NCBI GenBank assembly: GCA_013036315.1
Contig: JAAXMC010000124.1
Location: forward strand, 1 to 34,328
Source: Vulcanimicrobiota bacterium
GTDB lineage: Bacteria > Vulcanimicrobiota > Vulcanimicrobiia > Vulcanimicrobiales > Vulcanimicrobiaceae
Direction: 5' to 3'
Length of the DNA: 34,328 nucleotides
A program made the translations under genes and the position numbers. This document shows positions 1 to 34,328 of the stretch, one piece after another. The notes beneath the pieces were generated by a model. The model made no database searches. It worked only from the letters and a program-made list of their open reading frames with translations, and was not told the DNA's origin. Every line of letters starts with the position of its first letter. The first letter of the stretch is position 1.

Positions 1-1
1 C

Positions 2-280
2 GTGGGCGAGCTGCAGTTCGAGGTGGTGAAGCATCGCCTCGAATCGGAGTACAATGTCAAGACGCTTTTTACAAAGCTGCCATTTTCCGTTGCGCGCCGC
101 GTCCAGGGCGATCCGGAAAGCGTGCGCGCCGCGCAGTTGCCTTCGAGCGCCAAACTGCTGGAGGATTGGGACGGAGCTCCGGTAGCGCTTTTCGAATCGG
201 ATTGGAGCGTGCGTCTGGCCGAAGAGTGGAATCCGAAATTGCGTTTCGTGGAGTTTGCCGGTGAAAACGCCGTCGTTTAG
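2..280 (+). CDS. prfC: Peptide chain release factor 3, C-terminal fragment
   Basis: This is the last 92 residues of a gene whose 5' part lies outside the window. The fragment opens with VGELQFEVVKHRLESEYNV, which matches the conserved start of the RF3 C-terminal domain (VGxLQFEVxxxRLxxEYNV). It continues with the expected A-R-x-V segment and a late LAEEWNP..RF stretch. RF3 is a cytosolic translational GTPase that releases RF1/RF2 from the ribosome after peptide hydrolysis; the GTPase domain is not visible here. The stop TAG at 278-280 lies inside the start region of the next gene, so the two are probably cotranscribed. EF-G is the main alternative relative, but the LQFEVV..RL..EYNV wording favours RF3. 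Confidence 0.9.
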   Translation: MGELQFEVVKHRLESEYNVKTLFTKLPFSVARRVQGDPESVRAAQLPSSAKLLEDWDGAPVALFESDWSVRLAEEWNPKLRFVEFAGENAVV

Positions 281-1211
281 TTCCGTCCAAGCCGCCGCCG
301 AACGTTTGCGCGGCGTGGCGCACCGGACGCCCGTGCTCACATCGCATACACTCGACGAGCTCGTGGGCGGCTCGGTCTTTCTCAAGTGCGAGAACTTTCA
401 ACGCATGGGCGCCTTTAAGTTTCGCGGAGCGTACAATCGCATCGTGCAGCTCGACGCGCCAGCGCGCGCGCGCGGCGTCGTGGCGTTCTCCAGCGGCAAC
501 CACGCCCAAGGCGTCGCGCTTGCCTGCAAGCTGCTCGGCATTCACGCGACGATCGTCATGCCGTCGGATGCGCCCGCTTCAAAAACTGCCGCGACGCGCG
601 ATCTGGGAGCCGAGATCGTTTTCTACGATCGCCACAAGTCGCATCGTGCGGAGATCGCGCAAGACCTATGCAAGGGCGGCGCGACGCTGGTTCCGCCGTT
701 CGATGATCCGGAGATCGTTGCGGGCGCCGGAACTGCGGGGCTGGAGTTGCTGGCGGACGTTCCGGATCTCGAGGTTATCGTGACGCCGGTCGGCGGTGGC
801 GGGCTGCTTTCCGGAACGGCCTTAGCTGCGCACGGCATTAACCCCGGCATCGAACTCTACGGAGTCGAACCCGAAGCCGGCAACGATTTTCAACAGTCGC
901 TCGAACGCGGAGAAATCGTGCAGACCGATGTTCCAAAGACGATCGCCGATGGCTTACAAACGACGGCGCCTGGTGAAATCACGTTTCCGATCGTGCGCAG
1001 CCACGTGAAATCGATCGTAACCGTGAGCGACGATCAACTCTGCGGCGCGATGCGCTTTGCCTTTGAGCGGATGAAGGTTGCGATCGAGCCCAGCGGCGCA
1101 GCCGGGCTGGCCGCGGTGATGGCGAAATTTCTTCCCGCGGGCAAACGAATAGGCATCGTCATCAGCGGTGGTAATATCGACGCCGGCAGATTTGCGTCGC
1201 TTACTGCGTAA
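261..1211 (+). CDS. PLP-dependent threonine/serine dehydratase (ammonia-lyase) family
   Basis: This is a fold-type II PLP enzyme of about 316 residues, the length of catabolic or stand-alone threonine/serine dehydratases and serine racemases. It lacks the C-terminal ACT regulatory domain of long biosynthetic IlvA. Visible motifs are GAFKFRGA, with the Schiff-base lysine near residue 53; SSGNHAQG, which contacts the PLP phosphate and substrate; and the glycine loop GGGGLLSG near residue 175. The expected activity is deamination of L-threonine or L-serine to a 2-oxoacid and ammonia; threo-3-hydroxyaspartate dehydratase or racemase activity cannot be excluded. The GTG at 261 is chosen because GGAG at 250-253 sits 7 nt upstream. 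An in-frame TTG at 255 is too close to that site. It overlaps prfC by 20 nt and meets exbD tail to tail. Confidence 0.88.
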   Translation: MKTPSFSSVQAAAERLRGVAHRTPVLTSHTLDELVGGSVFLKCENFQRMGAFKFRGAYNRIVQLDAPARARGVVAFSSGNHAQGVALACKLLGIHATIVMPSDAPASKTAATRDLGAEIVFYDRHKSHRAEIAQDLCKGGATLVPPFDDPEIVAGAGTAGLELLADVPDLEVIVTPVGGGGLLSGTALAAHGINPGIELYGVEPEAGNDFQQSLERGEIVQTDVPKTIADGLQTTAPGEITFPIVRSHVKSIVTVSDDQLCGAMRFAFERMKVAIEPSGAAGLAAVMAKFLPAGKRIGIVISGGNIDAGRFASLTA

Positions 1212-1599
1212 CGAAAGCGACGTCGCTTATGCCGGCAAGCTTGGCTGCATCCAGCACGCGCAAAGCTAATCCGTAGGGCGAATGCGCGTCCGCGTCGAGC
1301 GAGACGTGCGCTTTGGGTCCCGCGTGAGCCATTGCCGCATAGAGCCCTTGCGTGCTCGTCGCCTTGCCGCCCACGGCGATGTGGCCGTGTCGATCGATCG
1401 TGACGATGACGCGCTGAAAGACCGTCGCGGCCTTCGATCTTCCGGGATTTGAAAGGCGTCGTTCGAAGCCGGGCGGCGTCAGTAGCGCCGCCAAGAGCAT
1501 GAAGATGATGAGCAGGACGAGCAGCACGTCGGTAAACGGCGTGATGTTGATCTCGCTGAGCAGAGGCTCCGCTTGTGCTGCGGTAGCGATCTTGTTCAT
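1201..1599 (-). CDS. exbD: ExbD/TolR-family biopolymer transport protein
   Basis: This is a 132-residue protein with one N-terminal membrane helix and a periplasmic domain, the ExbD/TolR plan. The motif INITPFTDVLLVLLIIFMLLA contains the conserved membrane aspartate (D24 from this start), which takes part in proton-driven energy transfer with ExbB/TolQ. The soluble part ends in the usual A-x-x-A-G-x-x-x-V pattern (AAKLAGISDVAFVTQ). An upstream in-frame ATG at 1641 would add 14 residues rich in Arg and Pro. I prefer 1599 because its N-terminus looks like family members, but no clear ribosome binding site supports either. No exbB/tolQ or tonB is next to it, so the partners must be elsewhere. 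It may serve the TonB receptor at 20187. The stop overlaps the dehydratase end by 11 nt. Confidence 0.87.
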   Translation of the reverse strand: MNKIATAAQAEPLLSEINITPFTDVLLVLLIIFMLLAALLTPPGFERRLSNPGRSKAATVFQRVIVTIDRHGHIAVGGKATSTQGLYAAMAHAGPKAHVSLDADAHSPYGLALRVLDAAKLAGISDVAFVTQ

Positions 1600-1646
1600 G
1601 CCGGTAAAGCGAACCGGCGGCCTCGGACGTGACGGCCGCATCTATC

Positions 1647-1860
1647 GTGAGCGGCGCGCCAATTGTGTCATGGTGAGCGGCGCGCCATTTGTGTCATGGT
1701 GAGCGGCGCGCGAGAGCGCGCCTGTCGAACCACGGTCGAGCGCAGCGCGCTAGGCGCGCTAAGACGAGACCCGCATGAAGATCGACGTTGCCTCGCGGGC
1801 CTCGACTACGCTCGGCCGTCCTTCGACTTGGGCGCCTTACGGCGCCCGCTCAGGATGACA
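1647..1860. repeat. Dispersed intergenic inverted-repeat element, copy 1
   Basis: The left end carries three near-identical units of about 25 bp (1647-1719) built on GTGAGCGGCGCGC with TGTCATG between them. Then come GTCGAACCACGG near 1724-1735 and a GC-rich centre. The right end has CCGTCCTTCGAC (1817-1828) and GCTCAGGATGACA (1848-1860). The right arms are imperfect inverse copies of the left arms: TGTCATGGTGAGC against TGTCATCCTGAGC, and GTCGAACCACGG against GTCGAAGGACGG. The element fills most of the 267-bp gap between exbD and the AhpD-family gene. A related copy lies at 14815-14988. No transposase is present. Short arginine-rich reading frames inside it are repeat artefacts. Confidence 0.8.
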
Positions 1861-1866
1861 TTCGAA

Positions 1867-2343
1867 TTAGCGGCCCATCGAATAAAATTCGTCGTTCGGG
1901 CGCATGTCCATCAGTCCGGCCATGCGGTTCGAGAAACCGAAGAACGCGGCGATGGCGGCGATATCCCAAATGTCGTCGTCGCTGAAACCGGCCAAGTGCA
2001 TTTGGTCGATCTCGTGCTCGCTTGCCGCGAACGCCGGCTCGTTCACGCGCGACGCGAACTCCAACATGGCGCGCAATCTTAGCGGCAGCTTTGCGGTGCG
2101 CCAATTGTTGGCGATTTGCTCGGCGAGAATCGGATCTTTGCTGAGAACGCGCAGCGCCGCTCCGTGCGCGACCATGCAATATTGACAGCGGTTATCGGAT
2201 GAAACGGCAACGACGATCGCTTCCCGTTCAACGCGGCTGAGGTTTCCTGGTCCTTTCATCAACACGTCGTGATACGCCATGAAAGCGCGGAAGTGTTCGG
2301 GCCGCCTAGCGTACGCGCGAAAAACGTTTGGGACGAATCCCAA
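1867..2343 (-). CDS. AhpD/carboxymuconolactone decarboxylase-like peroxidase-related protein, frameshifted from its N-terminus
   Basis: The readable frame starts with a TTG at 2343 and gives 158 residues beginning GFVPNVFRAYARRPEHF, a core motif of the peroxidase-related branch of the AhpD/CMD family. The catalytic region reads ER-E-AI..VSS-N-CQYC-MVAH, with redox cysteines C53 and C56 and proton-relay residues Glu41 and His60 numbered from this start. Such proteins act as thiol-dependent peroxidases in the cytosol. Family members carry about 30 further residues before GFVPN, and those are found upstream in another frame (see 2338-2440). The intact gene would then start around 2440 and overlap the end of the Asp-box gene by 14 nt. 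The TTG has no ribosome binding site, so translation from it alone is doubtful. Family identity is firm; functional state is uncertain. Confidence 0.8.
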   Translation of the reverse strand: MGFVPNVFRAYARRPEHFRAFMAYHDVLMKGPGNLSRVEREAIVVAVSSDNRCQYCMVAHGAALRVLSKDPILAEQIANNWRTAKLPLRLRAMLEFASRVNEPAFAASEHEIDQMHLAGFSDDDIWDIAAIAAFFGFSNRMAGLMDMRPNDEFYSMGR

Positions 2344-2440
2344 TTTTTTCGCGGTTCTTCGCGTAGACCTCGGCTATGTCGGCGGGCAGTTCGCTTTCCG
2401 CCGGTTCGCCGAAGCGTGAGACCGGGTTACCGTGCGGCAC
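2338..2440 (-). pseudogene. Out-of-frame N-terminal segment of the AhpD-family gene
   Basis: Reading from a GTG at 2440 gives VPHGNPVSRFGEPAESELP, then ADIAEVYAKNREKIG, and then leaves the family pattern. The AhpD-related proteins normally read ...Y-A-x-x-R-E-K-x-G-FVPN. Here the frame must change by one base between NREK and GFVPN. The change falls at a run of six A on the coding strand (T run at 2344-2349). With five A the reading would be NREK-L-GFVPNVF, a seamless family sequence. Left uncorrected, this frame stops near 2307. Either a real indel mutation, a homopolymer sequencing or assembly error, or slippage on the A-run would explain it. Confidence 0.75.
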
Positions 2441-5390
2441 TGAGGTCGCGCTCGACCGCGTTCACAGCTGCTATCGCTTGCTGAGTCGGCGCGGCGTCGG
2501 CGGATTCGACGACGTCAAGCAGGGAAGCGAGCTGGTCGTTGTCGCCGCCGTAGCGTTGAGCGGCGGCAGAGTCTTTGCGCGCCGTTGCCTGCTTCATCTT
2601 CGCGTAGCTCGTTCCCATAAGGTCGGTGATCCGCATTGCGAGCGCAAATTGCGAACGGAGGGCGGCCGTGCTAATCGTTACGCGCGGATCCATTTTCAGC
2701 TGAAATGTGCGGCTTTGCGTCACCCCATCGACAGATAGCTTGACGGTATAGGTTCCGGGCAACGCGAGCGCGCCTTGCGGCGCCGGCGGCGTGTCGTGCA
2801 CGATTGCCGAGATCGGGTAATCATACGAAACGGCCGGAGGATACGAGTAGCGGTAATCCCACGTGAACCGATGCTCGCCCGCACCAATCGACGGGATTTG
2901 CGTCGGGCGAACCCAGTACGTTGGTACGCGAAGCGCGGGAACGACGGGGTCGGTCTTGCCGGTGCTCGACCATTCGCGAACGAGATTCCCCGCGGAATCG
3001 TAGATCGCTATTGTTAGCGGTCCCTGCGCGTTGGTCGAAGAGTAATAGTCGATAATCGCGCCATCCGGCGGATTCTTTGCTGCCGGTTCCTCCGGCGGCA
3101 GCGGCGTGTCCGTCCACGTGTCGCGGCGTACACGGTACGCTGTCGGAGGCGCGAATAAGTATATTCTATCCGTGTGGTGCTTGTAATACCAATCGGCTGC
3201 CAGCTCGCGCAGCGGTGCAATGTCGTCGAGAATCCAGAACGAGCGGCCGTGCGTTCCCACCACGAGATCGTCACCATGGACGACGAGGTCCCGGATTGAC
3301 GTGGACGGCAGGTTGAATTGAAGCGATTGCCAGTTCGAGCCGTCGTCCGGCGAGAAGTACACGGTGTTCTCGGTGCCCGCGAATAGTAGGCGGCGCTGTT
3401 TCGGATCTTCGCGCACGGTGTCGACCGGCGCATTGTCGGGCAAGCCGCTGTTCAACAGCTGCCAGTGCGCGCCGAAGTCGTGCGTGCGGTAAATGTACGG
3501 ATGCATGTCGTCTAAGCGCAAGCGTGTGACGGCTACGAATGCCGTTCCGCGATCGAAGTGCGACGAGTCGATCTGCGAGATTTTCGACCACGAACCCGAC
3601 GCCGCGGCTAAGGTTGGCGGCGAAACGTTACTCCAATGCTTGCCGCCATCGCGCGTGAGCCAAATGAGCCCGTCGTCGGTTCCGGCCCACAGCAGGTTGC
3701 GATCGATGTACGACGGCGCCAAACTGTAGACGACGCCGCGATGGACGCCTTGCGCCAGCGGGCTTTGCGTAAATGGTCCGAGGTTGGCCGGGAGGCCCGG
3801 GTTCGCGCGCGTGAGATCGGGACTGATGATGCGCCAGTGGCGTCCGCCGTCGGTCGTCGCAAAGACGACGTTCGATCCCAAGTAGAGCGTGCGATTGTCG
3901 GCCCGGCTGAAAACGAGCGGAGTGGTTCTATTGAAGCGGTACTTGCCGCGCTCGTAACTGGGCGAGACGTCCTGGGTTTGCTGAAGCGCCTCGTCGTAAC
4001 GCGAGACCACGCCGCTGCCCGCGCCGTAGATGATCGTGGGGTGCAACGGATCGGGCGCGACGTAGCCGTACTCCGACGCGCCGACCGGATGCCAATAGCG
4101 AATCCAGATCGAACCGTCGTCGCTGCGGCTGGGCACTTCCGCGCTGCCGCTCTCCTGTTGGCCGCCGAACACGCGATACGGAAAGCGATCATCGGTAATC
4201 ACGTGGTAGAACTGCGCGGTCGGCTGGTTGTACCAGGAGCTCCACGTCCGCCCATAGTTTACAGAGAGCGTCGCGCCTTGATCGCAGCCGAGCAGAATGA
4301 TATTGCGATCGCCGGGATCGATCCAGACGGTGTGATAGTCGTCCCCGCCGGGCGCGCCCTTGAACCCAATCCACGTTTTTCCGGCATCGGTCGAGCGGTA
4401 GGTCTGCGTATTCGCTGCAAATACAACATCGCGATCGGACGGATCGACGGCGAGTCCCGAAAAATCGTCCCCGCGGCTGCAGACGCGCGATTCCGAGTTT
4501 GCTTCGATCCAAGTCGCGCCGCCGTCGCTCGTGCGATAGATGCCGCACCCCTTATCGTCGTTCACCCACGCGTACAGCCTTTGCGAGTCGCCCGGCGCGA
4601 TTGCTAAACCGATGCGGCCTACGTTTGCGGGCAGACCGGTGCGCAGTTGTGCCCACGTCGTGCCGCCATCCACCGATTTATAGAGTCCGCCATTTTGGAA
4701 CAGCTGCAGAATATCGCGTAAGCGCCACGGCGGATTGCGCGAAGCCCACAACGCGGCATACACGACATCGGGATTGCGCGGATCGATCAGGACGGTGGCC
4801 GCGCCGGTGTTTTCATCTTTACCCAGCACTTTTTGCCAGGACTGACCGCCGTCGGTGCTGCGGTACAGGCCGCGCTCTTCGTTCGGCCCGTACGGGTGCC
4901 CTAAAACAGCGGCGAAGACGCGATTGGGATCACGCGGATCGATTGCGATGCCGGCAATTTGCATGCCGTCACGCAAGCCGAGGTGGATCCACGACGCGCC
5001 GGCGTCGGTGGATTTGTAGATCCCGTCGCCGACGGAAAGATCGGGACGACGCAACCCTTCACCCGAACCGGCATACAAGATATTCGGGTCGCTCGGCGCA
5101 ACCGCCAGCGCGCCGATCGAGCCCGTGCCTTGCCCATCGAAGATCGGATCCCACGTGCGTCCGTAGTCGGTGCTTTTCCAAATTCCGCCGTCCGTTGCGG
5201 CCATGTAATAGACGCCGCGCTGCGACGGAACGCCGGAGACTGCGACCGTGCGGCCTCCGCGAAACGGGCCGATCATCCTCCATTGCAGCGCGCCATAATA
5301 GATCGATGGAATCGGTTGAGCGTTCACTCCGCCGAGTAAGCCAAAGGACAGCGCGCCGAAAGCGGCCGCGAATAAGAACGCGCGGATCAT
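2427..5390 (-). CDS. Large secreted Asp-box (BNR/sortilin-like) beta-propeller protein
   Basis: This is a 987-residue protein with a signal peptide (MIRAFLFAAAFGALSFGLLGG...NA-QP) and at least eleven Asp boxes of the form S/T-x-D-x-G-x-x-W: STDYGRTW, STDAGASW, STDGGQSW, SVDGGTTW, TSDGGATW, STDAGKTW, SVNYGRTW, TTDGGRHW, TRDGGKHW, THDFGAHW and SPDDGSNW. Asp boxes are structural turns of sialidase-type, VPS10/sortilin and oligoxyloglucan-hydrolase propellers. Database labels such as 'glycosyl hydrolase' rest on this fold, and I see no catalytic set that proves sialidase activity. The C-terminal part (about 700-987) has a FlgD/Ig-like piece (LPGTYTVKLSVDG) and a helical tail. It probably acts in the periplasm or outside the cell. 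The start overlaps the YkgJ stop by ATGA, implying translational coupling. Its TAA overlaps the broken AhpD gene. Confidence 0.85.
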   Translation of the reverse strand: MIRAFLFAAAFGALSFGLLGGVNAQPIPSIYYGALQWRMIGPFRGGRTVAVSGVPSQRGVYYMAATDGGIWKSTDYGRTWDPIFDGQGTGSIGALAVAPSDPNILYAGSGEGLRRPDLSVGDGIYKSTDAGASWIHLGLRDGMQIAGIAIDPRDPNRVFAAVLGHPYGPNEERGLYRSTDGGQSWQKVLGKDENTGAATVLIDPRNPDVVYAALWASRNPPWRLRDILQLFQNGGLYKSVDGGTTWAQLRTGLPANVGRIGLAIAPGDSQRLYAWVNDDKGCGIYRTSDGGATWIEANSESRVCSRGDDFSGLAVDPSDRDVVFAANTQTYRSTDAGKTWIGFKGAPGGDDYHTVWIDPGDRNIILLGCDQGATLSVNYGRTWSSWYNQPTAQFYHVITDDRFPYRVFGGQQESGSAEVPSRSDDGSIWIRYWHPVGASEYGYVAPDPLHPTIIYGAGSGVVSRYDEALQQTQDVSPSYERGKYRFNRTTPLVFSRADNRTLYLGSNVVFATTDGGRHWRIISPDLTRANPGLPANLGPFTQSPLAQGVHRGVVYSLAPSYIDRNLLWAGTDDGLIWLTRDGGKHWSNVSPPTLAAASGSWSKISQIDSSHFDRGTAFVAVTRLRLDDMHPYIYRTHDFGAHWQLLNSGLPDNAPVDTVREDPKQRRLLFAGTENTVYFSPDDGSNWQSLQFNLPSTSIRDLVVHGDDLVVGTHGRSFWILDDIAPLRELAADWYYKHHTDRIYLFAPPTAYRVRRDTWTDTPLPPEEPAAKNPPDGAIIDYYSSTNAQGPLTIAIYDSAGNLVREWSSTGKTDPVVPALRVPTYWVRPTQIPSIGAGEHRFTWDYRYSYPPAVSYDYPISAIVHDTPPAPQGALALPGTYTVKLSVDGVTQSRTFQLKMDPRVTISTAALRSQFALAMRITDLMGTSYAKMKQATARKDSAAAQRYGGDNDQLASLLDVVESADAAPTQQAIAAVNAVERDLSAAR

Positions 5391-6064
5391 CTACGGAGCG
5401 AGTTTTTTTTGCGGTGTTTCGGCTGGAAGGGCGGTCCGATCTTCAGCACTTTGTTGCGCGGGAGATCCTTGTTTACGTCGTCGCAACCGATCGGCGAGAA
5501 GTCGCGGCAGTCCGCCGGGCGCCCTTCGTATATGCCGCAATAAAAGCGTCCCGGGCGCGATTCCTTGAGGAACACGCATTGATCTGCGATGTCGTCGGTG
5601 ACTTTTCGCAGATAGCCCAGATGGTATCCGTCGGCCGACGTGCGTTTGACGACGTATTCGTCGAGCACTTCCTGCGCGGTCATATGCAAATGTGCCGCGA
5701 TGCGATCGACGTCGGCGCGGCTCACGAAAGGCTCGTAGCCGCTGCAACACTCTGCGCAGCCCGGCGGGCAGGCGACGTTCTCGGGCAAATCCCGCAGGTG
5801 CCTGCGCGCCAATTCGATCACGCGGGCGACGGCCGCTACGAACTCGGGATCTTCGTTATATTTGTAGATCCACTCGCGTTCGATGTTTTCGCTCGAGTTA
5901 TAGTAATGGTTGATCGTTTGGTTGTAGGTGATCGTAATGTGCTCGAGATCGATCTCGATGTCTTGGACGCGCTCCATCGGCGTCGTATCGAGCAGTTCCG
6001 GATGCGTGGGCTGTCCGGTTTCGAGCGTGAACTTTCGCAGGGCGGTCAGATCGATGGTAGTCAT
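5387..6064 (-). CDS. YkgJ-type cysteine-cluster (Fe-S/zinc) protein
   Basis: This 225-residue cytosolic protein has the UPF0153/YkgJ cysteine pattern. It reads C99-PPG-C103-AE-C106-C107, then C163-V-F, C176-GIYEGRPADC186-RDF and C194. The C..GC..CC...CIY..RP..CR.F layout is typical of this family, which is thought to bind a metal or Fe-S cluster. No reaction is established for it. The first ~90 residues, before the cluster domain, are acidic and rich in aromatic residues and are longer than in minimal YkgJ proteins. The gene overlaps the downstream secreted propeller gene by 4 nt. It is divergent from the ROK kinase across 59 bp, a gap that must hold promoters for both. No strong ribosome binding site precedes its ATG. 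Confidence 0.82.
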   Translation of the reverse strand: MTTIDLTALRKFTLETGQPTHPELLDTTPMERVQDIEIDLEHITITYNQTINHYYNSSENIEREWIYKYNEDPEFVAAVARVIELARRHLRDLPENVACPPGCAECCSGYEPFVSRADVDRIAAHLHMTAQEVLDEYVVKRTSADGYHLGYLRKVTDDIADQCVFLKESRPGRFYCGIYEGRPADCRDFSPIGCDDVNKDLPRNKVLKIGPPFQPKHRKKNSLRR

Positions 6065-6123
6065 ATCGCCATAGTTATTCGACGGAGGTTTTTTAAGGCC
6101 CCGGCGAGAGAAGCATTCTGTAC

Positions 6124-7074
6124 ATGCGCACGGCTATCGGCGTCGACCTCGGAGGCTCACATGTTACCGCCGGAATCATCGGCGAAGACGGCGCGATCCT
6201 CGGCCAGTTCGAGCAGGACATAGAAGACCGTTCCTTCGATGCGGTCGTCGCCTCGCTGCAAACCGTTGTAGATAACGCGCTCAAGGACGCCAAGGCAAAG
6301 GACGCGATCGGAATCGGCGTGGGCTCGCCGGGCAATATCGACCCCCGCAGCGGCGCCGTCTTGTATTCGCCAAACCTTTTGTGGACGAATGCGCCGCTGG
6401 GCGAGCGTCTGCGCAAACGCTATCCGCAGCCGGTCTTCATCGCCAACGACGCGCGCTGCGCGACGCTGGGCGAGCACACGTTCGGAAGCGGAAAGGGCAC
6501 GCAAGACTTCGTGCTGCTGACGATCGGTACGGGCCTCGGCGGCGGCATCGTTTCGGGCGGAAGGCTGCTGATCGGCAACCGCGCGGGCGCGGGCGAAATC
6601 GGCCACCACCAAATACGCCCGACCGACGGCTTTATCTGCGGGTGCGGAAAAACCGGATGTTTTGAAGCGCAGGCCTCCGGCACGGGACTCATCCGGCACG
6701 CCTTTGCCGTCGCTTCGTCGTTCCCGCGCAGCCAGCTGCTCGAACGCGAGCGCGACAAGCTCGGATCGAAAGCAATCAGGCGCGCCGCGCAAGCCGGCGA
6801 CGCGCACGCTTCGGCAGCGTGGCGCAATTTTGCCGCCGACCTTGCGCTCGGACTTGCAAACATCATCGCTTTTGTCAATCCGGAAGTGATCGCGCTGGGC
6901 GGCGGCGTCAGCAGCGCGGGCGACTTCATGCTCGATTCGGTGCGAGCTCGCGTCGACGAATTGACCACGATGGTCCCGCGCGGCACGACCAGGCTTGAGA
7001 TCGCGAAGCTCGGCAACGACGCCGGCCAAGTAGGCGCCGCCAAAATGGCATTCCAAGGCGGCCTGACGCCCTGA
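6124..7074 (+). CDS. glk: ROK-family sugar kinase (glucokinase type)
   Basis: This 316-residue protein opens with the nucleotide-binding phosphate loop IGVDLGGSHVTAGI. It also contains GVGSPGNIDPRSG, the sugar/catalytic loop FIANDARC and the ATP segment LTIGTGLGGGIV. The ROK signature follows, with E-I-GHHQI and the zinc-binding CGCGKTGCFEAQAS. The expected reaction is ATP-dependent 6-phosphorylation of glucose, or possibly N-acetylmannosamine or another hexose; the sequence alone does not fix the substrate. There is no N-terminal winged helix, so this is an enzyme rather than a NagC/XylR-type ROK repressor. GAGAGAAG about 9 nt before the ATG can serve as ribosome binding site. The stop TGA at 7072-7074 touches the likely leader of the next gene. 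Confidence 0.9.
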   Translation: MRTAIGVDLGGSHVTAGIIGEDGAILGQFEQDIEDRSFDAVVASLQTVVDNALKDAKAKDAIGIGVGSPGNIDPRSGAVLYSPNLLWTNAPLGERLRKRYPQPVFIANDARCATLGEHTFGSGKGTQDFVLLTIGTGLGGGIVSGGRLLIGNRAGAGEIGHHQIRPTDGFICGCGKTGCFEAQASGTGLIRHAFAVASSFPRSQLLERERDKLGSKAIRRAAQAGDAHASAAWRNFAADLALGLANIIAFVNPEVIALGGGVSSAGDFMLDSVRARVDELTTMVPRGTTRLEIAKLGNDAGQVGAAKMAFQGGLTP

Positions 7075-7100
7075 AAATTTTCGCCGTTTTCTATCTGTCC

Positions 7101-7532
7101 ATGCTGGCGGTGAAGCTCCCGTTCGGCCTGACACCGGAAATCATCAAGATGATCATGACGCCGCTGAAAGGCCATCCGGCCGCGATGCCGGCAAACACGA
7201 TTCCGTTCGAAGGCTGCGTTCCGGCGATGGGTTACCACTATGCCAAACCTAAGGATTTTCCGTTCGGGCCTTTTTACGGGTACTACAACGGCAAAGCGGT
7301 GTTCACCGAAGTGATGATCGACAAGCGATCGTTCGAGCAGGGGAAGAGCTGGAACGATCTTTTGAAACCGCTGCCCGGATATGCGATCGATCACGTGGAT
7401 ATTTGGTTCGAACCGTACGGCCATCCGGGCTACCGGCTCGCGCACTACGACCTGCACGCATGGTACGTTCCGCACGGCGTGCACATGAAGTTTTGCGGAA
7501 ACACATCGGGAAAACGACCCGCATACTTGTAA
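7101..7532 (+). CDS. Secreted/exported histidine-rich protein, first of a tandem pair (DUF5602/TTHB210-like?)
   Basis: From ATG 7101 this is 143 residues. It aligns along its length with the protein encoded directly downstream: KLPFGLTPEIIKMIM, G-C-VPAMGYHYAKP, FPFGP-YGYYNGKA-FTEVM, LKPLPGY-IDHVDIW and HPGY-HYD-HAWYVPH. The paired H/C residues (two cysteines; HPG, HYDLHAWYVPH) suggest metal or small-ligand binding. The family looks like the DUF5602/TTHB210-like proteins, but I am not certain and no reaction is known to me. The frame stays open upstream of the ATG and codes for a hydrophobic leader KIFAVFYLSMLAV. Export probably needs a start near 7071 (a CTG overlapping the ROK stop as CTGA). 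From ATG 7101 alone there is little signal peptide. Confidence 0.7.
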   Translation: MLAVKLPFGLTPEIIKMIMTPLKGHPAAMPANTIPFEGCVPAMGYHYAKPKDFPFGPFYGYYNGKAVFTEVMIDKRSFEQGKSWNDLLKPLPGYAIDHVDIWFEPYGHPGYRLAHYDLHAWYVPHGVHMKFCGNTSGKRPAYL

Positions 7533-7546
7533 ATGGAGGCGCACCC

Positions 7547-8065
7547 TTGATCAAGCGTAGTATTTTCTCGTGTCTCGCGATAGCTGCGGCCGTAGGTTTG
7601 TTGGCCGCGACGCCGGCTCCTAAAACGGCGCCGATGGGCAAACTACCCCCGGGCATGACGCCCGCGATCCTGCAGATGATGATGACGCTGCCTAAATGGC
7701 CACATCCGTCCGTGATGCCCGCCGGCACCGTGCCGGTTTCGGGATGCATTCCGACGATGGGCTATCACTATGCCAAGCCTTCAAATTTCCCGTTCGGCCC
7801 ACTGTACGGCTACTACAACGGTAAGGCCATTTTCACCGAAGTGATGGTCGATAAGGCCCAGTTCGCGAAGGGCGCAAACTGGGACGAGATCCTAAAGCCG
7901 CTGCCCGGATACAAGATCGATCATGTCGACATCTGGTATGAATCGCACGGGCATCCGGGTTACACGGTCCCGCATTACGACATTCACGCTTGGTACGTTC
8001 CGCACAGCACGCACATGACGTACTGCGGCAACACGTCCGGAAAACGCCCCGCGTTCTTGTTCTAA
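7547..8065 (+). CDS. Secreted histidine-rich protein, second of a tandem pair (DUF5602/TTHB210-like?)
   Basis: This is a 172-residue precursor starting at TTG 7547. The start is fixed by a strong GGAGG at 7535-7539, 7 nt upstream, and by the signal peptide that follows (IKRSIFSCLAIAAAVGLLAATPAP). The mature part repeats its upstream neighbour almost segment for segment: GMTPAILQMMM, SGCIPTMGYHYAKP, FGPLYGYYNGKAIFTEVM, LKPLPGYKIDHVDIWY, and HGHPGY..PHYDIHAWYVPHSTHM. Two cysteines are shared by both copies and could form a disulfide. The pair looks like a gene duplication retained in one operon 14 bp apart. A role as a small-ligand or metal-binding envelope protein is only a guess. The stop is directly adjacent to the stop of the convergent glycosyltransferase. 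Confidence 0.78.
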   Translation: MIKRSIFSCLAIAAAVGLLAATPAPKTAPMGKLPPGMTPAILQMMMTLPKWPHPSVMPAGTVPVSGCIPTMGYHYAKPSNFPFGPLYGYYNGKAIFTEVMVDKAQFAKGANWDEILKPLPGYKIDHVDIWYESHGHPGYTVPHYDIHAWYVPHSTHMTYCGNTSGKRPAFLF

Positions 8066-9253
8066 CTAAACGCTAACGGCTTCGCGCAGCGGCACGTACT
8101 CGTCGTCGGACGGGATCGTGCCGCGCAGCGCGATCTGTGCGATCAGCGCCGCGATGCGGCGCGAACTGCGTTTGGGAGCGATCAGCTCCTGGTTGCGCTG
8201 CATCGCTTCGAGGCGGCGCGGGTTGCGCACAAGGCCGTCAACGGCTCGCACGATCTCCGCGATGCTGTTGATGGCGACGACGCCGATTCCGTTATTGCGC
8301 ACGAAGTCCACGTTGCCGCGCTCTTGCCCGGGAATGTAGTCGTAGACCACGAGCGGCAGCTGCGCGGCGTTGGCTTCGGCCAGCGTTCCGGGACCGGCCT
8401 TGGTTACCAGCAGATCCGCGGCGCGCATCAATTCGGGAATTTTGTCGGTGAATCCCAACACGGTCATCGGCGTCGGAAGCGTGCGCGCAAACTCTTCGAT
8501 CTTCGCCTGCATCGTTTCGTTGCGGCCGCACACGACCACCAGATGCATCGGAAGGCGCGCTTTGGCCAAGCGCAGCGTGGCGTGCAGCAATTTGCCGCCG
8601 CCCTCCCCGCCTGCCATCAACAACGTCACGAACGTGTTTTGCGGCAAACCCAGTTGCGCGCGCAGCTCGTTCTTGCCGCCGGTGACGTCGTCGAACTTCG
8701 GATGAATAGGTTGGCCGAGCATTCTCAAATGGCTTGTAGGCACGCCGCGCGAGAGCGCGCGTTCGTACACTTCACGCGCGGGCACGACGACTGCGTCCGC
8801 TTCCGGCGTGAGCCACGATTCGTGCACCTTCCCGAGATCGGTGATCACCGTGACGATCGGAATGTGCTGCATCGCAGCGTCGGCGCGCGCGCGCAGGGCC
8901 GCATGGTTGAGCAGCGGATGGATCGAGACGATCACGTCGGGTTTATAGTCTAAAAACAGATCGCGTAAGCGCTCGCGATAGAGCGGTTCGCAGAAACGAA
9001 CCAGCGCCTTGTAGCGGCGCCGTCCGTTGGTTGCATAGTACAGCGCGCCGTATACCGGCGGTGCGTATCGAAGCGCCGCCGAGTAGCCCCAACCCAGCTG
9101 CGTGAGCGGAAAAGCGCAGTGCGCGGCCACGTCCTCGATGCGTTGCTCGAACTCCGGATTGCGGATTTCGTCTAAAGCGACCGCAATCGCGTTGGCGGCG
9201 CTGCGATGGCCGCCACCCGTATCGGAGATCAGAAAGAGGGCGCGTTTCTTCAA
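8066..9253 (-). CDS. GT28-family lipid glycosyltransferase (MGDG synthase/UgtP-like)
   Basis: This 395-residue protein begins FLISDTGGGHRSAANAIAVAL, the MGDG_synth N-terminal motif (TGGGHxxAAxA). Its C-terminal half has the GT-B nucleotide-sugar site: LLMAGGEGGGKLL, VVCGRNETMQAKI, LGFTDKIPELMRAADLLVTKAGPGTLAEA and an E-x-x-N-x-x-x-V stretch. Relatives transfer galactose or glucose from a UDP-sugar to diacylglycerol at the cytoplasmic face of the membrane; MurG is a more distant cousin. The start is TTG at 9253, supported by AGGAG 7 nt upstream and a TTGA overlap with the preceding desaturase-like gene. That neighbour suggests a shared role in membrane lipid modification. The acceptor lipid is not determined. 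Confidence 0.85.
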   Translation of the reverse strand: MKKRALFLISDTGGGHRSAANAIAVALDEIRNPEFEQRIEDVAAHCAFPLTQLGWGYSAALRYAPPVYGALYYATNGRRRYKALVRFCEPLYRERLRDLFLDYKPDVIVSIHPLLNHAALRARADAAMQHIPIVTVITDLGKVHESWLTPEADAVVVPAREVYERALSRGVPTSHLRMLGQPIHPKFDDVTGGKNELRAQLGLPQNTFVTLLMAGGEGGGKLLHATLRLAKARLPMHLVVVCGRNETMQAKIEEFARTLPTPMTVLGFTDKIPELMRAADLLVTKAGPGTLAEANAAQLPLVVYDYIPGQERGNVDFVRNNGIGVVAINSIAEIVRAVDGLVRNPRRLEAMQRNQELIAPKRSSRRIAALIAQIALRGTIPSDDEYVPLREAVSV

Positions 9254-9753
9254 ACTTTGACTCCTGGGGGCGCCGTGCGGCGCCGTCTGGTTGGAGAGAG
9301 TGCGGCCAGAAGCGCCCGCGCAGGGGCGTCATAAAAGCGAAAAATGTCGCCGAACTCAGTTGCTGGATTTCGGTGATGCCCGTCGTGGTCCTCGGGCAGC
9401 ACGATTCCGAGCGTGCCGAAGGTTGCCCGCAGCGCGGGCGGCGAGCGCCAGCCCAGGTCGCCCGAGTGCCGCCACCACACATGCAACTGCCCGAGCGCCA
9501 GGCCTGCCAGGGCGCCCGTCCAGGAGACGCGCCAAAGCCATGCGGCGGCCGCCAGGTAGGGCAGCGCGCCCAGCAACCCATCGAGCAGCACGGCGGGATC
9601 CCGCGTGATCACGGCGTGGTCCCAGTACGAGCGCCGGCGGTCGTGATGCGTGCGCAGATGCAGCGTAAACCATAGGTGCTGCGGCACATGATAGAAGAAC
9701 GTCGATCCAAAATCGCCGGCTACGAGGACCACAAACGCTGCCAGGAATGCCAT
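9250..9753 (-). CDS. Sterol desaturase/fatty acid hydroxylase-like membrane protein
   Basis: This 167-residue membrane protein carries the eight-histidine-type pattern of the fatty-acid-hydroxylase superfamily. It has H-VPQ-H-LWFTLHLRTHH near residues 22-37, then W-x-H-S-x-D, and a late HDGHHRNPATEFGD box. The ending ...F-G-x-x-x-R-F-YD matches the usual HHxxP...FG....D pattern of the family. Such enzymes use a di-iron centre in the membrane to hydroxylate or desaturate lipids or carotenoids. Hydrophobic stretches lie at the N-terminus (residues 2-14) and around 58-88. The protein is shorter than most family members. It overlaps the glycosyltransferase start (TTGA). Its own start codon overlaps the divergent lytic transglycosylase start by 7 bp, an unusual head-to-head arrangement. 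Confidence 0.72.
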   Translation of the reverse strand: MAFLAAFVVLVAGDFGSTFFYHVPQHLWFTLHLRTHHDRRRSYWDHAVITRDPAVLLDGLLGALPYLAAAAWLWRVSWTGALAGLALGQLHVWWRHSGDLGWRSPPALRATFGTLGIVLPEDHDGHHRNPATEFGDIFRFYDAPARALLAALSPTRRRRTAPPGVKV

Positions 9754-10433
9754 TGACGTGCCGCCTTCGCGCAGCTGCGGGAGTTTGCTTGGCGATCGCC
9801 GCGTGCGCGGGGCCCGCGGCTCCTACGACGACGCCGAACACCAAGGTGCTCATACCCACTGTGGTTGAGGCCGCGATGTCGTGGCATCTGCCGGCATACG
9901 CAAACGTTCTCCACGGGATGCGCCTGCTGCAAGACGGACCGCCCACGCGCAGCGCGACGCTCGCGATCGCGCGGACGATACTGTACACGAATCCAAAGCT
10001 GGCGCCTGTTGATGCGCTCGAACTTGCGGGCGCTACCGAGAGTGCCGCGCGCGCGCAGGATCTGCCGCCGGAATTCTTAGCCGCGACGCTGCTGCAAGAA
10101 TCCGCTTTCGATCCGCGCGCTCTCTCGGCTGCCGGGGCGATCGGCATCGCGCAATTCATGCCCGAAACGGCTGCGGATGCCGGAGTCGATCCGTTCGATC
10201 CATTTGCGTCGATCCGCGGCGCGGCATCGCTGCTCGGTTCGTACGTGCGGGCCTACGATACCGTGTATGCAAATCCGATCACCGTGGCGCTGGCGGCGTA
10301 CAACGCGGGGCCGGGCGCCGTGGCCGAATACCACGGCATACCGCCGTATGCCGAGACGCGCGCATACATCAACGACGTCATCGACCGTAGGGCAAAGATT
10401 ACGGGCTATGAAAAGCCAATAGTTCGGCCATGA
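9747..10433 (+). CDS. Lytic transglycosylase (SLT domain), probable lipoprotein
   Basis: This is a 228-residue precursor. The N-terminus has a hydrophobic leader with a possible lipobox (AIAAC, Cys20). After a linker the SLT/GEWL-like domain runs from about residue 95. It shows AARAQDLPPEFLAATLLQESAFDPRA with catalytic Glu118, then GAIGIAQFMPETA, VALAAYNAGPGAV and PPYAETRAYI. These are the standard Slt/MltC-type motifs. The enzyme would cleave peptidoglycan between MurNAc and GlcNAc with formation of 1,6-anhydroMurNAc, in the periplasm. The ATG at 9747 has only a weak, badly spaced purine stretch before it, so a nearby TTG at 9753 is possible. The stop overlaps the next gene as ATGA. Confidence 0.87.
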   Translation: MPLTCRLRAAAGVCLAIAACAGPAAPTTTPNTKVLIPTVVEAAMSWHLPAYANVLHGMRLLQDGPPTRSATLAIARTILYTNPKLAPVDALELAGATESAARAQDLPPEFLAATLLQESAFDPRALSAAGAIGIAQFMPETAADAGVDPFDPFASIRGAASLLGSYVRAYDTVYANPITVALAAYNAGPGAVAEYHGIPPYAETRAYINDVIDRRAKITGYEKPIVRP

Positions 10434-10906
10434 AACGTTCTATTGCAGCGGCTCTTTTCGCGTCGCTGGCATTGGCCGGCTGCGGCAGTGCGACTGACGG
10501 TCTGAATTTTAAGGCTCCTGCCGGCTGGACAGCGCTGCCTGCGTTCATCGGTTTCGGACATTTTCAGATGTGGACCAAAAAGAGTTCCGATAATAAACAA
10601 GACGAGATGCTGATGCTCGTGCGCGGCCAATCGACGACGACGCTGGACTTAAAAACGATGCCTCAGGCGGGCATGGGAGCGCTCAAAGCGCAAAAGCAAT
10701 CGACGATCAAGATCTGCGGGAACCATAGTGCGCAATACCTCAGCGCAGTTGGTTCAGGCCATAGTGGGAAGCCGCAGGCGTTGGAAATGGTCTCGACCCC
10801 GGTGGGCGGTCAAATCTTCCTTGCCATGTACATTCGCCCTCAAACCGACCGTCCCGATCCCGGAGCCGAAACTGCGATTCGATCGCTGTGCGCCGCTAAG
10901 ACCTAA
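10430..10906 (+). CDS. Putative lipoprotein of unknown function
   Basis: This is a 158-residue protein with a clear lipoprotein signal, MKRSIAAALFASLALAGCGS, with lipobox L-A-G-C at Cys18. The mature part starts with NFKAPAGWTALPAFIGFGHFQMW, a 'fragment-with-PAGW' style opening seen in small surface lipoproteins. It has three further cysteines (two toward the C-terminus) and no catalytic motif that I recognise. It overlaps the transglycosylase by 4 nt (ATGA), so the two are very likely cotranscribed and both act at the cell envelope. The last 4 nt overlap the convergent dienelactone hydrolase. Confidence 0.75.
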   Translation: MKRSIAAALFASLALAGCGSATDGLNFKAPAGWTALPAFIGFGHFQMWTKKSSDNKQDEMLMLVRGQSTTTLDLKTMPQAGMGALKAQKQSTIKICGNHSAQYLSAVGSGHSGKPQALEMVSTPVGGQIFLAMYIRPQTDRPDPGAETAIRSLCAAKT

Positions 10907-11670
10907 TCTTCAAAACAGTCTTGCAAGAAGGCTTGCACCAGATTCCACGAGTCCGCCACCGCAGTGGCAATCGCTTCGTCTGAGAATCGTTCTTGCCCAG
11001 CCACTGCGCGCGGCGTGCCTTGCCGGAAGAACGCGTGGCCGACACCGGGATAAACCTCGAGCTTATACTCGATCCCGTTCGCGTCCAGCTCTTTGAGGAT
11101 CCGCTCGATGTCTTCGGGCGGAATGCCGCGATCGTCCGCGCCGAAGCACAGCAGCAGGGGTGCGCGAATCTTGCCCGCTTCCTGCAGCGCTCCGGGCTCG
11201 CCGCTGCCGAACGGCTTCGCGATCGATCCGCCGTAGAAAGCGATCGCGCCGCGCACGTCCGGAAGCGTCGCGCTCAAGAACGCCACCGCGCCGCCCATGC
11301 AAAATCCCCACGTCGCAATCTTGCCGTCGCGCACGAAGTCTTGATTCTTCAGCCATGCGATCGCAGCGCCGAGGTCGGCATATAACGTCGCGCGGGTGAC
11401 ACTACCGCGCGCTTCGAGCGCTTTTTGCATGGATGATTCGTCGTATGCGAGATCGAGATTGGGATGCGTTCGATGGTAATAGTTGATGGCGAGGGCGGCA
11501 TAGCCGGCCGCCGCCAGCATATCGGTTATGCGCCGCATCTCGGCGTTGACGCCGAAGACTTCTTGCAGCACGATGACGGCAGGGTGAGGTCCGGAACCGG
11601 ACGGAGGGCGCGCAAGATAGGAATCCATCTGCGAGCCGTCGACAGAAATATTCACAGCCTGACTTATCAT
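10903..11670 (-). CDS. Dienelactone hydrolase family alpha/beta-hydrolase
   Basis: This 255-residue cytosolic hydrolase has the DLH-type catalytic triad. The nucleophile is cysteine in GFCMGG (Cys124), the acid is aspartate in FGADDRG (Asp179/180) and the base is histidine in PGVGHAFF (His212). The early LQEVFGVN motif, with the Glu that polarises the nucleophile in dienelactone hydrolases, is also present at about residue 37. The classic reaction is hydrolysis of dienelactone to maleylacetate. Most genomic paralogs have unknown ester or lactone substrates, and no aromatic-degradation genes are nearby. A purine-rich GAGGAGAG stands a few bases before the ATG. The gene is divergent from egtD over only 31 bp. 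Confidence 0.9.
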   Translation of the reverse strand: MISQAVNISVDGSQMDSYLARPPSGSGPHPAVIVLQEVFGVNAEMRRITDMLAAAGYAALAINYYHRTHPNLDLAYDESSMQKALEARGSVTRATLYADLGAAIAWLKNQDFVRDGKIATWGFCMGGAVAFLSATLPDVRGAIAFYGGSIAKPFGSGEPGALQEAGKIRAPLLLCFGADDRGIPPEDIERILKELDANGIEYKLEVYPGVGHAFFRQGTPRAVAGQERFSDEAIATAVADSWNLVQAFLQDCFED

Positions 11671-11701
11671 CGCTCTCCTCTTCCCCGGGAGGCTCCCAAT
11701 T

Positions 11702-12706
11702 ATGCGCGCGGTTACAACGGCTCCTATGGACCGCCTTCAGATCGTCACGGTGCCGCAGCCCCTGCGTCTTCCGAGTTTTGCCGAAGACGTCGCGGCCGGA
11801 TTTGCCGCGCGCCCGAAAAAACTGAACTCAAAGTACTTCTACGATGCGGTCGGGTCGGCGCTTTTCGACGCTATCACGCTGCTGCCCGAGTATTATCTGA
11901 CGCGTGCGGAGACCGCCATCTTGCGCGAATGGGGTTGGGAAATCGTGCGCGCGCTCGGCAACCCGGTCGAGTTCGTCGAGCTCGGCAGTGGCAGTGCGGC
12001 CAAGACGCGCATTCTGATCGAAGAAGCGCTGCGCGTTCAGCGTACGCTGCGCTACTCGCCGATCGACATTTCCGCCGAAGCGCTGCGCGCGTCGGCCGGC
12101 TCGCTCGTTGAAAGCTATCCCACGCTGCGTGTAAGCGGTTACGTCGCCGATTATTTTTCAATCCTGGAAACGCCGCATCTGCGGCGAGCCGAAAAACTGC
12201 TCTTTATGTTCATGGGTTCGAACATCGGCAATTACGAGCCGCCCGAGGCCGTCGCATTGCTGCGCCGCGTCGCCGCGCTGCTGAAACCGGGAGACGGCTT
12301 GCTGCTCGGCGCGGATTTAAAGAAGGATAGACGCGAGCTCATGCTGGCCTACGACGATGCGGCCGGCGTCACCGCGGCGTTCAACAAGAACGTGCTGGTG
12401 CGGATCAATCGCGAGCTGCAGGCTGACTTCAATGTCAAGCAATTCGAACACGTCGTCGAGTACGATGAAGAAACCGGCGGACTACATTCATACTTGGTCG
12501 CGCGAAGCGGCCAAACCGTCACGATTGGAGCTCTTGGAACTACCGTGCATTTTGACGATGGCGAACGCATCCACACCGAATCGGCCTACAAGTACGCACC
12601 CGAGGACATCGCGGAGATGGCGCGAGCCGCCGGATTGAGCGTTTCGCGCGCCTGGTTCGACGGCGATCGGCGCTTCAGCGTCAATCTGCTGGTGCGCGCA
12701 TCGTGA
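11702..12706 (+). CDS. egtD: L-histidine N-alpha-methyltransferase (EgtD family)
   Basis: This 334-residue protein matches EgtD from end to end. It has the substrate segment SKYFYDAVGSALFDAIT..PEYYLTRAE, the SAM-binding VELGSGSAAKTRIL, then PIDIS, LLFMFMGSNIGN and the C-terminal HTESAYKYAPEDI region. EgtD trimethylates L-histidine with S-adenosylmethionine to give hercynine, the first step of ergothioneine synthesis. No egtB, egtC or egtE is present in the window, so the rest of the pathway would be elsewhere or absent. The start ATG 11702 is backed by GGGAGG at 11687-11692, 9 nt upstream; a second ATG at 11726 is less well placed. The stop overlaps the peptidase start as GTGA. Confidence 0.9.
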   Translation: MRAVTTAPMDRLQIVTVPQPLRLPSFAEDVAAGFAARPKKLNSKYFYDAVGSALFDAITLLPEYYLTRAETAILREWGWEIVRALGNPVEFVELGSGSAAKTRILIEEALRVQRTLRYSPIDISAEALRASAGSLVESYPTLRVSGYVADYFSILETPHLRRAEKLLFMFMGSNIGNYEPPEAVALLRRVAALLKPGDGLLLGADLKKDRRELMLAYDDAAGVTAAFNKNVLVRINRELQADFNVKQFEHVVEYDEETGGLHSYLVARSGQTVTIGALGTTVHFDDGERIHTESAYKYAPEDIAEMARAAGLSVSRAWFDGDRRFSVNLLVRAS

Positions 12707-14775
12707 TCGCGCGCGCCGTTTCGTTTGCCGCGGCGGTAGCGTTCGCCGCCGCCGTTCCGGGCGCTGCCCTCGCCGCGCCCCGGCCCGTCATACCCGAAGA
12801 TCTTTTTAAGTTTACCTACATCACCGGCCCGCAGATCTCGCCCGACGGTTCGCGCGTCGTTTTCATAGCGACGCGCCTGAATGGCCCCAAAGAAACCTAC
12901 GACAGCAATCTTTATCTCGTACCGGTCTCCGGCGGCGAGCCCAAACGGCTGGCGAACACTGGGCGCGACGGCAGTCCGGTCTGGTCTCCCGACAGCCGGA
13001 CGATCGTCTTCACGCGCGGTCCCGCCAAGAAAGGCATGCGCGCGCAGCTCTACGCGTACGACGTTGCCAGCGGGCGGGTGCGCCAGCTGACGCACCTCAA
13101 AGCCGGCGCGAGCGGAGCCGTATTTTCGCACGACGGTAAACGTATCGCTTTCCGGGTTGTTTCAATCGATCCGGCGCCCGCGGCGCGCATCGATTTCGCC
13201 GCCGCCGGCTTCAAACCGAAGAACGATCAGACCAAGAGCGACGTGCGTGTGATCGCGCAGATGCACTTCGAGGGCAACGGCGCGGGTTACACTTACGACC
13301 GGCACCCGCACATTTGGGTAATGAACGCGGACGGCAGCGGCGCGCGCGCGCTGACAAGCGGAGTTTGGTCCGAGGGCAATCCGCGCTGGTCGCCCGACGA
13401 TAAAGCGATTGCGTTCGACTCTTTGCGTTACCATTCGCCGAGCCTAGGCCCGAACGACATCTATACAATCCCGGCCGCGGGCGGAGCGATGCGCAAGCTG
13501 AGTTCAAGCCAGCCTTCGAATGGTTTATTGGACTACGATCGCGGCCGCGAGCTCTGGTTCTTCAGCGGCGGCGTGCGCGACCCGGCGGAGTTTCCCGCGC
13601 TGGTGCGCTCGCGTCCGGACGGCTCGCAGCGCAAGACGGTCGTGCCGCTAAACACGATCGCCTTCGGCGACAGCGTGCTCGCCGACATGGGCGAACCGGG
13701 CGGATTGTGCGGGCCATATTTCGCTCCGCACGAGACGTTCGTGCTGACAAACGTTCAAGAACCGGGTTACAGCGCGCTGGTAAAACTGGATACGCACGGC
13801 AACGTGCAAAAACTGACGAGCGCGGGCGAAGCTGCGGATTGTTCGATGGACGAAAGCGGGCATTACGCGGCGTACACGCTTTCGGATTTCACCCATCCGC
13901 GTGAAGTCTACCTGATCGATCTCACGACCGGCGCGAGCCGGCGGCTCACCGGCATGAATGATGCGTTTCTCGCGCAGCTCGAACTTTCAACGCCGCAACC
14001 ATTTTCGATCGTCGACGACGCCGGGTTTACCGTGCATGCATGGTTCATGCCGGCAATAGGTTTGAAACCCGGGGAGCGGCGGCCGACAATATTAAACATT
14101 CACGGCGGTCCGGAGACGCAGTTCGGCGAGACGTTCTTCCACGAACTGCAAGTGTGGGCGGGCCTCGGTTACAATGTCGTCTTCAGCGATCCGCGGGGCA
14201 GCGTCGGCTTCGGCTATCCTTTTGAAGAGGCGCTGGCCAAGCACTGGGGCGCCGCGATGTTCGACGACGTCCAGCGCGTGATGGACGCGGCAATCAAGCG
14301 GCCCGAGGTCGATCCCAGCCGGCTGGGCGTCGCGGGCGGAAGTTACGGCGGTTACGCCACGCTGTGGGTGGTCGGCCACACGCACCGTTACAAAGCGGCG
14401 ATCGCGGAGCGCGTCGTCAGCAATTTGGCAACCGAGCAGCTCGCGGCGGATCTCGCTTCGGACAATGCGCTCGGCGGACGCTACTCTTGGGGTCTGCCGT
14501 GGCAGCCGGGCAATTTGTATCTGCAGCAGTCGCCGATCTCGTACGTCGCAAACGCGGTGACGCCGCTGCTCATTCTTCATTCAGAGGAAGATACGCGCAC
14601 GCCGATCGATCAGACGCTGCAATGGTTCAACGCGGCAAAGATCTTGGGGCGCCCGATCGAGTACGTCGCCGTGCCCGGCGAGAACCACGATCTCTCGCGC
14701 ATCGGCTCGCCGATTCACCGGGTGGAGCGGCTGCATATTCTCGCGCAATGGTTTGCGCGCTACTTGCACCCCTAG
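12703..14775 (+). CDS. S9-family prolyl oligopeptidase/acylaminoacyl peptidase
   Basis: This is a 690-residue secreted peptidase. A signal peptide (IARAVSFAAAVAFAAAVPGAALAA) is followed by an N-terminal beta-propeller with TolB/WD40-like repeats (ISPDGSRVVFIA, WSPDSRTIVFT, WSPDDKAIAFD). The C-terminal alpha/beta-hydrolase domain carries the triad: Ser547 in AGGSYGGY, Asp630 in SEEDTRTP and His662 in GENHDLSR. Such enzymes cleave short peptides from the N-terminus or after proline, here probably in the periplasm. The start is the GTG at 12703, which overlaps the egtD stop (GTGA), indicating cotranscription; a functional link to ergothioneine is not implied by the sequence. The gene is followed by a dispersed repeat rather than an evident terminator. 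Confidence 0.92.
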   Translation: MIARAVSFAAAVAFAAAVPGAALAAPRPVIPEDLFKFTYITGPQISPDGSRVVFIATRLNGPKETYDSNLYLVPVSGGEPKRLANTGRDGSPVWSPDSRTIVFTRGPAKKGMRAQLYAYDVASGRVRQLTHLKAGASGAVFSHDGKRIAFRVVSIDPAPAARIDFAAAGFKPKNDQTKSDVRVIAQMHFEGNGAGYTYDRHPHIWVMNADGSGARALTSGVWSEGNPRWSPDDKAIAFDSLRYHSPSLGPNDIYTIPAAGGAMRKLSSSQPSNGLLDYDRGRELWFFSGGVRDPAEFPALVRSRPDGSQRKTVVPLNTIAFGDSVLADMGEPGGLCGPYFAPHETFVLTNVQEPGYSALVKLDTHGNVQKLTSAGEAADCSMDESGHYAAYTLSDFTHPREVYLIDLTTGASRRLTGMNDAFLAQLELSTPQPFSIVDDAGFTVHAWFMPAIGLKPGERRPTILNIHGGPETQFGETFFHELQVWAGLGYNVVFSDPRGSVGFGYPFEEALAKHWGAAMFDDVQRVMDAAIKRPEVDPSRLGVAGGSYGGYATLWVVGHTHRYKAAIAERVVSNLATEQLAADLASDNALGGRYSWGLPWQPGNLYLQQSPISYVANAVTPLLILHSEEDTRTPIDQTLQWFNAAKILGRPIEYVAVPGENHDLSRIGSPIHRVERLHILAQWFARYLHP

Positions 14776-14814
14776 GCTCATCTCGCGCCTTGTCCCGCGG
14801 TGCGAACGGCTTCT

Positions 14815-14988
14815 TTTGTGTCATGGTGAGCGGCGCGCGTTTTGTGTCATGGTGAGCGGCGCGCGAGAGCGCGCCAGTCGAACCACGCCCGAGCGTAGTC
14901 GAGGGCCGTACGAGGCTACGTCTTCGCGGGTCTCGTCACGCGCACTCCGTGCGCTGCTCGACCGTGGTTCGACAAGCTCACCATGACA
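14815..14988. repeat. Dispersed intergenic inverted-repeat element, copy 2
   Basis: This element is framed by exact 13-bp terminal inverted repeats, TGTCATGGTGAGC at 14819-14831 and its complement at 14976-14988. Inside them is a second exact inverted pair, GTCGAACCACG at 14877-14887 and its complement at 14963-14973. The left end is duplicated: a unit of about 28 bp with TGTCATGGTGAGCGGCGCGCG occurs twice in a row. The element lies between the convergent ends of the S9 peptidase and the ABC permease, whose intergenic gap (14776-15046) holds no gene. It shares the arms and the GAGAGCGCGCC block with copy 1 at 1647-1860. Folded RNA could act as a bidirectional terminator, but there is no T-tract. 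Confidence 0.85.
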
Positions 14989-15046
14989 CTATTAGCGAAC
15001 GCGTCGCTTTGCTGGCGAGCCCTTCGCTTTGTGCAGGCTACTCCTG

Positions 15047-15670
15047 TCAGCCACTAACGCGGCGCGTGGCGAGACGTTCCATGGCTCGGAAAGCGGCATC
15101 GGCTGCAATCGCCAGCAGCGCGGCGGGAATGCTGCCGGCCAGCGTTTGTTCGAGGTAACGGCGCTGCAGTCCGAAGAAAATCTCGTTTCCTAGACCGCCG
15201 GCGCCGACGTAGCCGCCCAACATCGCGATTGCAATCAATGCGACGGTGGCCAATCGCAAACCGCCGAGCATGACCGGCGAAGCGAGCGGCAACTCCACGC
15301 GCCAAAATTGCTGCCACGCCGACATGCCGATTCCGCGCGCGGCGTCGAGCTGCGCCGCCGGCACGGCGCGCAGCGCCGCGGCGATGTTGCGCACGAGAAT
15401 GAACTGAGCGTACGCGGCGAGCACGATGATCACGGGGACCGCGCCTAATCCGAAATACTTTACGAGCAGAGCGAGCAGTGCGAGCGACGGAATCGCGTAT
15501 ATCGCGCCGAGCACTCCGAAGAGCGGGGCCGCGGCCCGCTGCACGCGCGCCGCAAAAATTCCCAGCGGCAGCGCGATTGCGAGCCCAATGCCGAGCGCCG
15601 TAAAAACGAGCGCCACGTGCTGCAGCGTAAGGGCGCCGATCTGCGACGCGTGCGAAAAAAGATAGCTCAT
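15047..15670 (-). CDS. Osmoprotectant ABC transporter permease (OpuCB/OpuBB type)
   Basis: This 207-residue polytopic inner-membrane protein has the BPD_transp_1 fold. The EAA-type cytoplasmic loop reads AARGIGMSAWQQFWRVELPLASPVMLGGLRLATV, which contacts the ATPase. The ending GGLGNEIFFGLQRR is typical of glycine-betaine/choline/carnitine permeases of the OpuB/OpuC kind. It is the last gene of a four-gene operon (permease, binding protein, ATPase, permease), and its ATG overlaps the ATPase stop (ATGA). Two different permeases in one operon is the OpuC/OpuB arrangement. The stop faces the repeat element at 14815-14988. Confidence 0.9.
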   Translation of the reverse strand: MSYLFSHASQIGALTLQHVALVFTALGIGLAIALPLGIFAARVQRAAAPLFGVLGAIYAIPSLALLALLVKYFGLGAVPVIIVLAAYAQFILVRNIAAALRAVPAAQLDAARGIGMSAWQQFWRVELPLASPVMLGGLRLATVALIAIAMLGGYVGAGGLGNEIFFGLQRRYLEQTLAGSIPAALLAIAADAAFRAMERLATRRVSG

Positions 15671-16449
15671 CCGCGGATCAGCTCCGCGCGCAAGGCCTCG
15701 TAACGGCGCAGATCGGCATTGACCGCGAAGAGCTGCGCGACGTACGGGCTCGCGGGCGCGCGCAACATCTCTTCGGGCGTCGCGTACTGCACGAGTTTGC
15801 CTTCGCGCATGACCGCGATGCGATCGGCCAGGCGCAGCGCTTCCTCGACGTCGTGCGTGACGAACAACACCGTCGTCTGCAGCGTGCGCACGATCCGCAG
15901 CATTTCGTCTTGCAGCGATCGGCGCGCGATCGCGTCGACGGCGCCGAACGGTTCGTCCATCAGCAGAACGTGCGGTTCGGCGGCGATCGCGCGAGCGACG
16001 CCCACGCGCTGCTGCTCACCGCCGGAAAGCTCCCGCGGGAAGCGTGAACGATAACGCTGCGGATCGAGTCCGACGAGTTCGAGCAATTCGTCCACGCGCC
16101 GCGCGATGCGTTCGCGATCCCAACGCAAAAGATCCGGAACGATCGCAATGTTTTGCGCGACGGTCATGTGCGCGAAGAGCCCGACGGCTTGAATGACGTA
16201 CCCGATGCTGCGGCGCAGCGCCGTCGGTTCGAACGAAGCAACGTCGCGGTCACCGACTGTTACGGTGCCGGCCGTGGGAATGACCAGGCGGTTGACGGTG
16301 CGCAGCAGCGTGCTCTTTCCGCAGCCCGACGGGCCCAGCAGTACCGTAAAACTTCCGGCGGGGACTTGGAACGAAACGCCGTCGACGGCGTTCCGGTCCG
16401 CTCGAGGATACCGTGCGGTAACCGACTCAAAGCCGACGCTTACGTTAAT
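15667..16449 (-). CDS. Osmoprotectant ABC transporter ATP-binding protein (OpuCA/ProV type) with probable ATT start
   Basis: Read from 16449, this is a 260-residue ATPase: INVSVGFESVTARYPRADRNAV..., Walker A GPSGCGKST (16309-16335), Q-loop YVIQAVGLFAHMTV, signature LSGGEQQRVGVARA, Walker B VLLMDEPFGAVDA and the H-loop FVTHDVEEA. There are no C-terminal CBS domains. No ATG, GTG or TTG occurs in this frame before an ATG at 16167, which lies after Walker A and the Q-loop and cannot give a working ATPase. The codon at 16449-16447 is ATT. It has GGAG exactly 7 nt upstream and overlaps the TAA of the binding-protein gene. I therefore place the start there. A G-to-T change or sequence error from ATG is the alternative. 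Confidence 0.88.
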   Translation of the reverse strand: MNVSVGFESVTARYPRADRNAVDGVSFQVPAGSFTVLLGPSGCGKSTLLRTVNRLVIPTAGTVTVGDRDVASFEPTALRRSIGYVIQAVGLFAHMTVAQNIAIVPDLLRWDRERIARRVDELLELVGLDPQRYRSRFPRELSGGEQQRVGVARAIAAEPHVLLMDEPFGAVDAIARRSLQDEMLRIVRTLQTTVLFVTHDVEEALRLADRIAVMREGKLVQYATPEEMLRAPASPYVAQLFAVNADLRRYEALRAELIRG

Positions 16450-17317
16450 AGACGAACTCCGAAGCGACGTCGGCCGGGTCGCGTTTCTTGATATCCACCT
16501 CGACGTTGAGCCTGCGCAGCGCGACGTCGGTCATTCCCTCGGTGAGGCGGTTGAGTGTGCCGGAGATGTCTGAGCGGCGCGCTTTGAGAGCGTCGATGCG
16601 AATGACCGGAACGACGTTGTAGGGCGGCCAGAAGCGGCGATCGTCCGACAGAACGACGAGATCGTTCGCGGCGATCAGCGCATCGGTCGTAAAGACCGTC
16701 GCGACGTCTGCGTCGCCGCGCGCGAGCGCCTCGTATTGCAGTCCGATGTCGAACGTGCGGACACTTTTGAACTTAAATCCGCCATAGAATTTCTGCAGCC
16801 CGGGCAGCGCATCGGCGCGGGCCACGAATTCCGGCACGGCCGCGAGTCTGAGTTGCGGCGCGGCGCGCGCACATTGCGAGAGCGTGCGCACGTTGAATTT
16901 TCGCGCGACGGCGCGTGTCACCGCTAAGCCTTGTGAATTGCTGCCGGGCGACGGTTCAAGAAGGGTGAGGCCGAAACGCTTCTCATATTCGCGCTTGACC
17001 GTGTCGTAAAGTGTATTGGGATCGCGAATCGGTTGCATATGCAGCACGTCGATCAGCGCCGTCCCGGTGTATTCGGGATACAACTGAATATCGCCGCGCA
17101 GGATCGCGGCCATGGCGATTTGCGTGCTTCCCAAATTCATATGACGTTCGACCTTGAAGCCCGCGAGATCGAGCGCGGCGGCATAGATCTCTCCGATCGT
17201 AATGTTCTCGCTGAAATTCTTGGATCCGACCCGAAGCGAGGTTGAATGCCCCCCGCACTGCGGCAGAACGAGCGCGGAACCGAAAAGCGCCATCGCGCGC
17301 GCGCGGGTCAACTTCAT
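16445..17317 (-). CDS. Osmoprotectant ABC transporter substrate-binding protein (OpuCC/OpuAC type)
   Basis: This is a 290-residue exported binding protein. After a short hydrophobic N-terminus with a cysteine (LVLPQCGG, an atypical lipobox) the mature part reads LRVGSKNFSENITIGEIYA. That opening, together with AAILRGDIQLYPEYTGTAL and the later YEALARGDADVATVFTTDA, is characteristic of quaternary-amine (glycine betaine, choline, carnitine) binding proteins of the OpuAC family. The typical V-I-R segment before the C-terminal helices is also present. The start overlaps the stop of the upstream permease as ATGA. The stop TAA at 16447-16445 overlaps the proposed ATT start of the ATPase. The exact ligand cannot be read from the sequence. 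Confidence 0.9.
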   Translation of the reverse strand: MKLTRARAMALFGSALVLPQCGGHSTSLRVGSKNFSENITIGEIYAAALDLAGFKVERHMNLGSTQIAMAAILRGDIQLYPEYTGTALIDVLHMQPIRDPNTLYDTVKREYEKRFGLTLLEPSPGSNSQGLAVTRAVARKFNVRTLSQCARAAPQLRLAAVPEFVARADALPGLQKFYGGFKFKSVRTFDIGLQYEALARGDADVATVFTTDALIAANDLVVLSDDRRFWPPYNVVPVIRIDALKARRSDISGTLNRLTEGMTDVALRRLNVEVDIKKRDPADVASEFVY

Positions 17318-17916
17318 GTCTTTACCTCCAAGCGGCGTTGCGTGTAAGCCAGGCCGAATTCCGCGGCGAGCGCAATCGCGGCGATCGCTCCCACGCCCAG
17401 CAAGAGCAGCTGCGGCTGATTGGCTTGCAAGCCCGTCGTTATGTATTCACCGAGGCCGCCCGCACCGATGAACGCAGCCAGGACCGCGCTCGCGATCACT
17501 TCGGTCGTGGCCGTGCGCACGCCGGCGAACAGAACGGGAAACGCGAGCGGCCACTCCACGCGCCGCAAGATCTGTCCGCCGGTCATTCCCAGACCGCGCG
17601 CTGCATCGATCGTGGCGGCCGGCACGCTGCGAAAACCAAGATCTGTGTTAATCGCAACCGGCGGGATGACCAACAGCGCCAGCGCAGCGAGCGCGGGCGC
17701 GAAACCGACGCCGAGTAACGGAAGCATGAACGTGAGCACGGCCAAACTCGGAACGACGCGGCCTACGTTAGCGGCAATCAATACCGGCGCGCGTGCGCGC
17801 GGCACGTGCGATGCAAGTACGCCCAGCGGGATGCCGATGGCGCTCCCGGCTGCGAGCGCGGCAGCCGCCAGCTCGAGATAGGTTTGCAGGTGCTGCCACA
17901 GGTCGCCCCAGTCCAT
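17314..17916 (-). CDS. Osmoprotectant ABC transporter permease (OpuBB/OpuCD type)
   Basis: This 200-residue inner-membrane permease begins MDWGDLWQHLQTYLELAAAALAAG. It contains RVVPSLAVLTFMLPLLGVGFAPALAALALLVIPPVAINTDLG and the EAA loop ARGLGMTGGQILRRVEWPLAFPVLFAGVRTATTEV, and ends with IGAGGLGEYITTGLQ. This is the standard pattern for ProW/OpuBB permeases. The frame is open for a further 50 codons upstream to 18066, but that stretch is arginine-rich, lacks family similarity and is antisense to ppk1. ATG 17916 is therefore chosen. The gene is first in the operon and overlaps the binding-protein gene by 4 nt. The promoter must lie in or near the 22-bp gap before the proposed ppk1 start, or inside ppk1. 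Confidence 0.88.
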   Translation of the reverse strand: MDWGDLWQHLQTYLELAAAALAAGSAIGIPLGVLASHVPRARAPVLIAANVGRVVPSLAVLTFMLPLLGVGFAPALAALALLVIPPVAINTDLGFRSVPAATIDAARGLGMTGGQILRRVEWPLAFPVLFAGVRTATTEVIASAVLAAFIGAGGLGEYITTGLQANQPQLLLLGVGAIAAIALAAEFGLAYTQRRLEVKT

Positions 17917-17938
17917 CGCCCCCGAGTGTTTCCGCGCC

Positions 17939-20071
<2,133 letters not shown>

Positions 20072-20186
20072 GGTCGAAGGGTGTCCGCGTCGTCTAATCG
20101 TTTCTTAATCGAATGTTATGGAATGGTTTAGGCGGCGCAAAGCTGCGGCGGTATCGTCGTGGCGACTCTGCACATTAGGAGGACGC

Positions 20187-23100
20187 GTGAGCAAGTACAT
20201 CCGCATCCTGTGCGTTTTAGCTCTCGCCATAATGACCGTTGGACCCGTAAGTGCGGCGACGGTTTCGAGTGGCGCAACGCTAATCGCCCAGGCGCCGCAG
20301 TCCGCCTCGGTTTCCGGTAGAATCACCGATTCTCAGACCGGCGGCCCGGTGGTCAATGCGACAGTTTCACTCAAAGGACCGTCCGCGTACACGGCGACGA
20401 CGGACGCTTCCGGCAACTTTCAAATAAATAACGTCACCCCTGGCATCTATTCGGTTTCGGTAACGAAACCTGGATATAACACGCTGACTGAGAGCACGCT
20501 TGCCGTGCTGGCCGGCACTGCCCCGAACATCAGCGGCCAGATGCAGCCGTTCTCGTTCACCACACTGCGCACGATTGCATCGGTGCGTTCGACGGGCCGC
20601 GGCACGTTCAACGTTACCCCGGCTTCGGTGAACGTTGTGACCGCGCAGACCCTGCAACAGCAGGGGCAAGTGCAAGTCATGCAGGTGCTCAACCAAACAC
20701 CGGGCATCGTCGCAAACTTCCCGTCTTCAAGCGCGAACGGTGCCGCGCCGGGAGCAATTACATTCCCCAACATCCGCGGCGCGCTTTCATTTGAAACGGC
20801 GTCATTGGTCGACGGGCATCCTGTGTCAGTGGGGAGCTTCGGCGATTACGTTTCGACGTTTGTGCCGGCGTTTCTGCTGGGATCGATCGAGGTCATCAAA
20901 GGCCCCGGCGTCGAGTCCCCTAACGTCAACTACGCGATTGGCGGAACGGTCAACTACACCACCAAGGAGCCGACGTATACCCCGCAAGGCACCTTATGGT
21001 TGGGGGCGGATAGCCGCGGTGGCACGCTGATAAATCTGGACTTTTCCGGAACCGCCGGCCGTCTCGGATACGTCTTCGCGCTCTCCAACAATAACGTCGG
21101 AAGCGCGCTCGAAGGCTACAATTCGATATTCTCGCCCTCGGGCGGCATCGTGAATTTCAACGGAACGACGGGCACCGCGCTCGGATTCAACGACAGCGCG
21201 ACGCAGATTCCCGGCACGATGTCCACGAATTTCACCAGTTTCAACCTCGTAGCGTGCTGCGACGTCATCCGCGACTTGTACCAGCAGAAGGCTTATTTGA
21301 CGAAACTGCGCTACAAAACGTCGCCGGTGACCTCTGTAACATTCACCTATCTCGGCTCGCAGAGCTACGCCGAGCAGAATGGAAACACCGGGGACATTAC
21401 TGCCAACGGGATGTTTTCGACAGGCAGCGGCACCTACTCGGGTTCGATTCCGAATAACTCGGCGATAACCGAGATCTTTCTCCATCCGGGGACCGACCGG
21501 GAGGTTCAAAACGAACCGATTGTCATGGGCGATATTCGCACCTCATCGGGCAACGACACCCTGCTCGCCCGGTATTACGCGGCGGGCATTCACCGTCTGC
21601 TCTTCCAAGGAGCGACGTCGCCCTTCATCCCCGAAGTGATGAACCTTCAGCTCTTCGGCAACGACACGGCGACGGGGCAAACCTTCAGCGGCCAGACCGT
21701 GCCGGTGAATCTGTATAACTACTTCAACCAGGCCGAAGACGACGTTCTCCATGGCTGGTCGGCGGAATGGAGCCATCCTTTCAGCCCGACGAGCTCGCTG
21801 ACGTTTGCCGTGGATCAAACTTCGTCGTCAACCGTCAGTTATAGCGTCTCGGCGGCGATCTCCACGTCCGGCGCGACGTGCAATCACGGCTTTAATACGG
21901 CCTGCGTTAGCCCATCATTCAGCCTGACAATCCCGAAGGGCTCGACGCAGCTCTTCAGCACCGCAATGGCGCGGTATTCATGGCAGATCGATCCAAAATG
22001 GAACGCCAGTTTCGCCGGCTACTACAACATCTACAACAGCACATACCCCACGCAATCGGTTAACGGCGGCAGCGGAGCTAACGCCTGTCAATTCAATGGC
22101 GCCAACTGCGTGTTTTCCAGCTCGATAACCAACCACTACGACGGCCGGGCGGCCTTCGAATATCGCCCCAATGCAAACACGGCGCTGCGTTTCTCCGCCG
22201 GTTCGGCAATCGCGCCTCCGTATTTGCAGCTGCTCTCGGGCCTGGCCGGCACGATCTCGTATAATGCGGGAACCGGTTTGGCGTCGCAGCGCATCAACAC
22301 CGGTAACCTGCTGCCCGAAACGGCCTTCGGCTATGATGTGGGTGGCGATTACCGCTTCCGGGACGGCGCGACCACGCTCTCGGGAGACGTCTACCTCACC
22401 AATCTCCGCAACCACTTCCTGAGCTACATGTACGATAGCGGCACGACATGCCCGACGGTCGATCCGGTTAGCGGTAGCGCAACGCCGGTAGGGTGCGCGG
22501 GCAAAGAGCTCTTCTACACCTCGAATCGCAACCTCGCGAACGCCCGCATGGAAGGCATCGAGCTTTCCCTCCGGCACAAGCCGCTGGTCGGATTCAATTG
22601 GCTCGTTCAGGGATCACTGCAACGCGGATACGCTTACAACTTGCCCGCATGTTTCTACAGCACGACGTTTGTCAACGGCGCGCTGGATTGCACGAAGTTC
22701 AATACGAACCTGGCAATCATTCCGGGACAGAACTTCACCGGAAACGGCATATCGGGAAGCTGTAACACGTTTACGACCGGGTGCTTCCCGGCGGGCACGA
22801 CCGGCAATCCTTCATACTCTTGCGGTTGCAACGGATTCAGCAACCAGGCGATCCCGTACTCGCAAGGTTATGTTGAGTTAGGTTACCAGTTCCCAGGCGG
22901 CGCGTCGGCTTATGTCGGCGATCAGTTCACGGGTAAGAACAACTCCGAGGCTCTGCCCCCGTTCTGGCTGATGAGTGCCGGTTTCACGCTGCCGATTCAC
23001 AACGGGTTCTCACTACAAGTCAATGGGTTTAACCTGACCAATGCCTATTCTGGGGTATGGCCGTCGTTCGGCGGGGGCGTTCCGATCCCGATCGCGGGAG

Positions 23101-23258
23101 CTCCTCCGGTGAACTGCAGCCCACCGGGATGCACGTCGTATCCAAACCTTTCGTCTGCGCCGGCTCCGCTGTATGCGGCGACGCAAGCGCAAGTGTTTGG
23201 ACCGGCGAAATACCAGTTCTCGCTGATCAAGCGCTTCGGAGGTCCGACGAACCCGTAA
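20187..23258 (+). CDS. TonB-dependent receptor with N-terminal carboxypeptidase-regulatory-like domain
   Basis: This is a 1023-residue outer-membrane protein started at GTG 20187, which follows AGGAGG (20177-20182) by 4 nt. The signal peptide is SKYIRILCVLALAIMTVGPVSA. Residues ~40-125 form a CarboxypepD_reg-like beta-sandwich (SVSGRITDSQTGGPVVNATVSL, TTDASGNFQINNVTPGIYSVSVTKPGY). The plug follows, with NVVTAQTLQQQG, VLNQTPGI, NIRGALSFETASLVDGHPV, FLLGSIEVIKGPG and IGGTVNYTTKEP; the remainder is a 22-strand-type barrel. Cysteines are frequent in the barrel loops, suggesting disulfides. The substrate is unknown; carbohydrate, peptide or siderophore are all possible, and no dedicated binding protein or enzyme is beside it. 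It ends KYQFSLIKRFGGPTNP, without the usual terminal aromatic residue. A strong terminator follows. Confidence 0.92.
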   Translation: MSKYIRILCVLALAIMTVGPVSAATVSSGATLIAQAPQSASVSGRITDSQTGGPVVNATVSLKGPSAYTATTDASGNFQINNVTPGIYSVSVTKPGYNTLTESTLAVLAGTAPNISGQMQPFSFTTLRTIASVRSTGRGTFNVTPASVNVVTAQTLQQQGQVQVMQVLNQTPGIVANFPSSSANGAAPGAITFPNIRGALSFETASLVDGHPVSVGSFGDYVSTFVPAFLLGSIEVIKGPGVESPNVNYAIGGTVNYTTKEPTYTPQGTLWLGADSRGGTLINLDFSGTAGRLGYVFALSNNNVGSALEGYNSIFSPSGGIVNFNGTTGTALGFNDSATQIPGTMSTNFTSFNLVACCDVIRDLYQQKAYLTKLRYKTSPVTSVTFTYLGSQSYAEQNGNTGDITANGMFSTGSGTYSGSIPNNSAITEIFLHPGTDREVQNEPIVMGDIRTSSGNDTLLARYYAAGIHRLLFQGATSPFIPEVMNLQLFGNDTATGQTFSGQTVPVNLYNYFNQAEDDVLHGWSAEWSHPFSPTSSLTFAVDQTSSSTVSYSVSAAISTSGATCNHGFNTACVSPSFSLTIPKGSTQLFSTAMARYSWQIDPKWNASFAGYYNIYNSTYPTQSVNGGSGANACQFNGANCVFSSSITNHYDGRAAFEYRPNANTALRFSAGSAIAPPYLQLLSGLAGTISYNAGTGLASQRINTGNLLPETAFGYDVGGDYRFRDGATTLSGDVYLTNLRNHFLSYMYDSGTTCPTVDPVSGSATPVGCAGKELFYTSNRNLANARMEGIELSLRHKPLVGFNWLVQGSLQRGYAYNLPACFYSTTFVNGALDCTKFNTNLAIIPGQNFTGNGISGSCNTFTTGCFPAGTTGNPSYSCGCNGFSNQAIPYSQGYVELGYQFPGGASAYVGDQFTGKNNSEALPPFWLMSAGFTLPIHNGFSLQVNGFNLTNAYSGVWPSFGGGVPIPIAGAPPVNCSPPGCTSYPNLSSAPAPLYAATQAQVFGPAKYQFSLIKRFGGPTNP

Positions 23259-23282
23259 CAATACGTCTAACGGCGTAAACAG

Positions 23283-23310
23283 AAAGGCCCGCTTCGGCGG
23301 GCCTTTTTTT
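23283..23310 (+). terminator. Intrinsic terminator after the TonB receptor gene
   Basis: A perfect 10-bp stem, AAAGGCCCGC (23283-23292) with GCGGGCCTTT (23297-23306), closes a TTCG tetraloop and runs into seven T (23304-23310). This is a textbook rho-independent terminator 25 nt after the receptor stop. The A residues on the 5' side also give a short U-tract in the reverse direction, and it lies at the 3' end of the convergent EVE gene, so it may work both ways. Confidence 0.95.
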
Positions 23311-23765
23311 CATTTAGAAAGCTCCAAGACGATCTTCCATTCGTGCGGCATCACCGGCTGCACCGAAAGTCGGTAGCCTTTCTTCAGGAGATCCATCCCG
23401 ACTAAACGCGGGTCGGCGCGCATGCGCGCCAGCGTCACCGGATGCGCGAATTCCTCAACGAATGCGACGTCGACCATCTGCCACATGGGCTTACCGGGCG
23501 TGCTGCGCGGATCGTAATATTCGCCGCCTTTTTCGAACGCGGTAAAATCCGGATACGCCTCTTTTACGACTTTGCAAATGCCCATGGCCGCCGGTTCGGC
23601 AATGCTGGAATGATAGAACAAACCGAGATCGCCCAGGCGCATCTCGACCATGTTGTTGCGAGCTTGAAAATTACGCACGCCGCTCCACGGCGTCGTGCCG
23701 TCTTTCTTGAGCCGCTCGAAGCTGAAGGCGTGCGGTTCGGTCTTAAAAAGCCAATATCGAGGCAC
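23310..23765 (-). CDS. EVE-domain protein
   Basis: This 151-residue protein corresponds to an EVE domain: PRYWLFKTEPHAFSFERL, TPWSGVRNFQARNNMVEMRLGDLGLFYHSS, AAMGICKVVKEAYPD, WQMVDVAFVEEF and MPHEWKIVLEL. EVE domains are PUA-like folds that read modified bases in DNA or RNA (human THYN1 is the model). Here the domain stands alone, with no restriction or nuclease partner next to it. GTG at 23765 is taken as start because the family normally begins with M-x-Y-W-L-x-K-x-E-P. A longer reading to 23933 is arginine/proline-rich and antisense to the cupin gene. No good ribosome binding site is visible before the GTG. Confidence 0.88.
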   Translation of the reverse strand: MPRYWLFKTEPHAFSFERLKKDGTTPWSGVRNFQARNNMVEMRLGDLGLFYHSSIAEPAAMGICKVVKEAYPDFTAFEKGGEYYDPRSTPGKPMWQMVDVAFVEEFAHPVTLARMRADPRLVGMDLLKKGYRLSVQPVMPHEWKIVLELSK

Positions 23766-23805
23766 GCCGGAAGAATACGGTGCGTCCTTTGCGAAAACCC
23801 ACGCG

Positions 23806-24300
23806 ATGGAGAAGGCGTCGCAAAAACGCGTCACGCGCGTGAACGGCAAAGGCTGGGATGGAGTCGAGATCGAGGGATATCGTCCGGGCGCGGCTACCGG
23901 TGTGGAGCGCCACACGATCGTCGGCGGGCGCAAACAGTCGCCGACCGATCCCGGACCTGGTACCGAGGTGCGTTACTTCGAACTGGCGCCGGGTGCCGTC
24001 TCGCGACTTGAAAAACACGAGCACGAGCATTTCGTGATCGTCAAACGCGGGCTGGGCTATGCGGTCATCGAGCAAGACGTTACCGAGATCGCTTCCAACG
24101 ACGTGATCTACGTGGCGCCGCTCGAGGTGCACCAGTTTGTCAATCGCGGTGACGAGCCGTTCGGTTTTTATTGCATCGTCAGCGCGGTGCGCGATTTTTC
24201 ACAAGAGCCCAGCGCCGAAGACCTCGCGCGCCTGAACGCTTCGCCGGCCGGCAAGATCGCGAAACCTTTTGCGGTTCCGCCGCCGGCTCGCAAGAATTAG
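23806..24300 (+). CDS. Cupin-domain protein
   Basis: This 164-residue single-cupin protein shows the first cupin motif as EVRYFELAPGAVSRLEKHEHEHFVIVKRGLGYAVI, with H71, H73 and H75 as likely metal ligands. The second motif reads IYVAPLEVHQFVNRGDEPFGFYCIV, with H109. The metal site therefore looks intact. Substrate and reaction are not clear; small cupins of this type are sugar-phosphate isomerases, dioxygenases or ligand-binding regulators. ATG 23806 is taken as start. A longer frame back to 23695 runs antisense through the EVE coding region and lacks similarity. The gene is divergent from EVE by 40 bp and overlaps the sulfurtransferase tail to tail by 4 nt. Confidence 0.82.
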   Translation: MEKASQKRVTRVNGKGWDGVEIEGYRPGAATGVERHTIVGGRKQSPTDPGPGTEVRYFELAPGAVSRLEKHEHEHFVIVKRGLGYAVIEQDVTEIASNDVIYVAPLEVHQFVNRGDEPFGFYCIVSAVRDFSQEPSAEDLARLNASPAGKIAKPFAVPPPARKN

Positions 24301-25136
24301 CCGGTAGCGACCGGCCGCGCCGGGTCGGCGATCCACTCGCTCCACGATCCGGGATAGAGGCGCGATCCCTCGATACCCGCGATCTCCATCGCCAACAAGT
24401 TCACGGCCGATGAAACGCCGGATCCGCACTGGTGCACCAGTCGCTTTGGGTGCACGCCTAGTTGTTGATACTCTTCGCGCAGCTCGGCGGGCGATTTGAA
24501 CAGTCCGCGTTCGTTGAAATTCTGTTTGAACGGGCGGTTGAGCGCACCGGGAATGTGTCCGGCAACCGGATCGATCGTTTCGTTTTGACCTGCGAACCGG
24601 TCGGCGGCGCGCGCGTCGAGCAGCGTCAGCTCCTCGTCTTCCAGCGACGCCAGCACGGCTTGCGCGTCGACGGTCATTTCGTGGCGCGGCTTGGCTGCGA
24701 ACGTTCCGTTTTTAGGGCGCGCGGGCTCTTGCATGCTCACCGGTTTGCCGGCGGCGAGCCACACGGCGAATCCGCCGTCGAGCACCGCGGTCGCATCGTG
24801 ACCGGTGTGCTTGCACAGAAACCAAAAACGCGCCGCGAACATGTCCGCCCCCGCATCGTATGCCACTATTTGCGTCTCTGGACCGACGCCGAGCTCGCGC
24901 AAGAGCGCCGCGAACTGCGCAGAATCGGGCATGGGGTGACGGCCGTTCGTGCCGGTCTTTTCTCCGGCGAGTTCCGTTTCGACGTCAGCGAAAAATGCGC
25001 CGGGAATATGCGCCTGCGCGAACGCGCGACGGCCGGCGGTGAAATCTTGCAGCGAGTGCCGGCAGTCGACGATCACCCAAGCGGGATCGTTCGCACGCGC
25101 GGCGAGTTCCTCGACCGAAACGATCGTGCCGCGCAC
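24297..25136 (-). CDS. sseA: Two-domain rhodanese (thiosulfate/3-mercaptopyruvate sulfurtransferase)
   Basis: This 279-residue protein is built from two rhodanese domains. The N-terminal inactive domain has VIVDCRHSLQDFTAGRRAFAQAHIPGAFF and GRHPMPD. The C-terminal domain has LLDARAADRFAGQNE..DPVAGHIPGALNRPF and the active-site loop VHQCGSGVSS with catalytic Cys237. The CGSGV(S/T) loop is closer to 3-mercaptopyruvate sulfurtransferases than to thiosulfate-specific rhodanese. It would transfer sulfane sulfur to cyanide or thiols in the cytosol. The GTG start at 25136 overlaps the Grx4 stop by one base (TAGTG). Linkage to Grx4 and BolA suggests a role in sulfur or Fe-S handling. Confidence 0.9.
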   Translation of the reverse strand: MRGTIVSVEELAARANDPAWVIVDCRHSLQDFTAGRRAFAQAHIPGAFFADVETELAGEKTGTNGRHPMPDSAQFAALLRELGVGPETQIVAYDAGADMFAARFWFLCKHTGHDATAVLDGGFAVWLAAGKPVSMQEPARPKNGTFAAKPRHEMTVDAQAVLASLEDEELTLLDARAADRFAGQNETIDPVAGHIPGALNRPFKQNFNERGLFKSPAELREEYQQLGVHPKRLVHQCGSGVSSAVNLLAMEIAGIEGSRLYPGSWSEWIADPARPVATG

Positions 25137-25486
25137 TAATGCAGGTTGATCGTTGTTTTTGGCTGGGCCGCTTCTCCGAACGTTTCCTGCAGAATGGTTT
25201 GCAGCTCGCCGCTTTCGGCCATCGGGCCCAAGATGTCGGTGTCGCCGTAAAACTTGCCGTTGATGAAAACTTTCGGCAGGGTCGGCCAGTTGGTAATTTC
25301 AGCAAGTTCTTCGCGCTTGCGCATGTCCTCGAGTACATCCACGACTTCGAACGGGTAGCCGAGGCGATCGAAAAATTGGACCGTTTCCAGCGTGAACCCG
25401 CAGCGTGGCATCGTCTTTGTGCCTTTGCCGTAGACAAGAACCTTATTGTTGGCAATTTCGGAATCGATTTGCTCGCGTGTTGTCAT
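25136..25486 (-). CDS. grxD: Monothiol glutaredoxin, Grx4 family
   Basis: This 116-residue protein has VLVYGKGTKTMPRCGFTLETVQFFDRLG, with the monothiol active-site Cys29, and NWPTLPKVFINGKFYGDTDIL, the glutathione- and cluster-binding region. Family consensus at the active site is CGFS; here it is CGFT, a mild departure. The consensus WPT-I/L-P and G-G/D-x-D-I elements are kept. Grx4 proteins hold a [2Fe-2S] cluster with glutathione and exchange it with BolA partners. The bolA-like gene is 7 bp upstream in the same operon, which supports that role. The downstream sulfurtransferase follows immediately. Confidence 0.92.
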   Translation of the reverse strand: MTTREQIDSEIANNKVLVYGKGTKTMPRCGFTLETVQFFDRLGYPFEVVDVLEDMRKREELAEITNWPTLPKVFINGKFYGDTDILGPMAESGELQTILQETFGEAAQPKTTINLH

Positions 25487-25493
25487 TTATGTG

Positions 25494-25730
25494 TCATCCA
25501 TCCGGAAGCAGCGTTTTGAGTTCGACCGCGTGGACGCGGCCGTCTTTGAGCGCGGGTTTTAAAGCGGTGTATACGATTTGGTGCTGTTCGATCAGCGTCT
25601 TGCCGGCGAATCCGCCTGACTTAACCGTAACGTTGAAATGATCCATCGTACCGGTTCGATCGACGATCTCGACGCGCGCATCGGGCAGCTCGGAACGGAT
25701 CAGCTCCGTCAGCGAAGCGTTGTCGATCAT
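25494..25730 (-). CDS. BolA/IbaG-family protein
   Basis: This is a 78-residue BolA-like protein: IRSELPDARVEIVDRTGTMDHFNVTVKSGGFAGKTLIEQHQIVYTALKPAL...VHAVELKTLLP. The GKTLIEQHQ(I/M)VYxAL segment and the conserved histidine of the C-terminal helix-turn region are characteristic. The size and the ELKTLLP ending resemble the shorter IbaG type. BolA proteins form a cluster-bridged heterodimer with monothiol glutaredoxins in Fe-S trafficking. The next gene downstream is such a glutaredoxin, a very common pairing. The start overlaps the stop of the upstream small membrane-protein gene (ATGA). Confidence 0.93.
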   Translation of the reverse strand: MIDNASLTELIRSELPDARVEIVDRTGTMDHFNVTVKSGGFAGKTLIEQHQIVYTALKPALKDGRVHAVELKTLLPDG

Positions 25731-25954
25731 GGCTGCAGCCGGCGCGGCTCGTGACCCATGGCCTGAGCGAGCGCGCGAGCTTCGCGCAGCGTTTCGGGCA
25801 GATTGCTCGCACTCTTGGCGAGCGCAGCTGCGATGACCACGCCCGTCGCCGCAACCAAGACGGCCGGGACGCCCTTCGCCCGAAAGGGACCGGCTTCGAT
25901 CGAAAAGGTACGCGTGACGCGCGAAAGCCCTTTGAAAAATTTCTTGAAATTCAC
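25727..25954 (-). CDS. Small single-pass membrane protein of unknown function
   Basis: This 75-residue protein has a basic N-terminus (NFKKFFKGLSRVTRTF), a single hydrophobic helix (GVPAVLVAATGVVIAAALA) and a charged C-terminal tail with RREPRRLQ-like composition. I do not recognise a family. It overlaps bolA by 4 nt, and with bolA, Grx4 and the sulfurtransferase forms one tight operon. A membrane anchor or accessory for that set is possible but unproven. The gap to the CGNR gene upstream is only 36 bp. Confidence 0.65.
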   Translation of the reverse strand: MNFKKFFKGLSRVTRTFSIEAGPFRAKGVPAVLVAATGVVIAAALAKSASNLPETLREARALAQAMGHEPRRLQP

Positions 25955-25990
25955 GGAGGCCTTAATAATACGGGGATTTCCCGGCGGGGC

Positions 25991-26521
25991 CTATCGCCGA
26001 AGTCGCCGCCGGGGAGCCCGCGCGCGCTCCATGCACGGGAGGCCGCACCAGCGCCGCGAGCCGTTCTTGGTAGTATCCCAAAAATACGCGGCGCATGGCT
26101 CGTTCGCGCAGCGTCGCAGGCGGCTGAGATCCGCGGCGATCAGGCTCGCAATCGCCAGCGCGATCGGAAAAACGACCGCGGCGGCTCCCTCGTCGACCGA
26201 ATAGGCGATCGCCGGCGGGTTTCCGTGCAATTGCATCGAGCCGCGGCTAAGCGCGCCGCTAATGACGGCCACCGAGGCCTCGGGCGCAGGGCCGCCGCGA
26301 GTGACTTCACCGACCGTCTCGAGCGCGGCGGTCTGCAGCGTCCGTAGTTCCGCGGCCAGGGCCGCATCGAAGCGGGGCTTCGGAGCGCCTGCGAGCGGAA
26401 GCGCCTCAACGGCGCCTTTCCGTACGCCGCCCCACCACCCAGCGGCGGCAAGCGGGTCTTCGAACGCCCCTTTGGCGTTCAGGAACGCGAGGGTCAACGA
26501 GGAAGCCACGCTGTGCTCCAT
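25991..26521 (-). CDS. CGNR-type zinc-finger (ABATE) transcriptional regulator, degenerate finger
   Basis: This 176-residue protein has an N-terminal ABATE-like region (EHSVASSLTLAFLNAKGAFEDPLAAAGWWG..., about 1-130) and a C-terminal finger RLRRCANEPCAAYFWDTTKNGSRRWCGLPCMERARAPRRR. The four metal-ligand cysteines (C138, C143, C159, C163) and the xRRWC core of CGNR proteins are kept. The name-giving C-G-N-R is changed to C-M-E-R. CGNR proteins are taken to be stress-responsive DNA-binding regulators. The gene is divergent from an oxidoreductase over 145 bp that contains a perfect 14-bp palindrome, a possible target. The ATG at 26521 has no strong ribosome binding site, but the family N-terminus agrees with it. 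Confidence 0.82.
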   Translation of the reverse strand: MEHSVASSLTLAFLNAKGAFEDPLAAAGWWGGVRKGAVEALPLAGAPKPRFDAALAAELRTLQTAALETVGEVTRGGPAPEASVAVISGALSRGSMQLHGNPPAIAYSVDEGAAAVVFPIALAIASLIAADLSRLRRCANEPCAAYFWDTTKNGSRRWCGLPCMERARAPRRRLRR

Positions 26522-26564
26522 AGCTAAAGATAGTTAGTCATGGGCAGACGCATATCATGCCATC

Positions 26565-26578
26565 GCGATTCGAATCGC
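26565..26578. promoter_or_regulatory. Perfect 14-bp palindrome, candidate operator
   Basis: GCGATTCGAATCGC reads the same on both strands. It sits in the divergent gap between the CGNR regulator (starting at 26521) and the oxidoreductase (starting at 26667), 6 bp upstream of a -35-like hexamer. Position and symmetry fit a binding site for a dimeric regulator, perhaps the adjacent CGNR protein. This is inference; one 14-bp palindrome could also be chance. Confidence 0.45.
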
Positions 26579-26584
26579 CATGAA

Positions 26585-26612
26585 TTGCGGCCCAGGGCTA
26601 AGCCACTATAGA
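26585..26612 (+). promoter_or_regulatory. Candidate sigma70-type promoter for the oxidoreductase gene
   Basis: TTGCGG at 26585-26590 and TATAGA at 26607-26612 are separated by 16 bp, close to the sigma70 consensus pattern. The -10 hexamer differs from TATAAT at two positions. It lies about 55 bp upstream of the proposed ATG at 26667 and directly after the palindrome at 26565-26578. No experimental support is available. Confidence 0.4.
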
Positions 26613-26666
26613 TATGGACGCGAGCATGAGAAGGGCTGCCGCGCGGCAAAACCGCAAGGCCACCCC

Positions 26667-27641
26667 ATGCAGGCGGCGCGTTTACACGAAACCGGCGGTC
26701 CCGATAAGGTCCGGCTCGAGGACGTCTCCGCGCCGGAAGCCGGTGCCGGCGAGACCATCGTCCGAGTCCACGCCGCGGCGCTGAACCACCGCGACGTCTT
26801 CATCACGCGCGGCCTCTATCCGAATATCGTCCTGCCTCGCACCCTCGGCGCTGATTGCTGCGGCGAAGCCGGCGGCGCGGAAGTGGTCGTCGACCCGACG
26901 ATCGGCTGGGGCGGCGATGAGCGAGTCTGGAAACCCGACGCTACGATTTTGGGCGTGCCGCTCGACGGCACGTTCGCGGAGTTCGTGGTGGTCCCACAAG
27001 AAAACGTGCATTCCAAACCGGAGCACCTTTCGGTTGAAGAAGCCGCCGCACTGCCGCTCGGTGGGGTGACCGCGTACCGCGCGATGTTTGTTCGGGGAAA
27101 ATTACAAGCCGGCGAAACCGTGCTGATCACCGGCGTCGGCGGCGGCGTGCAAACGTTCGCGCTGCTGTACGCCAAGGCTGCCGGCGCGCGCACCGTCGTA
27201 ACGTCGAGCCGCGATGGAAAGCTCGAGCGCGCCAAAGCGCTCGGCGCCGACGTCGCGATAAACTACGCGACGACACCCGATTGGCACAAAGCGGTGAAAG
27301 CGGCGGTCGGCGCGGTCGATCTCGCGATCGATTCGGCCGGCGGTGATTCGTTCGCGAAAGCGTTAAGCGTTGTGCGCCCCGGCGGCCGCGCCGTCACTTA
27401 CGGCGGCACGAGCGGCGACACGTCGCTCAAAATGTTTCCGATCTTCTGGCATCAGCTCTCGATATTCGGAACGTCGATGGGAAGCCCGGCGGATTTTAAA
27501 GCGATGCTCGCTTTCGTTTCGCAGCACCGCATCAAACCTATTGTGGATCGCGTCTATGAACTGTCGGAGATCAAAAGCGCGATGCAGCGCATGGACGATG
27601 CGCTGCAGTTCGGAAAGATTGTGTTGCGAATTCCTCAATGA
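26667..27641 (+). CDS. Zinc-free quinone oxidoreductase/MDR-family alcohol dehydrogenase
   Basis: This 324-residue medium-chain dehydrogenase/reductase starts MQAARLHETGGPDKVRLEDV. Its GroES-like half reads VRVHAAALNHRDVFITRG and LGADCCGE. The Rossmann half reads EEAAALPLGGVTAYRAMF, GETVLITGVGGGVQTFALLYAKAAGA, VVTSSRDGKLERAKALGADVAINY and FGKIVLRI. The structural-zinc cysteine cluster is absent, and NHRD replaces the catalytic-zinc histidine pattern, so it fits NADPH:quinone reductases. It would reduce quinones or enones with NAD(P)H in the cytosol. The frame is open back to 26580, but family similarity begins at ATG 26667. AAGG lies about 8 nt before that ATG. Confidence 0.88.
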   Translation: MQAARLHETGGPDKVRLEDVSAPEAGAGETIVRVHAAALNHRDVFITRGLYPNIVLPRTLGADCCGEAGGAEVVVDPTIGWGGDERVWKPDATILGVPLDGTFAEFVVVPQENVHSKPEHLSVEEAAALPLGGVTAYRAMFVRGKLQAGETVLITGVGGGVQTFALLYAKAAGARTVVTSSRDGKLERAKALGADVAINYATTPDWHKAVKAAVGAVDLAIDSAGGDSFAKALSVVRPGGRAVTYGGTSGDTSLKMFPIFWHQLSIFGTSMGSPADFKAMLAFVSQHRIKPIVDRVYELSEIKSAMQRMDDALQFGKIVLRIPQ

Positions 27642-27644
27642 GAA

Positions 27645-27791
27645 CGCGCTGCCAGGTCCCATTTCGCTTGGCCCCGGTCTCGCTCCGACATCCGGGTCTC
27701 CGCTCGCCCTGCCTCTTCAGGCCGCTCTCGCCATCCATGGCTCCGCGGCTGAATTCACACGACCTGCGCTGAAACGGGACCTGGCAGCGCG
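27645..27791. repeat. 147-bp element bounded by inverted repeats
   Basis: CGCGCTGCCAGGTCCC at 27645-27660 is exactly complementary to GGGACCTGGCAGCGCG at 27776-27791. Pairing continues inward for five more bases with one mismatch (ATTTC/GTTTC), giving 20 of 21 matched. The 105-bp interior contains no plausible gene. The element fills the gap between the convergent ends of the oxidoreductase and MBL genes. It could be a small non-autonomous mobile element or repeat, or a long structured terminator. No second copy is in the window. Confidence 0.8.
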
Positions 27792-27804
27792 CCCTCATTC
27801 GGAA

Positions 27805-28716
27805 TTAGCGGATGAGAGTGTAGACGCGCAGTCGATCGATCCGGAGATCGGCGCCGAGTTCTTCCTCTACGATAGCTGCATGCTCGGGGCCGACGACGGT
27901 GCTCCATGGCGGGTTGAGCAGCGCTTCGTCTCGCGGTTCCAGCGGTGTTTTCATTTCGCGCGAGCGCACGCGCCCTTCGCGTTCGAGCGCGATCAAATAA
28001 GCGAGGATTTGCCGCGCCGCGGCGGCCCAAAGCTTGGGATCGGCGCGGGCGTAAATTGAGCGCACGAGTTCGGGGACCGTACGTTCGCCGTTTTTCAAAG
28101 CGCCGACGATCTCCAGTTCGCGAACGCGACGGTGCTCCAAGTATTCGTCCAGCTTGGCGCGCGGGTCGCGCACCGGTTCGCCGTGTCCGCCGTAAATCGT
28201 TTGCGCTTGCGCGAACTCTGCGCGCAGGCGTTGCAACGTGCGCACGTAGGCGCGCATGTCGCCGTCGGGCGGCGCGACCACGACGTACCCTTCACCCAAG
28301 ACGACGTCGCCGGTGAAGAGCGCTCGCTCGCTGCCCTCATAGAAGACCACGTGATCGGAGGAATGTCCGGGCGCGGCGATCGTTTGCAGCACAACGTTGC
28401 CGGTGGCAATCGTATCGCCGTCATGCAGGGCGCGATCGTGAGCGATGCCGCTACTCGCTGCCGCGGCAACTTTTGCGCCGGTGTGCGCGCGCAGGAGCGC
28501 CGCTGCTGGAGCGTGGTCGGGATGTCCGTGCGTCAGGCAAATCCATACAAGGCGCGAATTGGTGCGGGCACATTCGGCAACGAGGGTGTCGACGTGCGTC
28601 TCAATCGCCGGACCCGGATCGATGCAGATTGCCTCGCCGTTGCCGCAGTCGATAACGTACGAATTCGTGCCGGTCAACGTCATCGGCGATGGATTCGGAG
28701 CGCGGACCAGCGTCAC
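27805..28716 (-). CDS. MBL-fold metallo-hydrolase (LACTB2-like)
   Basis: This is a 303-residue metallo-beta-lactamase-fold protein. After the N-terminal SPMTLTGTNSYVID comes the metal-binding HxHxDH motif as THGHPDHAPAA (H63, H65, D67, H68). Then come APGHSSDHVVFY (H), LFTGDVVLGEGYVVV (D) and a late IYGGHGEPVRDPRAKLDEYLEHRRVREL (H). The C-terminal ~90 residues form the winged-helix extension typical of LACTB2-like members (ELVRSIYARADPKLWAAAARQILAYLIALEREGRV). LACTB2-like proteins include an RNA endonuclease, while others hydrolyse esters; the substrate here is unknown. The start GTG at 28716 overlaps the NUDIX stop (GTGA); a GTG at 28719 is an equal choice. A longer reading to 28923 lacks similarity. 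Confidence 0.88.
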   Translation of the reverse strand: MTLVRAPNPSPMTLTGTNSYVIDCGNGEAICIDPGPAIETHVDTLVAECARTNSRLVWICLTHGHPDHAPAAALLRAHTGAKVAAAASSGIAHDRALHDGDTIATGNVVLQTIAAPGHSSDHVVFYEGSERALFTGDVVLGEGYVVVAPPDGDMRAYVRTLQRLRAEFAQAQTIYGGHGEPVRDPRAKLDEYLEHRRVRELEIVGALKNGERTVPELVRSIYARADPKLWAAAARQILAYLIALEREGRVRSREMKTPLEPRDEALLNPPWSTVVGPEHAAIVEEELGADLRIDRLRVYTLIR

Positions 28717-29465
28717 CACGCGTCTTCCAATGCGGGCGGCAGCGCAAACCCGTTCTCTACGGCATCGGGCGTCAGCGCGAGAATCGGCTTGGTGCGCGCG
28801 AACTCCAGGAGATCGTCGACGTTCGCAAAGGCCGCGAGCCTTTGCAAGTGTTTGATCGTGGGATAGACGAGATGAAGGTCGCCCGCGGCGTTGCGCGCGA
28901 GCGCGTCGGCGGGCGAGATCCATAAACCGTCATGCGTTTCGTGGGCATCGGCGGCTGCGACCGCATCGGGCAGTGCGCGCGCCAGAAAAAAATGCGTATT
29001 GTAGCGATCCGGAAATTGGGCCGGCGTGAGCCACTGCGAAAAAAACGTCAGCGCGCGCGCGTCGGCATACAGGTCGCGCGTCTCCAACAGCTCGAGAAAA
29101 TCCGAGCGCGATTCCGGGGCGCTTCCGGCGACCGCTTCGCCGCGCGCATCGCGCGCGAGCAGCACGCCGGCCTCCTCAAATAATTCGCGCAAAGCTGCGA
29201 ACAAGAGCCCGGCCGCCTCGCGCTTGGTCGCCAGCGGCACGGCTGCCGCCGGGGCGGCTTCCGCTCTGAACTGCGCGTCGATGTCGTGCGGCGAAATGCG
29301 CATGCGTGCGAGCGCGCGCTCGCTTAGATCGGTTTCCGAGACGGTCCCGCCGGGAAAAACATAGGCGTCAGGAACGAAATGACTGCTTTGACTTCGCCGC
29401 AGCATGAACACTTCAAAGCGAGCGCCCGCCGGACGAACCAGCATTACGGTGGCGGCTAAACGCAC
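28713..29465 (-). CDS. NUDIX hydrolase (NUDT19-like)
   Basis: This 250-residue protein begins LAATVMLVRPAGARFEVFMLRRSQSSHFVPDAYVFPGGTVSETD. The Nudix box half RELFEEAGVLL is near residue 91. The glutamate that precedes it by eight positions in the classical GX5EX7REUXEEXGU box is not at that spacing. There is an insertion of about 50 residues between the PGG part and the REL part, as in NUDT19/RP2p-type enzymes. The expected reaction is hydrolysis of a nucleoside diphosphate-linked substrate, such as coenzyme A esters for NUDT19. It is cotranscribed with the MBL-fold gene (GTGA overlap). The GTG start lacks a clear ribosome binding site; an ATG seven codons further is less likely because it cuts the first beta-strand. 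Confidence 0.85.
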   Translation of the reverse strand: MRLAATVMLVRPAGARFEVFMLRRSQSSHFVPDAYVFPGGTVSETDLSERALARMRISPHDIDAQFRAEAAPAAAVPLATKREAAGLLFAALRELFEEAGVLLARDARGEAVAGSAPESRSDFLELLETRDLYADARALTFFSQWLTPAQFPDRYNTHFFLARALPDAVAAADAHETHDGLWISPADALARNAAGDLHLVYPTIKHLQRLAAFANVDDLLEFARTKPILALTPDAVENGFALPPALEDAW

Positions 29466-29501
29466 AGGGAACCCAGTTGGAAAGGGGACCGTTTCAAGTA
29501 T

Positions 29502-29924
29502 ATGAACACGCGATTTGCTTCCGGCTTTGCCGCCGTCCTTTTAGCGCTCACGTGCAGCGCGCTGGCTTTTACCGGCACCAGCGCGAACGCGGCGCCGACG
29601 CCCCCGCCCACCGCTTCACCCAATCCGCTTCCGACGCTGCCGGGCGGCATCGTAAACGACGCCATCAACGCGCTCGGCGGGATCGTCAAAGCGGCCTACG
29701 GCTGGAACGACGCGGAATCACTCGGTACCGTTACGTTTTATCGTGGCTATGACATGCAGCTGAAAATGCAGCTCAACCGGTACCGCGCGATTCATCTGCA
29801 TCGCGGCACCGTGATCAATCCGCGCGGCTACTCGATCCACGACGGCGACACGGTCGACGTCCGCGGCCGCCCGCAACCCGACGGCTCGCTCGAGGCCGAC
29901 ATGATCGTCGTACAGGGCCACTGA
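29502..29924 (+). CDS. Secreted protein of unknown function
   Basis: This 140-residue precursor has a signal peptide (NTRFASGFAAVLLALTCSALAFTGTSANA-AP), a Pro/Thr-rich linker (PTPPPTASPNPLPTLPGG) and a compact C-terminal region. That region reads VTFYRGYDMQLKMQLNRYRAIHLHRGTVINPRG, then DGDTVDVRGRPQPDGSLEADMIVV. The DGDTVDVRG-x-x-x-x-DGS-x-x-AD-x-I pattern looks like a small beta-barrel (OB/DUF5666-like), but I cannot assign it with confidence. It is probably periplasmic or cell-surface. AAAGGGGA lies upstream, though at longer than ideal distance. It is divergent from the NUDIX gene over 36 bp. Confidence 0.72.
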   Translation: MNTRFASGFAAVLLALTCSALAFTGTSANAAPTPPPTASPNPLPTLPGGIVNDAINALGGIVKAAYGWNDAESLGTVTFYRGYDMQLKMQLNRYRAIHLHRGTVINPRGYSIHDGDTVDVRGRPQPDGSLEADMIVVQGH

Positions 29925-29928
29925 GCTC

Positions 29929-29982
29929 GCTTATCGCCGGGCTCGCTTTTTCTTCTAGTTAATCGCTCGCCCGGCGATAAGC
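29929..29982. repeat. 14-bp inverted repeat between secreted-protein and RpiB-like genes
   Basis: GCTTATCGCCGGGC (29929-29942) is exactly complementary to GCCCGGCGATAAGC (29969-29982), with a 26-nt pyrimidine/T-rich spacer. It occupies the 71-bp gap and ends 13 bp before the RpiB-like ATG. A transcript could form a strong stem-loop. There is no T-run after the right arm, so it is not a standard terminator; a processing or attenuation hairpin or a short repeat element is possible. Confidence 0.65.
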
Positions 29983-29995
29983 TCGCAAGACAGCT

Positions 29996-30421
29996 ATGCG
30001 CATCGCGCTGGGAAGCGACGAATCCACCGAATTGACGGCTGCGCTCGAACGCGATTTGCGCGCGCGCGGCCACGACATTGTATTGCTTGGCGCGCTCAAA
30101 GCCGGTGACGAAGAAGCCTGGCCCAGCGTCGGCCGTCGCGTCGCTGAAGCCGTCGCCGCAAAAAGCTGTGATTACGGCGTGGTCTGCTGCTGGTCCGGAA
30201 CCGGCGTGAGCATCGCCGCCAACAAAGTGACCGGGGCGCGCGCGGCGCTTTGCAACGATTACCAAACCTCGGCGCTGGCGCGCGAATACAACGACGCCAA
30301 CGTCCTGGCTCTGAGCCTGCGTGCGACGCCTGTTTCCGAAGTGAAAGCGATATTGGATGCGTGGTTTGCCACGCAGCCGACCGCCGATCCGAAATATCGC
30401 GCCATGATCGACCAGACCTAG
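29996..30421 (+). CDS. RpiB/LacA/LacB-family sugar-phosphate isomerase
   Basis: This 141-residue protein has the family core DYGVVCCWSGTGVSIAANKVTGARAALCND, followed by TSALAREYNDANVLALSLR. In RpiB the loop is ICGTGIGMSIAANK and the ring-opening histidine lies in R-x-HNDANV. Here the loop is C-C-W-S-GTG and the histidine is Tyr. The early D-H pair of RpiB is D-E (GSDEST). It therefore belongs to the CW(S/T)GTG branch rather than to classical ribose-5-phosphate isomerase B. An aldose-ketose isomerase for some sugar phosphate is likely; the substrate is not known to me. It is preceded by an inverted repeat at 29929-29982. Confidence 0.85.
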   Translation: MRIALGSDESTELTAALERDLRARGHDIVLLGALKAGDEEAWPSVGRRVAEAVAAKSCDYGVVCCWSGTGVSIAANKVTGARAALCNDYQTSALAREYNDANVLALSLRATPVSEVKAILDAWFATQPTADPKYRAMIDQT

Positions 30422-30478
30422 CCGCGCAATCCAAACGGAGCTCCCGCCCGTTCCCTCTAGCGAAAGGAGCTTCTACAC

Positions 30479-31090
30479 GTGTTTACTTTTCGTCATATCC
30501 TCGCGGCCGTCGCGCTTTGCGCGCTCGCTGCACCGGCGGCTGCGGCCGCTTCGGGCATGGCTTCCTCCTCGAGCATGATCAAGATGGAGCCGTCTCGCTT
30601 TTCAGGTCCGGGTGTCTACACGGGACCGCCCGCATTACCCGTGACCCTTTCGCTCATCATGGCCGGCGGCGGCCCGCAGCATTTCGATACGGTGACGCTG
30701 CTCAAGGTTCTCGCCGGTAAAAACTTCAACGCCGAGGTCGCGAAGCTCACGAAACAATACGGCAAACCTAAAGTCGGGAATTTTCTGACCGTGTTCAACT
30801 TCGTGATCGCCGACTCGCTGAAAATCGTAACGGCGGCTAAAGTCAAACTGCCGTCAAAGCCCTCGCCCGATCCGAAAGACGGTAAGGCGTTGGCGGCCGC
30901 GCTTTGGAATGCCGGCGTGTTTCGCGGCGGATGGAGCGTGGAAGTGATGCTCGATCGCGCCGTTTCACATCCGGTCCACGTGCAAGTGATGAAAGACATC
31001 GACGCCAAATACGGCATCGCTAAAGATGCCGACTACCACGCCATCCTCGCGAGCGCGATGCAGGATCTCAAAGCCGCGTACATGCTGTAA
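30479..31090 (+). CDS. Secreted protein of unknown function
   Basis: This is a 203-residue precursor from GTG 30479, with AAAGGAG 9 nt upstream. The signal peptide is FTFRHILAAVALCALAAPAAAAASG. The mature part reads SLIMAGGGPQHFDTVTLLKVLAG..F-AEVAKLTKQYGK..V-FLTVFNFVIADSLKIV, then WNAGVFRGGWSVEVMLDRAVSHPVHVQVMKDIDAKYG, ending in a helical DLKAAYML. It looks mostly alpha-helical, and I do not recognise a family or any catalytic motif. It is followed within 25 nt by an intrinsic terminator. It is probably periplasmic. Confidence 0.75.
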   Translation: MFTFRHILAAVALCALAAPAAAAASGMASSSSMIKMEPSRFSGPGVYTGPPALPVTLSLIMAGGGPQHFDTVTLLKVLAGKNFNAEVAKLTKQYGKPKVGNFLTVFNFVIADSLKIVTAAKVKLPSKPSPDPKDGKALAAALWNAGVFRGGWSVEVMLDRAVSHPVHVQVMKDIDAKYGIAKDADYHAILASAMQDLKAAYML

Positions 31091-31112
31091 GCGCCTGTCG
31101 CCTAACAAGAAG

Positions 31113-31136
31113 AAAGCGTGCTCTGCACGCTTTTTT
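31113..31136 (+). terminator. Intrinsic terminator after the secreted-protein gene
   Basis: AAAGCGTGC (31113-31121) pairs with GCACGCTTT (31125-31133) around a TCT loop and ends in a run of six T (31131-31136). It follows the stop at 31090 by 22 nt. In the rest of the gap up to 31229 there is a second weaker stem (AATCCCG at 31180-31186 with CGGGATT at 31205-31211) near the end of the convergent VKOR-like gene, and no gene. Confidence 0.93.
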
Positions 31137-31229
31137 CTTATAGCACCGGCGGAAGGCTCAGCTCCCGGGCTCCGGTGAGAATCCCGGATTGCTCTCGAGA
31201 TAAGCGGGATTATACCCATGCAAGGCGCG

Positions 31230-31610
31230 TTAAACAAGCCAGGGCAAGATGAGAGCAAGCGACCAGTTGACGGCATGGGAAGTCCAGCAGTACGGACACT
31301 CTTTTTTCGTTACGAAAAGTAGGCTGTACGCCAAGTATGCGGAGGTCGCGGCGGCAAGCAGAGCCGCCGCCTCGGCGAGTACGAAGAAGATTCGCGCGTG
31401 GGCCAGCCACGTAACCGCGACGACTCCCAGGTAGTAGAGTATTCCGAACAGCGAGTTCGGCAGCCCGGCGAACAGATTTGCGCGGGGCGACTTGACGACG
31501 CTCGGCCCTTTGACCTCGCCGTGCTTGGCGCGGATGCTCTTGCGGAGCATGAAAACGGAAGCGTAAAACCCCACGGCGCATAAAAACGAAACGATGGAGC
31601 GTAGGAGCAT
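31230..31610 (-). CDS. Vitamin K epoxide reductase (VKOR)-like membrane protein lacking the loop cysteines
   Basis: This 126-residue protein has four hydrophobic helices. The VKOR motif reads SPRANLFAGLPNSLFGILYYLG, and the C-terminal redox box reads ECPYCWTSHAVN with Cys105 and Cys108. VKOR homologs pair with periplasmic thioredoxin-like proteins to make disulfides, reducing quinone through the CXXC. In typical bacterial VKORs a loop cysteine pair shuttles electrons. Here the corresponding region (KGPSVVKSPRA) has none; the only other cysteine is C11 in the first helix. Either this is a branch that works with the CXXC alone or the activity differs. No DsbA-like partner is adjacent. It is head to head with the TVP38-like gene. 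Confidence 0.82.
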   Translation of the reverse strand: MLLRSIVSFLCAVGFYASVFMLRKSIRAKHGEVKGPSVVKSPRANLFAGLPNSLFGILYYLGVVAVTWLAHARIFFVLAEAAALLAAATSAYLAYSLLFVTKKECPYCWTSHAVNWSLALILPWLV

Positions 31611-31652
31611 CCGATTACCCGTCTTAAAGCGCTAGCCCGCCGCCTGGCGGGC

Positions 31653-32279
31653 ATGGGGCTGCTGCTGGCGTCCTTTGCGCTCGCGGCGCTCGTTATCCGT
31701 TACCAGCCATACGTAGAGCATCATATCCTCCGGCCCATCGGTCCCAAGGTGGCGATTCCGCTAGCCACCGTTCTCTTCGCGCTCGTTGCATCCGCGCCGT
31801 TTTCCGTGACGGATGCCCTCGCGATCATGAACGGCGTCGTTTTCGGGCGGTTTTGGGGCTCGATCATCGACATCGTGGGCATCATCTGCGCGGCGATGAT
31901 CGGCTACTGGATCAACCGGCACGCCACCCATTTGTTGGACCTCCACAAGGCGCTCTCGAAATTGCCTGCCTGGATGAAGCGATTCCGCGTCGGCTCGCCG
32001 ATGTTCCTCATCGTCGTGCGGGTTATTCCCGGTTTCGGCGGCACCGTCGCTACCGCGACCGCGGCGGCATTCAAAGTGCCGCTTTGGATCCATGTCGTCA
32101 CGATGTCGGTCGTGGCGATTCCGCTGTGCGTCTTGCTGACGCTATTCGGCGACCAGGTGACGACGCTCGTGCACGGCGCCGAAGCGCGCGCACACATGTA
32201 CATCTTGCATCACCGCCCGCATTGGCATATCCACTTGCGGCGCCGGACGCCGCACGTACCGGCCGGCCCGACGCAATGA
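31653..32279 (+). CDS. TVP38/TMEM64 (VTT-domain) membrane protein
   Basis: This is a polytopic inner-membrane protein of 208 residues from ATG 31653. The VTT/SNARE-associated features are PFSVTDALAIMNGVVFG, a GYWINRHATHLLDLH cytoplasmic segment and VRVIPGFGGTVATATAAAFKVPLWIHVV, followed by I-P. Relatives of DedA/TVP38 are linked to lipid scrambling or transport; the substrate here is unknown. The frame is open upstream of the ATG for 16 codons and codes for ITRLKALARRLAG, a basic leader typical of the family. An ATT at 31614 has GGAG 6 nt before it, so the true start may be upstream of the ATG. The C-terminus is histidine-rich (ILHHRPHWHIHL). The stop overlaps rnd as ATGA. Confidence 0.85.
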   Translation: MGLLLASFALAALVIRYQPYVEHHILRPIGPKVAIPLATVLFALVASAPFSVTDALAIMNGVVFGRFWGSIIDIVGIICAAMIGYWINRHATHLLDLHKALSKLPAWMKRFRVGSPMFLIVVRVIPGFGGTVATATAAAFKVPLWIHVVTMSVVAIPLCVLLTLFGDQVTTLVHGAEARAHMYILHHRPHWHIHLRRRTPHVPAGPTQ

Positions 32280-33451
32280 CGAGCGTGCAAACGGTCGACA
32301 CGCTGCAAGGGTTGGAAGAACTCTGCAAGCGGCTCGCAAGTGCCGGGCGCGTTGGCGTGGACACGGAATTCCACAACGAACGAAGCTACACGGCGCGGTT
32401 GATGGTCGTGCAGATTGCTTTCGAGGGCAGCTTCGCGGTCGTCGATCCGTTGGCGTTGCCCGATTTGATGCCGCTCGCGCAGGCGCTGGCGAAAACGACC
32501 GTCGTGGGACACGCCCTTGGTAGCGACCTCAAGATTTTCGCCGACCGCTTCGGGATCGTTCCGCAACATGTTTTCGATTGTCAGATCGCGGCCGCGTTTC
32601 TGGGATACGGGCTGTCCATCTCGCTGGCCGACCTCGTGCGCGACGTGCAAGGCGTGCGTTTGAGAAAACTCCACACCGTCAGCGATTGGTCGAAACGGCC
32701 GCTTTCCGAAGGCCAACTCGAATATCTGATCGATGACGTCGCCCACTTGCTCCCGATGCACGATCAACTCACTCGCCGGCTGAAAGAGAAAAATCGTTAC
32801 GAGTGGGCGCTGGAAGAGTGCCGGCAACTTGCGGATCTCAATCGATACCGCGTCGACGAACGGCGCCTGTACGCGCGCATTCCCGGCGCGAACCGCATGA
32901 ACCGCCGCGAACTGGCCGTCCTTTCGGAGCTAGCGGTCATGCGCGACCGCCTCGCGCGCGAACGCGACGTTCCGCTGAAATACGTCATGCCCGACGACGT
33001 GCTGGCAGGTCTTGCAACGCTGCGGCCGCACCGTCTCGAGGAGTTGACGCAGCTGCGCAGATTAGATGCGGGCGGCCGCCGCGCGCTCGGGCCGGCAATT
33101 CTCGAAGCCGCGAAACGTGCCGAGGCGCTGCCGGAAGATGAGTTGCCTCCGCGGTTGAGCCGGCCGCTCGGCAACGCGCGCGAAACGCTGGTGGCGCTGA
33201 TGAGCGTGCTGGTCGGCGAAATCGCGCGCGAGAATGAGGTTCCGTCGAGTTTGTTGGCGCCGCGGGCGGCCCTGGAGCGCGTCGCGCGCGAACTGCCGTC
33301 CGATCGCGAGGCTTTTGCGCGGGCGCTCGATCTCACGCCGTGGCGCACGCATCTGGTCGCCGAGCGTTTGTGGCAACTGCTTTCGGGCGAGGCCGCGCTG
33401 CGCATCGAAGGCTATGCGGGCGGCGATCCGCGAATCCTCTTGCAATCGTGA
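32276..33451 (+). CDS. rnd: Ribonuclease D
   Basis: This 391-residue 3'-5' exoribonuclease of the DEDDy class has Exo I VDTEFH (Asp29, Glu31), Exo [13 protein letters not shown] (Asp84) and Exo III YLIDD (Tyr150, Asp154). An HRDC domain follows at about residues 210-290 ([36 protein letters not shown]). RNase D trims the 3' ends of tRNA and other stable RNA precursors in the cytosol. ATG 32276 overlaps the TVP38-like stop (ATGA). A longer frame running back to 31853 is only antisense-like filler within that gene. The TGA overlaps the acnA start codon (GTGA), so the three genes form one operon. Confidence 0.93.
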
Positions 33452-34328
33452 TTCAATACGCCGGCAGCTTCAAGGCTCTCGACCGCCTGCCCGTCGGCGA
33501 TCGTGCTTACTCGTATATAAGTCTTGCGGCGCTCCAGGACGCGGGCATCGCAAATCTTGCCCAGCTCCCGTTTTCCCTAAAGATTTTGCTCGAGAATTTG
33601 CTGCGCTTCGAAGACGGCGTCTCGGTGGAGCGCGCCGATGTGGAAGCGCTGGCGCGCTGGCACCCGAGCCGGCGAAGCGATCGCGAGATCGCATTCCGTC
33701 CCGCGCGCGTTTTGCTGCAAGATTTTACGGGCGTTCCGGCGGTCGTCGACCTGGCCGCGATGCGCGATGCGATGGCCGAGATGGGCGGAGATCCCAAAGC
33801 GATCAATCCGCTGCAGCCCGTCGAGCTGGTAATCGATCACTCGGTCCAAGTCGACGCGTTTGGATCGAGCAAAGCTTTTGCGGAAAACGCGCGCCTGGAG
33901 TTCGCGCGCAACCGCGAGCGTTACGCCTTCTTGAAATGGGGACAGGAGTCGCTGGTTAATTTCCGCGCCGTTCCGCCGGATACCGGAATCGTGCATCAGG
34001 TGAACATCGAGTTCCTGGCTCGAGTCGTTTTCGGAGCTGGTGGAGCTGGGATCGATGGTGGTGAGTCCGCCCTCACTAAAGCTCAGGTTAATCGTTCGGG
34101 CGGACCCACCACCATCGATCCACTGGCATATCCCGATACCGTTGTCGGTACGGACTCGCATACCACGATGGTCAACGGTTTGGGTGTGCTGGCGTGGGGC
34201 GTGGGCGGAATCGAAGCCGAAGCTGCGATGCTCGGGCAGCCGATCACGATGTTGATTCCCGACGTTATCGGTTTCCGGCTGGAGGGAAAGCTCAAGCCCG
34301 GAGTTACCGCGACCGATTTGGTTTTGAC
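33448..34328 (+). CDS. acnA: Aconitate hydratase A, N-terminal part
   Basis: The gene begins with GTG 33448, overlapping the RNase D stop, and runs off the window end after 293 codons. It reads as Acn[111 protein letters not shown] and [13 protein letters not shown]. The enzyme isomerises citrate to isocitrate in the TCA cycle. The cluster-ligand cysteines lie beyond the window. Between ARVVF and AYPDT there are 31 residues ([10 protein letters not shown]...TTIDPL) where E. coli AcnA and B. subtilis CitB have about nine. The extra segment is encoded by a 73-bp palindrome (34049-34121). Confidence 0.95.
34049..34121. repeat. In-frame palindromic element inside acnA
   Basis: The arms at 34049-34072 and 34098-34121 are inverted copies matching at 23 of 24 positions; the only mismatch is base 34064. 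The 25-bp spacer is 34073-34097. Arm cores read GATCGATGGTGGTGA and its complement TCACCACCATCGATC (CCCACCACC in the right arm). The frame is preserved. The encoded peptide is [25 protein letters not shown]. The size and position fit an insertion into a surface loop just before the YPDT segment. Confidence 0.8.

Follow-up and report, generated by a model that had tools for sequence, protein, structure and literature searches.

The window analysed here, a 34,328-nt stretch of contig C124 from a 1.67-Mb genome (G000) that is 57% complete, ends within acnA, the gene for aconitase. The encoded protein matches the Pfam Aconitase family (E 6e-62), and its reading frame stays open through a palindrome in the gene. 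The preliminary description of this palindrome as a 73-bp inverted repeat with 24-bp arms and 23 matches was confirmed by arm comparison: the two 24-nt arms are 96% complementary and enclose a 25-nt spacer (Table 1). It is the sole site in the window at which 24-nt arms separated by 3–60 nt match at 23 or more positions, and the best arms in 20 of 20 dinucleotide shuffles of the window matched at 17–20 of 24. A covariance-model match covers positions 34059–34111 (E 2e-10). Folded as RNA, the 73 bases are predicted to reach −53.7 kcal/mol on the minus strand and −48.5 kcal/mol on the plus strand, the shuffle means being −21.7 and −20.7 kcal/mol, respectively. The single mismatch is an A·C-type cell (G·U on the other strand) at stem position 9, which is mismatched in the same way in 15 of 51 compiled copies.

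Table 1 Features of the window, with positions counted from its first base.
Feature	Position	Strand	Evidence and remarks
5′ part of acnA (aconitase), which continues beyond the window	33448..34328	+	Open frame; Pfam PF00330; IRP1 homology
Hairpin element within acnA	34049..34121	− (orientation with family covariation and G-U wobbles)	Arms, covariation, model match, fold
Left arm	34049..34072		Outer ~10 bp resemble host acnA of the element-free G001 allele
Core, 25 nt	34073..34097	−	GA, 2 pairs, loop starting GATTAA, 2 pairs, GA
Right arm	34098..34121		Outer ~10 bp are an inverted copy of the left outer arm; absent from G001
Second copy, intergenic, just upstream of rpiB-like gene (29996)	29925..29988	−	Model match 29929–29982, E 1e-11

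The element itself encodes about 24 residues, and 31 residues lie between the ARVVF and AYPDT segments of the window AcnA. We compared the length of the HQVN..SH segment over 46 AcnA loci, one genome being present with two loci. It spans 56 aa in the window AcnA and in genome G003, 63 aa in genome G004, and 30–42 aa in the remaining 43 loci, 27 of which have 39–40 aa. The preliminary description had put the addition at about 22 residues. An insertion in frame is what we find, but compared with the loop typical of the family it adds about 16–17 residues net and not 22, because the typical segment already has 39–40 aa as against 56. Human IRP1 (2b3x) is shorter than the window AcnA at the loop. 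An AlphaFold2 model of the G003 AcnA built from 21 sequences had a mean pLDDT of 50.7, with the loop region below 50, and was too poor for use.

Site occupancy was compared among seven same-genus genomes over the syntenic stretch 27000–34328. The acnA site is filled in three of the seven (G000, G003, and G004) and empty in G001, G002, G005, and G006. This occupancy is discordant with the tree and requires repeated loss, transfer, or parallel gain. The second window copy is filled in G000, is present in G002 with other arms and at an offset, and is empty in G001, G003, G004, G005, and G006, where G001 is the closest relative (91.0% identity). The same stretch holds a different repeat at 27637–27799, with 29-nt inverted ends that are 90% complementary and 105 nt apart. 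Its middle has 90–95% matches at two other places in G000 and also at places in G001 and G003–G006, and it fills the interval that contains the hairpin element in G002, G004, G005, and G006.

An old protein loop of variable length that bears a palindrome by chance would fit the variation among relatives, whose segment ranges from 30 to 42 aa. Against this reading, and against an assembly artefact, none of the 20 shuffles came near the observed arms, the same core recurs elsewhere, and the same insertion is found in two other genomes; we regard both as having next to no probability. An artefact in particular is unlikely because G003 and G004 carry the element at the same acnA site. The pattern by which an old loop was to be recognized, namely erosion of the palindrome in all relatives together with a lack of further copies, is not what acnA shows.

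The acnA element matches the DNA at the same site in G003 (88%) and G004 (81%). The pair 34059/34111 is T-A in G000 and C-G in G003, and the bases that differ at 34064 and 34103 still form standard pairs, or G·U on the minus strand, with their partners. Fourfold sites are identical across the three carriers at 8 of 9 positions within the element versus 43 of 130 outside (Fisher p 0.0014), a conservation that reflects either a constraint at the nucleotide level or movement of the element between species after they had split. The element-free acnA of G001 has a sequence like the outer left arm and none like the outer right arm, which suggests that the outer right arm is an inverted copy of the host flank. 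Host flanks outside the unit were also compared at copies elsewhere: in genome G076 they show a complementarity reached by 0 of 301 re-paired derangements (18 copies), and in G099/G015, where the effect is not clear, 39 of 301 derangements were as high (19 copies).

Weaker matches to the acnA element elsewhere in G003 share its centre only; these places are hairpins whose arms differ while the loop core stays the same. The family unit is a hairpin of about 55–75 nt with a stem of about 14 bp that is longer in many copies; measured stems range from 12 to 36 bp. On the folded strand, the stem leads to a GA/GA step, after which two base pairs close a loop of 16–18 nt starting GATTAA. The symmetrical GA/GA step we take, from its sequence, to be a tandem sheared G·A motif. 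Common to the copies is a core of about 25 nt, while the stem sequences differ yet stay paired. In 35 of the 93 examined copies, the unit is flanked by a second GAG on both its sides; taken singly, the sides have it in 51 and 50 of the 93 (background 20–25%).

We compiled 51 hairpins, of which 46 were aligned in the folded orientation, and R1 was built from those 46. Standard pairs make up 97.0% of 736 cells in this alignment, and 206 cells have changed on both sides. No shuffle of 500 reached the paired fraction or the double-change count, and structures slid along the alignment were 32–39% paired; the shuffles overstate the significance because the copies are related by descent, which leaves the slide control unaffected. 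Double changes occur at 14 of 16 pair positions, a number equalled by 91 of the 500 shuffles.

The preliminary description raised a possible effect of a folded mRNA hairpin on acnA translation. The fold conserved across the family is that of the strand antisense to acnA, although the mRNA strand folds too. The commonest non-Watson–Crick arm cells on the acnA strand are A·C and C·A, that is, G·U on the opposite strand. Among the 1302 cells of the 93 copies, the antisense strand has 72 G·U versus 9 A·C (57 versus 9 without stem position 9), where the cells are non-independent and the finder favors G·U. The earlier table of 51 hairpins, whose finder was biased against such a result, gave 61 versus 6. 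In the set of 93 copies, the excess comes from genus g1 (43 versus 2) and a mixed group (17 versus 0); the counts are 6 versus 1 in g47 and 3 versus 3 in each of g10 and g25. One polarity of a single strand thus seems to be constrained, as judged from the G·U bias on the antisense strand.

A search of the source genome and its relatives for further copies, proposed in the preliminary description, found them in both. The covariance model has 4–15 matches in each of the seven same-genus genomes, and the core pattern occurs in all seven, 5 to 14 times each (reversed-pattern control, 0–2 per strand). Across the phylum (Candidatus Eremiobacterota), a search with strict filters, in which many genomes were incomplete, returned matches in 22 of 149 genomes at 1–20 per genome. 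All 22 carriers belong to one family and to five of 70 genera, with a patchy presence exemplified by 6 of 18 genomes in genus g47. An exact core pattern was found in 10 of 116 genomes of the class, and a narrow exact core pattern run across the species collection hit five stretches, all from Eremiobacterota. A viral carrier was considered and set aside, as one core pattern had no exact match in viral contigs.

Genome G076 has about twenty similar copies at different places, roughly 80–98% alike over about 55–75 bp, with a unit of about 62 bp; their similarity suggests a fairly recent spread. For the most part their flanks are unrelated; related flanks occur in pairs that are orthologous or lie at contig ends (L225/L228, L202/L203, L201/L204, L224/L233, and L206/L212). 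Divergent pairs of copies about 100 bp apart occur in G000, G001, G003, G076, and G077, and same-direction pairs in G000, G004, and G099. Several single loci are recorded here as observations. Two 14-bp matches occur in G000 (L003, L004, L018, and L019). One copy in G003 lies between two tRNA genes (L131, C1, 1007843–1007896), and one in G006 with other inner arms follows a similar tRNA-end sequence (L075). Locus L232 (G089, C51) holds four or more hairpins of alternating orientation over about 700 bp, within longer direct repeats. The loops of L078, L085, L178 (G000, C99), L229 (G076), and L121 (G006) are enlarged by a sequence resembling CTTCGACTTCGCTCAGGA, which may be a further repeat that has entered the hairpin loop.

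Copies less than 250 bases from a locus end, those in acnA among them, were excluded from the set of 93. Thirteen of the 93 lie inside called genes, and in six of these calls (L177, L214, L217, L224, L233, and L161) one side shows little coding signal. The firm intragenic cases are an M56 peptidase gene (G000, G001, G003, and G004) and carB, both in frame. In G002 and G005, the M56 gene encodes an altered HRSG peptide at a place with no model match, and copies can therefore erode; the start motif used by the script for this peptide comparison missed the G004 gene. Coding signal on both sides of the copy was also seen in a 745-aa MBOAT protein (G087) and a 265-aa open reading frame (G099). Elsewhere the element forms an end of a protein: the N terminus of QueA in G000 (L177, C65, 1987–2062) and, by eye, likewise in G004 (L114), and the C terminus of a Rieske oxygenase in G076 and G077 (Pfam was run on the G076 protein). 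The loop of the queA copies carries ATG GTT AAT CGC TCG (L177 and L114), and the ATG in this hairpin loop may be the start codon of QueA. The copies in acnA, the M56 gene, carB, queA, and the oxygenase gene share one reading frame, giving ..VNRS or a variant, and those in the MBOAT gene and the 265-aa frame are not read in it. For the 80 intergenic copies, neighboring genes are co-directional with the copy on the same strand (18) or the opposite strand (28), convergent (18), or divergent (15). This mixed orientation to genes speaks against a transcription terminator or a sense mRNA element, and both readings were rejected on it.

A pair of carB alleles differs by the presence of the hairpin. 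The carB fragment on contig C316 of G099 has about 34 residues that are missing from seven of seven aligned homologues of other genomes. A second allele in the same bin, on C288, is near-identical and differs there by exactly 57 nt (19 codons). The 6-bp sequence CGCTCG stands on both sides of the hairpin in C316 and once in C288, and the 57-nt difference consists of the hairpin plus one copy of this flanking direct repeat. The difference can be read in two ways, as an exact insertion accompanied by a 6-bp direct repeat or as an exact loss of the sequence between two direct repeats. The C288 fragment, although binned with G099, may derive from a different, related strain. The alignment has a further small length difference upstream; C288 keeps residues that are missing from G015, perhaps a remnant of an older copy. 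An exact direct repeat at the ends, such as a target-site duplication would leave, was found in the carB pair only, and a scan of the copies, blind to a repeat common to all of them, brought out no direct repeat specific to single copies.

Could palindromes be kept perfect by a mutational process such as template switching or hairpin-templated correction, with no mobile unit at all? The arms do change yet stay paired, and the outer right arm in acnA copies the left flank; correction of this hairpin-templated type is discussed for other coding palindromes in a section of PMC6649704, which describes inverted repeats in nematomorph mitochondrial genes that are kept paired and whose arms encode conserved residues of the genes. 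Unlike those palindromes, the present family has a shared core inserted at many loci. A core of about 25 nt at dozens of unrelated places and an exact 57-nt presence/absence need a sequence that moves, and counts of 72 G-U against 9 A-C are not expected from a process that treats both strands alike. We consider this explanation, taken by itself, very unlikely; mutational correction may act in addition to a mobile element.

Most known cases of palindromes inserted in frame into housekeeping enzymes come from Rickettsia and from some REP families. Rickettsia palindromic elements (RPEs) are described, in portions of PMC2229807 and PMC10969869, as hairpin repeats that lie between genes and are also fused in frame into unrelated protein genes, with the mobilizer unknown; passages in PMC3733652 give their length as 105–146 or about 150 bp, with some ending in CGTC, and in PMC6649704 they are said to lose their repeat identity over time. 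The likeness to RPEs put forward in the preliminary description is supported for behavior: copies are dispersed, empty sites exist, and unrelated genes carry copies in frame, namely acnA, the M56 peptidase gene, and carB, with the ends of queA and the Rieske oxygenase gene formed by the element. Compared by description only, the present element is shorter than the 105–150 bp of RPEs, at about 55–75 nt (73 bp in acnA and 57 nt in carB). It also differs from them in being untagged, in belonging to another phylum, and in that most copies stay paired through change. The YPAL and RU-2 MITEs are, in the relevant part of PMC2229807, non-autonomous, with empty and filled sites, targets near dyad symmetry, and translated fusions. 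Empty and filled sites, targets near dyad symmetry, and translated fusions are shared by our family, which is probably non-autonomous too and in which, unlike bacterial MITEs, no terminal repeats of a known transposon were identified.

Membership in one of the REP superfamilies, with movement by a RAYT (Y1) transposase, would agree with the hairpins, the divergent pairs, and the presence of both intergenic and intragenic copies. Portions of PMC3733652 describe GTAG- and CGTC-tagged REPs as short hairpins in divergent pairs, with G-T stem pairs and some intragenic copies, and mention CGTC-type REPs without a known transposase. The present stems of 12–36 bp are longer than the usual 6–9 bp and carry a conserved loop of 16–18 nt. 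Within 40 nt of the core, GTAG was not enriched (8/93 left and 3/93 right; background 6.8%), nor was CGTC (12/93 and 11/93; background 24%). Y1_Tnp (PF01797) was found in 4 of 99 genomes of the family and in 0 of the 22 carriers, many of these genomes being incomplete. With neither tag enriched and no Y1 transposase match in the carriers, we rejected this assignment as highly improbable. Known RNA families were rejected as well: Rfam 15 gave two tRNAs only at gathering scores over 20 loci and no family for the element, and a relaxed threshold at eight loci gave overlaps with the element below gathering, the best being mir-7940 (E 0.0066).

Taken together, the palindrome in acnA is probably a copy of a non-autonomous, dispersed palindromic mobile element that acts like an RPE and forms a new family. 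Dispersed copies, presence and absence at sites, in-frame copies, pairing maintained through two-sided change, and the wobble polarity speak for this. On the other side, no mobilizing enzyme was found, Y1_Tnp being missing in the 22 carriers, and the pairing and fourfold conservation at the acnA site exceed what a decaying selfish copy needs; the M56 copies in G002 and G005, however, are eroded. Those features of acnA, together with the covariation and the one-strand wobble polarity, could instead point to a structured RNA or protein-binding hairpin useful to the host, selected at its sites and read antisense to acnA, with spread as its origin only. That reading is unlikely given the mixed orientation (18 same, 28 opposite), the patchy presence, the eroded M56 copies, and the lack of an Rfam family, though it deserves more weight than the mutational one.

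The hairpin sits mostly between genes and at times within them, where it survives if the frame stays open; the acnA copy is translated into about 24 residues of a loop whose length varies. It would be moved in trans by an enzyme that recognizes a folded single strand, either ssDNA or RNA, and in acnA host flank would have been copied inverted into the outer arms; we would expect a neutral or mildly harmful effect on aconitase. More tentatively, and with some doubt, the family may represent selfish hairpins of a new class, mobile as a folded single strand of one polarity (ssDNA or RNA). An enzyme would recognize the tandem G-A steps and the GATTAA loop, insertion would occur at CGAGCG-like sites or together with inverted copies of the target flank, and the arms would be kept paired during turnover. 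Among the literature matches listed, none carries a title on a palindromic element of this kind in Eremiobacterota/WPS-2. In-frame palindromic insertion in housekeeping enzymes is now placed in a little-cultured phylum, in a family young enough for an exact 57-nt difference in carB and structured enough to reveal its folding strand. The agent that moves untagged palindromes and the tolerance that conserved enzymes show toward them thereby become testable questions.
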